Shown here: positions 1-64,000 of the stretch, in pieces
How positions within the stretch are numbered: position 1 is the first letter of the stretch
Layout of the letters: every line of letters begins with the position of its first letter
NCBI RefSeq assembly: GCF_023264855.1
Contig: NZ_JAHFUW010000008.1
Location: 1 to 64,000 of the forward strand
Reading direction: 5' to 3'
DNA length: 64,000 bases
Source: Herbiconiux sp.
GTDB lineage: Bacteria; Actinomycetota; Actinomycetes; Actinomycetales; Microbacteriaceae
The notes under the pieces: model-generated
Databases searched by the model: none
Told to the model about the DNA's origin: nothing
What the model saw: only the letters and a program-made list of their open reading frames with translations
Made by a program: the position numbers and the translations under genes

Positions 1-1482
<1,482 letters not shown>

Positions 1483-1509
1483 CCCTTCGATCGAGACTGA
1501 TACCTCCTT

Positions 1510-4047
1510 ATGACAGACGAAATCACTCCGCCCGCCGGAGACCGCATCGAACAGGTCGATCTCCAGCTGGAGATGCAGCGCTCCTACCTCGACTACGCCA
1601 TGAGCGTGATCGTGGGGCGTGCCCTGCCCGACGTGCGCGACGGCCTGAAGCCCGTGCACCGCCGCGTGATCTACGCGATGTACGACGGCGGATACCGCCC
1701 CGACCGTGCCTTCTCCAAGTCGGCGCGCGTCGTCGGCGAGGTGATGGGCCAGTTCCACCCGCACGGCGACTCCTCCATCTACGACGCGCTGGTGCGGTTG
1801 ATCCAGCCGTGGAACCTGCGGTACCCGCTGGCCCTCGGCCAGGGCAACTTCGGCTCGGCCGGCAACGACGGCGCCGCCGCCGCCCGATACACCGAGACCA
1901 AGATGTCGCAGCTCGCCCTCGAGATGGTGCGCGACATCACCGAGGAGACCGTCGACTTCCAGGACAACTACGACGGCCGCACGCTCGAGCCGGTCGTGCT
2001 GCCCGCGCGGTTCCCGAATCTGCTGGTGAACGGATCCGTCGGTATCGCCGTCGGCATGGCCACGAACATCCCTCCGCACAACCTGCGGGAGGTGGCATCC
2101 GGAGCCGTCTGGTACCTCGAGAACCCCGAGGCCAGCCGTGAAGAGCTGCTCGAGGCGCTGATGCAGCGCATCAAGGGCCCCGACTTCCCCACCGGGGCGC
2201 AGATCCTGGGCGTCAAGGGCATTCAGGATGCGTACCGCACCGGGCGCGGATCGATCACCATGCGCGCGGTCGTCAACGTCGAAGAGCTGCAGGGCCGCAC
2301 CTGCCTGGTCGTGACCGAGCTGCCCTACCAGGTCAACCCCGACAACCTGGCCGTGAAGATCGCCGAGCTGGTGAAAGACGGCAAGCTCGCCGGTATCGCC
2401 GACATCCGCGACGAGACCTCGGGCCGCACCGGCCAGCGCCTGGTGATCGTGCTGAAGCGCGACGCCGTGGCCAAGGTGGTGCTGAACAACCTCTACAAGC
2501 ACACGCAGCTGCAAGACAACTTCGGCGCCAACATGCTGGCGATCGTCGACGGCATCCCGCGCACCCTCCCGCTGGACGGCTTCATCACCGAGTGGGTGGC
2601 GCACCAGATCCAGGTGATCGTGCGCCGCACCCAGTACCGCCTGCGCGAGGCCGAGGCCCGCATGCACATCCTGCGCGGATACCTGGCGGCGCTCGACGCG
2701 CTCGACGCGGTGATCGCCCTCATCCGGCGCTCGCCCACCGTCGAGGAGGCCCGCGACGGCCTGATCGACCTGCTCTCGATCGACGAGCTGCAGGCCCGCG
2801 CCATCCTGGAACTCCAGTTGCGCCGACTGGCCGCGCTGGAGCGCCAGAAGATCCAGGACGAGGCCACCGAGCTGCAGACCCGGATCGACGAGTACAACGT
2901 CATCCTGGGCTCGCCGTCGCGTCAGCGCGAGATCATCACCGAAGAGCTCACCGAGATCGTCGACAAGTTCGGCGACGACCGGCGCACCGAGATCATGTTC
3001 GGCTTCGACGGCGACATGAACATCGAAGACCTCATCCCCGAAGAGGAGATGGTGGTCACGGTCACCCGTGGCGGCTACGTCAAGCGCACGCGCAGCGACA
3101 ACTACCGCAGCCAGCACCGCGGCGGCAAGGGCGTCAAGGGCGCCCAGCTGCGGGCCGACGACGTGGTGGAGCACTTCTTCGTCACCACCACGCACCACTG
3201 GCTGCTGTTCTTCACCAACCGGGGTCGCGTGTACCGCGCCAAGGCCTACGAACTGCAGGAGGCCGGCCGCGACGCGAAGGGCCAGCACGTGGCGAACCTG
3301 CTGGCGCTCGCGCCGGAGGAGCAGATCACGCAGATCCTCGACATCCGCGACTACCAGGCGGCGCAGTTCCTGGTGCTCGCGACGCGGGGCGGCCTGCTGA
3401 AGAAGACGGCGCTGACCGAGTACGACACGAACCGCTCGGGCGGCATCATCGCCATCAACCTGCGCGAAGACGACGAGCTCGTCTCGGCGCTGCTGGTGGA
3501 TGAGGACTCCGACCTGCTGCTGGTGTCGAAGAAGGGCATGTCGATCCGCTTCACGGCGACGGATGAGGCGCTGCGGCCGATGGGCCGCGCCACCTCCGGT
3601 GTCATCGGCATGAAGTTCCGCGGCGACGACGCGCTGCAGGGCGCCTCGGTGGTCTCCGACGAGGGCTACGTGTTCATCGTCACCGAGGGCGGCTACGCCA
3701 AGCGCACCTCGGTGGAGGAATACCGGGTGCAGGGCCGTGGCGGCCTCGGCATCAAGGTGGCCAAGCTGCAGGATGCGCGCGGCGACCTGATCGGCTCGCT
3801 GATCGTCGGCGAGGACGACGAGGTCCTTGTGGTCCTTGCCAGCGGCAAGGTGGTACGCTCTGCCGTGGCCGAGGTACCGGCTAAAGGACGCGACACGATG
3901 GGCGTGGTCTTCGCTCGCTTCGCGGACGAGGATCGCATCATCGCGGTGGCCAAGAACACGGAACGCAACCTGGATTCCGAGGATGCGGAGCCGCTCGACC
4001 CCGAAGCCCCTGCGGCTCCTGGAGAGGACGTAACGACGGATGAGTAA
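1510..4047 (+). CDS. gyrA: DNA gyrase subunit A
   Basis: 845 aa, full length for actinobacterial GyrA. It carries the breakage-reunion domain; the catalytic tyrosine is Tyr127 in the AARYTE motif and forms the covalent DNA link. The quinolone-binding segment reads [10 protein letters not shown], with Ser88 and Asp92 at the positions equivalent to E. coli Ser83 and Asp87, so no classical resistance substitution is seen. The C-terminal beta-pinwheel holds a GyrA-box variant, QHRGGKG, near residue 535. The start is ATG 1510. It has no Shine-Dalgarno; the bases just before it are ACCTCCTT, the anti-Shine-Dalgarno sequence itself, so translation may depend on coupling to gyrB. The last 8 bases overlap the next gene. 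Confidence 0.98.
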
Positions 4048-4447
4048 CCTCGGCGACAAATTCGCGAAGAAGACGGCGCGGGTCGCCACCACCAAGCAGG
4101 TTCGGCTGAAGCTGGTCTACATCGACTTCTGGTCGGTGCTGAAGATCTCCTTCCTCTTGGCGATCATCCTGGGCATCGTGACCGTGGTCGCCTCGTTCCT
4201 GGTGTGGTCGGTGCTCAACCAGACGGGCGTGTTCGACTCCGTCAACACGCTGCTGCAAGACATCGCGGGTGCCGGCAACTTCGACCTGTTCGACTTCGCC
4301 TCGCTGCCCCAGGTGATGGGCTTCTCCGTCGTCGTCGCCGTGCTGAACGTGATCGTGATCACGGCGCTCGGCGCGATCTGGGCGGCGCTGTACAACCTCG
4401 CGGTGCGGATCACGGGCGGCGTCATGCTGGGGTTCACCAACAAGTAG
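4040..4447 (+). CDS. DUF3566 membrane protein
   Basis: 135 aa. After a basic cytoplasmic N-terminus (about 35 residues) there are two long hydrophobic segments, about residues 37-56 and 92-117, so a two-pass membrane protein is predicted. It matches the DUF3566 family, which in Actinobacteria is almost always encoded directly after gyrA; its function is unknown. The ATG overlaps the end of gyrA by 8 bases, so it is translationally coupled to gyrase. Family assignment rests on position and topology and is strong; no biochemical role can be inferred from the sequence. Confidence 0.9.
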
Positions 4448-4515
4448 ACCGTATTCCGCTGGCCGATTTAGTGATCGGGGCTTCCGTAGGATAGTCTCGT
4501 CTCTGGTCAAAAAAC

Positions 4516-4589
4516 GGGGCTATAGCTCAGGCGGTTAGAGCGCTTCGCTGATAACGAAGAGGTCCAAGGTTCAAGTCCTTGTAGCCCCA
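4516..4589 (+). tRNA. tRNA-Ile (anticodon GAT)
   Basis: A 74-base cloverleaf. The acceptor arms GGGGCTA and TAGCCCC pair fully and discriminator A follows. The anticodon loop CTGATAA reads GAT, and the T arm contains GGTTCAAGTCC. The 3' CCA is not encoded. A possible weak promoter (TAGGAT at 4487-4492) lies just upstream. Isoleucine and alanine tRNAs after gyrA are conserved in Actinobacteria. Confidence 0.97.
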
Positions 4590-4648
4590 CGAGAGATCCA
4601 CAAGAAATCTCCGGGAGATCGGTGCGGTTCGTCCGCAAGATCTCTTGG

Positions 4649-4721
4649 GGGGCCTTAGCTCAGTTGGTAGAGCGCCTGCTTTGCAAGCAGGATGTCGGGA
4701 GTTCGATTCTCCCAGGCTCCA
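4649..4721 (+). tRNA. tRNA-Ala (anticodon TGC)
   Basis: A 73-base cloverleaf, 59 bases after tRNA-Ile and probably cotranscribed with it. Acceptor arms GGGGCCT and AGGCTCC pair with one G-T wobble and discriminator A follows. The anticodon loop TTTGCAA reads TGC, and the T arm contains AGTTCGATTCT. The 3' CCA is not encoded. Confidence 0.97.
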
Positions 4722-4731
4722 CTGGCCACGG

Positions 4732-4759
4732 GAATGGGACGCGTACACGCGTCCCATTC
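4732..4759 (+). terminator. Hairpin terminator after the tRNA pair
   Basis: Perfect 12-bp inverted repeat (GAATGGGACGCG and its complement) around a 4-base TACA loop, 10 bases after tRNA-Ala. No T-tract follows, which is common for high-GC actinobacterial terminators. It separates the tRNAs from the cutinase-like gene. Confidence 0.7.
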
Positions 4760-4830
4760 GTCGTTGGTGGCAGCACTTTCGGGGTCGCATCGGCGCGGTC
4801 CCGGTGGATGGTCGGGGGGCCGCAGTGGGG

Positions 4831-7800
4831 ATGTACAGACGAATCATTTCAGCGGTCGCCGTCGTGAGCGTGCTCGTGGCGGGCGGAATGCTCGTGCCGG
4901 GGGTTGCGGCGGCGGCGCCCGGGGCGGCGGTCGTGGCATCCGTCGACGTGACGCCGACCGATGCGCTGCGCGAGCCGTGCGCCGACGTGCTGGTGGTGGG
5001 GGTGCGCGGATCGGGGGAGAGCTCGGGATACGGTCCCACCGTGCAGAACGCGGTGCAGCAGGTCGCCGACTCCATCGGCGATCAGCGGGTGACGCGGTTC
5101 AGCACGGTGGAGTATCCATCCGAGGCCGTGTGGAAGGCGTTCACGAACGCCCTCTCGCAAGCACTGCCTACCCCGGGCCCGTGGACCTTCTTCGACGGCG
5201 TGCAGGAGGGTGTCGAGCAGCTCACCGCGATCCTGTCCGACTCCGAAGCGCGTTGCCCGATGGAGAAGTGGGTCGTGATCGGCTACTCGCAGGGCGCCCT
5301 CGCCGCTCACCGAGCGCTCGCCTACGGCTTCTCCCAAGACGTCGACCGCTTCGCCGGGGTGATGCTGATCGCCAACCCGGCCCGCGGCACCACGAACATC
5401 CCGAGCAGCGGATCGGCCGAGCCCGGGCGCGGCGTCAGCACCATGCTCGACCTCTATTCGCCGCCCTATCCGTCCGAGCTCGAACCCGTCACGATCAGCT
5501 ACTGCGACGACCTCGACCTCGTCTGCGACTATTCGAATTGGGTCGAGCAGATGGCCGAATTCGATACCACGCTGGTCTGGGAGGCGATAGGCATCCACGG
5601 AGAGTCCTACAAACACGCCTCGCTGGTCACCCCCGAATCCGATTCCATCCTGCGCGCCCTGGCGAACACCCCGACGCTGCCGACGACGTTCACGAAGGTG
5701 TCCTGCCAGCCGTCGGCCCCGGTATCCGGCGCCGTGCAGAATCACTTCCCGGCCGCCGGTGACGACCCGATCGGCGCGTGGTCGGTCACGCCCGGCATGA
5801 AGGTGGGCCGGGCCACCACCACCGAGCTCGGGTTCACGCTCGGGGGCGGTGCCGACTTCGTGCTGGGCCAGGACGGCGGGTACGTGGCATCCCTTCCCGC
5901 AGGGGAATACGTCATCCCGCTCACCTTCCGCTGGCGCGCGGTGGACGGCGCCGGAGTGGCCGGTTCGCGGCCGGGCAAGCCGGCCACCCTGTACCTCACC
6001 GTGCGCGACTACGTCTGCGGCAGCCTCGCCGGCCACCTGGCCGTGGAGGGCTGGAACCCCGATCCGGTCTCCGGCGTCGCCGTGACGGCCTACCGTGCGG
6101 ATACCGACGAGGTGGTCGCGAGCAGCACGAGCGACGGTTCGGGCGACTGGTTCCTGCTGGGTCTGCGCGAGGGCGCCTACGACGTGCGCTTCTCCGACGG
6201 CGACGGCGGATACTGGGATCAGTACTACACCGGCTCGGCGCCCCGCGAGGACAGCCGCTACTACCCGACCGCCGTCGAGGTACCCGGCACCGGGGACACG
6301 GTCGCCCTGGACCAGACCCTCACCCACGCCGGTGTCCTGAGCCTGCACCTCCGGTCACAGAAAGACGGGTCCCGCGTCACCGGGTTCCATGCCTCGCTCT
6401 ACGGCGCGAGCGAATCGACCCTGAGCGACGAGTGGGGAACCCTCGTCATCCCCGAAGTCTTCCCTTCGGACTCGCACTGCGTCTGGATCGCCAGCTGGGA
6501 CGACGCATCCCCTTACGTCGCCTGGGCCGGACAGATCTTCCGCAATGACACCTGGATCTCGATGCGTACCGAGGCCACCATCTCGGGCCGGGTGGTGGAT
6601 GCCGCGGGGCGGCCGGTCGCGGGAGCGACGGTGCACGCGGACCGGCAGTCGTACGACAACGACGGAGGCTCGGGCAACTGCTACCGGGGCTTTCGCGATC
6701 ACGATTCGCAGGATGCCGTGACGGCCGCCGACGGAACCTACCGCGTCCGGCACCTCTATGGGGGAAAGGCGTTCTCGGTGAGCGCCTCGCTCGAGGGATA
6801 CGAGGTGCGGCGCACGTCGACCGCACCAGTGGATGCGCTGCCCGACGGCGGAGCCGCCGGCGGAGTGGACTTCGTGGCCGCTCCCGTCGCGCTGGCCACA
6901 CTCACGGCCACCCCGAAGCCCACGGTCTCGGGCACGGCCCGGATGGGGCAGACGCTGACCGCGACGCCGGGAAGCTGGAAGCCGGCTCCCGTGACGCTGG
7001 CCTATCAGTGGCTTCGCGACGGGAGCCCGATCGACACGGCCACCGCATCGAGCTACCGGCTCACGGCGGAGGACCGAGGTCACCGCGTCGCCGTCTCGGT
7101 GACCGGATCCAAGGCCGGCTACGCATCCGTCACCACCACCTCCGCGCTGTCGGCCGTGGTCGACGCCGCGGAGGAATCGCCCGACGTCGACCGGGTATCC
7201 GGCGCCGACCGGTTCGAGGCGGCCATCAACGTGTCCCGCGCCGCGTACCCGGGTACGGCACCCGTGGTCTACATCGCCACCGGCACGAACTACCCGGACG
7301 CGCTCTCGGCGGGCCCCGCCGCCGTTCACGAGGGTGGGCCGCTGCTGCTCACGGCAGGTGCGACGCTCGACCCCCGGCTGAAGGCCGAGCTGAAGCGGCT
7401 CTCGCCCGCGAAGATCGTGCTGGTGGGCGGAACGGCATCCATTCCGCCGGCGATCCTCACGGCTCTGAAGACGCTGCAGCCGAATACCGTGCGCATCGCG
7501 GGCGCCGACCGTTACGAGGTCTCGCGCGCGCTGGCCGACCGGGTATTCGGCACAGGAGGTGTCTCGCGCGTGCTGGTGGCCACGGGCGCCAATTTTCCGG
7601 ACGCGTTGAGCGCCGGATCGGCGGCCGGAGCGGCGAGCGGGCCGGTGGTTCTCGTGAACGGGGGAGCGGGCGTGCTCGACGACGACACGCGGGACCTGCT
7701 GAAACGGCTCGACCCCGATCAGATCGTGATCGCGGGAGGCCCGGCCTCGGTGTCGCCAGGAGTGGCGAAGGCGCTCGCGACGCTCGCGCCCACGGTGCGA

Positions 7801-8079
7801 CGAGGGGGTGCCGACCGGTTCGAGGCGAGTGCCGCCATCAATCTGCTCGCCTTCCCCGCGGCGGACCGGGCCTTCCTGGCCACCGGACTCAAGTTCCCCG
7901 ACGCGCTGGCCGGCACCGCGTGGGCCGGCCACGAGCGGGCACCGCTGTACGTGGTGACCGACCGCTGCGTGCCGCAGGTCACCCTCGCCGCCCTGAAGAC
8001 GCAGGGCGTGAAGAAGGTGACGCTGATCGGAGGCGAGGCCTCCCTCGATGCCGACGTCGCCGCCCTGAGGGGCTGCTGA
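4831..8079 (+). CDS. Secreted cutinase-like protein with CWB2 repeats
   Basis: 1082 aa. The start is ATG 4831, directly before a clear signal peptide (basic MYRR, hydrophobic core, cleavage near AAAAP). An in-frame GTG two codons upstream is also possible. Residues about 45-270 look like a cutinase/alpha-beta hydrolase: GYSQG with nucleophile Ser153, the YCDDLDLVC segment that carries the catalytic Asp, and a His near residue 256. Next come two carboxypeptidase-regulatory/CnaB-like beta domains (about 397-490 and 582-670) and an Ig-like domain with TVSG, GSW and YQW motifs (about 690-780). Three cell-wall-binding repeat 2 modules, each with a GADRFEA/GADRYE motif, follow at about 786-1082. 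Such proteins hydrolyse esters or lipids while held on the wall. Substrate is unknown. Confidence 0.9.
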   Translation: MYRRIISAVAVVSVLVAGGMLVPGVAAAAPGAAVVASVDVTPTDALREPCADVLVVGVRGSGESSGYGPTVQNAVQQVADSIGDQRVTRFSTVEYPSEAVWKAFTNALSQALPTPGPWTFFDGVQEGVEQLTAILSDSEARCPMEKWVVIGYSQGALAAHRALAYGFSQDVDRFAGVMLIANPARGTTNIPSSGSAEPGRGVSTMLDLYSPPYPSELEPVTISYCDDLDLVCDYSNWVEQMAEFDTTLVWEAIGIHGESYKHASLVTPESDSILRALANTPTLPTTFTKVSCQPSAPVSGAVQNHFPAAGDDPIGAWSVTPGMKVGRATTTELGFTLGGGADFVLGQDGGYVASLPAGEYVIPLTFRWRAVDGAGVAGSRPGKPATLYLTVRDYVCGSLAGHLAVEGWNPDPVSGVAVTAYRADTDEVVASSTSDGSGDWFLLGLREGAYDVRFSDGDGGYWDQYYTGSAPREDSRYYPTAVEVPGTGDTVALDQTLTHAGVLSLHLRSQKDGSRVTGFHASLYGASESTLSDEWGTLVIPEVFPSDSHCVWIASWDDASPYVAWAGQIFRNDTWISMRTEATISGRVVDAAGRPVAGATVHADRQSYDNDGGSGNCYRGFRDHDSQDAVTAADGTYRVRHLYGGKAFSVSASLEGYEVRRTSTAPVDALPDGGAAGGVDFVAAPVALATLTATPKPTVSGTARMGQTLTATPGSWKPAPVTLAYQWLRDGSPIDTATASSYRLTAEDRGHRVAVSVTGSKAGYASVTTTSALSAVVDAAEESPDVDRVSGADRFEAAINVSRAAYPGTAPVVYIATGTNYPDALSAGPAAVHEGGPLLLTAGATLDPRLKAELKRLSPAKIVLVGGTASIPPAILTALKTLQPNTVRIAGADRYEVSRALADRVFGTGGVSRVLVATGANFPDALSAGSAAGAASGPVVLVNGGAGVLDDDTRDLLKRLDPDQIVIAGGPASVSPGVAKALATLAPTVRRGGADRFEASAAINLLAFPAADRAFLATGLKFPDALAGTAWAGHERAPLYVVTDRCVPQVTLAALKTQGVKKVTLIGGEASLDADVAALRGC

Positions 8080-8124
8080 CTCCTCATCGCCCAGTCCTCG
8101 GGCGCGATGATGAGGCAGGGGAAC

Positions 8125-8161
8125 GACGAAGGCCCCGCACCAACCGTGCGGGGCCTTCGTC
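8125..8161. terminator. Bidirectional terminator between convergent genes
   Basis: Perfect 16-bp inverted repeat, GACGAAGGCCCCGCAC and its complement, with a 5-base loop. It lies between the stops of two convergent genes (8079 and 8177), so it can serve both directions. Confidence 0.85.
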
Positions 8162-8176
8162 GTATCCGGTGAGAGC

Positions 8177-8728
8177 TCAGCCCTCGGGGTCGGTCTCGGG
8201 CTCCGGGTCTTCGTCGGCGATCCAGAGCTCGTCGTCGGCCCGGAAGGTCTGCCAGATGGCATAACCGAGGCCGACGGCGGTGACGACACCGAGGCTGACC
8301 GCGAAGACGAGGCCGACCTTCGAGCCGGCCGACTTCGGAGCGGCCTTCTGCAGCGACTTGGAGGCCTTGGAGACCTGCTTGCCGGCCTGCTGCACGAACT
8401 CCGGGTTCTTGGAGGACTGCAGCACCGCGGCGGCGGAGCCGACGGTACCGGCGATCGCGGGCAGCACGTCGGTGGCGAAGCGGTGCTTGACGGTCTCGCC
8501 GGCCACCTTCACATCCGCGACCTTACGGCTGATGGCCACGGCACCGCTGTCGACAGCGGTCTTCACCCGGGGCTTCACCTCTTCATCGGCCAGGTAGCCG
8601 GCCTGGCGCCCGGCCTCACGCAGAATCGCGTTGGCACGGTCGAGAACGTCCTGCTGGTCGACCCACAGGTCTTCTGCCGTTCCCTTCAGGCGCGTGAGCG
8701 CTTTGCGGCGCTTGCGGGAAAGACTCAT
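8177..8728 (-). CDS. Hypothetical single-pass membrane protein
   Basis: 183 aa. The start is supported by GGAGG six bases upstream of the ATG. The N-terminus is very basic (MSLSRKRRKALTRLKG), the middle is helical with Lys/Ala-rich heptad-like stretches (about residues 15-130), one hydrophobic helix lies at about 138-160, and the tail is acidic (DADEDPEPETDPEG-like composition). A cytoplasmic helical region anchored by a C-terminal helix is predicted. I do not recognise a characterised family. It lies between two hairpin-bounded units, and its 5' end faces the cyclophilin gene. Confidence 0.8.
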   Translation of the reverse strand: MSLSRKRRKALTRLKGTAEDLWVDQQDVLDRANAILREAGRQAGYLADEEVKPRVKTAVDSGAVAISRKVADVKVAGETVKHRFATDVLPAIAGTVGSAAAVLQSSKNPEFVQQAGKQVSKASKSLQKAAPKSAGSKVGLVFAVSLGVVTAVGLGYAIWQTFRADDELWIADEDPEPETDPEG

Positions 8729-8870
8729 AAGAAACCTCCATCGGCGAGAGCACGGTCAGTGTCATCTTGCCACGCAATCCCCGACCGGAGTAGTTCGGAC
8801 CACTGATCATCCGCTTCGCATCGCCTGGAGCTTCACTGGATGCCCGATGCCGGTGTGACACAATTGGCAC

Positions 8871-9410
8871 ATGCCCGCACACACGCACGTCGCTACCCTC
8901 ACCACCAACCACGGCCCGATCGTGGTCAACCTGTACGGTCACCAGGCACCCAAGACCGTCAAGAACTTCGTCGGCCTCGCCACGGGCGAGATCGAGTGGA
9001 CCGACCCGAAGACGGGCCAGCCCACGAACGCCCCGTTGTACGACGGCATCGTGTTCCACCGCATCATCCCCGGCTTCATGATCCAGGGCGGCGACCCGCT
9101 GGGCAACGGCACCGGCGGCCCGGGCTACAAGTTCGACGACGAGATCAACGGCGAGCTCAACTTCAACGAGCCCTACATCCTCGCGATGGCCAACGCCGGC
9201 ATCCAGGGCGGCAAGGGCACCAACGGATCGCAGTTCTTCATCACCGTCGGCAACACCAGCTGGCTGCAAGGCAAGCACACCATCTTCGGCGAGGTGGCGG
9301 ACGACGCCTCCAAGCGCGTCGTAGACAAGCTCGCCGGTGTGGCCACCGACGCCTACGACCGTCCGCTGGACGACGTGGTGCTCGAGAGCGTCACCGTCGA
9401 GGCGGTCTAG
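8871..9410 (+). CDS. ppiA: Cyclophilin-type peptidyl-prolyl isomerase
   Basis: 179 aa, a cytoplasmic cyclophilin that catalyses cis-trans isomerisation of proline peptide bonds. The family core is visible: KTVKNFVGLA, the active-site FHRIIPGFMIQGGD, the NGSQFFITV segment, a tryptophan in SWLQGKHTIFGEV, and a C-terminal ESVTVEAV strand. No signal peptide. A CACAAT hexamer (8859-8864) ends 6 bases before the ATG, so the message may be leaderless. The equivalent gene (ppiA, Rv0009) holds the same place near the origin in Mycobacterium. Confidence 0.95.
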   Translation: MPAHTHVATLTTNHGPIVVNLYGHQAPKTVKNFVGLATGEIEWTDPKTGQPTNAPLYDGIVFHRIIPGFMIQGGDPLGNGTGGPGYKFDDEINGELNFNEPYILAMANAGIQGGKGTNGSQFFITVGNTSWLQGKHTIFGEVADDASKRVVDKLAGVATDAYDRPLDDVVLESVTVEAV

Positions 9411-9468
9411 GTCCGGCTCCGGCCGTTCCCACCGACCCCGTTCTGCATTCCGGCATCCTGACCCGTCG

Positions 9469-10314
9469 ATGAGCAGCGCCTCGGCCAATCCCGACAACTA
9501 CTGCTACCGGCATCCGGGCCGGCAGAGCTACATCCTCTGCCAGCGCTGCGGGCGAACGGTCTGCCCGGAGTGCCAGGTGCAGGCCGCTGTCGGCGTGCAC
9601 TGTGTCGAGTGCGCCGCTCAGGATCGCCGTTCGGCACCGAAGGTGAACCGCGGCCGTCCGGCCTTCCTGCGCAACCTCACCGGCGCGGGCGCACCCGTCG
9701 TGACCTACGCGCTGATCGCGATCTGCGCCGTGGTGTTCCTGCTGCAGTCGATTCCGGGGCTCGGCGTCACGGCGGCGCTGCAGTTCGCACCGGCGTACGT
9801 GCTGCCGGTCGGGGCTCCCTTCGAGCCGTGGCGGATGATCACCTCGGTGTTCACGCACGGATCGATCCTGCACCTGCTGCTGAACATGTACACCCTGTTC
9901 ATCTTCGGCAGCGGACTGGAACGCCTCCTCGGGCGCTGGCGCTACCTGGCGCTGTATCTGATCTCCGGGCTCGGCGGATCGGTCGCCGTCGTGCTCTTCG
10001 CGAGCCCGCTCTCCGCCGTCGTCGGCGCATCCGGAGCCATCTTCGGCCTGATGGGCGCGTTCTTCGTGATCAACCGGCACCTGGGCGGCAGCAGCATCCA
10101 GCTCGTGGTGCTTGTCGGCATCAACCTGGCATACGGGTTCTTCGTTCCCGGTATCTCCTGGCAGGCGCACCTCGGCGGTCTGGCCGTCGGCCTGCTGATC
10201 GCCCTCATCTACGTGCGCACGCGCCCGATCCGGATGAAGACCGCGCAGATCCTGCTGGTGGCGGCTGTCGCCGTGGCCCTGGTGGCCATCACGGTCGTCC
10301 GCGTCCTGGTCTGA
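9469..10314 (+). CDS. Rhomboid intramembrane serine protease with zinc ribbon
   Basis: 281 aa from ATG 9469. Residues about 10-50 form a Cys/His-rich zinc-binding module (CYRH, CQRC, CPEC, VHCVEC) of the B-box type. The rest is a six-helix rhomboid domain: HxxxN in the second helix (HLLLNMYTLFIFG), catalytic Ser188 in GASGAIFG and His234 in QAHLGGLAVG. Rhomboids cleave substrates inside the membrane; this one's substrate is unknown. Fusion of a zinc ribbon to rhomboid is frequent in Actinobacteria. It follows ppiA by 58 bases and converges with crgA. Confidence 0.93.
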   Translation: MSSASANPDNYCYRHPGRQSYILCQRCGRTVCPECQVQAAVGVHCVECAAQDRRSAPKVNRGRPAFLRNLTGAGAPVVTYALIAICAVVFLLQSIPGLGVTAALQFAPAYVLPVGAPFEPWRMITSVFTHGSILHLLLNMYTLFIFGSGLERLLGRWRYLALYLISGLGGSVAVVLFASPLSAVVGASGAIFGLMGAFFVINRHLGGSSIQLVVLVGINLAYGFFVPGISWQAHLGGLAVGLLIALIYVRTRPIRMKTAQILLVAAVAVALVAITVVRVLV

Positions 10315-10349
10315 TCAGCCCGCCCGGGAGCGCGGATCCGGGCCGGAGA

Positions 10350-10386
10350 TTCCACAGGGTTATCCACAGCTGTGGACTTATCCACA
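10350..10386. promoter_or_regulatory. Cluster of DnaA-box-like sequences
   Basis: Two perfect TTATCCACA boxes (10360-10368 and 10378-10386) plus a partial ATTCCACAG at 10350-10358. The first box overlaps a perfect 14-bp palindrome, TCCACAGCTGTGGA (10363-10376). TTATCCACA is the classical DnaA box. Both flanking genes converge here, so a promoter role is not expected. A local AT-rich stretch follows directly. DnaA binding is inferred from sequence only. Confidence 0.65.
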
Positions 10387-10400
10387 AGGTTATTAACATT

Positions 10401-10430
10401 GGGGATAATTACAGCCGTGTAATTCTCCCC
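10401..10430. terminator. Imperfect hairpin between convergent genes
   Basis: Thirteen-base arms with one mismatch, GGGGATAATTACA and TGTAATTCTCCCC, around a GCCG loop. The inner 7-bp AATTACA repeat is perfect. It lies just 15 bases downstream of the DnaA-box cluster and between the ends of the rhomboid gene and crgA. It may terminate both genes, or be a protein-binding site, since its AT-rich core is unusual for a terminator in this genome. Confidence 0.5.
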
Positions 10431-10456
10431 AGGCTGGGCAGCGGCGAAAGAGCGCC

Positions 10457-10726
10457 TCAGCGCCAGCGCGTGGTCATGATGAAGCCGATGAAGGCGATCC
10501 CGAAGCCGATCAGGATGTTCCAGCTACCCAGGTCGGGAATGGGGAAAAGGCCCTGTGACACGTAGAACACGATGATCCAGAGCAGGCCCACGATCATGAA
10601 GCCGAACATCACCGGCTTGAACCACACCGGGTTCGGGTTGTTCGCGGAGGACTCGTCGCTCGATGCGCGCTGGACATCGCGGCTTCGGCGGGCGACGTCC
10701 TTCGTGGATGCTTTGTCTCGGGCCAT
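10457..10726 (-). CDS. crgA: Cell division protein CrgA
   Basis: 89 aa. A soluble basic N-terminus (about 33 residues) is followed by NPVWFKPVMFGFMIVG, the family hallmark, and two transmembrane helices (about 36-58 and 68-86), ending in TTRWR. CrgA is a small divisome protein that in Mycobacterium and Streptomyces binds FtsZ, FtsQ and PBPs and helps place the septum. Its position near pknB/pbpA/rodA is conserved. A TAGAAT hexamer ends 7 bases before the ATG and no Shine-Dalgarno is seen, which suggests leaderless translation. Confidence 0.95.
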   Translation of the reverse strand: MARDKASTKDVARRSRDVQRASSDESSANNPNPVWFKPVMFGFMIVGLLWIIVFYVSQGLFPIPDLGSWNILIGFGIAFIGFIMTTRWR

Positions 10727-10733
10727 GCCGATG

Positions 10734-10739
10734 ATTCTA
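10734..10739 (-). promoter_or_regulatory. -10 element of crgA (leaderless type)
   Basis: TAGAAT on the minus strand, 7 bases before the crgA ATG. No Shine-Dalgarno lies between, so transcription is predicted to start at or next to the start codon. Confidence 0.5.
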
Positions 10740-10828
10740 ACGGGCTTTGCCTATGCGTTCTCCACCGGTTCTCCACAGGCTGAGCACTCGGGGCCGTCGC
10801 ACAGGCATTACCTTTTAGGATGGTGAGC

Positions 10829-11644
10829 ATGAGCGAGCCGTCCGCCCCGCACGACGCCGTGCCCGAACAGCTCCCGATGCGTCCGCGCCGCCGCAAGCGC
10901 AGCCCGGTCTCAAAAGCCATCGGCGTGTTCGGTGAACTGCTGATCACGGCCGGTGTGCTGGTGCTGCTGTTCCTCGGCTGGCAGTTCTCGCTGAACGGCA
11001 TCATGCTGAACAACCAGCAGGCCTCCGAGGCCGGATCGCTGTCGCAGAACTGGGCGGCCGAGTCGCCGACGGCGGCACCGGTCCCCAGCGCGAGCGCCGG
11101 CGCCGAGCCGGCGGGCACGTTCCTCTACGGCGAACCGCCGGCCGGCGGTTCCGAGCCGGGCACCGGCGACGACTTCGCAGTGATGTACGTTCCGCGCTTC
11201 GGCAGCGACTTCAAGAAGACCATCGCCGAAGGCGTCGATCCGAAGACCGTGCTGAACAACGGCGGGGCGGGGCATTACGTCACCACCCAGATGCCCGGGC
11301 AGGTGGGCAACTTCGCCATCGCCGCGCACCGCGACGGCTGGGGCAGCCCCTTCCTCAAGATCAACGAGCTGCAGCTCGGCGACCCCATCTATGTCGAGAC
11401 CCAAGACGGCTGGTACACCTACACCTACCGCAGCTCCGAGTACGTCACGCCCTACGGTGTCGGCGTGATCGACGCGGTTCCCCAGGTGCCGGATGCCACG
11501 GCCGCCGACCGCATCATCACCCTCACCAGCTGCAACCCGCTCTACATCGCCTCGGAGCGCATCATCGCCTACGGCGTGCTGACCGACTGGACACCGCGAT
11601 CGGCCGGCGCACCCGCCGCCATCGCCGGACTCGTGGGGGCCTAG
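10829..11644 (+). CDS. Class E sortase
   Basis: 271 aa. ATG 10829 is chosen over ATG 10820 because AGGA lies 8 bases before it. Topology: a basic cytoplasmic tail, one membrane helix at about residues 31-52, then the extracellular sortase domain. The catalytic residues are visible: His167 in IAAHRDGWG, Cys235 in TLTSC, and an Arg in ASERIIAYG. TLTSC and the actinobacterial setting indicate class E, whose members cleave LAxTG signals and join proteins to peptidoglycan. A plausible substrate with LAHTG is encoded at 25218-26426. The small membrane gene 3 bases downstream and trpG follow in the same direction. Confidence 0.93.
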   Translation: MSEPSAPHDAVPEQLPMRPRRRKRSPVSKAIGVFGELLITAGVLVLLFLGWQFSLNGIMLNNQQASEAGSLSQNWAAESPTAAPVPSASAGAEPAGTFLYGEPPAGGSEPGTGDDFAVMYVPRFGSDFKKTIAEGVDPKTVLNNGGAGHYVTTQMPGQVGNFAIAAHRDGWGSPFLKINELQLGDPIYVETQDGWYTYTYRSSEYVTPYGVGVIDAVPQVPDATAADRIITLTSCNPLYIASERIIAYGVLTDWTPRSAGAPAAIAGLVGA

Positions 11645-11647
11645 ACC

Positions 11648-11809
11648 ATGTACGCAGCCTTGTGGCGCATCCTGCCCGGACCTCTCTGGGTGCGCATCCT
11701 CATCGTCGTTGTGCTGGTCGTGGCCGTGCTCTACGCACTGGCGTTCTGGGTGTTCCCCTGGATCGACGATTTGACCGCTCCGACGCAGGATGTCACGGTG
11801 GACCAATGA
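11648..11809 (+). CDS. 53-aa single-pass membrane microprotein
   Basis: ATG 11648 comes 3 bases after the sortase stop, and the stop overlaps the trpG ATG by 4 bases (ATGA), so both junctions suggest coupled translation. The product begins MYAALWRILPG, has one hydrophobic helix at about residues 15-38 (rich in Val/Leu/Ile, ending in FWVFPW), and an acidic polar tail. There is no signal-peptide cleavage site. I do not recognise a family. Its place between a sortase and trpG suggests a partner of the sortase, but this is inference from position. Confidence 0.75.
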   Translation: MYAALWRILPGPLWVRILIVVVLVVAVLYALAFWVFPWIDDLTAPTQDVTVDQ

Positions 11810-12450
11810 CCCGCGTTCTCGTGATCGACAACTACGACAGCTTCGTCTACACGCTGAACGGCTACCTCCAGCAGCTCGGCGCCGAGACCGTCGTGGTGCG
11901 CAACGATGCGTTCGACTCCGCCGACGCCGCCGAGACCATCGCCGAGTACGACGCGGTGCTGCTCTCGCCCGGCCCCGGCAAGCCGTCGGAGGCCGGGGTG
12001 TCCATCTCCGTCGTGTTCGCGGCGCTCGAGGCGCAGAAACCTCTGCTCGGCGTGTGCCTCGGCCACCAGGCGATCGCCGAGGCGATGGGCGCCACGGTCA
12101 CGAACGCCGAAGAGCTCATGCACGGCAAGACCTCGGTCATCCGGCACGACGACAGCCCGTTCTACGACGGGGTTCCCGACGGCTTCACCGCCACCCGTTA
12201 CCACTCGCTCGCGGTGGTCGACGGCACGGTGCCCGACACGCTCGTGGTGACGGCACGCACCGAAGGCGGCGTCATCATGGGCCTGCGTCATGCCGAAGCC
12301 CCTGTCTACGGCGTGCAGTTCCACCCAGAGTCGGTGCTCACCGAGGGCGGCTACCGGATGCTCGGCAACTGGCTGGCCACCGCCGGGCTCGACGACGCCC
12401 CCGCGAAGGCCGCCACACTCAACCCGCTGCTGCGCACCGCCCAGGCCTAG
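11806..12450 (+). CDS. trpG: Anthranilate/p-aminobenzoate synthase amidotransferase (TrpG/PabA)
   Basis: 214 aa class I glutamine amidotransferase that releases ammonia from glutamine for an anthranilate or 4-amino-4-deoxychorismate synthase partner. The family motifs are present: DNYDSFVYTL at the N-terminus, SPGPGKPSEAG, nucleophile Cys84 in GVCLGHQ, and His173 and Glu175 in FHPESVLT. The partner component I is not in the window, so the tryptophan and folate roles cannot be told apart; Rv0013 at the same locus in Mycobacterium is named trpG. The start overlaps the microprotein gene by 4 bases. Its stop shares the bases CTAG with the convergent gene's stop. Confidence 0.93.
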   Translation: MTRVLVIDNYDSFVYTLNGYLQQLGAETVVVRNDAFDSADAAETIAEYDAVLLSPGPGKPSEAGVSISVVFAALEAQKPLLGVCLGHQAIAEAMGATVTNAEELMHGKTSVIRHDDSPFYDGVPDGFTATRYHSLAVVDGTVPDTLVVTARTEGGVIMGLRHAEAPVYGVQFHPESVLTEGGYRMLGNWLATAGLDDAPAKAATLNPLLRTAQA

Positions 12451-13346
12451 CCGTCCGTACCGGCAGGCCGTGCCGGTCCGGTGACGGTCGCCACGATCTC
12501 GTCGAGCGTGCGCCCGAAGGCGAAACGGTACCAAGCCACGGCATCCTCGCCGGAGAGCTGAGCGACGAAGCCGTCGTCGCCGGTAGCCGACCAGCGCTCT
12601 CGCCCGGGCGGCCAGGACGTCATCGGCCGCAGTGGCGGTCCCTGATCCGGCGTCGGAAGGGGCAGCCGAGGAAGCGCGTTCCTCTCCCGCTCGCGTGAGC
12701 CGACGGCAGCCGTGAGCCAGAGCTCGGCGAAGGAACTCGGGCGGAGGTTCGCGATGGGTCCCGGGTTCTCCCCGTGGTGGACGAGCGTCATCGTGTCCGA
12801 ACGGACGACGATCCATCGCTCGCCGTGGGCGTCGAGTCGACAGCGCGTGTCCGAATGCAGATCGATCTTCGCGCCGAGGCGCTCGAGCGCCTCGATGCAG
12901 GCGGACGACAACAGCTTCTGGGGAACATCACGTTCGCGCCGGCGTTGCTCCTGCTCGAGACGCTCGGCGGCGAGCGGCGCGTACTCCGCACTCAGGGCCT
13001 CGCGATCGGCCGCAGCTCCCGCGGCCAGCCGCTCGTGCAGCCACTGCGGGTCGATCTGCAGGAAGTAACGGAAGACCACCGGCAGCGGAGACCTGCGTGC
13101 CTGCAGTCGGCGGTTCTCGACCAGCAGCCTCACGCCGTGGTCCGTCGACCACACCGCGGACACGATGCCGTCGACGACCGCGACCCAGGACCATCCGCGG
13201 CTGCGGATCTCCGGATGCGTCGCCTCGAGCACCTCGGCGAGGGGCGTGCGGTTCCTGAACGACCGGCGATACGCGTGCGACGACATGTCGTCGCCCATCG
13301 CAACGCTGTCGCGATCGACGTCGACGAGAAGACGAGCACCGAGCAT
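12447..13346 (-). CDS. Hypothetical protein between trpG and pknB
   Basis: About 299 aa if it starts at ATG 13346; the frame is open further upstream but would overlap pknB. No strong ribosome site is seen, so the start is uncertain (ATG codons near 13304 and 13289 are alternatives). The protein is rich in Arg and Trp and has no membrane helix or signal peptide. Mid-protein it has an Arg/Glu-rich helical stretch (EQEQRRRERD), and the C-terminal part contains GFVAQLSGEDAVAWYRFAFG. I do not recognise a family. It lies downstream of pknB in the same direction and may be read through from the kinase operon. It is absent from the block as known in Mycobacterium. Confidence 0.62.
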   Translation of the reverse strand: MLGARLLVDVDRDSVAMGDDMSSHAYRRSFRNRTPLAEVLEATHPEIRSRGWSWVAVVDGIVSAVWSTDHGVRLLVENRRLQARRSPLPVVFRYFLQIDPQWLHERLAAGAAADREALSAEYAPLAAERLEQEQRRRERDVPQKLLSSACIEALERLGAKIDLHSDTRCRLDAHGERWIVVRSDTMTLVHHGENPGPIANLRPSSFAELWLTAAVGSRERERNALPRLPLPTPDQGPPLRPMTSWPPGRERWSATGDDGFVAQLSGEDAVAWYRFAFGRTLDEIVATVTGPARPAGTDG

Positions 13347-13375
13347 GGCGACGATGCCGTCCGGTCGAGGCCGGC

Positions 13376-15076
13376 TCAGGTGCCGGTGCAGTAGGTGAGG
13401 CTGATCTCGGACTTCTGCAGAGCGTCGCCGGCGGCGATCGACTGCCGCGTCACCGGGTTGTCGGCCTGCGCCTTGCATCCCGGATCGGCCACCCAGGTCA
13501 CCGTGAGCAGGCTGTTCTGCAGCTCGTTGTTCGCATCGGCGATCGGCTTGCCGGTGACATCCGGAACATCGACCAGCCCGCTGGAGACGATGATGTTGAT
13601 CGTGTCGCCCGCAAAGGCCTGGCTACCGCTCTCGGGGTCGGTGCGGATGACGGAGTCGACCGGTGCGTCTTTCGAATTCTCTTTGATGGTCTGCCCGACG
13701 GTCAGCCGAGCCGCCGTGATGGCCGCCGTGGCATCGGCCACACTCTTGCCCGAGAGGCTCGGGATCGCCACCGCCTCCTTGCCCTTGGAGACCTGCACCT
13801 CGATGACCGTGCCGGGGCTCACGATCGTGCCGGAGGCCGGATCGGTCTCGACGACCTGCCCCTCGGGGATGCTGTCGCTGAACACCTCGAAGCGGGCGGT
13901 CACCAGATCGAGCTGCTGCAGCGTCGCATCCGCCGCCTCGAAGGTCTGACCCGTGACGGTCGGGATCTGCCTCGAGGTGTCGGGCAGAGCGCTCGTCGGC
14001 TGCAGGGTGAGCACCCAGAACACGATGGCCACGAGGATGACGGCGACCGAGGCGATGCCGGCCCAGATCCACACCACGGGCGGGCGGGACTGCGTGCGCA
14101 CGGTGTACTCGTCGTCGCCGGCGAGCTGGGTGAGGGCGGACTCGTTGCCCTGCGCGAGGCTCGGTGGGGCGCCGAACAGGGAGGACTGGAAGTCGTCGGC
14201 CGGCAGGCGCTTGGACGGGATCTTGCCGGCGCCCGCCACCTCGAGGTCGGCGCGGAACTCGACGGCGCTCTGGAATCGGGCGAAGCGGTCTTTGGCGAGG
14301 GCGTGCAGCACGACCTGGTCGATCGCCGGCGAGACCAAGGGATTGATGCTCGACGGGGCGACCGGCATCTCGCTGACGTGCTGGTAGGCGACCGCCACCG
14401 GGGTCTCGCCCTTGAACGGGGGCTCCCCGGTGAGCATCTCGAACAGCACCACGCCGGTGGAATAGAGGTCGGTGCGGGCGTCGACGGACTCCCCGCGCGC
14501 CTGCTCGGGCGAGAAGTACTGCGCCGTGCCGAGGATGGCGGTGGTCTGCGCGACCGTGGCCGAGGAGTCGGAGATGGCGCGGGCGATGCCGAAGTCCATC
14601 ACCTTGACCTGGCCGCCGTGGCTGACCATCACGTTGCCGGGCTTGATGTCGCGGTGCACGACGCCGGCTCGGTGCGAGTACTCCAGCGCCGTGAGGATGC
14701 CTTCGGTGATGCGGATGGCCTCGGCCGAGTCGACCGGCCCTTCGCGGATCAGGTCTTTGAGCAGCTTGCCCTCGACGAACTCCATCACGATGAAGGGAAC
14801 GATCCCTTCGAAGCCGCCGGCCTCGGCCACGCGCTCCTCGCCGGCGTCGAAGACCCGCACGATCGTCGGATGCGCCATCCGTGACGCCGCCTGCGCCTCC
14901 TGACGGAAGCGGGTGCGGAACACCGGGTCGCCGGCCAGCGACGACTTCAGCAGCTTGATGGCCACTTGGCGCCCCAGCCGCTCGTCGCGACCGGAGTACA
15001 CGTTCGACATCCCCCCGCGGCCGATGAGTTCGCCGAGGCGATACCTCCCGGCGAGGAGACGGTTGTCGTCGGTCAC
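13376..15076 (-). CDS. pknB: Serine/threonine protein kinase PknB with PASTA domains
   Basis: 566 aa receptor kinase, GTG start preceded by AGGAGC. Kinase domain at about 1-275: glycine loop GRGGMSN, Lys41 in VAIK, catalytic HRDIKPGN (Asp143), DFG at 161, activation segment with TVAQTTAILGTAQYFSPEQ. One membrane helix lies at about 333-353. Outside the cell are three PASTA modules (about 363-430, 431-497, 498-566), which bind muropeptides or lipid II in related proteins. PknB phosphorylates cell-wall and division proteins and is reversed by the PP2C phosphatase of the same operon. It is the last kinase of the operon, 97 bases after pknA. Confidence 0.97.
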   Translation of the reverse strand: MTDDNRLLAGRYRLGELIGRGGMSNVYSGRDERLGRQVAIKLLKSSLAGDPVFRTRFRQEAQAASRMAHPTIVRVFDAGEERVAEAGGFEGIVPFIVMEFVEGKLLKDLIREGPVDSAEAIRITEGILTALEYSHRAGVVHRDIKPGNVMVSHGGQVKVMDFGIARAISDSSATVAQTTAILGTAQYFSPEQARGESVDARTDLYSTGVVLFEMLTGEPPFKGETPVAVAYQHVSEMPVAPSSINPLVSPAIDQVVLHALAKDRFARFQSAVEFRADLEVAGAGKIPSKRLPADDFQSSLFGAPPSLAQGNESALTQLAGDDEYTVRTQSRPPVVWIWAGIASVAVILVAIVFWVLTLQPTSALPDTSRQIPTVTGQTFEAADATLQQLDLVTARFEVFSDSIPEGQVVETDPASGTIVSPGTVIEVQVSKGKEAVAIPSLSGKSVADATAAITAARLTVGQTIKENSKDAPVDSVIRTDPESGSQAFAGDTINIIVSSGLVDVPDVTGKPIADANNELQNSLLTVTWVADPGCKAQADNPVTRQSIAAGDALQKSEISLTYCTGT

Positions 15077-15173
15077 TGTTGCTGCTCCTGGATCGTGGGG
15101 ATGAGCCTCGGGTCGCTCGTCGTGGGAAGGGAAGGGGTGCGGTGGGGGTGCTGCCGGCCTCGAACGGTTCGGA

Positions 15174-16913
15174 TCAGTTGCCGTTTCCGGGGTCGGGGCT
15201 GGAACTGCTCGTGGGGCCGGCCACGGTGCTGAGGCTCAGCACCGGTGAGTTGCCGGAGGCCGACCCCGAGCAGCTCACGCTGTAGCTGATCTCGATCGGG
15301 GTTCCCGCAGCGTCGGCCGTGAAGCCCGCCGCGGTGCCGGACTGTGTCTGCAGCGTGGCGCCGGTGACGTTGACCGTGTATCCGTCGAGCGTGGTGCCCG
15401 ACGGGCAGCTGTAGGTGGTCCAGGTGACTTCGAAGCCCTCGCCGGCGATGACCGACTTGTCGGTGACGCCGCTACCGCCCGTGGGAGCGGTGGACGGGGA
15501 GGTCGGCACGATCACGTTGCCGTAGACGGTGAGGGTGATGGTGCTGTCCTTCGGCACGTTGCCGACAGGGGAGGCCTGGTAGACGAAGTCGACCTGGTCG
15601 GCCGAGGGAGCGGCGTTGCCGACCGCCCGGGCCGCGCTGAGACCCTTACCCGCGAGGATCGCGGCCGCCTCGTCGAAGGACTTGCCCTTCAGCTCGCCCT
15701 CCGAGATCGAGACCGTGGTGGCGCTCGGCGAAGGTGTCGGCGTGTTCGAGGTCGGCACGGGTGACGGCGCCGAACTCAAAGCCGGCGTGGTGGCCGGCGC
15801 CGCACCGTTGCCGCCCTGCAGAACGAGGGCGACGATGGTGCCGACGAGCACCAGGGCCAGGATGATGATCAGCACGATCAGCGGCCAGGTCCAGGGCGAG
15901 CGCTTCTTCGGCTCGTCCTCGGCCACCTCGGTGCCGGGCGGCGGGGGAACGGGCTGCGCGGATGCTGCGCCAGGGGCCTGCAAGACCGTGGTGGCCTGCG
16001 TGGCGCCCGCGGCCGGCATCAGCTGCGTGGCCATGGTGGGAGGGAGCGGTTCGTTGCCGAGCACGGCCGGCACGGCGGCCGCGGCCGAGGCGATGTCGCC
16101 GCGGCGCAGGGCCATCGCCGCGCGGGCGAGGTTGCCGGTGGAGGAGGGCCGGTCGGCCGGCTTCTTGGCGATGCAGGAGAGCACGAGGTTGCGCACCGGC
16201 TCGGCGACCGTGACCGGCAGCTCGGGCGGTGCCTCGTTGATCTGCGCCATGGCGATGGCCACCTGCGACTCCCCGGTGAAGGGGCGCTTGCCGGCGAGGC
16301 ACTCGTAGGCCACGATTCCGAGCGAGTAGATGTCGGTGGTGGGCGAGGCGGGCTGGCCGCTGGCCTGTTCTGGCGAGAGGTACTGCACCGTTCCCATCAC
16401 CTGACCGGTGGCCGTGAGCGGCACCTGGTCGGCGATCCGGGCGATGCCGAAGTCGGTGATCTTCACGCGGCCGTCGGGCGTGATCAGGAGGTTGCCCGGC
16501 TTGATGTCGCGGTGCACGAGCCCCGCGGCGTGCGCGGCCTGCAGGGCGAGCGCGGTCTGGGCCACGATGTCGAGCACGCGATCCGTCGACAGCACGTGCT
16601 CGCGCTCGAGGATGGTGGACAGTGCCTCGCCGGGCACGAGCTCCATCACGAGGTAGGCGCTGCCTTCTTCTTCGCCGTAGTCGAAGACGTTGGCGATGCC
16701 CTCGTGGTTGACGAGCGCGGCGTGACGGGCTTCGGCGCGGAAGCGCTCAAGGAAGCCCGGGTCGCCCAGGTACTCGTCTTTCAGGATCTTGATGGCGACG
16801 GTGCGCCCGATCACGAGGTCGGTGGCCTGCCAGACCTCGCCCATGCCGCCGATCGCGATCCGGCTCGAAAGCTCGTACCGGCCACCGAAGGTCACCCCTG
16901 CTGTGGGTCTCAT
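15174..16913 (-). CDS. pknA: Serine/threonine protein kinase PknA-like, with PASTA-like ectodomain
   Basis: 579 aa. Kinase domain at about 1-275: GGRYELSSRIAIGGMGEV, Lys42, HRDIKPGN with Asp136, DFG at 154 and TGQVMGTVQYLSPEQ. A Pro/Thr-rich juxtamembrane stretch leads to a helix near 345-370. The outside part begins with a Ser/Thr/Pro linker, then a PASTA-like repeat (GKSFDEAAAILAGKGL to PKDSTITLTVYG) and a Cys-containing tail with Gly/Ser/Pro repeats. Mycobacterial PknA lacks a PASTA domain, so this form is extended. The start codon overlaps the pbpA stop (ATGA), showing tight coupling. Confidence 0.94.
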   Translation of the reverse strand: MRPTAGVTFGGRYELSSRIAIGGMGEVWQATDLVIGRTVAIKILKDEYLGDPGFLERFRAEARHAALVNHEGIANVFDYGEEEGSAYLVMELVPGEALSTILEREHVLSTDRVLDIVAQTALALQAAHAAGLVHRDIKPGNLLITPDGRVKITDFGIARIADQVPLTATGQVMGTVQYLSPEQASGQPASPTTDIYSLGIVAYECLAGKRPFTGESQVAIAMAQINEAPPELPVTVAEPVRNLVLSCIAKKPADRPSSTGNLARAAMALRRGDIASAAAAVPAVLGNEPLPPTMATQLMPAAGATQATTVLQAPGAASAQPVPPPPGTEVAEDEPKKRSPWTWPLIVLIIILALVLVGTIVALVLQGGNGAAPATTPALSSAPSPVPTSNTPTPSPSATTVSISEGELKGKSFDEAAAILAGKGLSAARAVGNAAPSADQVDFVYQASPVGNVPKDSTITLTVYGNVIVPTSPSTAPTGGSGVTDKSVIAGEGFEVTWTTYSCPSGTTLDGYTVNVTGATLQTQSGTAAGFTADAAGTPIEISYSVSCSGSASGNSPVLSLSTVAGPTSSSSPDPGNGN

Positions 16914-18361
16914 TTACTCAGCACCGCCTCTAGTACTCGTTTTGCGATCGGTGCGGCCAATTCGTTGCCTGAACCGGATTGACCCAACCCACCACCATCT
17001 TCTACGACCACTGCGACGGCTACCCGAGGGTTGTCGGCGGGAGCAAAACCGGTGAACCACAGAGTGTAGGGATCGCCCTCCCCGTTCTCCGCCGTTCCGG
17101 TCTTACCGGCCACACTGACTCCGTCTATTCTTGCATTAGTCGCTGCGCCGGAATCGACTGCCTCGACCATCAGATCCGAAAGTGTCGAAGCTGTTATAGA
17201 AGTCAGCGGCGTGCCGAACTCCTTCGCTTCGAAGCCCTGCAGAAGGCTCAGATCCGGGGCCCGGATCTCGTCCACCAGGTTCGGGGTCATCAGCTTTCCT
17301 CCGTTCGCGACCGCGGCCGAGAGCATCGCGATCTGCAACGGCGTGGCCGTGTCGCTGCCCTGGCCGAAGGCCGAGAGCGCGAGCTGCGCGTCGTCGAGCC
17401 CGCGGGGGTACACGCTGGTCGAGACATCCATCGGCACCGACAGCTCGCTGCCGAAGCCGAACGCCTTCGCCATGTCGCCGAGCGCGCCCTCGCCCATCTC
17501 CACGCCGAGCTCGGCCATCGGGATGTTGCAGGAGAGCACGAAGGCGGTGCGGATGCTGACGCTCTCGCCGCCCCCGCAGGTTCCGCCCCCGGCATTGGAG
17601 ACCGTGGAGTCGCTGCCGGGCAGCGGCAGGCGCGCGAGGTTCGGCTCGGTGTGGTTCACGTCGAGGCCGGCGTTCTGCAGCGCCGCCGAGGTGGTGACGA
17701 TCTTGAAGGTCGAACCGGGAGGGTTGAGGTCGTTGATGGTCTTGTTGATCAGCGGATCGCCGTCGGCCGCGAGCAGCGTGTCGTAGGTGTCGAGCACTTG
17801 CTGCGTGTCGTGCACGGCGAGCGTGTTCGGGTCGTAGTCGGGCTTGGAGACCATGGCCAGGATGCGCCCGGTCGAGGGCTCGATCGCCACGACCGCGCCC
17901 TGGTAGCTGCCGAGCGCATCGTAGGCCGCCTGCTGCACCACCGGGTCGATGGTGAGCTCGACGGAGGCGCCCTGTGGGTTCTGACCGGTGACCAGGCGGT
18001 TGAGGTAGTCGAGGAACTGCGAGTTCGAGGTGCCGGAGAGGTAGTCGTTCATCGCCTGCTCGATCTGGCTCGAACCCTGACCCAGGGTGTAGTACCCGGT
18101 GACCGCGCTGTAGAGCGGCCCCTGCGGGTAGCTGCGCTGGTACTTGAACTCGTCGTTCGTGGGCACCGAGACGGCGATCGGCTGGCCGTCGACCAGGATC
18201 GGGCCGCGCTCGGTGTCGTAGCTGGCGTAGATGGTGCGGGCGTTCCGGGCGTCGCTCGCGAGGGCATCCGCCTGGAAGAACTGGATGATCGTGGTGGACA
18301 CGAGCAGGGTCAGGAACATCGCGAAGACCACGATGCTCACGCGTTTGAGTTCTCGGGTCAC
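16910..18361 (-). CDS. pbpA: Class B penicillin-binding protein (PbpA)
   Basis: 483 aa, GTG start 4 bases after the rodA stop. A single N-terminal anchor helix (about 8-28) is followed by a short dimerisation region and the transpeptidase domain, with the three active-site motifs in order: Ser217-Thr-Phe-Lys220, Ser277-Cys-Asn279 and Lys420-Thr-Gly. It cross-links peptidoglycan peptides on the outer face of the membrane and is the partner of the RodA glycan polymerase encoded just upstream. The gene order rodA-pbpA-pknA-pknB is the classical one for Actinobacteria. Confidence 0.97.
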   Translation of the reverse strand: MTRELKRVSIVVFAMFLTLLVSTTIIQFFQADALASDARNARTIYASYDTERGPILVDGQPIAVSVPTNDEFKYQRSYPQGPLYSAVTGYYTLGQGSSQIEQAMNDYLSGTSNSQFLDYLNRLVTGQNPQGASVELTIDPVVQQAAYDALGSYQGAVVAIEPSTGRILAMVSKPDYDPNTLAVHDTQQVLDTYDTLLAADGDPLINKTINDLNPPGSTFKIVTTSAALQNAGLDVNHTEPNLARLPLPGSDSTVSNAGGGTCGGGESVSIRTAFVLSCNIPMAELGVEMGEGALGDMAKAFGFGSELSVPMDVSTSVYPRGLDDAQLALSAFGQGSDTATPLQIAMLSAAVANGGKLMTPNLVDEIRAPDLSLLQGFEAKEFGTPLTSITASTLSDLMVEAVDSGAATNARIDGVSVAGKTGTAENGEGDPYTLWFTGFAPADNPRVAVAVVVEDGGGLGQSGSGNELAAPIAKRVLEAVLSK

Positions 18362-18365
18362 GGCT

Positions 18366-19760
18366 CTAGATCACCAGCCTTGGCTGATTGCGGACTGTGT
18401 CCGACAGGCGCAGCAGCAGCGCGACGATGATCCAGTTGGCCACCAGCGACGATCCGCCGGCCGCCATGAACGGCGCCGTGAGGCCGGTCAGCGGGATGAC
18501 GCGGGTGACTCCGCCGATCACGATGAAGCACTGCAGCGCCACCGTGAACGAGAGGCCGACACCGAGCAGCCGGCCGAAGTCGTCTTGCCCGGCGAAGCTG
18601 ATCCGGAACCCGCGCGAGATGAACAGCAGGTAGAGCGCCAGGATGGCGAACATGCCCGCGAGGCCGAGCTCTTCGCCGAGCGAGGCGATGATGTAGTCGC
18701 TCTGCGCGAGCGGGGTGATGTCGGGCCGGCCCTCGCCGAGCCCCGTGCCGATGAGGCCGCCGTTGGCCAGGCCGAACAAGCCCTGCACGAGCTGGTAGCT
18801 ACCGCCGTCGGCGTCGTAGATGGCGGGGTTCAGCGCATCCAGCCAGTTCGTGAAGCGGTCGTTGACGTACACCAGCACCTGACCCGCGATCACGGCACCC
18901 GCGAGGAAGAGCCCGACGCCGAGCACCACCCAGCTGGCGCGGCCGGTGGAGACGTAGATCATCACCACGAACAGGCCGAAGTAGAGCAGGGCCGTGCCGA
19001 GGTCGCGCTGGAAGATGATGATCGACATCGAGAGCGCCCAGAGAACCAGGATCGGCCCGAGGTCGCGGGCCCGCGGGAACCGCATGCCGAGGAATTTGGT
19101 GCCGACCATCGAGAGGCTGTCGCGGCGGGAGACGAGGTAGCCGGCGAAGAACACGGCGAGGGCGATCTTCGCCACCTCACCGGGCTGGAACGAGAACTGG
19201 CCGACGTGGATCCACACCCGGGCGCCGTTGATCTCCTGGCCGATCACCGGCAGCATCGGCAGCAGCAGGAGCAGGGCGGCCACCAGCATGGCGAGGTAGG
19301 TGTAGCGCTGCAGCACCCGGTGATTCCGGATGACGACGATCACCACGAGGGCCAGCGCGATGGCCAGGCCGCTCCAGACGACCTGGCGCACGGCCGTGCT
19401 CTCCCAGCCGGTGAGCTTCTCGGCGATGTCGATGCGGTAGATCATCGCGATGCCGATGCCGTTCATCAGCGCCGCGATCGGCAGGATGAACGGATCGGCG
19501 TTCGTGGCCACGAATCGCAGGGCGACGTGCATGCCGAGCACCAGCACCGCGAGGCCGGCGCCGAGCGTGAACACGGTCATGTCGGCGTAGCCGAGTGCGC
19601 CGAACTGCACCAGCACCACGGCGAAGGCGTTCACGGCGCAGACGAACAGCAGCAGGAACAGCTCGAGATTGCGCAGCTTCTGCGGCACCCGGATGCGCCG
19701 GATGCCCCGGCCCGGTGTGGCGGAGGCGGGTTCGGCGGCGGGGGCGACCGCGTTCGTCAC
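18366..19760 (-). CDS. rodA: RodA/FtsW-family peptidoglycan glycosyltransferase
   Basis: 464 aa SEDS protein. The GTG start at 19760 overlaps the stop of the phosphatase gene (GTGA), and residues before it in the longer open frame are a shadow of that gene. A basic, Pro/Ala-rich tail of about 45 residues precedes roughly ten to twelve membrane helices. The conserved SEDS features are seen: QPGEVAKIALAVF, FQRDLGTALLYF, and SDYIIASLGEELGLAG. SEDS enzymes polymerise lipid II into glycan strands together with a class B PBP, here pbpA, 4 bases downstream. Confidence 0.96.
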   Translation of the reverse strand: MTNAVAPAAEPASATPGRGIRRIRVPQKLRNLELFLLLFVCAVNAFAVVLVQFGALGYADMTVFTLGAGLAVLVLGMHVALRFVATNADPFILPIAALMNGIGIAMIYRIDIAEKLTGWESTAVRQVVWSGLAIALALVVIVVIRNHRVLQRYTYLAMLVAALLLLLPMLPVIGQEINGARVWIHVGQFSFQPGEVAKIALAVFFAGYLVSRRDSLSMVGTKFLGMRFPRARDLGPILVLWALSMSIIIFQRDLGTALLYFGLFVVMIYVSTGRASWVVLGVGLFLAGAVIAGQVLVYVNDRFTNWLDALNPAIYDADGGSYQLVQGLFGLANGGLIGTGLGEGRPDITPLAQSDYIIASLGEELGLAGMFAILALYLLFISRGFRISFAGQDDFGRLLGVGLSFTVALQCFIVIGGVTRVIPLTGLTAPFMAAGGSSLVANWIIVALLLRLSDTVRNQPRLVI

Positions 19761-21100
19761 TGGCCCGCCCCTGGGGTGGGGTCGGTGGCGGGTGCGCTCG
19801 TGGGGGTGGGCGTGGCCGTGCCGGTGGGTGCGGGGGTCGCCGATCCGTCGCCCCCCAGCTGGGTCTCGGTGCCGGTGGCCGCCGCGTCGCTCAGCCGCTT
19901 CACGATCTCCAGCGCCGCGGTGACGGAGTCGGCGCTGATGGTGTTCTCGACCTGACGCTGCGTGTACGGAGGCAGCACCTCGGTGGTGATGTCGGTCTCC
20001 TGGAAGACGTGCGAGAGCTCGATCGGGCCGACGGTCTGCTGGATGCCCTGGAAGATGGCGACGGTTCCGTCGGAGCTGCCCACGTAGTAGCGGGTCTGCG
20101 TCCAGCGGTAGCCGGCGTACAGGCCCGCGGCGATCAGGGCGAGCACCACGAGGGCGCCGACCAGCCAGGTGACCTTGCGGCGCCGGCTGCGGCGGCGGTC
20201 TTCTTCGATCAGCTCGTCGAGGTAGTCGTCCGACTCGGCCTCGAAGTGGCTCACCGCGGGCGTGCGGTGCAGGCGGAGGCCGGGGCGCGAGGAGCGGCGG
20301 CCGGGCTGCTGCTCGAAGGCGATCGGAAGCGCGGCCGAGCCGACCAGCACCGGGCTGGTCTCCGGCGTCTCGATCGACTGGTGCACATCCACCACCACGA
20401 CGGTGACGTTGTCGGGGGCGCCGTGATCCAGGCTGGCCTTCACCAGCGCGTTCGCGGCATCCTTGGGCTGGATGTTGCTGCCCAGGATCTTCTCGATGTC
20501 TTCGGGCTCGATGACCCCCGAGAGGCCGTCGGAGCAGAGCATCCAGCGGTCGCCCGGGCGGGTGTCCATCACCTGCAGGTCGACCTCTGGGGCCGCGTCG
20601 ACGTCGCCGAGCACGCGCATCAGCACCGAGCGGCGCGGGTGGGTCTTCGCCTCCTCGGGCGTGATGCGGCCGGAGTCGACCAGGCGCTGCACGAAGGTGT
20701 GGTCGATGGTGATCTGGGTGAGCGCGTCGTCGCGCAGGCGGTAGACCCGGGAGTCGCCGATGTGGGCGAGGGCGACGCTCTGGCCCACTCGCACCAGGGC
20801 GCTGAGCGTGGTGCCCATGCCGGTGAGCTCCGGATGCTCGTAGACGGTCTCGGTGAGCACGGCGTTGGCCGCGACGATGGCCTCCTGCAGCGCGAACTCG
20901 GCGTCGACCGCCGAGGTGTACTGGCCGTCGATCTCGATCAGCCGCTTGAGCGCCAGGGCGCTCGCCACGTCGCCGCCCGCGTGACCGCCCATCCCGTCGG
21001 CCACGGCGAAGAGGGTCTCGCCCGCGTACCCGGAGTCCTGGTTGTTGGAGCGGATCTTGCCGACATGGGAGACGGCCGCGCTCACGGTCACGATCGCCAT
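19757..21100 (-). CDS. pstP: PP2C-family protein phosphatase
   Basis: 447 aa. The N-terminal PP2C domain (about 1-235) shows SHVGKIRSNNQD, ADGMGGHAGG, GDSRVYR, CSDGLSGV and APDNVTVVVVD, the metal-binding aspartates of the family. A helix at about 300-320 anchors it, followed by an extracellular part of about 125 residues that ends in Pro/Thr repeats. PstP removes phosphate from PknA/PknB and their targets (FHA proteins, PBPs). Encoded directly after fhaB, 3 bases away, and overlapping rodA by 4 bases. Confidence 0.96.
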   Translation of the reverse strand: MAIVTVSAAVSHVGKIRSNNQDSGYAGETLFAVADGMGGHAGGDVASALALKRLIEIDGQYTSAVDAEFALQEAIVAANAVLTETVYEHPELTGMGTTLSALVRVGQSVALAHIGDSRVYRLRDDALTQITIDHTFVQRLVDSGRITPEEAKTHPRRSVLMRVLGDVDAAPEVDLQVMDTRPGDRWMLCSDGLSGVIEPEDIEKILGSNIQPKDAANALVKASLDHGAPDNVTVVVVDVHQSIETPETSPVLVGSAALPIAFEQQPGRRSSRPGLRLHRTPAVSHFEAESDDYLDELIEEDRRRSRRRKVTWLVGALVVLALIAAGLYAGYRWTQTRYYVGSSDGTVAIFQGIQQTVGPIELSHVFQETDITTEVLPPYTQRQVENTISADSVTAALEIVKRLSDAAATGTETQLGGDGSATPAPTGTATPTPTSAPATDPTPGAGQ

Positions 21101-21103
21101 GGG

Positions 21104-21721
21104 CTACCGCCGCAGTTCGAAGCTCGTGGCTCCGATTCGGATCGGCGTGTTCAGGGGCACGTGCGTGGGCGAGGTGACCCGCTGGCCGTCGAGGAAGGTC
21201 CCGTTGGTGGAATCGAGGTCTTGGATGACCCACTCCTCGCTCCACACCATCAGGCGGGCGTGGTGCGTGGAGGTGTAGTCGTCGCGGATGACGACGCTGG
21301 AGTCGGAGGAGCGGCCGATCGTGAGGGGCTCGGTGCCGAGGGGGATCTCGCTGCCGGCCTTGGTGCCGGAGGTGATGACCAGGCGCCGGGCGTTGGCGGT
21401 GCTGGCGTGCGGCGGGCCGCTCAGTTCGGTGCCGGGGGCCGGCACGAAGGTGGGCACCTTGGGGGCCGGAGGGGCGGCCGCTGCTGCGGCACCGGCAACG
21501 GCTGCTGCGGCCCCTGCGGCCACCGGGGCCTGGCCGGCGCCGGATGCCGCCCCGGAGCCGGCGGCGGATGCAGCGCCGCTCGTCGCGGCGGGGGCCTCGC
21601 GCAGCTTGCGAACGCGCTGGCCGAACAGGTCGGAACGCATCGCGTACACCACGATGAAGATGAACACCCAGAGCAACGCCAGGAAGGCGAGCTGCAGGAT
21701 GAGGAGTGTCAGTTCGCTCAT
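21104..21721 (-). CDS. fhaB: FHA-domain membrane protein (FhaB/FipA-like)
   Basis: 205 aa. An N-terminal membrane helix (about 4-27) is followed by an Ala/Gly/Pro-rich linker (about 40-85) and a C-terminal FHA domain (about 110-205) with IGRSSDSSV, YTSTHHARL and DLDSTNGTFLDG motifs. FHA domains bind phosphothreonine. In mycobacteria FhaB (FipA) is phosphorylated by PknA/PknB and takes part in division at the septum. The second gene of the operon, between fhaA and pstP. Confidence 0.95.
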   Translation of the reverse strand: MSELTLLILQLAFLALLWVFIFIVVYAMRSDLFGQRVRKLREAPAATSGAASAAGSGAASGAGQAPVAAGAAAAVAGAAAAAAPPAPKVPTFVPAPGTELSGPPHASTANARRLVITSGTKAGSEIPLGTEPLTIGRSSDSSVVIRDDYTSTHHARLMVWSEEWVIQDLDSTNGTFLDGQRVTSPTHVPLNTPIRIGATSFELRR

Positions 21722-21729
21722 GTCGCCGC

Positions 21730-22497
21730 CTACCGCCAGAATCCGCCCGGATCGGCCTGGGGCCGACCGTTGGAGGCGGAGCCGGCCGCCGGGGCGCCTG
21801 CTCCCGACGAGCGGGACCCCGATGAGCCGGAGCCCGTTTGGGGAACGACCCGGAAGACGATGCTCGTGCGGCCGATCAGGATGACCGAGTCGGGCTCGAG
21901 GGTGGCGCGCTGGAAGGCCTGGCCGTTCAGCTGCGAGCCGTTGGTGCTGCCGAGGTCGCGCGCCTGGGCGTGCGAGCCGTCCCAGAGGATCTCGACGTGC
22001 TTGCGCGAGGTACCGGTGTCGTCGATGGTGATGTCGGCGTCGCTGCCGCGCCCGATGATGGTGCGCGACTTGGTGATCGGGTAGCGCTGCCCCGCGACGT
22101 CCAGAACCGGCGTCCAGGTGACGTTGCCCTGCACGGTGGAGGACTCGATCCGCACCACGCCCGTCGTGAGCTTCGCATCGCCCTCGAGCTCGATCGACAC
22201 GGCGCCGGCGAACTGGAAGCCCTGCTGGGCCGCGTGCTGGGTGACGATCTGGTGCAGGTCGTCGATCAGGGCCTGGCCGATGCCGGTCATGCGCTGCAGA
22301 TCGGCCGGCGCGAGCAGAACCCGGAAGCTGTTGGGAACCAGGATGCGGTCGCGCGAGACGACGGCCGCGGTGGTGTCGAGCTCGCGTTTCAGGGCCGACG
22401 AGATCTCGACCGGCTGGAGCCCCGAGCGGAAGGTCTTCGCGAATGCGCCGTTGACGGCGCGCTCGAGACCCTTCTCGAAGTTGTCCAGTATTCCCAC
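21730..22497 (-). CDS. fhaA: FHA-domain protein FhaA (DUF3662)
   Basis: 255 aa. The GTG at 22497 is chosen because it gives the family N-terminus MGILDNFEKGLER and has GGGA about 10 bases upstream; the open frame extends 27 codons further without homology. The N-terminal DUF3662 domain (about 1-125) is followed by a short linker and an FHA domain (about 145-225) with IGRGSDADI, DTGTSRKH and DLGSTNGSQLNG motifs. The tail is Gly/Ser/Pro-rich. In Mycobacterium FhaA binds phosphorylated MviN and restrains peptidoglycan synthesis. First gene of the leftward operon that runs to pknB. Confidence 0.95.
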   Translation of the reverse strand: MGILDNFEKGLERAVNGAFAKTFRSGLQPVEISSALKRELDTTAAVVSRDRILVPNSFRVLLAPADLQRMTGIGQALIDDLHQIVTQHAAQQGFQFAGAVSIELEGDAKLTTGVVRIESSTVQGNVTWTPVLDVAGQRYPITKSRTIIGRGSDADITIDDTGTSRKHVEILWDGSHAQARDLGSTNGSQLNGQAFQRATLEPDSVILIGRTSIVFRVVPQTGSGSSGSRSSGAGAPAAGSASNGRPQADPGGFWR

Positions 22498-22566
22498 GTC
22501 AGATCGTTCCCATTCTCCCGGCACTGCTCCGATGATGTTACTTGCCTTGCGTGGCAATCCACCTAA

Positions 22567-22618
22567 GGAGGCGCTCAAGAGCGCCTCCTACCCACCCGAT
22601 GGGGCGCCCGAGGGCGCC
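22567..22618. repeat. Two GC-rich hairpins upstream of fhaA
   Basis: Two inverted repeats in tandem. The first is 10 bp, GGAGGCGCTC and its complement with a 2-base centre (22567-22588). The second is GGCGCCC and GGGCGCC around GA (22603-22618). They lie in the 197-base gap between fhaA (leftward) and tRNA-Leu (rightward), so they sit in the leader or promoter zone of the operon. Role unknown. Confidence 0.55.
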
Positions 22619-22694
22619 TTCGATGCCCTTCGGAGCGTGCCTTGACGTGCGAGTTCGCGACCATCGCATCCGTCGTGCTAATCTCTCCTAGTTC

Positions 22695-22778
22695 GCGCGA
22701 GTGGCGGAATTGGCAGACGCGCTGGCTTCAGGTGCCAGTGCCCGCAAGGGCGTGGGGGTTCAAGTCCCCCCTCGCGCA
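22695..22778 (+). tRNA. tRNA-Leu (anticodon CAG)
   Basis: An 84-base tRNA with the long variable arm typical of leucine. The acceptor arms GCGCGAG and CTCGCGC pair fully. The anticodon loop TTCAGGT reads CAG, and the T arm contains GGGGGTTCAAGTCCCCC. The 3' CCA is not encoded. A tRNA-Leu directly beside fhaA is conserved in mycobacteria. Confidence 0.97.
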
Positions 22779-22785
22779 CGAACGC

Positions 22786-22826
22786 AAGGGTCCGACTTCC
22801 CGGAGTACCAGGGAGTTCGGGCCCTT
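22786..22826 (+). terminator. Terminator-like hairpin after tRNA-Leu
   Basis: Imperfect stem with AAGGG and CCCTT ends and inner TCCGACTTCCC and GGGAGTTCGGG arms, 7 bases after the tRNA. It is followed by a short pyrimidine-rich TCTCCTTT run. Confidence 0.55.
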
Positions 22827-22882
22827 CTCCTTTGCGGACCCTCTCCGTTTCTGCCCCGCTTCTCAGGCTCGGTCGGCCAGGC

Positions 22883-23653
22883 TCAGCGGGGGACGAGCAT
22901 CCGGTCGAGGGCCTCGGTGATGTCGTCGCGCACGCGAGCGTCGGGGGTCGTCGACTCGCCGTCGCCGGGCTGGGGGCCGTAGTCGCCGAACTGGGCGTGG
23001 TTCGCGCCCTCGATCACGACGAAGTCGGTCTCGGCGGGCAGCTGGGCGCGGGAGGCCTCGATCTTGGCGGGGGTGCTGAGGCCGTCGTTGCTCGCGGAGA
23101 TCGACAGCACGGGCTTGCCGAGTCCGGAGGCGTCGCCCGCGCAGTACGAGCCGAAGAGCACCAGGCCCGCGATCGCGTCGTCGGTGGCGTACTGGCAGGC
23201 CTTCACACCGCCGAGTGAATGTCCGCCCACGTACCAGGTGCTCACGTCGGGGGCGAGGGCCGTGAAATCGCCGATCGGGCGCCATTCGAGGATCGCGTAG
23301 TTGGCGATGGGGCGCACGATCACCACGGTGCTGCCCGCCTCGACGGCGCCGCTCAGCTTCTCGGCGTAGGCGAGCGGATCGACCTTGGCACCGGCGAGGA
23401 ACACCAGGCCCACGCCGTTCGACTCGCCGGCGGGGGAGAGCACGACGGATCCGTAGCTGTACTGCACGTCGACCGCCGAGTTGCCGGCGAGGGCGAGCAC
23501 CGGGTCGCGTTCCGCGGCGTACGTGACGTGGGCATCGGCCAGGAACCCCACGATCGCGAGCACCAGGAGCACGACCAGCGCGATCGCTCCGGCTCCGATG
23601 CGGCGGGCGATCGGATGCCGGCGCTGGGCGGGGGAGGATGGTGCGTCGGTCAC
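22883..23653 (-). CDS. Membrane-anchored alpha/beta hydrolase
   Basis: 256 aa, GTG start. A basic N-terminus and one helix (about 18-40) anchor a hydrolase domain that would lie outside the cell. The triad is clear: Ser146 in GGHSLGG, Asp190 in SASNDGL, His219 in GANHAQFG. The latter half resembles dienelactone-hydrolase/alpha-beta hydrolase 5 proteins. Substrate unknown. A TAGGGT hexamer ends 6 bases before the GTG and no Shine-Dalgarno is visible, so the message is probably leaderless. Confidence 0.88.
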   Translation of the reverse strand: MTDAPSSPAQRRHPIARRIGAGAIALVVLLVLAIVGFLADAHVTYAAERDPVLALAGNSAVDVQYSYGSVVLSPAGESNGVGLVFLAGAKVDPLAYAEKLSGAVEAGSTVVIVRPIANYAILEWRPIGDFTALAPDVSTWYVGGHSLGGVKACQYATDDAIAGLVLFGSYCAGDASGLGKPVLSISASNDGLSTPAKIEASRAQLPAETDFVVIEGANHAQFGDYGPQPGDGESTTPDARVRDDITEALDRMLVPR

Positions 23654-23659
23654 GGTTCG

Positions 23660-23665
23660 ACCCTA
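23660..23665 (-). promoter_or_regulatory. -10 element of the alpha/beta hydrolase gene
   Basis: TAGGGT on the minus strand, 6 bases before the GTG at 23653; leaderless arrangement. Confidence 0.45.
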
Positions 23666-23709
23666 TCCCCGGGCACCGACGTCAGCGGGGTGCCCGGGCA
23701 GCAGGGGGG

Positions 23710-25038
23710 TCAGCGGCCGAGACCGAGGGTGTCGTACCGGGCGAGCGCGTCGGCATCCGTCGCCCGGGTGGCGGCCCGGCGCGCGCCGTCGAGGGCCGCC
23801 ACCGGATCGGCCTCCTGCCGCGCCAGGTCGAGTTCGTGACGGGCGGCGGCGAGACGGGTGCGGGCATCCGGACCCACCCGGCCACGGCCGGCGGCGATGG
23901 CGTCATCGGCCGTGCGGATGTGGCTCTCGGCGATCGCGATGGCACCCACCAGGGCCGAGCGGGCCGAGTCGAGCCGCTGCTGCGCCGTGCGGGCGATGGC
24001 GAGGGTGTCGTCCAGGCGACCGGCCGCGGCGGCGAGGGCGTCGACGTCGGCGACGGGATCCGCGGCGGTGCGCGCGCGGGCGGTGTCGACGGCGGCCTCC
24101 AGGGCGGCGGAGGCGGCGGTGATCCGCTCTGCGGCCGCCGGGTCTTCGACCGAATCGCGCAGGTGGGCCGCCTCGGTGCGCTGCACTCCGGCGGCGCTCA
24201 GGGCCGTCTCGCGGGCGACCCGGGCGTCGCGCAGGGTCTGACGCATCCGTTCCACCGCGTCCAGCCGGGCCTGTGCCCGTCGAACGGCCGCCTCGGCCTG
24301 CTGCGCCTGGCGTGCCGCGGGAGCGAGGGTGCTCGCGCTGAGGGCGGCCTCGGCGGCGGTCACGTCCCGTTCCGCCGCGTCGAAGGCCTGCTCGACCTCG
24401 TCCGCGGCGCCGGCCACCGGGGCGATCGCCGTGCTCGCATAGGCGTCGGCGAGTTCGGACAGGGTCGCCCGCGCCTCGGGCAGTCGTGCACGCCCGGCGG
24501 CGATCGCGGCGCGCGTGCGGGCGAGGGCGTCGGGGGCCGAGGTCTCGTCGCGCCGGCGTTCCTGGATGCTGCGGGACTGCGCCGTCACGAGCGCGAGCGC
24601 GGAATCGCTGAGACTCAGGATGCGCTTGCTCCAGTCCCTCTGCTGCTGCTCGGTGTCGGGCACCGAGTCGTCGAGCCGCTGCCGCAGCGCGAAGGCCTCC
24701 GAGGCACGCCGGCGGGCCGTGTCGAGGGCCTCGGCGAACTCGATGGCGGCTGCCTCGCCGAACTCGGCCCGGGTGAACTCCACCTCGTCGACGGCTTCGC
24801 GCAGGGCGTCGTCCATCTGCACGAGCTGGATGCTGGCGCGCTTGACGAGTTCGTCGACCGGCAGGCGCACGGGGGCCCCGCCGCCCTGCAGGGCATCGCC
24901 CGTGCTGCGGGTGAGTCGACCCGGTACCGGGCGGCCGAGGCGCCGGCTGCGGCGCCGCAGCAGCGAGGCGCCGACGACCAGGGCGGCGATCACCCCGGCG
25001 AACACGACGAGGCTGGGAAGAAGGGAGAAGTCGCCCAT
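23710..25038 (-). CDS. Coiled-coil membrane protein related to the C-terminal half of TPM-domain proteins
   Basis: 442 aa from the second ATG (25038). It is chosen because TACGAT ends 7 bases before it; an ATG at 25047 is in frame but overlaps that hexamer. One N-terminal helix (about 6-25) is followed by a basic stretch, then an almost continuous alpha-helical, Ala/Arg/Glu-rich region to the end with heptad character. The segment MDDALREAVDEVEFTRAEFG to LRQRLDDSVPDTEQQ resembles the cytoplasmic coiled-coil part of actinobacterial TPM-domain proteins. The extracytoplasmic TPM domain itself is absent. It may be a scaffold at the membrane. Assignment from memory of the family; moderate. Confidence 0.8.
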   Translation of the reverse strand: MGDFSLLPSLVVFAGVIAALVVGASLLRRRSRRLGRPVPGRLTRSTGDALQGGGAPVRLPVDELVKRASIQLVQMDDALREAVDEVEFTRAEFGEAAAIEFAEALDTARRRASEAFALRQRLDDSVPDTEQQQRDWSKRILSLSDSALALVTAQSRSIQERRRDETSAPDALARTRAAIAAGRARLPEARATLSELADAYASTAIAPVAGAADEVEQAFDAAERDVTAAEAALSASTLAPAARQAQQAEAAVRRAQARLDAVERMRQTLRDARVARETALSAAGVQRTEAAHLRDSVEDPAAAERITAASAALEAAVDTARARTAADPVADVDALAAAAGRLDDTLAIARTAQQRLDSARSALVGAIAIAESHIRTADDAIAAGRGRVGPDARTRLAAARHELDLARQEADPVAALDGARRAATRATDADALARYDTLGLGR

Positions 25039-25045
25039 GCCACCC

Positions 25046-25051
25046 ATCGTA
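25046..25051 (-). promoter_or_regulatory. -10 element of the coiled-coil protein gene
   Basis: TACGAT on the minus strand, 7 bases before the ATG at 25038. It decides the start codon, because the upstream in-frame ATG overlaps the hexamer. Confidence 0.45.
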
Positions 25052-25217
25052 GGGAGTGCGGATGGGCGGGGGCTGGCTGTCGGGCCGGGCTGGTGGGCCG
25101 CGCGGTGAGTAGAGATTGCTCATAACGCAGCGGGTGGTCGCTCGAACAGAGTGGGGAGCGGATCCGTCGCACCCGGCGCCCGGATCGCATCACGTCCGTC
25201 GAAATGAGCCCTTCTCC

Positions 25218-26426
25218 ATGTCTGCTTTCCGTGTACCCCGCAAACGATCCCCGCGACCCGGACTGATGGCTACGGCCGTCGTCGCGGGCGCCGGCCTGGC
25301 ACTCGTGGCTGCGGGACCGGTCTTCGCGGCCACGCCGGTGCACGGGGTCGCGCCGGCGGCGCCGCATCCGATCGTCGTGCAGGCTCCCGGGGATCAGATC
25401 TCGGTGTCGGTTCCGGGGGTGGGGCCCGACTTCGGCTACGTCAAGCAGGGCAACGTCATCACGCGCACGATCGAGATCCTGAACGACGGCGTCGATTCGA
25501 TCACCATCGACCCGGCGACCTTCAACGCGCTGGCCGCGCCCTTCACGCTGGTCTCCACCACCATCGTGAAAGGGGTGGCGATCGCGCCTGGCCAGCGCAA
25601 GTCGGTCACGGTCACGTATACCGCTCCCCCTGCCGGAACGAAGTCATCGCAGCTGATCAACCTCCAGCTCGTCGACTTCGATCGACCGGGCACCGGCTCC
25701 TACGCCATGCAGTTCATGGCCGAGTCTCTGGCCACCGACCGGGCGCACTTCGAGGCGACGACCGCGGCGGGCGCGAGCACGGTCGCGTTCGGCTCCGTGA
25801 AAGTGGGAGCGAGCGCCGTCGTGCCGATGAAACTCGTGGTGCAGGGGATCGACCCGTTGTTCTTCAAGGAGAGCGCGATCGAGGTGAAAGACCAGACCGG
25901 CAAGCCCCTGCCCGTGACGGTGTCGAAGTCGTCGTTCGGCAGCGGCAAGACCTTTGCGCCCGGCGACACGGCGACGTTCGAGCTGACCTTCGCCCCGACC
26001 GCTGCGGGCACGTACGACGGCACCGTCACCATCATCGCCCAGGTGATGAACGGCGACCCGGAGACCCCGGCGCTGATCGTCGTGCGTCCCCTGACCGGTT
26101 CGGCGCCGGCCGTCGTGATCCCGACGCCCGCCCCGACTCCGACTCCCGTGCCGACGACGCCGAGCACGCCTACGCCGCGGCCCACCACTGCGCCCGGCAC
26201 GGGCGGCACGGGCGGCTCGGGAACGGGGACCGGCTCCGGTACCGGAACCTCCGGGTCGTCCGTCTCAGGGATCGGCTCCGGGGCCGGGGCGGGCTCGGGC
26301 TCGTCGCTGGCGCACACCGGCGGCTCGCCCGTGATCGGGCTGGGCTTCGCCGGGCTCACGCTGGCTCTGGGTGGCGGCGCCCTCGCGCTCGTGAAGCGCT
26401 CGCGCCGGCGCCTCCAGCGCGACTAG
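25218..26426 (+). CDS. Secreted LAHTG-anchored surface protein
   Basis: 402 aa from ATG 25218. A signal peptide with a basic tip (MSAFRVPRKRS) and cleavage after VFAA is seen, then two beta-rich domains (about 55-160 and 175-300). Both resemble choice-of-anchor/ASPM-SPD-2-type Ig-like folds, with FGSVKVG and FAPTAAGTY motifs. Next come a Pro/Thr-rich spacer (about 300-325) and a Gly/Ser-rich stretch. The C-terminus is a sorting signal: LAHTG at 364-368, a hydrophobic helix and a basic RSRRRLQR tail. Class E sortases prefer LAxTG, so the enzyme at 10829-11644 is a likely partner. The stop shares CTAG with the convergent HAD gene. Confidence 0.88.
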   Translation: MSAFRVPRKRSPRPGLMATAVVAGAGLALVAAGPVFAATPVHGVAPAAPHPIVVQAPGDQISVSVPGVGPDFGYVKQGNVITRTIEILNDGVDSITIDPATFNALAAPFTLVSTTIVKGVAIAPGQRKSVTVTYTAPPAGTKSSQLINLQLVDFDRPGTGSYAMQFMAESLATDRAHFEATTAAGASTVAFGSVKVGASAVVPMKLVVQGIDPLFFKESAIEVKDQTGKPLPVTVSKSSFGSGKTFAPGDTATFELTFAPTAAGTYDGTVTIIAQVMNGDPETPALIVVRPLTGSAPAVVIPTPAPTPTPVPTTPSTPTPRPTTAPGTGGTGGSGTGTGSGTGTSGSSVSGIGSGAGAGSGSSLAHTGGSPVIGLGFAGLTLALGGGALALVKRSRRRLQRD

Positions 26427-27094
26427 AGCAGGGCGTCGCGCAGTTGGTCGACGGAGTGCACGACGGCGATGGCTCCCACCGCCTCGGCGGGGGAGCCGTA
26501 GCCCCACTCCACCATGATCGCGGGTACGCCGTGCGCCGCCGCGCCCTGGACGTCGTGCTCGCGGTCGCCCACCATCACGAGGTTCGAGAGATCCACGTCC
26601 TGAGCCCGCAGTCGCACCAGTGCCTCCTCCACCACGTCGGCCTTGGCGCTGCGGGTCTCGTCTTCGGATGAGCCGCAGATGACGGTGAAGCAGTCCGAGA
26701 GCTCGAGGTGCGCCAGCACGCGGAGCGCCTGGGTCTCGGCCTTCGAGGTGGCGAGGGCCAGCGGAATGCCAGCCGCGTGCAGCGCCCGCACCAGTCCCAC
26801 CATGCCCGGGTAGACCGTCGAGTCACCCTGGGGGCCCTCCGACGCCGCCAGGCCGCGGTAGACGAGCAGCGCCTCCTGGGCCTCCTCGTCGTTCATCGAC
26901 GCGACCTCGCGGAATCCGTCGAGGATCGGCGGGCCGACGAAGGCCACCAACTCCGCCGGCAGCGGCACCGGGCGACCCATCTTCTCGAGTGTGCGGGACA
27001 GCCGGCCGATGATGCCGGGGGCGGAATCGGTGATGGTCCCGTCGAGATCGAAGAGGATGCAGGACCACGGTTTCGCGGGGCTATGGGTAGTCAC
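26423..27094 (-). CDS. HAD-superfamily phosphatase (phosphoglycolate-type)
   Basis: 223 aa from GTG 27094; the open frame extends upstream but the homology starts here. HAD motif I is DLDGTITDS (Asp nucleophile and acid/base Asp), motif II is the serine/threonine in ALATSKAETQ, and motif III/IV is GDREHDVQGA. The helical cap and the sequence IIGRLSRTLEKMGRP fit a phosphoglycolate phosphatase-like subgroup, so it dephosphorylates a small sugar phosphate or related compound. Precise substrate not known. A TAGAAT hexamer ends 7 bases before the GTG (leaderless type). It overlaps the preceding convergent gene by 4 bases. Confidence 0.9.
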   Translation of the reverse strand: MTTHSPAKPWSCILFDLDGTITDSAPGIIGRLSRTLEKMGRPVPLPAELVAFVGPPILDGFREVASMNDEEAQEALLVYRGLAASEGPQGDSTVYPGMVGLVRALHAAGIPLALATSKAETQALRVLAHLELSDCFTVICGSSEDETRSAKADVVEEALVRLRAQDVDLSNLVMVGDREHDVQGAAAHGVPAIMVEWGYGSPAEAVGAIAVVHSVDQLRDALL

Positions 27095-27101
27095 TCGCTC
27101 G

Positions 27102-27107
27102 ATTCTA
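27102..27107 (-). promoter_or_regulatory. -10 element of the HAD gene (leaderless type)
   Basis: TAGAAT on the minus strand, 7 bases before the GTG at 27094. No Shine-Dalgarno in the gap. Confidence 0.5.
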
Positions 27108-27198
27108 CGGTCGAGCCCCGACGGCCCGGAATCCGGGAGGTGGATCATGCCCGCCGGACAGCGAACGCCGGGTTGAGAGGGAATAGAATCGCCCGACC

Positions 27199-28377
27199 AT
27201 GCTCGCATTCGCCGCGCGCCGGATCGGGCCGCTCCTGACCGCGCTCCTCCTGATCGCTGCGGTGATCGTGATCGCCACCGGCGTGCTGCCCTGGCCCGAC
27301 ACCGTCGAGCTGGCCCGACGGGTCACTCCGGTGCTGGCCTTCGTGGTGGCCATCACCGTCGTGGCCGAACTGGCGAGCGAAGCGGGCGTCTTCACGGCGC
27401 TCGCCGAGCGGATGGCGGGCTGGGGCCGCGGCCGCATCGCGATGCTCTGGCTGCTGGTGCTGGCGCTCGCCGTGGTGAGCACGGCGTTCCTCTCGCTCGA
27501 CACCACGGCGGTGCTGGTGACCCCGGTCGTGGTGGTGCTCGCTCTGCACATCGGCATCTCACCGATCCCGTTCGCGCTCGCGGCCGTCTGGCTCGCCAAC
27601 ACCGCGTCCCTCTTCCTCCCGGTGTCGAACCTCACGAACCTGCTGGCGGCGGGGTCGTTCGACGGCGGGGTCGCCGGTTTCCTGGCGGTGGTGTGGGCAC
27701 CCGCCGTGGTCGGCGTCGTGGTGAGCGCGGGCATCCTGTCCCTGGTGTTCCGCCGATCCCTGCGCGGGCGCTTCGAGCTGCCCGAGCGCACCCCGGTCGA
27801 CGACCGGCCGTTGCTCGTGTTCAGCGCGGTCGTGGTGCTTCTGCTGCTCCCGATGCTGGTGTCGGGCCTCGAGGTGGCCTTCGTGGCCGGGGGAGCAGCC
27901 GTGCTGCTGCTCGCCGCATTCGTCATCCGGCGCCCGCGAGCCATCGGCCCGTCGCTGGTGCCCTGGCAGGCCCTCGGCATCGCCATCGGCCTGTTCGTGC
28001 TGGTCGAGGCGGCTCACGCGCACGGTCTGGAAGACCTTCTGGCGACGGTCTCCGGATCGGGCGACGACCCGCTCAGCCTGCTTCATCTGGCCGCCGTCGG
28101 CGCTCTCGGCGCCAACACCATCAACAATCTGCCGGCCTACCTCGTGCTCGAGCCGCTGGCCGGCGACCCGGTGCGGCTGGCCGCGCTGCTGATCGGCGTG
28201 AACCTCGGCCCGCTGGTGACCCCGTGGGCGTCGCTTGCCACACTGCTCTGGCACCAGCGGCTGACCACCCTCGGTGTGCGCATCTCCTGGCCGCGATTCA
28301 TGTTGCTCGGCCTCGTGGCCGTGGCGGTGATCGTGCCGCTGGCCGTCGTGGCCTTGGCGCTCACCAACCCCGCTTGA
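27199..28377 (+). CDS. SLC13/ArsB-type membrane transporter
   Basis: 392 aa with about ten to eleven predicted membrane helices. The paired signature segments of the ion-transporter superfamily are visible: SLDTTAVLVTPVVV in the first half and ANTINNLPAYLVLEPL in the second. These resemble ArsB/ArsP-type arsenite permeases and NhaD-type antiporters. The substrate (arsenite, Na/H, dicarboxylate) cannot be fixed: no arsR, arsC or other ars gene is adjacent. TAGAAT at 27184-27189, 9 bases before the ATG, is a possible -10 element. Divergent from the HAD gene. Confidence 0.87.
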   Translation: MLAFAARRIGPLLTALLLIAAVIVIATGVLPWPDTVELARRVTPVLAFVVAITVVAELASEAGVFTALAERMAGWGRGRIAMLWLLVLALAVVSTAFLSLDTTAVLVTPVVVVLALHIGISPIPFALAAVWLANTASLFLPVSNLTNLLAAGSFDGGVAGFLAVVWAPAVVGVVVSAGILSLVFRRSLRGRFELPERTPVDDRPLLVFSAVVVLLLLPMLVSGLEVAFVAGGAAVLLLAAFVIRRPRAIGPSLVPWQALGIAIGLFVLVEAAHAHGLEDLLATVSGSGDDPLSLLHLAAVGALGANTINNLPAYLVLEPLAGDPVRLAALLIGVNLGPLVTPWASLATLLWHQRLTTLGVRISWPRFMLLGLVAVAVIVPLAVVALALTNPA

Positions 28378-28398
28378 CGCGAGACGGGCGGGTGTGTG

Positions 28399-28800
28399 TC
28401 AGGCGGTGACGAACTCGCGCTTCACGACCTGTGCGATGCTGCCGGCGTCGAACTGCACGGCGACGAAGTCGGCGGTCTCCACCAGTGCGAGCGCCTGCGG
28501 TGCGGCGAGGAACATCGCCTTCGTGCCGGCCCGATCCGCTTCCGGAACCGCCAGGCGCAGCTCGGCGAGCGAGGTGAACAGCGGCAGCACGAGCTCACCG
28601 GTGGTCGAGAGCAGGGTGCGTACCTGCGGGTCGGCCGCATCCGTCGTGCCGGTGATGTCGACGACGAGGCCGCCGGTGCGCATCGCCTTCAGCAGGGCGT
28701 CGAGGGTGCTCCGATTCGGCAGGCGCCCGAACGTCTCCAGCGCCCTGCGCAGGGGGCGGTTCGAATACGACTTGGGGAATGCCGGAGTGCTGCGTGCCAC
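28399..28800 (-). CDS. SseB-family protein
   Basis: 133 aa, GTG start. The sequence FPKSYSNRPLRRALETFGR and RTLLSTTGELVLPLFTSL fits the SseB N-terminal domain (alpha-beta fold, unknown role; often enhanced serine sensitivity annotation). No membrane helix. TAGGCT ends 6 bases before the start codon. Downstream of nucS in the same direction, 42 bases away; whether they share a message is unclear because both have their own -10. Confidence 0.8.
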   Translation of the reverse strand: MARSTPAFPKSYSNRPLRRALETFGRLPNRSTLDALLKAMRTGGLVVDITGTTDAADPQVRTLLSTTGELVLPLFTSLAELRLAVPEADRAGTKAMFLAAPQALALVETADFVAVQFDAGSIAQVVKREFVTA

Positions 28801-28806
28801 CCGTTC

Positions 28807-28812
28807 AGCCTA
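28807..28812 (-). promoter_or_regulatory. -10 element of the SseB-family gene
   Basis: TAGGCT on the minus strand, 6 bases before the GTG; leaderless arrangement. Confidence 0.45.
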
Positions 28813-28842
28813 GAGGGCGGCATCCGCGGGGCGCCGACGCCG

Positions 28843-29538
28843 TCAGAACAGGCGGCTGTCGGCGTCGTCGAGACCGCGCATGGCGTCGTAGTCGAGCACC
28901 ACGCAGCGGATGCCTCGATCCTGAGCCAGGGTGCGCGCCTGCGGTTTGATCTCCTGGGCCGCGAACACGCCCTGCACCGGCGAGAGGTGCGGGTCGCGGT
29001 TCATCAGCTCGAGGTAGCGGGTGAGCTGCTCGACGCCGTCGATGTCGCCCCGCCGCTTGATCTCGACGGCGACCGCGGCACCGCCCGAGTCCCGGGCCAG
29101 GATGTCGACCGGCCCGATCGCGGTCATGTACTCCCGGCGCACCAGCGTGTGCCCGTCGCCCAGGAGCGTGATCTGCTCGGCCAGCAGCTTCTGCAGGTGC
29201 GCCTCGACGCCGTCTTTCACCAGGCCGGGGTCGATGCCGAGCTCGTGCGCGGAATCGTGCTCGATGTCGTACAGCGAGACCACGAGCACGTCGTCGGTCT
29301 TCTTCTGCGTGACCTTCCAGAGCTCGGTGATGCCCGCCTCGGCCTGATCGGCGTCCGGCTCGAGCACGGTGATCGAGCACGGCGGGCTCATCCAGTTCAG
29401 CGGCTTGTACGAGCCGCCGTCGGAGTGCACCAGGATGCTGCCGTCGCTCTTCAGCATCAGCAGCCGCTTGGCGAGCGGCAAGTGGGCGCTCAGACGCCCG
29501 GCGTAATCGACGGAGCAGGTGGCAATGACAAGACGCAC
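28843..29538 (-). CDS. nucS: Mismatch-specific endonuclease NucS
   Basis: 231 aa, full length, GTG start. NucS (EndoMS) cuts both strands at mismatches and replaces the MutS-MutL pathway in most Actinobacteria. The N-terminal half binds DNA and dimerises ([14 protein letters not shown] to MSPPCSITV). The C-terminal RecB-like nuclease core has GPVDILARD, the catalytic VEIKRRG and QLTRYLEL. The protein ends DADSRLF, matching the terminal motif that docks to the DNA sliding clamp. TACGCT lies 6 bases before the GTG with no Shine-Dalgarno. Confidence 0.97.
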
Positions 29539-29544
29539 CTGTAG

Positions 29545-29550
29545 AGCGTA
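29545..29550 (-). promoter_or_regulatory. -10 element of nucS (leaderless type)
   Basis: TACGCT on the minus strand, 6 bases before the GTG start of nucS. Confidence 0.45.
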
Positions 29551-29575
29551 ACCGTCAGGCGGTGCCGGGGGCGGT

Positions 29576-30862
29576 TCAGGAGGCGCCGGCGCCGGCGTTC
29601 GCCTTCACGCGGGCGCGCGGGCCGGTGAGCTCGCGGGCGGCCGGCGAGGCGAGGCCGGCGAGGGCCACCAGCACGAGCACCAGCAGCAGGGCGTTCCGGA
29701 TGCCGAAGTCGTGGCCGAGCAGCCCGATCACCGGCGGGCCCACCAGGAAGGCCACGTAGCCGATGATCGCGACGGCGCTCACCCGGGCCGCGGAGCTCTT
29801 GGGATCGGGCGCATCCGCGGCCGCCGACATGCCCACCGGGAAGCCGAGCGAGCAGCCGAGCGCCCAGAACACCACGCCCACGACGCCGACCCAGAGGGTG
29901 GGGGCGATGATGAAGGCGAGGATGCCGAGGAAGCCGAGGATCGCGCCGGTGCGGAGCACGGGCACGCGGCCGAAGCGGTCCAGCAGGGGGCCGCCGGCGA
30001 CCCGTCCGGCGGTCATCGCCACGGTGAAGACGCCGAAGACCACGGCGCCGAGGGTGTTGTCGGTGGAGAAGCCGTCGACGACCGCGAGGGCCAGCCAGTC
30101 GTTCGCCGAGCCTTCGGCGAACGCCATCCCGAGCATGATGACGCCGATGGCGAGCAGGCGGACGTCTGTCCAGACGGCGAGGCTCGCGCGGAGGCGCTGG
30201 CCCCAGGTGCCGGTGGCGGCCAGAGCCTCGGCGTCGGCGTCGCCGGCGCTCGCGGTCTCGGTCGAGGCCGCCGCTTCGGCGCCCTTCGGGACGAAGCGGA
30301 TGGCGACGAGCGCGCTCGCCACGATCAGTACCGCGATCACCGACAGGTGCACGCCCACGCTCACCGAGAGGGCGGAGGCGAGCGCGCCGATGCCCGCGCC
30401 GGTGACCGTGCCGAAGCTGAAGAAGGCGTGCATGAGCGGCAGCACGGTCTTGCCGATGCTGCGCTCGACGGCGGCGCCCTCGACGTTCATAATCACGTCG
30501 ACGGCCCCGTTGCCGAAGCCGAAGAGCGCCAGCCCCGCGCCCACCACGACCGCCGAGCCGGTGAAGGTGGCCCCGAGGCCGATCACCGCGGTGGCGACGG
30601 CGATCAGCATCAGGCACAGCAGCATGCCCGCGCGCGCTCCCCAACGGCCCATGATGTGCGGTGCCGCGATCAGACCGAGGATGGCGCCGATCGACATCAT
30701 CAGGATCAGCACTCCGACCTGGGCCGTGTCGATCTGCAGGAGGTCGCGCACGGCGGGCAGCCGGGCGATCCAGCTGGCGATCGAGAAGCCCGAGAGCGCG
30801 AAGATCGCGAAGATGGCGTTCCGCCAGGCGGTGAGCTGACGGCGGGTGAGGGTGTCGGTCAT
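29576..30862 (-). CDS. MFS transporter (YbjJ-like)
   Basis: 428 aa with twelve predicted helices and the MFS A-loop feel of [10 protein letters not shown]. It resembles the YbjJ/FucP-like group of sugar or unknown-solute exporters. AAGGAA precedes the ATG by a few bases. It is divergent from the LacI-type regulator gene, and the gap between them (116 bases) holds palindromic operator candidates, so the regulator probably controls this transporter. A sugar substrate is possible but not shown. Confidence 0.88.
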
Positions 30863-30934
30863 GGGTTCCTTCGGGGCGCCGCCGAGGCGGTGGGAGGGGA
30901 GCCGGTGAAACGGCGGGCTGAGCGGGAAATCTCT

Positions 30935-30964
30935 GATCGAATCGATTCGATCGAAACGATTCGA
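30935..30964. promoter_or_regulatory. Tandem palindromes, putative LacI-family operator
   Basis: A perfect 18-bp palindrome, GATCGAATC and GATTCGATC (30935-30952), is followed by an overlapping near-palindrome, TCGAAACGATTCGA (30951-30964). The central CG and AT-rich arms fit LacI-family operators. The site lies between the divergent MFS and LacI-family genes and overlaps the promoter of the latter. Confidence 0.7.
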
Positions 30965-30965
30965 C

Positions 30966-30971
30966 TACGCT
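30966..30971 (+). promoter_or_regulatory. -10 element of the LacI-family gene
   Basis: TACGCT, 7 bases before ATG 30979 and directly next to the operator palindromes, which suggests autorepression of a leaderless message. Confidence 0.5.
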
Positions 30972-30978
30972 ACCGAAC

Positions 30979-32043
30979 ATGTCCCGCCCGGAGCAACCAC
31001 GAGCCACGCTCTCGCACGTGGCCGAGCGTGCCGGGGTCTCGCGCTCCACGGCCTCGCTCGCGTTCAGCGGCGCGGGCCCGGTATCGGCGGCCACGCGCGA
31101 GCGGGTGATGCGGGCGGCCGCCGAGCTGAGCTACTCGGGGCCGGATCCGCGGGCCCGATCGCTGCGCCAGGGCCGCTCGGGGGTGGTCGGCATCGTGTTC
31201 GACGAGCGCCTGCTGCACGCGTTCCGCGACCCGGTGAACATCGCGACGCTCGATGGCATCGCCTCGGGGCTGGAGGTCGACAGCAACGGCCTGCTGCTGA
31301 TGACCGAGACGGGCGCGACGGGAGGCGGCATCCGTTCGGCGTCGGTCGACGCGGTGGTGTTGATGGGCTGCAGCCCGCTGTTCGACGAGATCGTCGCCGT
31401 GCTCACCCAGCGCGGCATCCCGCTGGTCTCCATCGAAGGCGGCCGCGTGCCCGGCGTCGTCGACATCGCGCTCGACAACGCGGATGCCACGGAGACCCTC
31501 GCCCGGCATCTGCACGCGTTCGGCCACCGGCGGGTCGCGATGGTGACCCTGGGAGTGGATGCCCGGCGCACCGAAGGGCCCTTCCCCACCACGCGTCGGG
31601 AATCGATCACCACGGCGGTGACCGCCGATCGGCTGGCCGGAGCGCTCCGGGTGTTCCCCGACCTCGTGGCCTACGCCTCCTCGTACAACCTGGTGGAGAA
31701 CGGGATGCGGGCGGCGCGCGCCCTGCTCGAGGTGCCCGAGGCCGAGCGCCCGACCGCGATCATGGCGCAGAGCGATCTGCTCGCCGCGGGGGTGCTGCAG
31801 TGCGCGGCCTCCCTCGGGCTGCGCGTGCCGGAGGATCTCAGCGTGACCGGATTCGACGGCGTGCCGCTGGACGGACTGGGCCTGCACGACCTCACCACGA
31901 TGCAGCAGCCCACCGCCGAGAAGGGGCGCGCGGTGGGGCGGGCCGTCGCGGCACTGCTCGCGGGCGAACCGGCGGCGTCGGAGCGGTTCGAGTGCCGCCT
32001 GCACGTGGGCGGCACGACCGGGCCGGTGCCGGCGGGGGCCTAG
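30979..32043 (+). CDS. LacI-family transcriptional regulator
   Basis: 354 aa, normal LacI length. The N-terminal helix-turn-helix begins ATLSHVAERAGVSRSTASLAFSG (about residues 8-30), followed by the hinge helix segment. The periplasmic-binding-like effector domain carries GSLRQGRSGVVGIVF-type strands and the C-terminal GFDGVPLDGLGLHDLTTMQQP. It would bind a sugar or sugar-like effector in its cleft. Expected to repress the divergent MFS gene and itself through the palindromes upstream. Confidence 0.94.
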   Translation: MSRPEQPRATLSHVAERAGVSRSTASLAFSGAGPVSAATRERVMRAAAELSYSGPDPRARSLRQGRSGVVGIVFDERLLHAFRDPVNIATLDGIASGLEVDSNGLLLMTETGATGGGIRSASVDAVVLMGCSPLFDEIVAVLTQRGIPLVSIEGGRVPGVVDIALDNADATETLARHLHAFGHRRVAMVTLGVDARRTEGPFPTTRRESITTAVTADRLAGALRVFPDLVAYASSYNLVENGMRAARALLEVPEAERPTAIMAQSDLLAAGVLQCAASLGLRVPEDLSVTGFDGVPLDGLGLHDLTTMQQPTAEKGRAVGRAVAALLAGEPAASERFECRLHVGGTTGPVPAGA

Positions 32044-32177
32044 CGGGGGAACGAGTTGTCCCCAGGTGGCGCCGGCGACCGGGTTCTCCACAGCTCGGGT
32101 CGATCTGCGGGGCCGAACGGCGCGTGCACTACTGTCGTGCTCATCAGCGGTTCGGGCACGAGGGAAGGAGGGCGAGC

Positions 32178-33869
32178 ATGACGCAGGCGGCGCCGAGGGT
32201 GACGGTGGCGGGCACCGCGCCGGCGCGCAGCGGGCTGGTCTTGATCGCCCTGATCCTCGCCGCGGGGGTCGCGAACCTCAACCTCTCGGTGGCCAACGTC
32301 GCCCTGCCCTCGATCGGGCACGACTTCGACGCCTCGCAGACCGCACTCAATCTGGTGGCCGTCGGCTTCTCGCTGGGGTTGGCCGGCTCCGTGCTCTACC
32401 TGGGTGCGCTCGGCGACCGGCACGGCCGCAAGCGGATGCTGGTGCTGGGTCTGGTGCTCAGCATCCCGGCCGCCCTGCTGGCCTCGCTCGCACCCTCGGT
32501 CGAGGTGCTCTTCGTGGCGCGGCTGGTCGGCGGTGTGGCCGCGGGAATGGCCTATCCCACCACGCTGTCGCTGATCACCGCACTGTGGAGCGGGCCCAGG
32601 CGGATCGCGGCGATCGCGCTCTGGTCGGGCCTCGGCGGCGCGATCTCGGCGCTCGGGCCGCTCGCCTCCGGCTGGCTGCTCGGGCAGTTCCACTGGGGAT
32701 CGGTGTTCCTGATGACCATCCCGCTGGCGGCGGTCACCTTGGTGCTCGTGCTGATCGTGGTGCCGGCCAAGGTGAACGAGGGCCGCGACCCGGTCGACAA
32801 CCTCGGCGGTGTGCTCTCGATCGTGATGGTCACCTCGCTCGTGCTCGCCATCAACTTCGCCGCGGTGCCGGGCGCCGGAGTGTTCTCGCTGGTGCTCGCG
32901 GGGATCGCGGTGCTCGGTGGTGCGGGCTTCGTCCTGCGCCAGCGCCGGGCGGCGCATCCGCTCTACGACCTGCGCATCGCGCGGCGGCGGCCGTTCTGGG
33001 TGGCGGCGGTCGGCGGCATCATCGTGTTCGGCTCGCTGATGGGCGCGATGTACGTGGGGCAGCTGTTCCTGCAGAACGTGCTCGGCTACACGGCGCTCGA
33101 GGCGGGGGCGTCGATCCTGCCGGCGGCGGTGCTGATGGTGCTCGCCTCGCCGCTGTCGAGCCGGCTGATCGCGCGGTTCGGGGCGCGGATCGTGTTCCTC
33201 ATCGGCTTCGCCTGCTGCCTGCTGGCCTTCCTCACGATGTACCTGTTCTGGGACGTCGGCTCGCCGTTCTGGCCGGTGGGGCTCGGGTACGCCCTGATCG
33301 GCCTCGGGGTGGGGATCGCGGGGCCGCCCGCCTCCCGGTCGCTGACCGACTCGGTGCCGGTGACCCGGGCCGGGATGGCGTCGGGAACGTCGGATCTGCA
33401 GCGCGACCTCGGCGGATCGATCATGCAGTCGGTGCTGGGTGCGATCCTGACGGCCGGCTACGCGGCGGCCACCGCGGCGGCGATCAGCTCGGCGCCGGCC
33501 TCGGTGCAGACGCAGATCACGAGCGAGGTGCAGGCCCAACTGCAGAAGTCCTTCGACGGCGCGGTGGCGATCGCACAGCAGCATCCGCAGTACGCCGATG
33601 CGATCGTGGCGGCCGCTCGCCAGTCGTTCCTCGACGGCGCCGACTGGGCCTACGCCACGGGCATGCTGACGATGCTGGTCGGGGCGCTGCTGGTGCTCGT
33701 CTTCTACCCGCGCAAGGCGCGCGAGCACGAGCTGTTCGCCGAGTACGCGCGGGCGGATGCGCGGGTGGCGGAGGTCGCAGAGGCCGAGCCCGGGGTGACG
33801 GCCGCCTCCGGGGCGGAACCCGGTTCTGCCGGCGGGGCAGGGAGGTCGAGCGAGCGCACAGGAGAATAG
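32178..33869 (+). CDS. DHA2-type MFS exporter
   Basis: 563 aa. ATG 32178 has a strong ribosome site, AAGGAGGG, 8 bases upstream. The length, about fourteen helices, and motifs LGDRHGRKRM and a C-terminal cytoplasmic tail fit the drug:H+ antiporter-2 family (EmrB/QacA-like). LNLSVANVALPSIGHDF is the family's first helix. It would export hydrophobic compounds; the true substrate is unknown. The next gene (MBL-fold hydrolase) starts only 4 bases after its stop, so the two are cotranscribed. Confidence 0.92.
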   Translation: MTQAAPRVTVAGTAPARSGLVLIALILAAGVANLNLSVANVALPSIGHDFDASQTALNLVAVGFSLGLAGSVLYLGALGDRHGRKRMLVLGLVLSIPAALLASLAPSVEVLFVARLVGGVAAGMAYPTTLSLITALWSGPRRIAAIALWSGLGGAISALGPLASGWLLGQFHWGSVFLMTIPLAAVTLVLVLIVVPAKVNEGRDPVDNLGGVLSIVMVTSLVLAINFAAVPGAGVFSLVLAGIAVLGGAGFVLRQRRAAHPLYDLRIARRRPFWVAAVGGIIVFGSLMGAMYVGQLFLQNVLGYTALEAGASILPAAVLMVLASPLSSRLIARFGARIVFLIGFACCLLAFLTMYLFWDVGSPFWPVGLGYALIGLGVGIAGPPASRSLTDSVPVTRAGMASGTSDLQRDLGGSIMQSVLGAILTAGYAAATAAAISSAPASVQTQITSEVQAQLQKSFDGAVAIAQQHPQYADAIVAAARQSFLDGADWAYATGMLTMLVGALLVLVFYPRKAREHELFAEYARADARVAEVAEAEPGVTAASGAEPGSAGGAGRSSERTGE

Positions 33870-33873
33870 GGGC

Positions 33874-34665
33874 ATGCGTCTCACCGTGCTCGGCACCGCA
33901 ACGCCCTTTCCTCGCCCCGACAACCCCTGTTCGGGCTACCTGCTCCAGGGGGGAACCGTGGACGACGAGAGCGGCGGAGCGGATGCTCCGGGTGCGACCG
34001 TCTGGATCGACGCGGGTGCCGGCACCCTCGCCGAACTGCAGCGCCACACCTCGATCGGGGCGCTCGACGCGATCTGGATCTCGCATCGCCACGCCGACCA
34101 CGCCGCCGACCTGCTGGTGGCCTATTACGCTCTGCGGTTCGCCGAGGGCCGGCCCGAGCATCCGGTTCCCCTTCCGCTGATCGCGCCGGAGGGGATGCTC
34201 GAGCGGCTGAGTGCGTTCCTCGGCCCGTCGTCGGTCGACGAACTGCCCCGGGTGTTCGACTTCCGGCCGATGAGCGGCTGGGGTGAGGCCGTGTTCGGCT
34301 CGCTGACGCTCAGCTGGGGTCCCGTGCAGCACGGCGTGCCGGCCTTCGGCCTCACCGTCGACGAGGGCGGCCGCCGTCTCGCCTACTCGGGCGACTGCGC
34401 GCCCTGCCTCTCGCTCGAGGAGATCGGCGAGAACGCCGACCTGCTGCTGGTGGAGGCCGGTTACGACCGGGCGCCCGAGGGCGAGCCCGCCGTGCACCAC
34501 ACCCCCGAGGAGGCGGGACGCTCGGCCGCCACGGCCGGTGCCGCCCGCCTGGTGCTCACGCACCTCGCGGAGTCGCTGGTTCCGGATGCCGCCCGCGCCC
34601 GGGCGGCCACCGCCTACGCGGGCCCGATCGAGCTCGCGCACCCGGGAGCCGTCTTCCTGGTCTGA
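33874..34665 (+). CDS. MBL-fold metallo-hydrolase
   Basis: 263 aa metallo-beta-lactamase fold protein. The metal-binding motif H71-R-H73-A-D75-H76 is clear, with further ligands likely in GPVQHGVPAFG, the SGDCAPC segment and VLTHLAES. The layout is close to the ribonuclease Z/PhnP-like subgroup, and it lacks a signal peptide, so it is a cytoplasmic enzyme acting on a phosphoester or thioester. It starts 4 bases after the exporter gene. Substrate is not known. Confidence 0.88.
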   Translation: MRLTVLGTATPFPRPDNPCSGYLLQGGTVDDESGGADAPGATVWIDAGAGTLAELQRHTSIGALDAIWISHRHADHAADLLVAYYALRFAEGRPEHPVPLPLIAPEGMLERLSAFLGPSSVDELPRVFDFRPMSGWGEAVFGSLTLSWGPVQHGVPAFGLTVDEGGRRLAYSGDCAPCLSLEEIGENADLLLVEAGYDRAPEGEPAVHHTPEEAGRSAATAGAARLVLTHLAESLVPDAARARAATAYAGPIELAHPGAVFLV

Positions 34666-34709
34666 CCCCGAGGCCCACGGCACGGCACGGAACGGGTGCG
34701 GGCGGTGCG

Positions 34710-36035
34710 TCAGCGGGCGGCGGGGGCTCCGGTCACGATCCAGCGGGAACCCCGGGCGCGGAGGCCGAGCGTGAGGGCGCGTGCTCCGATATAGCCGAGG
34801 CCGAACGCCAGCCAGAGCCAGACGAGGCCGGCCGTTCCCGAGGGCTGGATCAGGGCCACCGCGATCAGCAACGGCGCGTACATCGCGAGGTTCACGAGCC
34901 CCGTCAGCGCGAGATACCGCGCGTCGCCGGCGCCGATCAGCACGCCGTCGAGCACGAACACGAAACCGGCCAGCGGCACGCCGATCGCCATCACGAGCAT
35001 CGTCGCGGTGAGATCCTGCCGCACCTCGGGCGAGGAGCTGAACACGAACCCGGCGAACGGCGCGGTCACCGCCACCAGTACGCCGAGCAGCACCCCCGAC
35101 AGCAGGCCCCAGCGCACCAGCCGCCTCGTCACGGCGTGCACGCGCGGCACATCCGAGGCGCCGAGCCCGTGCCCCACCATCGCCTGACCGGCGATCGCCA
35201 GCGCATCCAGCACGAACGCCAGCGTCATGAACACCGTCATGGCGATCTGGAACGCCGCCAGCTGCGTCACCCCGAGCGAGGACGCCACCACGACCGTGGC
35301 GAGGATCGCCGCGCGCAGGCTGGCCGTGCGCACGAGCAGCCATCCGCCGGCCAGGGCCGCGCCCGTCACGCCGTCCAGACCGGGCCGGAGCGAGACACCG
35401 TGCCGCCGGGCGGCCCGGATCGCGATCACCACGTACACCGCGGCCATCGCCCACTGGGCCACCACCGTGCCGACGGCGGAACCGGCGATGCCCCAGCCCG
35501 CGCCGTAGATCAGCACCGCGTTCAGTGCGGCGTTCGCCGCGAATCCGGCCACCGCCACCACGAGCGGCGTGCGGGTGTCCTGCAGGCCGCGCAGCAGTCC
35601 GGTGGCCGCGATCACGATCAGCATGCCGGGCAGCCCGATCAGCGAGATCGACAGATACGTCTCGGCGTTCTGCTGCACGGCTTCGGTGCTCCCGAACAGA
35701 CGGATGACGGCACCCACGAGCGGCCAGCCGGCGACGGCCAGCAGCACCCCGACGCCCAGCGCCAGCCACATGCCGTCGATACCCGCCTTCACCGCGCCCG
35801 GGGTGTCGCCGGCACCCAGACGCCGGGCGACGGCCGGCGTGGTGGCGTAGGCGAGGAAGATCAGCAGCCCGACGACCGTCTGCAGGATCGCGCTGGCGAC
35901 GCCGAGGCCGGCCAGAGCATCCGCCCCCAGATGGCCCACCAGCGCGGTGTCGGTGAGCAGGAACAGGGGCTCGGCGACGAGCGCTCCGAGGGCTGGGACC
36001 GCGAGGCGCAGGATGTCGCGATCGATCGTCAGCAC
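34710..36035 (-). CDS. MATE-family efflux protein (DinF-like)
   Basis: 441 aa with twelve predicted helices in two similar halves. The first half begins LRLAVPALGALVAEPLFLLTD, matching DinF-type MATE proteins, and AGQAMVGHGLGA marks the second half. These antiporters export cationic compounds with Na+ or H+ coupling. The GTG start at 36035 is preceded by TAGGCT, 6 bases away, and no Shine-Dalgarno. Confidence 0.91.
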   Translation of the reverse strand: MLTIDRDILRLAVPALGALVAEPLFLLTDTALVGHLGADALAGLGVASAILQTVVGLLIFLAYATTPAVARRLGAGDTPGAVKAGIDGMWLALGVGVLLAVAGWPLVGAVIRLFGSTEAVQQNAETYLSISLIGLPGMLIVIAATGLLRGLQDTRTPLVVAVAGFAANAALNAVLIYGAGWGIAGSAVGTVVAQWAMAAVYVVIAIRAARRHGVSLRPGLDGVTGAALAGGWLLVRTASLRAAILATVVVASSLGVTQLAAFQIAMTVFMTLAFVLDALAIAGQAMVGHGLGASDVPRVHAVTRRLVRWGLLSGVLLGVLVAVTAPFAGFVFSSSPEVRQDLTATMLVMAIGVPLAGFVFVLDGVLIGAGDARYLALTGLVNLAMYAPLLIAVALIQPSGTAGLVWLWLAFGLGYIGARALTLGLRARGSRWIVTGAPAAR

Positions 36036-36041
36036 TCCATC

Positions 36042-36047
36042 AGCCTA
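36042..36047 (-). promoter_or_regulatory. -10 element of the MATE gene (leaderless type)
   Basis: TAGGCT on the minus strand, 6 bases before the GTG at 36035. Confidence 0.45.
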
Positions 36048-36154
36048 GGACTCTGGTGCCCTCCGCCCCCCGGCTGGTAGCGTGCCGAATGTCAGCCCCG
36101 AACGCGCGCTCCGCTCGTGCGGGCACCTGCCCCCACCCTGCGAAAGGCCGCGCG

Positions 36155-36580
36155 ATGCCCGAATTCAGCTACGGACCGGTCGAACTCATCCTGGTCGGAT
36201 TCGACGGGGAGCGACCCGGCCCCGAGATCGTCGACGCCCTGCGGGACGTGATCGACGCCGGCACCGTCCGGCTGCTCGACCTCCTGTTCGTCACCCGCTC
36301 GCCTGAGGGCGCGCTCACCGTGCTCGAACTCGAAGATGCGGGCGACGCGATCGGCCTCGGCGAGGTCGTGCTGGAGGCCACCGGGCTCGCCTCGTTCGAG
36401 GACATCGAGGAGCTGGCCGCCGAGATCCCCGCGGGCTCCTCGGCCGCTCTGCTCGTGATCGAGCTGGCCTGGGCGAAGAACCTCGCGTCGAAGCTCGCCG
36501 CCGGCCACGGTGCCGTACTGAGCACGGAGCGCATCCCGGCCCCCGTGGTGAACGAGGTCCTGGCCGCGCTCGCGGACTGA
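36155..36580 (+). CDS. DUF6325-family protein
   Basis: 141 aa from ATG 36155, with GAAAGG 8 bases upstream. The sequence FSYGPVELILVGFDGERPG, DVIDAGTVRLLDLLFV and VIELAWAKNLASKLA fits the DUF6325 family (formerly grouped with membrane-proximal DUF1269-like proteins). It has an alpha/beta pattern without a signal peptide; a weak hydrophobic stretch near 110-120 could contact the membrane. It is followed after 72 bases by the SHOCT-domain gene, a pairing I recall from other Actinobacteria. Function unknown. Confidence 0.82.
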   Translation: MPEFSYGPVELILVGFDGERPGPEIVDALRDVIDAGTVRLLDLLFVTRSPEGALTVLELEDAGDAIGLGEVVLEATGLASFEDIEELAAEIPAGSSAALLVIELAWAKNLASKLAAGHGAVLSTERIPAPVVNEVLAALAD

Positions 36581-36652
36581 ACAGCGGCAGCGCTGCGCTG
36601 CTTCCACCCACCTCACGAAGACCCTTCCGTACGATCCGACAGGAGAACCGAC

Positions 36653-37015
36653 ATGCCCATGTTCCGACGAGCTGGCCGACCAGGCCTCATCGGCCTCGCC
36701 GCCCGCACCGCCGTCGTGGCCGGAACCGCCAGCGCGGTCTCCGGCGGGATCCACAACCGTCAGATGCAGAAGGCCCAGGGCCAGCAGGATCAGGCGGCAT
36801 TCCAGGCCCAGCAGCAGCAGGCGCAGATCGACGCCGCAGCCGCGGCCGCCGTGGCCGCTCAGCAGGCCGCGGCTCCGGCTCCGGCACCTGCCGCACCCGC
36901 GCCTGCGGGTGGTGTCGACATCATCGCCGAGCTGCAGAAGCTGGCCGCCCTCAAAGACGCCGGCGTTCTCACCGACGCCGAGTTCACGGCCGCGAAGGCC
37001 AAGCTGCTGGCCTGA
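36653..37015 (+). CDS. SHOCT-domain protein
   Basis: 120 aa, ATG preceded by GGAGAACC. A basic N-terminus (RRAGRPGLIGLAARTAVV) with a weakly hydrophobic Ala/Val/Gly-rich stretch is followed by a Gln/Ala-rich helix, a Pro/Ala spacer (APAPAPAAPAPAG) and the C-terminal SHOCT motif (IIAELQKLAALKDAGVLTDA, residues about 90-109, running to the end). SHOCT domains are about 30-residue oligomerisation or anchoring modules. It probably works with the DUF6325 protein just upstream. Confidence 0.86.
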   Translation: MPMFRRAGRPGLIGLAARTAVVAGTASAVSGGIHNRQMQKAQGQQDQAAFQAQQQQAQIDAAAAAAVAAQQAAAPAPAPAAPAPAGGVDIIAELQKLAALKDAGVLTDAEFTAAKAKLLA

Positions 37016-37066
37016 CCCGCACCCCCCTCGCTTCCGCCCTCCCGGCACGCTGTCGGACGGGGTGCG

Positions 37067-37072
37067 TAGAGT
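37067..37072 (+). promoter_or_regulatory. -10 element of the M13 peptidase gene (leaderless type)
   Basis: TAGAGT, 6 bases before the GTG at 37079; no Shine-Dalgarno in between. Confidence 0.45.
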
Positions 37073-37078
37073 TACGGG

Positions 37079-39052
37079 GTGACTGCATCCGGAATCGACA
37101 CCAACGAACTCGACCCCAGCATCCGCGCGCAAGACGACCTGTTCCGGCACGTCAACGGCCGGTGGATCGCGCGCACCGAGATCCCCGAAGACAAGGCGCG
37201 CTACGGCTCGTTCTACGAACTCGCCGAAGAGGCCGAGAAGAACGTGCGCACCATCATCGATGAGGCCAAGGATGCCGCTGAGGGCACCGAGGCCCGCAAA
37301 TTCGGCGATCTCTTCTCCTCGTTCATCGACGAGGAGCGCATCGACGCCCTCGGGGCCGCCCCCGTGGCGCCGCAGCTGGCGCTGATCGACACCATCGACG
37401 ATCTGCCCACCCTCGCCCGCACCCTCGGCCGCCTCGAGCGCGAGGGCGTCTCGGGCCTGCTGCGCCTGTTCGTCGACAACGACCCGGGCGATCCCGAGCG
37501 CTACCTCGTGTTCGTCGAGCAGGGTGGCATCTCGCTGCCGGATGAGAGCTACTTCCGCGACGAGAAGTTCGCGTCGGTGCGGGAGGCCTACCTCGGCCAC
37601 ATCCAGCGGATGTTCGAGCTCGCGGGGCTGGATGACGCCCCGCGCCGGGCGCAGCGCGTGTTCGACCTCGAGACCGCCATCGCGGCCACGCACTGGGACA
37701 ACGTGCGCACCCGCGATGCCCAGGCCACCTACAACCTGCTCGGCTGGGATGCGGTGGTCGACCTCGCGGGGCCCTCGGGCGCCGTCGACGGCGGGTCGTT
37801 CCTGGCTCTCTGGCGCGAGGCCCTGGATGCCCCGGCCGGCGTCTTCGACGAGCTCGTCGTGCGCGAACCGAGCTTCGTCACGGGCGTCTCCGAGGTGCTG
37901 GCCGGCCAGCCGCTGGGGAGCTGGAAGGACTGGCTGGCCTGGAAGGTCGTGCACGGCTGGGCGCCCTACCTCTCGAGCGACTTCGTGGAGGAGAACTTCG
38001 ACTTCTACGCCCGCACGCTCACCGGCACCCCGAGCATTCGTGCCCGCTGGAAGCGCGGCGTCTCGCTGGTGGAGGGCGCCATGGGAGAGGCCGTCGGCCG
38101 CATCTACGTCGAGAAGCACTTCCCGTCCACGGCCAAGGCGGCCATGGACATCCTGGTAGCCAACCTCATCGAGGCCTACCGCCAGTCGATCACCACGCTG
38201 GAGTGGATGAGCCCGGCGACGCGCGAGCGGGCACTGGAGAAGCTCGGCAAGTTCACGCCCAAGATCGGCTTCCCGGTGAAGTGGCGCGACTACTCCGCGC
38301 TCGCGATCAGCCCCACCGACCTCATCGCGAACGTGCGCGCCACGAGCGAATTCGAGTTCCAGCGCGAGCTCGGCAAGATCGGCAAACCGCTCGACCGCGA
38401 CGAGTGGTTCATGACGCCGCAGACGATCAACGCGTACTACAACCCCGGGTTCAACGAGATCGTGTTCCCGGCGGCCATCCTGCAGTTCCCGTTCTTCGAC
38501 GAGTCGCGGGATGCGGCGGCCAACTACGGTGCGATCGGTGCGGTCATCGGGCACGAGATCGGTCACGGCTTCGACGATCAGGGCTCGCGGTTCGACGGCG
38601 ACGGGAAGCTCACCGACTGGTGGACGGAAGACGACCGCGAGTCGTTCGAGAAGCTCACCTCGTCGCTGATCGCGCAGTACGACGCACTCGCTCCGGCGCA
38701 GGTTCCCGAGCACCACGTGAACGGCGCGCTCACCATCGGCGAGAACATCGGCGACCTGGGCGGCCTCGGCATCGCCTGGAAGGCCTACCTGCTCTCCCTC
38801 GATGGCGCCGAACCGCCCGTCGTCGACGGATTCACGGGCGCCCAGCGCTTCTTCCTCTCCTGGGCGCAGGCCTGGCAGCAGAAGTCGCGCGACGAGGAGG
38901 TCATCCGCCTGCTCTCGATCGATCCGCACTCGCCGAACGAGTTCCGGTGCAACCAGATCGTGCGCAACATCGACGAGTTCTACGCGGCTTTCGACGTGGC
39001 CTCCACCGACAGTCTCTGGTTGGACCCAGCTGAGCGTGTGACCATCTGGTAG
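37079..39052 (+). CDS. M13-family zinc metallopeptidase (PepO-like)
   Basis: 657 aa, GTG start. It fits the neprilysin/PepO family: zinc motif H492-E493-I-G-H496, third ligand Glu555 in GENIGDLGG, and FNEIVFPAAILQ upstream of the zinc motif. The NAYY motif that binds the peptide backbone is at NAYYNPGFN. The C-terminus ends in VTIW, typical for the family. No signal peptide or membrane helix, so it is a cytoplasmic oligopeptidase. Such enzymes cut peptides of up to a few dozen residues. Confidence 0.94.
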   Translation: MTASGIDTNELDPSIRAQDDLFRHVNGRWIARTEIPEDKARYGSFYELAEEAEKNVRTIIDEAKDAAEGTEARKFGDLFSSFIDEERIDALGAAPVAPQLALIDTIDDLPTLARTLGRLEREGVSGLLRLFVDNDPGDPERYLVFVEQGGISLPDESYFRDEKFASVREAYLGHIQRMFELAGLDDAPRRAQRVFDLETAIAATHWDNVRTRDAQATYNLLGWDAVVDLAGPSGAVDGGSFLALWREALDAPAGVFDELVVREPSFVTGVSEVLAGQPLGSWKDWLAWKVVHGWAPYLSSDFVEENFDFYARTLTGTPSIRARWKRGVSLVEGAMGEAVGRIYVEKHFPSTAKAAMDILVANLIEAYRQSITTLEWMSPATRERALEKLGKFTPKIGFPVKWRDYSALAISPTDLIANVRATSEFEFQRELGKIGKPLDRDEWFMTPQTINAYYNPGFNEIVFPAAILQFPFFDESRDAAANYGAIGAVIGHEIGHGFDDQGSRFDGDGKLTDWWTEDDRESFEKLTSSLIAQYDALAPAQVPEHHVNGALTIGENIGDLGGLGIAWKAYLLSLDGAEPPVVDGFTGAQRFFLSWAQAWQQKSRDEEVIRLLSIDPHSPNEFRCNQIVRNIDEFYAAFDVASTDSLWLDPAERVTIW

Positions 39053-39113
39053 TACTGCCGAACCCGGGCGCGCGATCTGATCCCGCCCGGGAGGCCGAGG
39101 GAGGCTCCTGAGC

Positions 39114-40091
39114 ATGCCGGATTCGATCCGTCGCCGCGCGCGAGACGAGCGGGACGCCGCCGCCCCGCGCGGCCGCCGTTCGGTCGGCGACGGCTCCGAC
39201 GGCGTGATCTTCCGCAAGGGGTTCGCCTCGCTCACCGAACTGGCGCTCTCCGGCGTGCAGGTGACGGCGTCGGTGGTCGACCTCGAATCGGGCCGCGTGC
39301 TGTTCTCCGTCGACGACCACCTCTCGGTGCCGACGGCCTCGATCGGCAAGGTGCTGCTGCTGATCGAGGTGGCGGCACGGATCTCCGCTCGCGACGGGCG
39401 CTCGCGTGAGGCCGGGCGGGAAGGCACCTCGCCCCGCACGGCGCGGGCCGCTCCCGGGGCGGAGGCGCTCAGCATCCTGAACCGCACGGCGCAGGACTCG
39501 GTCGCCGATTCCGGTCTCTGGCAGCATCTGCAGGTGCCGGCCCTGCCCTTGGCCGATCTCGCCGCACTGATCGGTGCCACCAGCGACAACCTCGCCACCA
39601 ACGTGCTGCTGCGCCGCATCGGTCTGGATGCCGTGCGGGCGCGGGCGGAATCCCTGGGCCTCCGGCGCACCCTGCTGCTCGACATCGTGCGCGAGGTGCG
39701 CGGTCCGGATGACGCACCGCAGCTCTCGGTCGGCTCCGCACGCGAGCTCGCGGGCCTGTTCCGCCGGCTGCAGCGCGGCGAGATCGTCGACGCGACGACG
39801 AGCGAACTCGTGGTCGGCTGGCTGGGTCTCGGCACCGACCTCTCGATGGTCGCGGGAGCCTTCGGGCTCGATCCGCTGGCCCACCTGGGCGAAGACCACG
39901 GCATCACCCTGTTCAACAAGACCGGAACGGATGCCGGCATCCGCTCGGAGGCGGGCGTGGTGCAGGGCCCGCGGGCCGGTGTCTCCTACGCGGTCACCAT
40001 GCGCTTCAACGACTCCACGCTGCCCGGCCGCCTAGCGGTGCTCGACGGCATGCGCACCCTCGGCACCGACCTGCTCGAGTACATCTTCTGA
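39114..40091 (+). CDS. Class A beta-lactamase-like serine hydrolase
   Basis: 325 aa. Active-site motifs of class A enzymes are in order: Ser76-Ile-Gly-Lys79, Ser-Asp-Asn near 156, and Lys269-Thr-Gly-Thr. The usual class A signal peptide is absent: the N-terminus is polar and Arg-rich (MPDSIRRRARDERDAAAPRG). Between the first two motifs is an Arg/Ala-rich insertion (about 85-115). It is more likely a peptidase or esterase of the serine beta-lactamase superfamily than an antibiotic-degrading enzyme. The start is preceded by GGGAGGCTCC. Confidence 0.87.
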   Translation: MPDSIRRRARDERDAAAPRGRRSVGDGSDGVIFRKGFASLTELALSGVQVTASVVDLESGRVLFSVDDHLSVPTASIGKVLLLIEVAARISARDGRSREAGREGTSPRTARAAPGAEALSILNRTAQDSVADSGLWQHLQVPALPLADLAALIGATSDNLATNVLLRRIGLDAVRARAESLGLRRTLLLDIVREVRGPDDAPQLSVGSARELAGLFRRLQRGEIVDATTSELVVGWLGLGTDLSMVAGAFGLDPLAHLGEDHGITLFNKTGTDAGIRSEAGVVQGPRAGVSYAVTMRFNDSTLPGRLAVLDGMRTLGTDLLEYIF

Positions 40092-40114
40092 GTCGGGACC
40101 ACCCGCTCAGCCCG

Positions 40115-42376
40115 CTAGTGCGCTAGATAGCCTCGCAGTTGGTCGAACGTGATTGCTGAGACGGTATTGGTACCGCCGAGCACGACGATGTGACGCGGGT
40201 TGAGCCGGCGCAGTTCGGTTGCGATGACGGCGGGGATGCCGTCGGCGGTGACGAGCAGCACCGGCGCGCCACGGCGGATGGCGGCAGCAGACCCGGAGAG
40301 CGCGTCGGGGAAGACGGCACCGGAGGCGACATACACCGTCGTGGTATTGGCGGGGAAGGTGCCGGCCGACACCGCTGCCGAAACGGCGTATCGATCAGCG
40401 CCGCCGACCCTGGTGGTGGGGGCGACCTGGTTGAGCGCGGTGAGAACACCGTCGGACACAGTGTTCGTTCCACCGAGGACGATGATCTTCGTGGGGGCGA
40501 GCCGCTTGAGTTCGGCGGCGACCGAGGCGGGGACCGCTCCCTTCTGCACGAGCAACACGGGTCCCTTGAGTGCGCCTGCGGCGGCGGAACCGGAGAGGGC
40601 ATCAGGAAACACTTCACCGGAGGCGACGTAGGCTACCGGCGGCGATGCGGCGAAGAAGACGGCCTGCGACGCATTGGCGGAAACCTCGTACCGGTCTGCG
40701 CCCGCAATTCGGATCACTCCGGAGCGCGAAAATGTCCTCAGTTGATTCTCAATGTCCGAGCTCACCGTATTCGTGCCTCCCATGAGGAGGATGACCAGCG
40801 GGTGGAGGCGGCGCAGTTCGGCTTGCACCGCAGCTGGGAGCAGGTCTGCCTGAGTGAGAAGTACCGGGGCAGCGGCGGCGCCGGCGGCGGCGGAGGCAGA
40901 TAGCGCATCCGGGAAGACCTGGCCCGATGCGACGAAGGCTCGATCGACGTCAGCCGGAAACGTATCGGCGGAGGTCGCTGCCGATACGGCATATCGATCG
41001 GCGCCCCCCAGACGATCTATGCGGGAGTCTGCTGCGGTATTGCGGATGTAAACCTGGTCGATACCCGTTGCTGTCTCCGGTGTCAGGTTGGTCGCATTCG
41101 AGGTGAAAGCCACGAACTGGCCGTCATCCGAAGGCACCGGAAAGTACGACTGCCGATCCGTCCGCGAGGTGGTTCCTGAGGCGGGCATTCCGACGAACTT
41201 GAACACTCCTGTCGCAATATCCAGAAGGTAGGCGCGATTAGTGCTTGGGAGACCTTCAACCTCAGGGACGACCTTACTAATGGAATCGAATGCCAAGTGC
41301 TGTCCATCGGTGGAGAGTCGAAGGTTCGAAAGGGAGAACTTGGGTGCCAGATCTCGGGTCATTGCAGTGGTGGTGTCACGGATGTATCCGCCTCCAGTCC
41401 CGCGCGACGTGGTCAGGTTGGAAGCACTGCTCCCGAAGGCCACCAACGTCGCGTCGCCGGACATCGTCATCGACTCGACGGGGCGATTCGCGCCGGTGAC
41501 GGCATCAGCGCTGACGCTCGCCAGAGTCGTCGTTCCGGCTGGCACGTTCCTCAGAAACACTTGCGGGATGGAATGCACATCGGTCGGTGTGAGGCTTGCG
41601 GCGCTGATGAAACCGACAACGCTGCCGTCGGATGAGACCGAAGGTAGGAAAGCTCCGAGCCGGGCACCTTTGCCCGCGGACTCGATACTCGCCATCGTCG
41701 TCGTGCCCGCTGCGATGTCGCGCACGAAGACCTGGCCGAATCCACGGTTGTCCTCCGTCGTGAGGTTTGTCGAACCCGAGGTGAAGACGACCGCATTCCC
41801 ATCACGGGAAAGGCTCATCTCAGATGGGACTCCACTGTTGCCCACATCGTGGCCTGCAGTGTTACTCACGTCGATGACTGTGGAGGTGCCCGTCTCGCTG
41901 GACCACAGGAAGACATGCGGAATTCTATCTGAGACGCCGGATACGAGATCGGTAGCGCTTGACAAGAACGCCACCTTGGTGCCGTCTCCGGAGATCGACG
42001 GCCTGGATGACGTTAAATCGCCGGGAGCGCCTGTGCTCGTCGCGCTTACCAGCCGAGTCGTTCCGGTCACTGTATCGCGCACATACACTTGCGACCTGCC
42101 AGTCGGATTGGCGACGACCATGTTCGTAGATTTGGTCGCGAAGGCGACATACCTACCGTCGGACGAAATCGATGAGACCCCCGAGATGTCGACGGAACCG
42201 GATGGACTGTCACCGCCCTGGGGCGGCGTTACACCCGCCACGCTTACCAGCTGAGTGCTCGAAGGACCGGGGCCTGCGGCATGCGCGGCAGGTACACGCG
42301 ACACGGGCGTGAGCCCGGTCAGCAACAGCCCTCCTAGTGCCAGCGCGGCGAGGCCCGTCGCAATCCGTTCGCGCAT
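40115..42376 (-). CDS. Secreted beta-propeller protein with CWB2 repeats
   Basis: 753 aa from ATG 42376, with GGAGG 6 bases upstream. A signal peptide (cleavage near AHA-AG) precedes a region of about 400 residues with repeated TolB/WD40-like strands (VSSISSDGRYVAFATKS-type, DGTKVAFLSS, DDGQFVAFTSN), which looks like a beta-propeller. Three cell-wall-binding repeat 2 modules (GADRYAVS, GADRYEVS, GADRYAVS) follow from about residue 455 to the end. Base composition is visibly less GC-rich than the neighbours and includes rare-codon runs, which suggests acquisition from elsewhere. It probably binds the wall through the repeats and a surface ligand through the propeller. Confidence 0.9.
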   Translation of the reverse strand: MRERIATGLAALALGGLLLTGLTPVSRVPAAHAAGPGPSSTQLVSVAGVTPPQGGDSPSGSVDISGVSSISSDGRYVAFATKSTNMVVANPTGRSQVYVRDTVTGTTRLVSATSTGAPGDLTSSRPSISGDGTKVAFLSSATDLVSGVSDRIPHVFLWSSETGTSTVIDVSNTAGHDVGNSGVPSEMSLSRDGNAVVFTSGSTNLTTEDNRGFGQVFVRDIAAGTTTMASIESAGKGARLGAFLPSVSSDGSVVGFISAASLTPTDVHSIPQVFLRNVPAGTTTLASVSADAVTGANRPVESMTMSGDATLVAFGSSASNLTTSRGTGGGYIRDTTTAMTRDLAPKFSLSNLRLSTDGQHLAFDSISKVVPEVEGLPSTNRAYLLDIATGVFKFVGMPASGTTSRTDRQSYFPVPSDDGQFVAFTSNATNLTPETATGIDQVYIRNTAADSRIDRLGGADRYAVSAATSADTFPADVDRAFVASGQVFPDALSASAAAGAAAAPVLLTQADLLPAAVQAELRRLHPLVILLMGGTNTVSSDIENQLRTFSRSGVIRIAGADRYEVSANASQAVFFAASPPVAYVASGEVFPDALSGSAAAGALKGPVLLVQKGAVPASVAAELKRLAPTKIIVLGGTNTVSDGVLTALNQVAPTTRVGGADRYAVSAAVSAGTFPANTTTVYVASGAVFPDALSGSAAAIRRGAPVLLVTADGIPAVIATELRRLNPRHIVVLGGTNTVSAITFDQLRGYLAH

Positions 42377-42461
42377 CGTGAACCTCCAGGTCGACGGACC
42401 CACCGGGTGCAGGTCGTACAAACCTGAAGGTATATCACTTTATTCGCGAATTCCAGTGCCG

Positions 42462-43454
42462 TCAGCGGGTGAGGGCCGAGAGCAGGCGCAGCGCCTCGCC
42501 GACGGCGGGCACGTGGTCGGCGCCCGGGCGGGTGACGGCGACGATCAGACGGTGATCGCCGCCCGCCGTGGGACGCGCGTGGACGCCCGGCGGCAGCGGC
42601 GAGGTGGTGAGGGCGAGGGCCGGCAGCAGGGCGACGCCGAGGCCGGCCGCGACCATGCTGATCACGGCCACGACGTTGTCGGTCTCGAACGCGATCGCGG
42701 GCGCGAAGCCGCTGCGGGCGCAGGAGTCGAGCAGGTGGCTGCGGCAGCGCGGGCAACCGGCGATCCAGTTCTCGTTCCGCAGCTCCGCCAGGTCGACGGC
42801 CGCGGAGTCGAGCTGGTAGTCGTCGCCCACGCTGCCGCCGGTTCCGGATGCCGCGACCCCGCCCCGGAGGGCCGGATGCCCCTCCGGCGCCAGCAGCACG
42901 AGATCGTCGCGCTGCAGCGCGGTCACCACGAGCCCCTCGGTGCCGGCCGCGAAGGCGTCGTTCGGATCGGCCGGATAGTGGAACGCGATCGCCACGTCGC
43001 TGAGGCCGTCGCGCACGGCCACGACCGCCTCGGGCGGTTCGGCCTCGAGGTAGGTGAAACGCACGCCCTCGTGTTCGGCCCCCATCGCCTGGATGAGTCG
43101 GGGCACGATGGTCGATGACGCCGAGGGGAACGCGGCCAACCGCACGCGCCCGGTGCGCAGCCCCGACAGATCGGCCAGTTCCCCGGCGGCCGCATCCAGC
43201 GCCCCGAGCACCGCCTCCGCGTGACGGGCGAGCACCTCGCCCGCATCCGTCAGCCGGATGCCGCGACCCGAGCGAGTAACCAAGGTCATGCCGATGCGCG
43301 ACTCGACGCGCTTGAGCTGCTGGCTGAGGGCCGGCTGGCTGAAGCCGAGCACGGCGGCGGCTCGCGTGATCGAGCCGTAGTCGGCGATGGCCGCGACCGC
43401 GCGGAGGGTCTGCGAGTCGAGGTCGAACGTGCCGGCGAGCGGAGTGAGGGTCAC
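42462..43454 (-). CDS. LysR-family transcriptional regulator
   Basis: 330 aa, typical LysR length. N-terminal helix-turn-helix: LRAVAAIADYGSITRAAAVLG and FSQPALSQQLKRVESRIGM (about residues 18-55). The C-terminal part is the periplasmic-binding-like effector domain. GTG start with TAGTCT 6 bases upstream. It is divergent from an aminotransferase gene and probably controls it; the intergenic region holds an inverted repeat. Confidence 0.92.
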   Translation of the reverse strand: MTLTPLAGTFDLDSQTLRAVAAIADYGSITRAAAVLGFSQPALSQQLKRVESRIGMTLVTRSGRGIRLTDAGEVLARHAEAVLGALDAAAGELADLSGLRTGRVRLAAFPSASSTIVPRLIQAMGAEHEGVRFTYLEAEPPEAVVAVRDGLSDVAIAFHYPADPNDAFAAGTEGLVVTALQRDDLVLLAPEGHPALRGGVAASGTGGSVGDDYQLDSAAVDLAELRNENWIAGCPRCRSHLLDSCARSGFAPAIAFETDNVVAVISMVAAGLGVALLPALALTTSPLPPGVHARPTAGGDHRLIVAVTRPGADHVPAVGEALRLLSALTR

Positions 43455-43460
43455 GGCGCC

Positions 43461-43501
43461 AGACTACGGCAGATCCATAACGTGATGTGATGGGAACCAT
43501 C
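43461..43501. promoter_or_regulatory. LysR -10 element and inverted repeat in divergent intergenic region
   Basis: TAGTCT on the minus strand (43461-43466) is 6 bases before the LysR GTG. Further on, GATGG-GAA-CCATC (43489-43501) is an inverted repeat in the gap to the aminotransferase gene. It could be the LysR-type operator, but no T-N11-A core is unambiguous. Confidence 0.4.
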
Positions 43502-43548
43502 CCAAGTCGGTTCTTGTCGAATGAGTGCGAGGTCGCGAGGCTGGAGCC

Positions 43549-44628
43549 ATGACAAGCCGAGCCACCGCGAGCCCCCTCTCCCTCGATGCGCTGCGCGAGC
43601 ACTTCACGGTGCGTCCCGGGTATCTCTCGGCCTGCATGATCGGGGTGCCGCCACGCGAGGCGGTCGAGGCGCTGACGGCTGACCTGGCCGCCTTCGCGGA
43701 GGGCCATCGCGATCCCGGCTCGTACGGTGTCGCGGTGGAGCGGGCGCGTGAGGCCTTCGCCCGGCTGAGCGGAGTGCCGGCTGATCACGTGGCCGTCGGG
43801 TCGCAGGCTTCGGTGACGGCGGGGATGATCGCGTCGTCGCTTCCTGCCGGCTCGGAGGTGCTCGTGGTGGAGGGCGACTTCAGCTCGATGGTGTTCCCCT
43901 TCGTGGTGCAGGAGCAGCAGGGACGCCTCTCGGTGCGCTGCGTTCCGCTCGACGCGCTCGCGGCGAGCATCCGCCCGGAGACCGCGCTCGTGTCGTTCTC
44001 GCTGGTGCAGTCGGCCACGGGCGCGGTGGCCGACGTCGACGCCGTGCTCGAGGCGGCGGCCGCACACGGGGCCGCCACGTTCTGCGACACCACGCAGGCG
44101 GTGGGCTGGATGCCGGTCGACGCCTCCCGCTTCGACGCCACCGTGTGCCACTCCTACAAGTGGCTCTGCGCGCCCCGCGGATGCTGCTTCACGACGCTGC
44201 GCCCGGCCTTCGCCGCGCGGCTCGTGCCGAACTCCGCCGGCTGGTACAGCGGAGACGACGTGTGGGGCTCGTGCTACGGACCGGGGATGCGGCTGGCCGG
44301 ATCCGCCCGCCGCTTCGACGTCTCGCCCGCCTGGCAGGCCTGGATCGGGGCGGCCGAGTCGCTCGAGCTGTTCGCCTCGGCCGATGCGGAGGAGATCCGC
44401 CGCCACTGCGTGGGACTCGCGGATGCGCTCTGCCGCCGCCTCGGGGTGTCCGAGGCGCACAGCGCGATCGTGACCTGGCCGGATGAGGACGGCCGCGCGA
44501 TCGCCGCGCTGACCGAGGCTGGTATCGCCGCCTCGTCCCGTTCGGGCCGGGTGCGCGTGGCGTTCCACGTCTGGAATGACGCCTCCGACGTCGAGCGCGT
44601 CTGCGCGGCCCTGGGTCTCTCGGCGTGA
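43549..44628 (+). CDS. Class V aminotransferase / cysteine desulfurase-like PLP enzyme
   Basis: 359 aa from ATG 43549, with GGAG just upstream. The PLP lysine is Lys204 in CHSYKWLCAPRGCCF, preceded by FCDTTQAVGWM that binds the cofactor ring. The fold fits class V aminotransferases and selenocysteine lyase/cysteine desulfurase-like enzymes. The N-terminal half (YLSACMIGVPPREAVEAL) is not that of IscS. The amino donor and substrate are unknown. It is probably under control of the divergent LysR gene. Confidence 0.85.
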   Translation: MTSRATASPLSLDALREHFTVRPGYLSACMIGVPPREAVEALTADLAAFAEGHRDPGSYGVAVERAREAFARLSGVPADHVAVGSQASVTAGMIASSLPAGSEVLVVEGDFSSMVFPFVVQEQQGRLSVRCVPLDALAASIRPETALVSFSLVQSATGAVADVDAVLEAAAAHGAATFCDTTQAVGWMPVDASRFDATVCHSYKWLCAPRGCCFTTLRPAFAARLVPNSAGWYSGDDVWGSCYGPGMRLAGSARRFDVSPAWQAWIGAAESLELFASADAEEIRRHCVGLADALCRRLGVSEAHSAIVTWPDEDGRAIAALTEAGIAASSRSGRVRVAFHVWNDASDVERVCAALGLSA

Positions 44629-44634
44629 GGAGGG

Positions 44635-45048
44635 TCAGTCGATCAGGCCGAGGGCGGCCAGGCGGCGGAGGGTCTCGGCGCCGGCCGGGGGACAGCGGTC
44701 GAGGTCGGCCGTGGTGACCCAGTGCAGGGCGTCGACCTCGCTCGAGGCGACCGGAGCATCCGTCGTCTCACCCCGGAAGACCTGCATGTGCACCAGCCGC
44801 CCGTCGGGCTCGCCGTGCGCCTGCACGCTCACCGTGAACAGCTCGTCGAGGCTCGCCGGGTCGACCGAGACACCGATCTCCTCCCGGGCCTCGCGCAGCA
44901 CCGCTTCCGCCGCAGTCTCGCCCGGATCGATCTTGCCGCCCGGCATGTAGTGCACCTCGCGCGCCCGCGCGGTCACCATCAGCACCCGCCGTTCGCGCAC
45001 GAGCGCCAGCGCCGCCACGGCGATCGGCGGCAGAGCGGCACCAGTCAT
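44635..45048 (-). CDS. Nudix hydrolase (MutT-like)
   Basis: 137 aa. The Nudix box is complete: GGKIDPGETAAEAVLREARE plus EIGV at about residues 37-60. It hydrolyses nucleoside diphosphates linked to another moiety; a (deoxy)nucleotide-sanitising role is possible, but the substrate is not identified. TAAACT is 6 bases before the ATG and no Shine-Dalgarno is seen. The gene converges with the aminotransferase gene, with only 6 bases between the stops. Confidence 0.92.
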   Translation of the reverse strand: MTGAALPPIAVAALALVRERRVLMVTARAREVHYMPGGKIDPGETAAEAVLREAREEIGVSVDPASLDELFTVSVQAHGEPDGRLVHMQVFRGETTDAPVASSEVDALHWVTTADLDRCPPAGAETLRRLAALGLID

Positions 45049-45054
45049 CCCCGC

Positions 45055-45060
45055 AGTTTA
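45055..45060 (-). promoter_or_regulatory. -10 element of the Nudix gene (leaderless type)
   Basis: TAAACT on the minus strand, 6 bases before the ATG at 45048. Confidence 0.45.
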
Positions 45061-45160
45061 GGGGACCCGGATACCCGGTGAGGTGCGACCTTCGGCTCTA
45101 AAACCCGGGAAATAGAGCCACGACCCGCAAGTCAGCGAAGGGGGAGGGGCGAGGAAACGA

Positions 45161-46552
45161 CTAGAGAGTGCCGGTGCGGTAGTCGTCGAGCGAGACGGCT
45201 CCGGATGCTGCCGCGGCGGCATCCGCCTGGGCTGCGATCTCCGACCGGAGGGCGGCCGCGGAGCCGAGACCGAAGAGGGTCTCGATGGCGGCGAACACCT
45301 CGTCGGCCCGGCCTTCGCGCGCCAGTTCGCGGGCGCGCACCGAGGGGGAGTGCAGGATGACGCCCACGAGGTGCCGCAGCGAACGCTCGGTCTGCTCGGC
45401 CGCGGCTGCGGCGAGCACGGTCGCGGACGGATCGGCGGTGGCCGCGGTGGCGATGGCCGAGGAGCGCGACCGCCCGATCTCGGCGTCGAGCAGGTCGAAC
45501 AGGTGCGAGCGCAGGGCCACGACCGCGGGGGTGACGGCTGACTCGGCCTTGCCGGCGCGGTATTCCGCGGCCGCCTGGTCGACCAGGGCGCGCGCATCCG
45601 ACTCGGCGTTCAGTTCGTCGAGCGGCGCGTGCAGGCTGATGGTCTCGAGGTCGAGCAGCTCGGCTCCGGCCACTCCGGCGACGGCGGGGTCGACGTTGCG
45701 CGGCAGACCGAGGTCGATGATGAGACGGCGGGTGAAGGCGCCGGGAAGCGAGGCTGCGGCGCGCAGGTGGTCGGCATTCAGCACGACGGTGGCCGCCGTG
45801 CTGCAGGTGATCACCACGTCGGCCGTGGCGACGGCCTCGAGGAAGCCGCCTGCGGGCACCGGCTCGAGCTCTTGCTTGGCGGCGAACACGGCCGCACGGC
45901 CCGACGGCGAGAACACCCGGATGTCGGTGACCCCGCGGTCGCGCAGGTTCGCGAGCGTGACGCGGGCGTACTGCCCGGTGCCGACCAGCAGCACGCGCGT
46001 GGCGGCCCAGTCGGTGACCCGGCTCTCGCCGAGATCGAGGGCGAGGCGGGCGAGCGAACGCCCCGCGCCGCCGAGGCCCGTCTTCGTCTTGACGCCGCGG
46101 GAGGTCTGCGAGGCACGCTGGAACAGCCGCTCCAGGTCGGAGGAGGTCGTGCCCTCGATCCGTGCGGTGCTGAGCGCCCGCTTCACCTGGCCGGCGATCT
46201 CGTCTTCGCCGACGACGACCGACTCCAGGCCCGACGACACGGCGAACAGGTGGTCGGCCACGCCGTCGCCGCAGAGCAGCGTGAGACTGTCGCGCAGCTC
46301 GTCGACATCGGTTCCGGATGCCGCGCTGAACGACTCCGCGGCCTGCTCCACGGCCAGCGAGAGGCCGGCGGTGAGCGGTTCGTCGATGTCGAGGTAGGCC
46401 TCGAAGCGGTTGCAGGTGGCCAGCACGACCGCGCCCTGCACGAAGTCGCTCTCGGCCACGAGGCTCTTGGCGACGTCTGCGGTGCCCACCGACAGCTTCT
46501 CGAGGAGGTCGAAGCCCGCGTTCCGGTGATTCGCGGTCAGGCAGATGAGCAC
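45161..46552 (-). CDS. hemA: Glutamyl-tRNA reductase
   Basis: 463 aa from GTG 46552. It reduces glutamyl-tRNA to glutamate-1-semialdehyde with NADPH, the first committed step of heme synthesis. The catalytic Cys47 lies in [11 protein letters not shown]; GxGxxA-like [14 protein letters not shown] binds NADPH; a dimerisation helix ends the protein. The GTG start matches the family N-terminus [10 protein letters not shown]; a TTG 21 bases upstream is less likely. TACAAT ends 6 bases before it. It faces away from the main heme cluster, so it probably has its own control; it is 1.65 kb from hemE with one unrelated gene between. Confidence 0.95.
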
Positions 46553-46558
46553 TAGCTG

Positions 46559-46564
46559 ATTGTA
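46559..46564 (-). promoter_or_regulatory. -10 element of hemA (leaderless type)
   Basis: TACAAT on the minus strand, 6 bases before the GTG of hemA. It is the best match to the TANNNT consensus in the window and supports this start. Confidence 0.6.
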
Positions 46565-46643
46565 CGCCCCCAAAACTGATCATCTGCTGGCCCGAGGGTC
46601 GCCGAGAGCACTCTCAGCGGCCCTCACGTTCGTGGTCGGGTGG

Positions 46644-48047
46644 TCAGTCCCAGAGAACCGTGGGGTTCTCGCTCGCCATGTCGACCGAGGGGGAGCCGAG
46701 CGAGGGGGCGAAGATCAGGTCGCAGGTTCCGGATGCTCCGCCCTGGCTGCACTGCGCGGTGACGTCGACCGATCCGATGTAGTCGCCCTGGGCGAGGGTG
46801 GGGTTGTCGTAGCTGAGGGTCGGTTCGAGCGAGCTCAGCGTGGTCTGGCCGTCGGCCGAGAGGGTGCGCTTGATCGTGCCGTCGACGAGGGTGGTGCCGT
46901 CGTCGAGGGTGGCGGGCAGCTCGAGCCCGCAGCCGGCGGCCAGCGTGGTGGAGGCGAGGCATTCGTTCGCCGCCGCGGTCACGATGCTGCGGAACTGCTG
47001 CAGCGCCTCATCCGTCAGCACTGGCTCGATGTCGCCGGTGTCGCCGGATTCGAACGGCGCGGTCACCACGACGGTGGTGGTTCCCTCGAGCGTGAAGTTG
47101 GGCAGGTCGGTCGCGAGCTCGTAGGCGCCGGGGAAGACCTCGACCTCGTCGGCCTGCACGGCGACTCCGTTCACGGTCAGGCCGATGCCGTCGAATTTCG
47201 CCGTGCTGATGTAGCCCGTGCCACCGCTGACCTGCCACTCCCCGTCGCCGTCGTAGTCGAGAACCGAGTACTCGGCCTGCACCGGGTCGCCGCCGAGGAG
47301 GTATCCGACCGTGACGTCGGCCGATCCCTCGTCGCCTACCTGCTGCACGACCTCGATGTCGGTGATGGGTGCGAGCTCGTTGGACGCCGCGAGCACCTCG
47401 TTGGTGAGCAGTGTGTCGTCGTCCGGGGCGGAGCCGAGCAGCCCGAGCGCGGTCTCGGCATCGCTTTCGCTCAGCGCGGTGAGGTAGCTCACCACCGTGT
47501 CGGAGGGCTTGCGGGCGTTCGCGGCGTTGGTGGCCGCGATGCTGTTGGCCACCAGGGCGACCACCACGATGATGACGACGATCAGCGCCACCGCACCGCC
47601 GATGATGCCGATCAGGGCGCCGGCACCGAGACGGCGCTTCTTCGGCGGTGTGCCGCCGGGGCCGGGGGCTCCGGATGCGCCGGGCACCGAGGGCCCGTAG
47701 CCCGGGTGAGGCTGTGGGGCCTGGGGCGCCCCGGGGCCGTAGCCGGGGTGGGGCTGGCCGGGTGCGTAGGCCTGGGTCGGCTGCGGAGCGCCGTAACCCG
47801 GATGCGGCTGTGCGAGCTGCTCCGGCGTGTAGCCCGGATGCGGCTGGTTCCGCGCGGGAGCTGCGGGATAGGCCGGCGGGGCGACAGGAGGAACGGGCGG
47901 TGCCGGGGGCACCGGCGCCTCGGGGGCCGCAGGAGGATCGAACGGCGCCGGTGGCGGCACGGGCGTGGTGCCGGGCTGCTCGCCCGATCCGCTCGGCTTC
48001 GTGGAATCGGGCTGGTTGCGGTCTGCGGTGTTCTCGTCGTCGCTCAT
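46644..48047 (-). CDS. Membrane protein with Pro-rich QPHPGY repeats
   Basis: 467 aa from ATG 48047, with GAGGGGG upstream. A Pro/Ala-rich cytoplasmic N-terminus (about 1-150) carries four QPHPGY repeats, then a basic KKRR stretch and one membrane helix (about 151-177). The extracellular part of about 290 residues has a DUF4878-like lumazine/NTF2-type beginning (DTVVSYLTALSESDAETALG) and, near the end, cysteines that could pair (CSQGGASGTC). Tyr/Pro-rich tails of this kind often bind other membrane or cytoskeletal proteins. Function unknown; the gene lies between hemA and hemE and is read leftward. Confidence 0.83.
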   Translation of the reverse strand: MSDDENTADRNQPDSTKPSGSGEQPGTTPVPPPAPFDPPAAPEAPVPPAPPVPPVAPPAYPAAPARNQPHPGYTPEQLAQPHPGYGAPQPTQAYAPGQPHPGYGPGAPQAPQPHPGYGPSVPGASGAPGPGGTPPKKRRLGAGALIGIIGGAVALIVVIIVVVALVANSIAATNAANARKPSDTVVSYLTALSESDAETALGLLGSAPDDDTLLTNEVLAASNELAPITDIEVVQQVGDEGSADVTVGYLLGGDPVQAEYSVLDYDGDGEWQVSGGTGYISTAKFDGIGLTVNGVAVQADEVEVFPGAYELATDLPNFTLEGTTTVVVTAPFESGDTGDIEPVLTDEALQQFRSIVTAAANECLASTTLAAGCGLELPATLDDGTTLVDGTIKRTLSADGQTTLSSLEPTLSYDNPTLAQGDYIGSVDVTAQCSQGGASGTCDLIFAPSLGSPSVDMASENPTVLWD

Positions 48048-48193
48048 GGCGCCCCCTCGTATCGTCACCTGTCTACCACCGCTGCCGCGCCGACCCCATG
48101 GGCAGAACTCCCCATCGGCGCCGCTCGCCCGCCCGTCGGGTGCCTCGGGGCACACCTCCGGCCCCACCCGCCGGGGCGTCCAGCCGCCCGCCG

Positions 48194-48199
48194 TAAGAT
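48194..48199 (+). promoter_or_regulatory. -10 element of hemE (leaderless type)
   Basis: TAAGAT, 6 bases before the GTG at 48206. It is the reason for choosing GTG 48206 over GTG 48200. Confidence 0.5.
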
Positions 48200-48205
48200 G
48201 TGGCG

Positions 48206-49285
48206 GTGACTCTGCCCGCGACGCATCCGCTCTCCGACGGCCGCACGGCCGACTCCCCGCTCATCACCACCTACCTCGGCACGCGGGGCCCGATCACCCC
48301 CGTGTGGTTCATGCGCCAGGCCGGCCGCTCGCTGCCCGAGTACCGCGAACTGCGGGTCGGAACCCGGATGCTCGACGCCTGCCTCGACCCGGCGATGGCC
48401 AGCGAGATCACGCTGCAGCCGGTGCGCCGGCACGGTGTCGACGCGGGCATCTTCTTCAGTGACATCGTCATCCCGCTGCGCCTGGCCGGCGTCGACGTGG
48501 AGATCGAGCCCGGCCGCGGCCCGGTGCTCGCGAAGCCGGTGCGCACGCTCGCCGACGTGCAGGCGCTGCCGGATCCGGCCGGCGCCGACTTCTCGGCCAT
48601 CCAGGCCGGTGTCGCCCAGACCGTCGCCGCGCTCGGCCGCACGCCGCTGATCGGCTTCGCCGGGGCCCCCTTCACGCTCGCGGCCTACCTCGTGGAAGGC
48701 GGGCCGTCGAAAGACCACATCCGCGCCCGCACCCTCATGCACGCCGACCCCGAGGCCTGGGAGGGGCTGCTCGACTGGGCCGCCGCGGTGACCGGCGCCT
48801 TCTTGCGCGCCCAGCTGCTGGCCGGTGCCAGCGCCGCGCAGCTGTTCGACTCGTGGGTCGGCTCGCTCTCCCGCGCCGACTACGTGCGGCGCGTGGCGCC
48901 GTTCTCGGCGAAGGCGCTCGCGCCGATCCGGGATCTCGACGTGCCCGTGGTGCACTTCGGGGTGGGCAGCGGCGAGGTTCTGAAAGAGATGCACGCCGTG
49001 GGCGCCGACGTGGTGGGCGTCGACTGGCGGCTGCCGCTGGACGAGGCCTCGGTGCGGCTGGGCGGCGGCGTGACCGTGCAGGGCAACATCGACCCCGCGC
49101 TGCTCGCGGCGCCGTGGGAGGTGCTCGAGGCGCACGTGCTCGACGTGCTGCGGCGCGGCCGGAGCGCCCCCGCGCACGTTCTGAACCTGGGGCACGGCGT
49201 GCCGCCGGAGACCGACCCGGCGGTGCTGACGCGCATCGTCGAGCTCGTGCACGCGCAGGGGGAGGGGCAGGGGCAGGATGCCTGA
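48206..49285 (+). CDS. hemE: Uroporphyrinogen decarboxylase
   Basis: 359 aa. Removes the four acetate carboxyls of uroporphyrinogen III to give coproporphyrinogen III. Family motifs: PVWFMRQAGRSLPEYRELR (substrate-binding Arg), IFFSDIVIPL, GFAGAPFTLAAYLVEG, and the C-terminal NLGHGVPPETD. The GTG 48206 start is favoured by the TAAGAT hexamer; GTG 48200 is possible. First gene of the rightward heme run; its last 8 bases overlap hemY. Confidence 0.95.
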   Translation: MTLPATHPLSDGRTADSPLITTYLGTRGPITPVWFMRQAGRSLPEYRELRVGTRMLDACLDPAMASEITLQPVRRHGVDAGIFFSDIVIPLRLAGVDVEIEPGRGPVLAKPVRTLADVQALPDPAGADFSAIQAGVAQTVAALGRTPLIGFAGAPFTLAAYLVEGGPSKDHIRARTLMHADPEAWEGLLDWAAAVTGAFLRAQLLAGASAAQLFDSWVGSLSRADYVRRVAPFSAKALAPIRDLDVPVVHFGVGSGEVLKEMHAVGADVVGVDWRLPLDEASVRLGGGVTVQGNIDPALLAAPWEVLEAHVLDVLRRGRSAPAHVLNLGHGVPPETDPAVLTRIVELVHAQGEGQGQDA

Positions 49286-50951
49286 GCTGGCGGATGCGGG
49301 ACCCGGCGAGCCCGAGAGCTCGGCGCTGCCCGACGCGGTCGACGTCGTCGTGATCGGCGGCGGCGTGGCCGGTCTGGTGGCCGCCCGGCAGCTCGCGCAC
49401 CTCGGCCAGTCGGTGCTGCTCGTGGAGGAGCGGCCCGTGCTCGGCGGTTTCGTCGCGCGGCACGAGGTGGCGGGCGTCGCGCTCGACGCCGGGGCCGAGA
49501 GCTTCGCCATCCGCAAGGGCACCGTCGCGGGCCTGGCCACCGACCTCGGCCTGGGCGACGACATCGTGACCCCGGATGCCGCCGGCGCCTGGGTCACCTG
49601 GAACGGCGGCACCGCGCCGCTCCCGGCCGCGGGCGTGCTCGGCATCCCGGGCTCGCCGCTCGCCGACGACGTGCGCCGCATCCTCGGCTGGGGCGGCTCG
49701 CTGCGCGCCTATCTCGACCGCCTGATGCCGCTCGTGCGGGTGCGCACCGAGACCGACCTCGGCGACATCGTGCGCCGCCGGATGGGCCAGAGGGTGCTCG
49801 ACCGGCTCGTCACCCCCGTGGTCGCGGGCGTGCACTCCGCCGATCCCGGTGTGGTCGACGTTCACACGGTCGCCCCCGGACTCACCCAGGCCATGACCAC
49901 GCAGGGGTCGCTCTCCGGCGCCGTGATGGCGTTGCGCGAGCAGGCGCCGGCGGGGTCGCTCGTGCAGGGCATCGCGGGCGGGGTCTACCGGCTCGTCGAG
50001 GCGCTCGAGGCCGACTGCCGGTACTACGGCGTGCAGATCCGCACCCGGACGCGCGCGGCCACCGTGGCACGAGCGGTCGAGGCGGGTTCGGTGACGGATG
50101 CGGCGGCTCCGGGGGATCCGGATGCCGGCGGCACGACTTCTGCAGCCGACCCGGTGTGGCGGATCGAACTGGAGAGCGCTGTCGGCGAGAGCGAGAGCGA
50201 GAGCGAGGGCGAGGGCGAGAGCGAGGGCGAGACCGCGCCGCAGACCGCGGACGACGCGTCCGGCCGGACGATCACGGCCCGGGCGGTTCTGCTGGCCACC
50301 GGTTTCCGCGGCGGGCTGCGCCTGCTCGGCGAGATCGCTCCCGAGGTGCTGCCGCCGGCGGCCTCCTGGCCCGAGCCGGCCTCGGTCACCCTCGCCACGA
50401 TCGTGGTCGACGAGCCGCGCCTGGACGCGCATCCGCGGGGCACCGGGGTGCTCGTGGGCGAGGGTACGCCGGGCGTCGCCGCCAAGGCCCTCACGCATTC
50501 GAGCGCGAAATGGCGGTGGCTCGCCGACTCGCTGCCCGCGCACCGGCACGTTCTGCGGCTGTCGTACGGTCGCGGACACGCCGTGGCCGGGGCATCCGGA
50601 GCCGAGATAGCCGGAGCCGAAGCATCCGGAACCCCGGCGTCCGTCGCCCCCGAGGTGACCCTCGCCACCGCCCTGCACGACGCCGGCACGCTGCTCGGCG
50701 TTCCGCTCGCGCCGGGATCGGTCGCCGGATTCGCCGTGACGCCCTGGAACGATTCGCTCGCCTTCGCCACCGTGGGCCACAAGGCGCGCGTGCGCCTCCT
50801 GCTCGCCGGGGTGGAGGCCGTGCCGGGTCTCGAGGTCGCCGGTGCGTGGGTGGCCGGCACCGGGCTCGCCGCCACGGTCGAGCAGGCGCGGGTCACCGCA
50901 TCCGGGCTCGCCGCCCACCTGCGCGGGGAACGCCGGGCGCCGCAGGGGTGA
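49278..50951 (+). CDS. hemY: Coproporphyrinogen III oxidase of the HemY/CgoX type
   Basis: 557 aa flavoprotein. FAD-binding GGGVAGLVAARQLAHLG at about residues 27-43 and the C-terminal GAWVAGTGLA fit HemY. In the coproporphyrin-dependent pathway of Actinobacteria and Firmicutes it oxidises coproporphyrinogen III to coproporphyrin III; the same family was formerly called protoporphyrinogen oxidase. It is longer than usual (about 470 aa) because of an insertion near residue 270-330 that holds an acidic Glu-Ser/Glu-Gly repeat. Overlaps hemE by 8 bases. Confidence 0.92.
   Translation: MPELADAGPGEPESSALPDAVDVVVIGGGVAGLVAARQLAHLGQSVLLVEERPVLGGFVARHEVAGVALDAGAESFAIRKGTVAGLATDLGLGDDIVTPDAAGAWVTWNGGTAPLPAAGVLGIPGSPLADDVRRILGWGGSLRAYLDRLMPLVRVRTETDLGDIVRRRMGQRVLDRLVTPVVAGVHSADPGVVDVHTVAPGLTQAMTTQGSLSGAVMALREQAPAGSLVQGIAGGVYRLVEALEADCRYYGVQIRTRTRAATVARAVEAGSVTDAAAPGDPDAGGTTSAADPVWRIELESAVGESESESEGEGESEGETAPQTADDASGRTITARAVLLATGFRGGLRLLGEIAPEVLPPAASWPEPASVTLATIVVDEPRLDAHPRGTGVLVGEGTPGVAAKALTHSSAKWRWLADSLPAHRHVLRLSYGRGHAVAGASGAEIAGAEASGTPASVAPEVTLATALHDAGTLLGVPLAPGSVAGFAVTPWNDSLAFATVGHKARVRLLLAGVEAVPGLEVAGAWVAGTGLAATVEQARVTASGLAAHLRGERRAPQG
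50187..50228 (+). repeat. Hexanucleotide microsatellite within hemY
   Basis: Seven consecutive copies of GAGAGC or GAGGGC (three, two, one, one), coding for Glu-Ser/Glu-Gly dipeptides at residues 304-317, with a further GAGACC unit. The six-base unit cannot shift the frame, but copy number may differ between strains. Confidence 0.85.
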
Positions 50952-51046
50952 GACTCGCGCAGAACCTGGCAATCGACGCCATGCGGCCTCCGACCAGGGG
51001 GACTACGCTTGTGAGGACGCTGTATTCATGATCGATCGGAGTAGTA

Positions 51047-51463
51047 ATGCGCGGAAAGATCATCTTCGTCGTCGGGCTGGCAACGGGATATGTGCTCGGA
51101 ACACGTGCAGGGCGTGAGCGCTACGAGCAGATCAAAGCCGGAGCGGAGAAGGTCTGGAACACGCCGGCCGTGCAGTCGGGTGTCGACAAGGTGCAGGAGT
51201 TCGCCGGTGCGCGGGTCGATTCCGTGAAGGCCGACCTCTCGGCCAAGGCTCATAGTGCGCTCTCGGCCCTGATCGGCCGTGAGCCGCGCACGTCGTCCTC
51301 CACGACCGCCTCCACGGCGGCCGCGAAGGTGGGTTCGACGCGTGCCACGCCCACGAAGACCGCTGCGGCCAAGCCCAGCGCCGCCAAGCCGACCGCCGCC
51401 AAGGCGTCTGCCGCGAAGAAGCCGGCCACCGAGCCGACTGCCGACACCGACGCCGACGAGTAG
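51047..51463 (+). CDS. YtxH-like membrane-associated protein
   Basis: 138 aa with GGAGTAGTA upstream of the ATG. MRGKIIFVVGLATGYVLGTR is a short N-terminal membrane helix with a GxxxG pattern, followed by RAGRERYEQIKAGAEKVW, the classical YtxH/DUF883-like signature, and a helical middle. The tail (about 85-138) is a low-complexity Lys/Ala/Thr repeat with AAKPSAAKPTAAK units, like histone-type tails that can bind DNA or anionic polymers. First gene of a three-gene envelope module inside the heme cluster. Confidence 0.84.
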   Translation: MRGKIIFVVGLATGYVLGTRAGRERYEQIKAGAEKVWNTPAVQSGVDKVQEFAGARVDSVKADLSAKAHSALSALIGREPRTSSSTTASTAAAKVGSTRATPTKTAAAKPSAAKPTAAKASAAKKPATEPTADTDADE

Positions 51464-51474
51464 GAGAAGGCACC

Positions 51475-51879
51475 GTGACCGAAGAACGCGACAAACGAGC
51501 GCGCCGCTCGCTCGTCTCCTTGTTCGCCGAGCTGCCCACGCTGATCATCCAGCTGCTCAAAGACGAGATCGAGAACCTCAAGCGCGACCTGACCGCACGC
51601 CTCGCGAAGCTCGGCATCGGCATCGGCCTGTTCGTCGCCGCCGCGCTGTTCGCCTTCTTCGCGCTGGCGACACTCATCGCGGCAGCCGTGCTCGGTCTCG
51701 CGACGGTGCTGCCGGCCTGGGCCTCGGCCCTGATCGTGGCGGGCGCTCTTCTGGTGCTCGCCGCCATCCTCGCCCTCGTGGGGCTCTCGTCGGTGAAGAA
51801 GGGCGTTCCGCCCGTGCCCGAAGAGGCCATCGCGAGCATCAAGAAAGACATCAACACCGTCAAAGGATTGGGTCAGTGA
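51475..51879 (+). CDS. Holin-X family (DUF1469) membrane protein
   Basis: 134 aa, GTG start with AGGAGAAGGC upstream. The N-terminal amphipathic part (LVSLFAELPTLIIQLLKDEI) is followed by two strong membrane helices (about 45-70 and 77-102) and a Lys-rich tail. This is the actinobacterial Hol_X/DUF1469 pattern. Despite the name it is a chromosomal envelope protein in many Actinobacteria and not evidence of a prophage. It overlaps the next gene by one base (TGATG). Confidence 0.88.
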   Translation: MTEERDKRARRSLVSLFAELPTLIIQLLKDEIENLKRDLTARLAKLGIGIGLFVAAALFAFFALATLIAAAVLGLATVLPAWASALIVAGALLVLAAILALVGLSSVKKGVPPVPEEAIASIKKDINTVKGLGQ

Positions 51880-52184
51880 TGAGTGAAGCTCCGAAGACGG
51901 CGGGCGGATCGGGAACAGCTCCCGCCGACGCCCCGCAGCGCTCCAAGGCCGAACTGCTCGCCGACATCGAGAAGAACCGCGCCGACCTCCGCGCCACGCT
52001 GGATGCCATCGAGTTCAAGCTCAACCTGCCCAAGCAGGCCCGGCACGCGGCCCACCGTGTGAAGAGCCGGGTCAACCGCCTCCGCCACGACAACCCGGTC
52101 GTGTTCGGCACGGTGGTGGCCGGAGCCGTCGCGGCCGTGGGGGCCGCCGCCGTGCTCGGCTTCCGCTTCGCCGCCAAGAAGTAG
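51879..52184 (+). CDS. DUF3618 protein
   Basis: 101 aa. The ATG shares one base with the preceding stop. SKAELLADIEKNRADLRATL and DAIEFKLNLP, followed by a basic stretch (HRVKSRVNRLRHD) and a C-terminal membrane helix (about 75-97), match DUF3618. The N-terminal part would form a coiled coil in the cytoplasm. Members of this family commonly accompany holin-X and YtxH-like genes; function unknown. Confidence 0.88.
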   Translation: MSEAPKTAGGSGTAPADAPQRSKAELLADIEKNRADLRATLDAIEFKLNLPKQARHAAHRVKSRVNRLRHDNPVVFGTVVAGAVAAVGAAAVLGFRFAAKK

Positions 52185-52276
52185 CGTGCGCGCCCGCCCG
52201 AGCGCCGCACCACTGACAGCACCGACCCCCCTGGCACCATCGCTTCACCGCACCACGATCACGAACGAAGAGGAAC

Positions 52277-53047
52277 ATGACTGACCCGACAGTCGAGTCG
52301 ACCGCCCACTCCGCCGAACAGCCCGGCTCTCAGCCGCTTACCGCCCGCGATGTGGAGGACTCGGAGGCGGTGCCGGTCATCGGCTACACGCTCTGGGCGG
52401 TGTTCCGCCGCAATCCCGATGCCCCGCTGTTCCTCGACGGTGCCGAGGTTCCGGATGCGATCGCGCAGCTCGACGACACGATCGCCTCGGTCGAGGGCGA
52501 AGACGTCATGGTGCGCGGTCTCTACGACGTCTCGGGGCTGCGCGCCGACGCCGACGTGATGGTGTGGCTGCACGGCAGCGTGCCCGAGACCCTGCAGTGG
52601 GCTCTTCGCCAGCTGCGACGCACCCGGCTCTTCGTCGACCTGCTGCCCACCTGGAACGCGATGGGCGTGCACCGTGACGCCGAGTTCTCGTCCAACCACC
52701 TGCCGGCCTTCATGCGCGGCAAGGAGCCGGCCGCCTGGCTGACGGTGTACCCCTTCGTGCGCTCGTACGAGTGGTACATCCTGCCCGAGGAGGAGCGCCG
52801 CGCGATGCTGGCCGACCACGGCCGCAAGGGCGCGCAGTACCGATCGGTGCTCGCGAACACGGTCGCCTCGTTCGCACTGGGCGACTACGAGTGGATCCTC
52901 GCCCTCGAAGACGACGACCTGCTCAACCTGGTCGACCTGATGCGTCACCTGCGTGCGACGGATGCCCGGCTGCACGTGCGGGAGGAGGTCCCGTTCTTCA
53001 CGGGACGGCGCATCGACACCGCCGAGATCGTCGAGGTGCTGCAGTGA
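52277..53047 (+). CDS. hemQ: Coproheme decarboxylase HemQ
   Basis: 256 aa of the chlorite dismutase superfamily (ChdC). It converts coproheme to heme b with hydrogen peroxide, the last step of the pathway. YPFVRSYEWY (Tyr158) supplies the catalytic tyrosine that is oxidised during turnover, and His181 in LADHGRKG is the expected proximal haem ligand. GAGGAA precedes the ATG. Its presence defines the coproporphyrin-dependent route. The stop overlaps hemH by 4 bases (GTGA). Confidence 0.96.
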   Translation: MTDPTVESTAHSAEQPGSQPLTARDVEDSEAVPVIGYTLWAVFRRNPDAPLFLDGAEVPDAIAQLDDTIASVEGEDVMVRGLYDVSGLRADADVMVWLHGSVPETLQWALRQLRRTRLFVDLLPTWNAMGVHRDAEFSSNHLPAFMRGKEPAAWLTVYPFVRSYEWYILPEEERRAMLADHGRKGAQYRSVLANTVASFALGDYEWILALEDDDLLNLVDLMRHLRATDARLHVREEVPFFTGRRIDTAEIVEVLQ

Positions 53048-54216
53048 GCGCCCGCATCGTCCCCGGCGCGAGCGCGGCCGCCGCGTCCGGACCAGAGCAC
53101 GTCACGGAGCCGGTGGCCTACGACGCCATCCTGCTCGCCTCCTTCGGCGGGCCCGAGGGTCAAGACGACGTGATCCCCTTCCTCCGCAACGTCACGCGCG
53201 GGCGCGGAATCCCCGACGAACGGCTCGAAGAGGTGGCGCACCACTACCGCGCCTTCGGCGGCATCAGCCCGATCAACGCGCAGAACCGCGAGCTCAAGGC
53301 CGCCCTCGAGGCGGAGCTCGCCGGCCGCGGCATCGACCTGCCGGTGCTCTGGGGCAACCGCAACTGGGATCCCTATCTGCGCGAGGCCTTGACCGAAGCG
53401 GATGCCCGCGGGTTCCGCACCCTGATCGCGATCGCCACGAGCGCTTACAGCTCGTACTCGAGCTGCCGGCAGTACCGCGAGGACTTCGCCATCGCTCTGG
53501 ACGAGACGGGCCTCGGCGGCACGATCACGATCGACAAGGTGCGCCAGTTCTTCGACCACCCCGGTTTCGTGCAGCCCTTCATCGACGGCGTCGGCAAGGC
53601 GCTCGCCGACGTGCGCGAGCGCTTCGAGGGCATCGATCCGACGCGCGAGATCGAGGTGCTCTTCACCACGCACTCGATCCCGAGCGCCGACGCCGAGCGC
53701 TCCGGCCCCGCCTCGCGCGGGTTCGGGCCGGACGGCGCCTACGCGGCACAGCACCGGGCCGTGGCCGAGGTCGTCATGCTCGCCGCAGCCGGCGCGAGCG
53801 ACGTGCCCTGGCAGCTGGTGTACCAGTCGCGATCGGGCCCGCCGAGCCAGCCGTGGCTCGAGCCCGACATCAACGACGCCATCGCCGAGCTCCCCGCCAA
53901 GGGCGTGAAGGCCGTGGTGATCGTGCCGCTCGGTTTCGTGAGCGACCATATGGAGGTCATGTGGGACCTCGACAACGAGGCTCTCGAGTCGTGCGCCGAA
54001 CACGATCTGTTCGGCGTGCGCGTGCCGACCCCGGGCGTCGACCCCTCCTATGTCGCCGGACTGGTCGATCTGGTTCTGGAACGCGTGAACGGCACACCCG
54101 TGGCCGAGCGGCCCGCCGTCACCGGCCTCGGTCCGTGGTACGACGTGTGCCGCCCCGGATGCTGCGAGAACGTGCGCCTGGGCTTCAAGCCCGCGCTCTC
54201 CGGGATCGCACCGTAG
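53044..54216 (+). CDS. hemH: Coproporphyrin ferrochelatase (HemH/CpfC)
   Basis: 390 aa, GTG start overlapping the hemQ stop (GTGA). Inserts iron into coproporphyrin III. Ferrochelatase motifs are visible: LLASFGGPEGQDDVIPFL, a metal-site histidine in LFTTHSIPSADAE, WGNRNWDPYL, and a conserved Glu/Asp-rich tail with LDNEALESCAEH. An N-terminal Ala-rich extension of about 20 residues precedes the core. It continues as hemC after 20 bases. Confidence 0.95.
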   Translation: MSARIVPGASAAAASGPEHVTEPVAYDAILLASFGGPEGQDDVIPFLRNVTRGRGIPDERLEEVAHHYRAFGGISPINAQNRELKAALEAELAGRGIDLPVLWGNRNWDPYLREALTEADARGFRTLIAIATSAYSSYSSCRQYREDFAIALDETGLGGTITIDKVRQFFDHPGFVQPFIDGVGKALADVRERFEGIDPTREIEVLFTTHSIPSADAERSGPASRGFGPDGAYAAQHRAVAEVVMLAAAGASDVPWQLVYQSRSGPPSQPWLEPDINDAIAELPAKGVKAVVIVPLGFVSDHMEVMWDLDNEALESCAEHDLFGVRVPTPGVDPSYVAGLVDLVLERVNGTPVAERPAVTGLGPWYDVCRPGCCENVRLGFKPALSGIAP

Positions 54217-54236
54217 GCCGGAACGAGGGCGGGAGC

Positions 54237-55172
54237 ATGAGCGGAGCACTGCGCGTGGCGACACGGGGCAGCGCTCTTGCGCGCGCCCAGACCGGTCACG
54301 TGGTCGCCGCCCTGGTGGAGGCGACCGGTGTCGAGGTGGAGACGATCATCATCACCTCCGAGGGCGACCGCTCGAAGGAGTCGCTCTCCAGCCTCGGCGG
54401 AACCGGTGTCTTCGCCAGCGCACTCCGCGAAGCGCTGATCGCCGGAGAGTGCGACCTGATCGTGCACTCGCTCAAAGACCTGCCCACGGCGCCGTACGAA
54501 GGGCTCGTGCTCGGTGCCGTACCCGAGCGCGAAGACCCCCGTGATGCCCTCTGCACGCGCGACGGTCTCACGCTCGACGAGCTGCCCGAAGGCGCCTCGG
54601 TGGGCACCGGCTCTCCCCGCCGGGTGGCTCAGCTGCTCTCCCTCCGGCCTGATCTGCGGATCGTCGACATCCGCGGCAACGTCGACACCCGTCTCGGCCG
54701 CGTGCGGGACGGCGACCTCGACGCCGTCGTCCTGGCGGCGGCCGGGCTCGGTAGGCTGGGTAGGCTGGACGCAGCATCCGAACTCTTCGCACTCGATCTC
54801 TGGCCCACCGCGCCGGGGCAGGGTGCGCTCGCGATCGAGACCCGAGAGGGAGACAGCATCCCCGAACTGTTGAGCATCGAACACCCGCCCACGCGCACGG
54901 CGATCCTCGCCGAGCGCGCGGTGCTCGCTGCCCTCGAGGCGGGATGCGCGGCTCCGATCGGCGCGACGGCTACCGTGGCCGGCGATGAACTGCACCTCTC
55001 GGCCACCGTCTACCAGGCCGACGGCGCCGCCGAACTCGGCTGCGAACGATCCGCCACCCTTCTCGGCGACGACCTGCTCGTGGCCGACCTGCTCGGCCAG
55101 GCGGTGGCCGCCCAGCTGCTCGAAGACGGGGCGGCCGAGATCGCACCCCTCGGCCCGGGCGGCACGGAATGA
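54237..55172 (+). CDS. hemC: Hydroxymethylbilane synthase (porphobilinogen deaminase)
   Basis: 311 aa, ATG with GGGAG upstream. Polymerises four porphobilinogen units. Motifs: RVATRGSALARAQT, VHSLKDLPT, GTGSPRRVAQL, DIRGNVDTRL and the dipyrromethane cofactor attachment Cys237 in LEAGCAAPIGA. It overlaps hemD by 4 bases (ATGA), and the product passes directly to HemD. Confidence 0.96.
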   Translation: MSGALRVATRGSALARAQTGHVVAALVEATGVEVETIIITSEGDRSKESLSSLGGTGVFASALREALIAGECDLIVHSLKDLPTAPYEGLVLGAVPEREDPRDALCTRDGLTLDELPEGASVGTGSPRRVAQLLSLRPDLRIVDIRGNVDTRLGRVRDGDLDAVVLAAAGLGRLGRLDAASELFALDLWPTAPGQGALAIETREGDSIPELLSIEHPPTRTAILAERAVLAALEAGCAAPIGATATVAGDELHLSATVYQADGAAELGCERSATLLGDDLLVADLLGQAVAAQLLEDGAAEIAPLGPGGTE

Positions 55173-55981
55173 CGGCCTGGTCGCAGCGCCCGCTCGGCGG
55201 CTGGCGCATCCTCGTTCCCCGCGGCGGACCGTGGGGCCACGGCGTCGCCGCCGACCTGCGGGCCGTCGGCGCCAAGCCGATCGTCGCCCCGATGATCAAC
55301 TTTGCTCCCACCGAAGACGCCGAGACCCTCGAGCGCGCCCTGCAGGCGCTCGCCGCCGGGTCGTTCGACTGGCTCACCATGACCAGTGCCACCACGGTCG
55401 ACGTGCTCACCGCCCACCAGGCCGTCGTTCCTCCGGAGACGCATATCGCCGCGGTGGGGGAGACGACCGCCGCCGCGCTCACGGCGGCCGGTTACAAGGT
55501 CGACCTCGTGCCGCCGGAGGACAACTCCGCCAAGGGCCTGCTGCGTGAACTCAAGCGCTTCGAGCAGTTCGGGCCCGAGCTGCGCGTGCTCACCCTGCGC
55601 AGCGACATCGCGAAGCCGGTGCTCACCGAGGGGCTGATCAAGCGCGGCCACACCGTCGAGTCGGTCGTGGCCTACCGCACCATCGGCGTGGAGGTCGATC
55701 CGCAGATCCGCGCCGACGTGGCCGCCGGGGCGATCGACGCCGTCTTCGTGACCTCGGGATCCGTGGCCGAGCAGGTGCAGCTGCAGCTGGGCCCCGTGCC
55801 CGAGTCGACCCTCGTCGCCGCGATCGGCCCGCGCACGGCCGACGACGCGCGCGCCTACGGTCTGCGGGTGGACGTGATCGCCAAGGGCCGCTCCTCCGAA
55901 TCGCTGATCAACTCGGTGATCGAGGTGGCGAACGCCCGGCGTGCCGAGGGCCGCGACGAGGACGACCGCTCCGACTTCTGA
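55169..55981 (+). CDS. hemD: Uroporphyrinogen-III synthase
   Basis: 270 aa. Closes and inverts ring D of hydroxymethylbilane. The fold motifs are weakly conserved, but WRILVPRGGPWG, DWLTMTSATTVDVL, and VFVTSGSVAEQV fit the family, as does its place after hemC. It ends with a Glu/Asp-rich tail. Last gene of this rightward run; the alkB gene is convergent 33 bases on. Confidence 0.92.
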   Translation: MTAWSQRPLGGWRILVPRGGPWGHGVAADLRAVGAKPIVAPMINFAPTEDAETLERALQALAAGSFDWLTMTSATTVDVLTAHQAVVPPETHIAAVGETTAAALTAAGYKVDLVPPEDNSAKGLLRELKRFEQFGPELRVLTLRSDIAKPVLTEGLIKRGHTVESVVAYRTIGVEVDPQIRADVAAGAIDAVFVTSGSVAEQVQLQLGPVPESTLVAAIGPRTADDARAYGLRVDVIAKGRSSESLINSVIEVANARRAEGRDEDDRSDF

Positions 55982-56014
55982 GACTCTTCCGGGCACTCCC
56001 ACCCCTCCTGACTC

Positions 56015-56647
56015 TCATACGGGCCACACCGGCCGGAACTGCACGCTGATGCGCGGCCCGACCGCCTGCTTGGTCTTCAGCACTGCGTGCTCGTGGGTGC
56101 GCTGACAGCTGCCGCCCATCACCACCAGGTCGCCGTGCCCGACCGGGAAGCGCAGCGTCTCGCCTCCGCCCTTCGGCCGCACGGACAGGGTTCGGGCCGC
56201 TCCTACCGACACGATCGCCACCATCGTGTCGCGATCGATGGTGCGGCCGACCCGGTCGCCGTGCCAGGCCACGCTGTCGTCGCCGGTGCGGTAGAAGCAC
56301 AGCCCGGCCGTCTGGAACACCTGGCCGGGCGGGCGCCCGTAGTGCTCGTTGAGCGCATCCTGGGCCCGGGTGAGCACGAGATCGGGATAGACCGACCCGG
56401 CACCGAAGCGGGAGACGAGCCGGGGCACCTCGACCACGCGGTCGTACATCTCCCGCCGGTCGGCCTGCCAGGGCACGTCGACCGCGAGGCGCTCGAACAG
56501 CGCGTCGGAGTTGGAGACCCACCCCGGCCGCAGGTCGATCCAGGCCCCGTCGCCGAGCACGGTGCGCTGCACGGTTCCCCCGAGATCCTCCAAGACGGGG
56601 TCGGCGGCGAGGTCGTCGAAGAGCGAGGTCTGGAAGTCGATGTTCAT
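56015..56647 (-). CDS. alkB: AlkB-family 2-oxoglutarate/Fe(II) dioxygenase
   Basis: 210 aa from ATG 56647; an upstream in-frame ATG (56674) lies inside the LexA site and is rejected. It oxidatively removes methyl groups from 1-methyladenine and 3-methylcytosine in DNA. Iron ligands: His129-Gly-Asp131 and His187 in THEHAVLK. The 2-oxoglutarate-binding arginine is in GPRISVQFRPVW. It is of the ABH2/3-like, short N-terminal type. TACGAT is 6 bases before the ATG and the SOS box overlaps the -35 region, so it is a clear candidate for LexA control. It interrupts the heme genes. Confidence 0.94.
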   Translation of the reverse strand: MNIDFQTSLFDDLAADPVLEDLGGTVQRTVLGDGAWIDLRPGWVSNSDALFERLAVDVPWQADRREMYDRVVEVPRLVSRFGAGSVYPDLVLTRAQDALNEHYGRPPGQVFQTAGLCFYRTGDDSVAWHGDRVGRTIDRDTMVAIVSVGAARTLSVRPKGGGETLRFPVGHGDLVVMGGSCQRTHEHAVLKTKQAVGPRISVQFRPVWPV

Positions 56648-56653
56648 GTCGCC

Positions 56654-56659
56654 ATCGTA
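56654..56659 (-). promoter_or_regulatory. -10 element of alkB (leaderless type)
   Basis: TACGAT on the minus strand, 6 bases before the alkB ATG and 7 bases downstream of the SOS box. Confidence 0.55.
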
Positions 56660-56666
56660 CGCACAT

Positions 56667-56682
56667 TCGAACATGTGTTCGA
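56667..56682. promoter_or_regulatory. LexA/SOS box
   Basis: Perfect palindromic TCGAAC-ATGT-GTTCGA, matching the Gram-positive LexA consensus (GAAC-N4-GTTC). With a 17-base spacer its outer half would be the -35 region of alkB. It is 20 bases upstream of the alkB ATG and about 80 bases upstream of hemB, which reads the other way. Confidence 0.85.
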
Positions 56683-56751
56683 GTTAAACCTCGTGACCTG
56701 TGGAGAACCGGCCGGCTCTGCACAGGCGGCCGACGTCCAGCACGGTCGGCA

Positions 56752-56757
56752 TAGGCT
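56752..56757 (+). promoter_or_regulatory. -10 element of hemB
   Basis: TAGGCT, 6 bases before the hemB ATG. The next bases are GGAGGC, which could also serve as a Shine-Dalgarno, so leaderless initiation is less certain here. Confidence 0.4.
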
Positions 56758-56763
56758 GGAGGC

Positions 56764-57762
56764 ATGAGTTTTGGATCGTTCCCCGATGTCCGGCCGCGCC
56801 GGCTCCGCTCCACCCCGGCGATGCGCCGGCTGGTCGCCGAGACGCGGATCGATCCGGCGCAGCTCGTGCTGCCGCTGTTCGTGCGCGACGACGTCGTGGA
56901 GCCCGTTCCGCTCACCTCGATGCCCGGCGTGCTGCAGCACAGCTTCGACAGCCTGAAGGCGGCGGTCACCGAGGCGGCGGAGGCCGGCCTGGGCGGAGTG
57001 ATGCTCTTCGGCGTGCCGGCCGACCAGGCCAAAGACGCACAGGGCACGGCAGCCACCGACCCCGACGGCGTGCTCAACGCAGCCACGCGCATCGTGGCGG
57101 CCGAGGTGGGAGACGCCCTCGTGGTGCAGACCGATCTCTGCCTGGACGAGTTCACCGACCACGGCCACTGCGGAGTGCTCGACGCCCGCGGCGCCGTCGA
57201 CAACGACGCCACCCTGCTGCGCTACCGCGACATGGCCCTCGAGCAGGCGCGTGCGGGCTCCCAGCTGCTTGGCCTCTCCGGCATGATGGACGGCCAGGTC
57301 GGTGCCGTGCGCACCGCCCTCGACGCGGAGGGCTTCGACGAGGTGGCCATCCTCGCCTATGCCGCCAAGTACGCCTCGGCGTTCTACGGCCCGTTCCGGG
57401 AGGCCGTCGGATCGACGCTGCGCGGCGACCGCAAGACCTATCAGCTCGACCCCGCGAACCGCCGCGAGGGCCTGCGCGAAGCTGTTCTCGATGTGGCGGA
57501 AGGCGCCGACATCGTGATGGTGAAGCCGGCTCTCAGCTACCTCGATCTGGTCGCCGACGTGTCGGCCGCGGTTCCCGTGCCGGTCTGGGCGTACCAGGTG
57601 TCGGGCGAGTACGCGATGATCGAGGCGGCTGCGGCGAACGGCTGGATCGATCGGGAGCGCGCCATCCTCGAGTCGCTCGTGAGCATCCGCCGTGCCGGTG
57701 CCGAAGCCGTGCTCACCTACTGGGCGGTCGAGGTCGCCCGTGTCCTGAAGGGATCAGCATGA
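56764..57762 (+). CDS. hemB: Porphobilinogen synthase (delta-aminolevulinate dehydratase)
   Basis: 332 aa. Condenses two 5-aminolevulinate molecules. The metal/cysteine region reads [16 protein letters not shown], and the two active-site lysines are in [13 protein letters not shown] and [11 protein letters not shown]. The zinc-type cysteines are present, so a Zn enzyme is expected. It starts the second rightward heme unit, after alkB, and overlaps hemL by 4 bases (ATGA). Confidence 0.97.
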
Positions 57763-59177
57763 CAGGGATCCGCACGACCGCGGTCACAGACACCACCGCC
57801 GCCGCGCTCGGCGTGAGCAACGCCGAGCAGTTCGAGCGCGCTCAGCGCTCCATCCCGGGCGGTGTCAACTCGCCCGTGCGCGCCTTCCGCTCGGTGGGCG
57901 GCACTCCCCGCTTCCTGGTGTCCGCGCGGGGGCCATACGTCACCGACTCGGAGGGCGTCGAATACGTCGACCTGGTGTGCTCGTGGGGCCCCGCCATCCT
58001 CGGCCACGCGCATCCCGAGGTGGTGGCCGCCGTGCAGGAGGCCGCCGCCCGCGGGCTGTCGTTCGGCGCCACGACGCCGGCCGAGACCGATCTCGCCGAA
58101 CTCGTGCGCGGGCGGGTGGAGGCCGGCGGCGTCCACCCTATCGAGAAGCTCCGCCTCGTCTCCACCGGCACCGAAGCCACCATGACCGCCATCCGGCTGG
58201 CTCGAGGGTTCACCGGCCGAGACGTGCTGATCAAGTTCGCGGGCCACTACCACGGGCACTCCGACTCGTTGCTGGCGGAGGCCGGATCGGGGCTCGCGAC
58301 GCTCGCGCTCCCCGCCTCGGCGGGCGTTCCCGCCGCCACGGCCGCCCTCACGATCGTGCTGCCCTACAACGACCTCGAGGCCGTGCGCGAGGTGTTCTCG
58401 GCGCGCGGCGACGAGATCGCCGCGATCATCGTCGAGGCGGCGCCGGCCAACATGGGTGTCGTGCCGCCGGCGCCCGGCTTCAACGCGGCCCTGGCCGACA
58501 TCGCGCACGCGCACGGCTCGCTGCTGATCGTCGACGAGGTGCTTACCGGGTTCCGGGTGGGCCCCGCGGGCTGGTGGGGCCTGGAGAACCCGGGCCGTCC
58601 GGTGGCCGAGCTGCACCGGGACGCCCCGGATGCCGGCCACGTTCCGGCGTACGTGCCCGACCTCGTGACCTTCGGCAAGGTCGTCGGAGGCGGGATGCCG
58701 CTCGCTGCCCTGGGCGGCCGGGCCGACGTGATGGACCACCTCGCCCCCCTCGGGCCGGTGTACCAGGCCGGTACGCTCTCGGGCAATCCGGTGGCGGTCG
58801 CCGCCGGTCTCGCCACGCTCCGCCTGGCCGACGCCTCGGTCTACGAGGCGCTCGATGCCACGGCCCGCACCATCTCGACCGCCGTCTCCGAGGCATTCGC
58901 GACGGCCGGGGTAGCGCACAGCGTGCAGCGGGCGGGAAACCTGTTCAGCTTCACGTTCGGCTCGGCCACGCCACCGCGCGACTACGCCCAGGTGCAGCAG
59001 CAGGAAGCGTTCCGCTACGCGCCGTTCTTCCACTCCCTGCTCGACGCCGGCGTCGCGCTCCCGCCCTCGGTCTACGAGGCGTGGTTCGTCTCCGCGGCCC
59101 ACGACGAGACGGCGATCGGGCGGATCCTGGAGGCTCTGCCCGCAGCGGCGGCCGCCGCTGCCGCCGCCCGCCGATAG
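57759..59177 (+). CDS. hemL: Glutamate-1-semialdehyde 2,1-aminomutase
   Basis: 472 aa PLP enzyme that makes 5-aminolevulinate, the step after HemA. The PLP lysine is Lys307 in [28 protein letters not shown]-like and [17 protein letters not shown] regions fit the family. Compared with the usual about 430-440 aa, there is an insertion of about 20 residues ([20 protein letters not shown]) just before the PLP lysine, and a poly-Ala tail. It ends the heme series. Confidence 0.95.
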
Positions 59178-59250
59178 ATTCCCGAATCGTTATATAGCCG
59201 ACAGGGCCAAACCCTGCCCTTCTTCAGCCAAGCCACGGCAGACTAGGACC

Positions 59251-59625
59251 ATGGCCGTTCTCTTCGTCCACACCGATCGCCTCGAGATCCGCCTCACGCG
59301 CGCCGAGAAGATGCTGTCGCTGCGCCGCACCGACATCGTGGTGCCGTTGGACGGCATCCGCTCGGCCGCACTCACTGACGACCCGTGGGTCTGGGTGCGC
59401 GGTATCCGGGCCCCCGGGGCGGCGATTCCGCTCACCCTGGCGGTGGGCACGTGGAAGTTCCACGACGGCAAAGACTTCCTGCTCGTGAAGGGAACCCGCA
59501 CCTCGGTGGTGATTGACCTCGAGGGTCAGGAGTTCTCACGGCTGATCATCACCACCTCGCACTCGATCGAGCTGTTGCGTGCTCTGCGGCTGCCTCCGCT
59601 GGAGGGCACCGAGATCATCGACTGA
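59251..59625 (+). CDS. Hypothetical PH-like small protein
   Basis: 124 aa. The pattern of strands (FVHTDRLEIRLTRAEKMLSL, PLDGIRSAALTDDP, GTRTSVVIDLEG, FSRLIITT) with a final helix suggests a bacterial PH-like barrel, but I do not recognise a named family. No membrane helix or signal peptide. It stands alone between hemL and a convergent oxidoreductase gene, so no context hints at function. Confidence 0.78.
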   Translation: MAVLFVHTDRLEIRLTRAEKMLSLRRTDIVVPLDGIRSAALTDDPWVWVRGIRAPGAAIPLTLAVGTWKFHDGKDFLLVKGTRTSVVIDLEGQEFSRLIITTSHSIELLRALRLPPLEGTEIID

Positions 59626-59651
59626 TCGGCTCCGGCGCCGCATCCGGTGAG

Positions 59652-59668
59652 TGCGACCGTCGGTCGCA
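59652..59668. terminator. Hairpin between convergent genes
   Basis: Perfect inverted repeat TGCGACCG-T-CGGTCGCA, between the stops at 59625 and 59680; effective stem of about 7 bp. No T-tract. Confidence 0.55.
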
Positions 59669-59679
59669 GTCCAGCGGCC

Positions 59680-60675
59680 TCAGAGCGCCGGGTCGACCAC
59701 GGTGCGTCCGCGCACCTTGCCGTCGAGGATGCGCTCGGCCACCTCGAGGGCGCCGGTCAGCGGCACGGTCTCGGTCATCGAGTCGAGCGCGTCGAGATCG
59801 AGTTCCGCGGCCAGCGCGGCCCACGCCCGCTCGCGTAGGGCGAGCGGCGCCTCGACGGAGTTCGCTCCCGTCAGGGTCACCGAGCGCAGGATGAACGGCA
59901 TCACGGTCGTCGGCAGGTCACCGCCCTGGGCCAGCCCGCAGGCCACGACCGTTCCCCCGTAGGTCGTCTGCGCCAGCACGTTCGCGAGGGTATGGCTGCC
60001 CACGCTGTCGATGGCGCCCGCCCAGCGCTGCCCCTGCAGCGGCTTGCCGGGCTCGCCGAGCGGCGCGCGCTCGATCACGTCCGACGCACCGAGCCCGCGG
60101 AGATACGCGCCCTGCTCCTGCACCCGGCCGGACGACGCCACGACCATGTAGCCGCGCGACGACAGGAGCGACACCGCGAGGGAGCCGACCCCGCCGGCGG
60201 CGCCGGTGACCAGCACCTCGCCGGCATCCGGGGTCACGCCCGCGTCTTCGAGGGCCAGTACGGCGAGCATGGCGGTGAAGCCCGCCGTGCCGATCGCCGC
60301 CGCCCGCTGCGGAGAGATGCCGTCCGGAAGCGCGATCAGCGCATCCGGCCGCACCCGGGCGCGGGTCGCGAGGCCGCCATGGCGCGACTCGCCGATGCCG
60401 TCGCCGGTCAGCACGACCAGATCGCCGACGCCGAACCGGGGGGAACCGGAGGCCGAGACCCGGCCCACCACGTCGATCCCTGCCACCAGGGGCCACTCGC
60501 GCACGACGCCCGGGCGGCCGAGCAGTGCCAGGCCGTCTTTGTAGTTTATGCCGGAGAAGAGCACGTCGAGATCGACGGCCTCGTCACCGCCGGATCCGTG
60601 GAAGAACTCCTGCTCGTCGATCTCGAGCAGCTGCGCCTTCGACCCCTTCTCGGTCACCACGAGTGCGTCGGCCAC
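59680..60675 (-). CDS. MDR-family quinone oxidoreductase / acrylyl-CoA reductase-like
   Basis: 331 aa from GTG 60675. This start is chosen because AAGGAG lies 6 bases upstream; an in-frame ATG 21 bases further upstream lacks a site. NADPH-binding GAAGGVGSLAVSLLSSRGY and the catalytic-zinc-free MDR core fit the YhdH/AcuI group, which reduces acrylyl-CoA or other unsaturated acyl compounds. LVAGIDVVGRVSAS and the C-terminal VAERILDGKVRGRTVV fit this group. Substrate unproven. Confidence 0.92.
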   Translation of the reverse strand: MADALVVTEKGSKAQLLEIDEQEFFHGSGGDEAVDLDVLFSGINYKDGLALLGRPGVVREWPLVAGIDVVGRVSASGSPRFGVGDLVVLTGDGIGESRHGGLATRARVRPDALIALPDGISPQRAAAIGTAGFTAMLAVLALEDAGVTPDAGEVLVTGAAGGVGSLAVSLLSSRGYMVVASSGRVQEQGAYLRGLGASDVIERAPLGEPGKPLQGQRWAGAIDSVGSHTLANVLAQTTYGGTVVACGLAQGGDLPTTVMPFILRSVTLTGANSVEAPLALRERAWAALAAELDLDALDSMTETVPLTGALEVAERILDGKVRGRTVVDPAL

Positions 60676-60759
60676 GGCTTCTCCTTCGTCGGACATGCTT
60701 CATCGAACAGCGGGCGGATGCGGGACGGATCCGCTCTCCACGCTAGCCCCGTGAGCGGC

Positions 60760-61563
60760 TCACGACACGTCGCGGCGCCAGCTGGTGAAGTAGCCGATCA
60801 CCGTGGCGACGACGGCGATGCCGGCGAGGACCAGCCCGCCCTGCCACCATTCCAGACCGGTGCCCGCGGGCGTCGCGATCAAGAAGATGCTCGACCCCAC
60901 CAGGGCATCGCTCGCCGCGCCCGGCAGGAACTGGCCCAGCTGCGCCGACCAGTCGGTGATGCTCGAGCCGAACCGCAGCAGCGGCTCCAGGAACTGCGTG
61001 AACGCCAACACGATCACGATCGCGGCCACCTGGCTGGGCACCAGGGTGCCGAGGCCGACGCCGATCACGGCCCACAGCGCCATCGCCAGCACCGAGCGGC
61101 CGACGAAGGCCCACACCTCGGGGTCGCCGAGCAGCGGATCCACGCCGAATCCCGCGAGCACGCCCGCGCCGGCACCCATCGAGGCCAGCAGGGCGATCAC
61201 CCCGAACACGGCGCCCACCAGCAGCATCGTGATGAACTTGCCGCTCAGGGCGATCACCCGGCGCGGTTGCGCCAGGAAGGTGGGGGTGAGCGCCTGGAAC
61301 CGGAACTCGCTGGTCACCGCGAGGGCGCCGAACAGTACCGGGAAGACGTAGCCCACGGCCGTGGCGAAGCTGTAGATGAGCAGCGGCAGCTGGGCCTCGG
61401 GCACGACCGGCCCGCCGGCGCGCGTGCCGACCCCGCTCAGGATGGCCGCGAGGCCGCCGGCGCACAGGGCGACGTAGCCGACCATGATCACCGCGAGCAC
61501 CCACCACAGCCGCGTGCTCAGGACCTTCGTGAATTCCGACCGGACGGCCGCGACGAGCTTCAC
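60760..61563 (-). CDS. ABC-2-type permease
   Basis: 267 aa from GTG 61563, which overlaps the ATPase stop (GTGA). About six membrane helices, with the N-terminal RSEFTKVLSTRLWWVL typical of ABC-2 permeases that work with a single ATPase. The substrate is unknown; genes of this type often export antibiotics or lipids. The open frame upstream of the GTG is a shadow of the ATPase gene. Confidence 0.91.
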   Translation of the reverse strand: MKLVAAVRSEFTKVLSTRLWWVLAVIMVGYVALCAGGLAAILSGVGTRAGGPVVPEAQLPLLIYSFATAVGYVFPVLFGALAVTSEFRFQALTPTFLAQPRRVIALSGKFITMLLVGAVFGVIALLASMGAGAGVLAGFGVDPLLGDPEVWAFVGRSVLAMALWAVIGVGLGTLVPSQVAAIVIVLAFTQFLEPLLRFGSSITDWSAQLGQFLPGAASDALVGSSIFLIATPAGTGLEWWQGGLVLAGIAVVATVIGYFTSWRRDVS

Positions 61564-62462
61564 AGCGCGCCCTCCTCTCCGACCAGCGCGAGGAAGGATT
61601 CCTCCAGGCCCGTGCGTTTCTGCGACAGCGCGGTCACCGGTATCCCCGCATCGAAGGCGAGCCGGCCGATCTCGGCGGCTTCGGCGTTCTCGACCAGCAC
61701 CCCCGAGCGCAGTGACGCGACCGTGTAGCCGGCCGAGCGGATGACCTCGGCCAGCCGTTCGCGGTCGTCGGCGTTCACCTGCACCTGTTTCGAGTCGGAG
61801 ACGTCGAGGCTGGAGAGCTCGCCGCGGTGCACCAGTTTGCCGTGCGCGATGATGATCACGTCGTCGACGGTCTGCTGCACCTCGCTCAGCAGGTGCGAGC
61901 TGATCAGCACCGTGCGGCCCTCGGCGGCCATCCCGCGAAGCAGCAGGCGGATCCATTTGATGCCCTCGGGGTCGAGGCCGTTGATCGGTTCGTCGAGCAC
62001 GAGCACCGCCGGGTCGCCCAGCAGCGCGAAGGCGAGGCCGAGTCGCTGACGCATCCCCAGCGAGTAGCCGCCCACGCGGCGGTCGGCGTAGCCGGAGAGC
62101 CCCACCTTCTCCAGTGCCGCCTCCGGAGCGGTCTTCGGCAGACCGGCGGCCTGCGCGTAGACGGCGAGATGGTTGCGGGCGGATCGGCCCGGGTGGAAGC
62201 TGGCGGCCTCGAGAGAGGCGCCCACGGTGGCCAGGGGCGATTCCAGCGCCGCGTAGGGCGTGCCGCCGAACGTCGCCGTACCGGAGGTGGGGCGTACCAG
62301 GCCCAGCAGCATCCGGAGCGAGGTGGTCTTGCCGGCACCGTTGGGGCCGAGGAAGCCGGTGACCTGGCCCGGTTCCACCGTGAGGCTGAGGTCGGAGACG
62401 GCGTCGACGGTGCCGAATGTCTTCGTCAGATGAGCGAATTCGATGGGTACGCCGGTGGGCAT
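61560..62462 (-). CDS. ABC transporter ATPase subunit
   Basis: 300 aa from ATG 62462. Walker A GPNGAGKTTS, signature YSLGMRQRLGLA, Walker B VLVLDEPINGLDP and a switch His in LISSHLLSEV are all present. It carries an extra C-terminal domain of about 80 residues (LAEVIRSAGYTVASLRSG) found in many CcmA/NatA-like exporters. First gene of the pair; the permease follows with overlapping codons. Likely efflux system; substrate unknown. Confidence 0.95.
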   Translation of the reverse strand: MPTGVPIEFAHLTKTFGTVDAVSDLSLTVEPGQVTGFLGPNGAGKTTSLRMLLGLVRPTSGTATFGGTPYAALESPLATVGASLEAASFHPGRSARNHLAVYAQAAGLPKTAPEAALEKVGLSGYADRRVGGYSLGMRQRLGLAFALLGDPAVLVLDEPINGLDPEGIKWIRLLLRGMAAEGRTVLISSHLLSEVQQTVDDVIIIAHGKLVHRGELSSLDVSDSKQVQVNADDRERLAEVIRSAGYTVASLRSGVLVENAEAAEIGRLAFDAGIPVTALSQKRTGLEESFLALVGEEGAL

Positions 62463-62595
62463 GGATCGTGTCCTGTCGGTGTCCGGAGGGGGTACGGGCG
62501 GTGATGGCCGTCTTTCCAGCCTAGGGTGACCGCAGCTGCTTGTCACAGCATTCAGGCGAAGCTGCGAGAATCCCAGAGACGAAAGGATGCCTTCG

Positions 62596-64000
62596 ATGGC
62601 CGAGAGCGTGGAGCCCTCGCTCGACGACCTCGAGGAGGCCAGCCTCGTCGAGCACATCCGGCGGCGCACCTTCCGCGGCTCCGTCGGCCTCGTGGTCGAC
62701 AGCGCGTTCTTCTTGTTCGGCACCATCTCGACCGCCTGGCTGGCCTACCTCGTGGTGACCGAGTCGTTCGCCCGCGGCTGGCAGCAGCTCTGGTTCCTGC
62801 TGGTGTTCTGGGTGGTGGTGGCGTACCTCCTGCTTCCCCGGGTGCACAGCATCCTGACTCTGTTCTACGTTCCCGACTACTTCATCGGCCGGGCCAAGAC
62901 CCGTGAGGGCCTGCTCGGCGATCCGGTGAACGTCGCCTTCCGCGGCACCGAGCAGCAGATCCACACCGCGATGATCCGCGCCGGATGGCACACCGCCGAC
63001 GACATGGGGCTCACCTCGGCCCTGCGCACCGTTCGCGGAACCCTGCTGAAGCGCAGCTACCCCGGCGCACCCGTCTCACGGCTCTATCTGTTCGGCAACG
63101 TGCAGGACTTCACCTATCAGCAGGAGGTGTCGGGCAACCCGTCCAAGCGCCACCACGTGCGCTTCTGGCGCTGCCCGCAGGGCTGGCTGCTGCCGGGCGG
63201 GCACACGGCCGACTGGCTGGCCGCCGGCACCTACGACCGCAGCATCGGCATCTCGTTCTTCACCCTGCAGGTGACGCACCGCATCGACAAGGAGACCGAC
63301 AAGGAGCGCGACCACATCGTGGCGACGCTGATCGAGTCGAACGAGCAGGCCTCGGTGGAGCTGATCCGCAACTTCTCCACCGGCTACCACCACGTGAACG
63401 GCGGCGGCGACGCCATCACCACCGACGGCGACCTGCCGGTGGTCGACCTGCGCGAGATCGAGGTCGAGACCGATGTCGACGGTGCCGCGGCGACTCTCGA
63501 GCCCACGGTGGCGCCCACCCCCTCCGCCGTCTTCTCCGAGACCCCGATCGCGGGCCGCCGCCGCCCGGCCTCGATCTACCTCGGCGTGCTGCTGATGGTG
63601 CTGCGCGTGCTGTCGGCCCTCGGCGCCGCCGCCGTGGTGGCCTTCTCGATCGGCGACGGCGAGCTCGACCTGCGCACCCTGACCGGGGCGCTCACTCCCG
63701 CCGACGCCCATTTCCTCGCCTCGCTCGTGGCCGCCCTGTTCGTCTCGGTCGCCCTGATCATCAGCGCCCTGTACTCGGTGCTGGCCTACCTCATCTACCA
63801 CGGCCACAACTGGGCCCGCTTCGCCGGCATGGGCATCAGCGCCGCAGCCGTGCTCGTCACCGCTCTGGACTTCATCAACGGCGGTCCCGAGATCACCCTG
63901 CAGACCAACCTGGTGGGGCTCTCCTTCGACGTGCTCGTGCTGCTCGCGCTCTCCGGCACCGAGGCCCGCAAGTTCTCGCACCGCCGCGCGGTGGAGCGCC
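62596..64000 (+). CDS. LssY_C-domain membrane protein (5' part)
   Basis: At least 468 aa; runs off the right edge with no stop. ATG 62596 is favoured by GAAAGGA about 9 bases upstream; ATG 62587 overlaps that site. One helix pair near residues 30-80 is followed by a domain that carries RLYLFGNVQDFTYQQ and KRHHVRFWRCPQGW, the LssY_C motif, and then VTHRID and HHVNGGGD. Several helices follow in the last 140 residues. LssY_C proteins are of unknown role, some linked to phosphatase-type or secretion genes. The C-terminal end is not available. Confidence 0.82.
   Translation, partial: MAESVEPSLDDLEEASLVEHIRRRTFRGSVGLVVDSAFFLFGTISTAWLAYLVVTESFARGWQQLWFLLVFWVVVAYLLLPRVHSILTLFYVPDYFIGRAKTREGLLGDPVNVAFRGTEQQIHTAMIRAGWHTADDMGLTSALRTVRGTLLKRSYPGAPVSRLYLFGNVQDFTYQQEVSGNPSKRHHVRFWRCPQGWLLPGGHTADWLAAGTYDRSIGISFFTLQVTHRIDKETDKERDHIVATLIESNEQASVELIRNFSTGYHHVNGGGDAITTDGDLPVVDLREIEVETDVDGAAATLEPTVAPTPSAVFSETPIAGRRRPASIYLGVLLMVLRVLSALGAAAVVAFSIGDGELDLRTLTGALTPADAHFLASLVAALFVSVALIISALYSVLAYLIYHGHNWARFAGMGISAAAVLVTALDFINGGPEITLQTNLVGLSFDVLVLLALSGTEARKFSHRRAVER

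Follow-up and report, generated by a model that had tools for sequence, protein, structure and literature searches.

We are highly confident that a perfect palindrome upstream of alkB, in the 64,000-nucleotide stretch of Herbiconiux sp. DNA analysed here (the window), is the LexA operator of this gene, and LexA very likely represses alkB. SOS control of alkB, which an initial annotation had predicted from the sequence, has strong support from the LexA encoded in the genome, from boxes at further SOS-type genes (ImuA′ and a radical-SAM gene), from conservation of the box at orthologs (29 of 29 alkB loci with upstream sequence) and from published data in two actinobacteria, Streptomyces venezuelae and Mycobacterium tuberculosis.

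Position of the box at the predicted alkB promoter

The box (TCGAACATGTGTTCGA, 56667-56682) is the sole exact TCGAACN4GTTCGA in the 64-kb window. Read on the alkB (minus) strand as TCGAACACATGTTCGA, this predicted operator matches 12 of 12 consensus positions, as the initial annotation had claimed, and it is conserved at alkB of relatives. An exact box is not expected by chance in the window: across 100 dinucleotide shuffles the mean number of sites was 0.00 and the largest 0. A matrix built from the alkB boxes of 28 relatives assigns the site 30.0, compared with 15.1 for the runner-up in the window and a top maximum of 18.3 across 60 simulated 64-kb Markov-1 windows.

On the minus strand the order is TCGAACACATGTTCGA-ATGTGCG-TACGAT-GGCGAC-ATG. 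The predicted −10 element of alkB (TACGAT, 56654-56659, minus) lies 7 bases downstream of the box. The distal half-site (TCGAAC, 56677-56682, minus) would serve as the −35 element, with a spacer of 17 bases to the −10 read off the sequence, and the alkB ATG (56647-56645, minus) follows 6 bases below the −10. This geometry is as first described, and it places the box over the −35 element and spacer of the predicted promoter.

We also considered an in-frame upstream ATG at 56674, inside the box, as the alkB start. This frame encounters a stop between the box and the ATG in four loci (L018, L019, L020 and L030), so 56647 appears the likelier start. A second, weaker palindrome at 56655-56670 (10/12, score 15.1) has one half-site in common with the main box and overlaps the −10 element; it was rejected as an operator, not being evident by eye in the upstream sequences of relatives.

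The alkB gene (56015-56647, minus, 210 aa) encodes a 2OG-Fe(II) dioxygenase of AlkB type (PF13532, E 4e-14). The protein carries the HxD...H and RxxxxxR residues of AlkB 2OG-Fe(II) DNA dioxygenases, which we take to be the expected iron and 2OG ligands, and none of H129, D131, H187, R199 and R205 varies among the 20 proteins aligned. Sixteen solved relatives match at E 0.001 or better, every one of them an ALKBH3 or ALKBH2 by name and none E. coli AlkB, and no NCBIfam model matches at E 0.001. Given the ligands and the PF13532 match, these solved relatives and the missing NCBIfam match, AlkB is a family-level name for this protein.

Conservation of the box upstream of alkB

AlkB matches were found in 31 of 99 genomes, the Herbiconiux genome included. 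The 32 matches yielded 30 loci, two being left out, and 29 of these (the window and 28 relatives) have upstream sequence, the exception being L042 with only 3 bases. All 29 have a box with at least 10 of 12 consensus positions in the region from −160 to +30 relative to the match start. At 24 of the 29 loci, the window's own included, an in-frame start codon follows a TAnnnT at a distance of 6-7 bases; the gap is 8 bases in L037. The distance from the box to the TAnnnT is 7 bases in 17 of the 29 loci and 8-10 bases in 7; in one (L035) the TAnnnT adjoins the box, and none occurs within 20 bases of the box in four (L039, L040, L043 and L045), three of which (L039, L040 and L045) have boxes of only 10/12. 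Because the gap from the TAnnnT to the start codon is 6-7 bases, the alkB transcript probably begins at or very near the start codon, and the mRNA would be leaderless.

A second set comprised the best 80 of at least 590 confirmed named alkB loci, a selection biased to the close relatives of the query and silent on distant AlkB proteins. At least four of these 80 (L121-L124) are also among the relatives above, which makes the two sets partly overlapping. Of the best 80 loci, 71 have a box of at least 10/12 in the 120-base upstream window, versus 20 of 2,141 control windows of equal length from the same loci; eight of the other nine score 9 and one scores 8. The best 80 loci carry 33 genus-or-higher labels, and 32 of these have a locus reaching 10/12; Micropruina, with one locus among the best 80, falls below it.

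LexA, RecA and further boxes in the genome

The genome encodes one LexA (L046:1468-2142, with PF01726 DNA-binding and PF00717 S24 domains; TIGR00498, 233 bits) and one RecA. The inner motif CGAACN4GTTCG occurs at 22 genome sites versus 1 for the reversed control, and the 16-mer with at most one mismatch at 42 sites versus 8 for the reversed-pattern control. We scored the 42 sites with the matrix from the alkB boxes of the 28 relatives, the window's own box being left out. The top five are C33:15858 (31.8), alkB (30.0), ImuA′ (28.6), C21:5311 (27.7) and an Rv2578c-type radical-SAM gene (27.6). A clear break follows, the other 37 sites scoring 20.7 or less, and on these scores we rejected the reading of all 42 near-consensus sites as operators. 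Since most of the 42 score low, the excess of 42 over 8 does not consist wholly of LexA sites.

The alkB box ranks second among the 42 sites and is thus one of the strongest predicted operators of the genome, a ranking favoured by the alkB-trained matrix. The ImuA′ and radical-SAM sites are support independent of this training bias. The ImuA′ gene (NF058630, L055) has the box TCGAACATATATTCGA, with one mismatch to the consensus, just upstream, and is followed by a polymerase-IV-like ORF. The recA box (TCGAACATATCTTCGG) scores 22.1. The lexA box, which has counterparts in congeners, is weaker (18.9), and across the genus lexA boxes reach only 9/12; the alkB palindrome is better than both the recA and lexA boxes of its genome.

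Several of these sites have features of their own. At recA (L089), the box lies 252 bases before the family match, and a TGTCGGTG...TTAGCGT stretch downstream of the box presumably resembles a PafBC-type promoter. The best of the 42 sites (C33:15858-15873, L047:1501-1516) is positioned between a divergent 84-aa ORF, which has no Pfam or NCBIfam match, and a MarR-type gene; the gene at this site is a possible uncharacterised SOS gene. The Rv2578c-family radical-SAM gene (L081:382-1497) lies directly downstream of its strong LexA-like box and is a candidate SOS gene. The strong LexA-like box at C21:5311-5326 (L059) is surrounded by short, uncharacterised ORFs, and this may be a prophage or a mobile region.

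Heme neighbours of alkB

The divergent neighbour of alkB is hemB (porphobilinogen synthase, 56764-57762, plus), identified by PF00490 and PRK09283 matches. Its predicted −10 element (TAGGCT, 56752-56757, plus) lies 6 bases before the ATG, and TA[AG]GCT is found in 9 of 9 genus loci with a divergent hemB. The box is 81 bases from the hemB ATG (56764), in agreement with the initial estimate of about 80, and 69 bases from the predicted −10.

Within the genus, hemD and hemC are beside alkB in 14 of 14 loci and hemB is its divergent neighbour in 9 of 14, versus 0 of 16 loci outside the genus. The window's hemB, hemC, hemD, hemH, hemL and hemQ were unmatched in the flanks (at most 1.5 kb) of the 16 non-genus loci, one of which (L042) has the 3 upstream bases mentioned above. 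The box is nevertheless kept at alkB in 15 of 15 non-genus loci with upstream sequence. The earlier suggestion that LexA may also influence heme genes, which had it held would have been the surprise, is therefore unsupported: the box stays with alkB where heme neighbours are absent, and the −10 predicted for hemB itself is well downstream of it. The box is probably unrelated to the heme genes, and hemB is not expected to be under its control. In compact congeners, L019 for example, only 44 bases separate the end of the box from the hemB ATG, which brings it near the presumed hemB −35 (counted on the alignment), and an effect of LexA on hemB is conceivable in such congeners.

Ada and alkylation repair

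An Ada_Zn-HTH-AlkA fusion is encoded on contig C3 and alkB on contig C37; alkB is neither in an operon with ada nor next to it, as it would be in an Ada regulon. No LexA-like site scoring above 10.3 was found in the 3.2-kb Ada-AlkA locus. Because this locus is separate and has no such site, an Ada-type regulator and LexA probably divide alkylation repair between them. The contrast drawn in the initial annotation between SOS control of alkB here and the Ada response of E. coli fits this arrangement.

Proposed control of alkB and alternative explanations

In an undamaged cell, a LexA dimer bound to the palindrome would cover the −35 hexamer and spacer and block RNA polymerase. DNA damage would activate RecA and lead to self-cleavage of LexA, and alkB would then be made together with recA, lexA, the ImuA′-ImuB genes and the radical-SAM gene, from a transcript that probably starts at the ATG. 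The AlkB protein could then strip methyl groups off alkylated bases. A perfect palindrome would be predicted to give tight repression and comparatively late induction.

Two alternatives concern which genes and which regulators are involved. A single palindrome lies between divergent starts, and one operator could in principle serve both genes, with LexA also repressing or modulating hemB and so tying the SOS response to heme synthesis; the short distance in L019 is in keeping with such an arrangement. We consider it very unlikely, given the spacing in the window (81 bases to the ATG and 69 to the predicted −10), the box still present at the 5 of 14 genus loci where hemB was not found within 1.5 kb, and the 16 non-genus loci, none with any of the six hem genes in its flanks (almost no upstream sequence being available in L042). 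A predominant role of the Ada adaptive response in alkB control, with LexA contributing little, is very unlikely; the genome does encode an Ada_Zn-HTH-AlkA fusion protein, but on a different contig, and a conserved box and a predicted promoter belong to alkB itself.

Two further alternatives concern the palindrome itself. The bound protein cannot be named from sequence alone, and another repressor, for example of phage-type S24 or MarR-type, might occupy the site in place of LexA. This is highly improbable, as the motif fits the S. venezuelae LexA motif given in PMC9380542 (tCGAAC-N4-GNNCGa), similar sites are present at ImuA′, recA and lexA of the same genome, and one LexA-type DNA-binding domain was found in that genome. 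The palindrome might also be a functionless chance occurrence, GC-rich genomes yielding such words at some rate, as the single site of the reversed inner-motif control illustrates; with the exact site in none of the 100 shuffles and a similar placement in 32 of the 33 genus or higher-level labels (best 80 named loci), this explanation has almost no probability. The preferred reading is thus that the palindrome is a LexA operator acting on alkB.

These observations suggest an old link in actinobacteria between direct reversal of alkylation damage by AlkB and the SOS response, in place of a link to Ada. The operator, well conserved and on a promoter that is probably leaderless, would also offer a test case for LexA repression of such promoters. 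We lean towards a broader proposal: alkB may be an ancestral SOS gene of Actinomycetes, leaderless, with an operator nearly fixed over the −35 and spacer, and the operator printed for S. venezuelae may be misplaced, the true palindrome lying about 21 bases upstream.

Comparison with known systems

Since data from S. venezuelae and M. tuberculosis are published, the kind of control described here is already known and the Herbiconiux site adds a case. Our literature search found no paper joining LexA, the SOS response and Microbacteriaceae, and none joining leaderless, LexA and alkB.

In S. venezuelae, alkB (vnz_32390) is reported as a LexA ChIP-seq target that is 11.02-fold up by mitomycin C, and it is named in the core SOS gene set (PMC9380542). 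An AlkB-type gene under LexA would be common to both organisms, but the box printed for S. venezuelae (GGTTACGCTGGATC) is no palindrome whereas the Herbiconiux box is a perfect one. Table 1 of that paper places GGTTACGCTGGATC at −20 with a footnote marking it as experimentally validated, and its section 8 names lexA, recA, dnaE2 and uvrA as tested (PMC9380542). Among 392 Streptomyces genomes, a set defined by the genus of G099 (Streptomyces shenzhenensis, carrying L178), this 14-mer occurs in 5, in 3 of them at alkB (L202, L204 and L205). At these three loci the 14-mer includes the −10 and is separated from the ATG by a single base; the best LexA-like site starts 21-22 bases upstream of the 14-mer's first base: TGGAACATATTTTCGA in L202 (score 23.2), AGGAACAGATTTTCGA in L205 (12.1) and the weak TCGCTCATGCGTTCGG in L204 (8.0). 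Neither an AlkB match nor a box was found in the other two genomes. What is printed as the SOS box of S. venezuelae alkB is thus probably the −10 region and misplaced, as judged from other genomes of the Streptomyces set in which the 14-mer is seen at −15 versus the printed −20; if true, this is a likely correction of one published site.

A LexA-linked radical-SAM gene is also listed for S. venezuelae (vnz_31145, Table 1 of PMC9380542), besides the candidate in L081 of Herbiconiux. Within the Herbiconiux genome itself, the ImuA′ operator resembles that of alkB in lying just upstream of its gene and differs in that the product is a mutagenesis accessory factor.

In M. tuberculosis, alkB is listed with the genes that mitomycin induces in a RecA-dependent manner, and Rv1000c with the putative SOS-box genes (PMC8151990). 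AlkB (Rv1000c) is thus alike in being the product of a putative SOS-box gene with RecA-dependent induction. It differs in that, with recA lacking and pafBC silenced, alkB is still mitomycin-responsive and AlkB is overproduced (PMC8151990), and because of this persisting response LexA cleavage may not be the sole input to alkB in that organism. The E. coli ada-alkB operon likewise provides inducible AlkB-type repair of alkylated bases, under Ada control as described in PMC6813329 and PMC1839093, whereas in Herbiconiux Ada is fused to AlkA at a separate locus and alkB carries its own predicted LexA operator.
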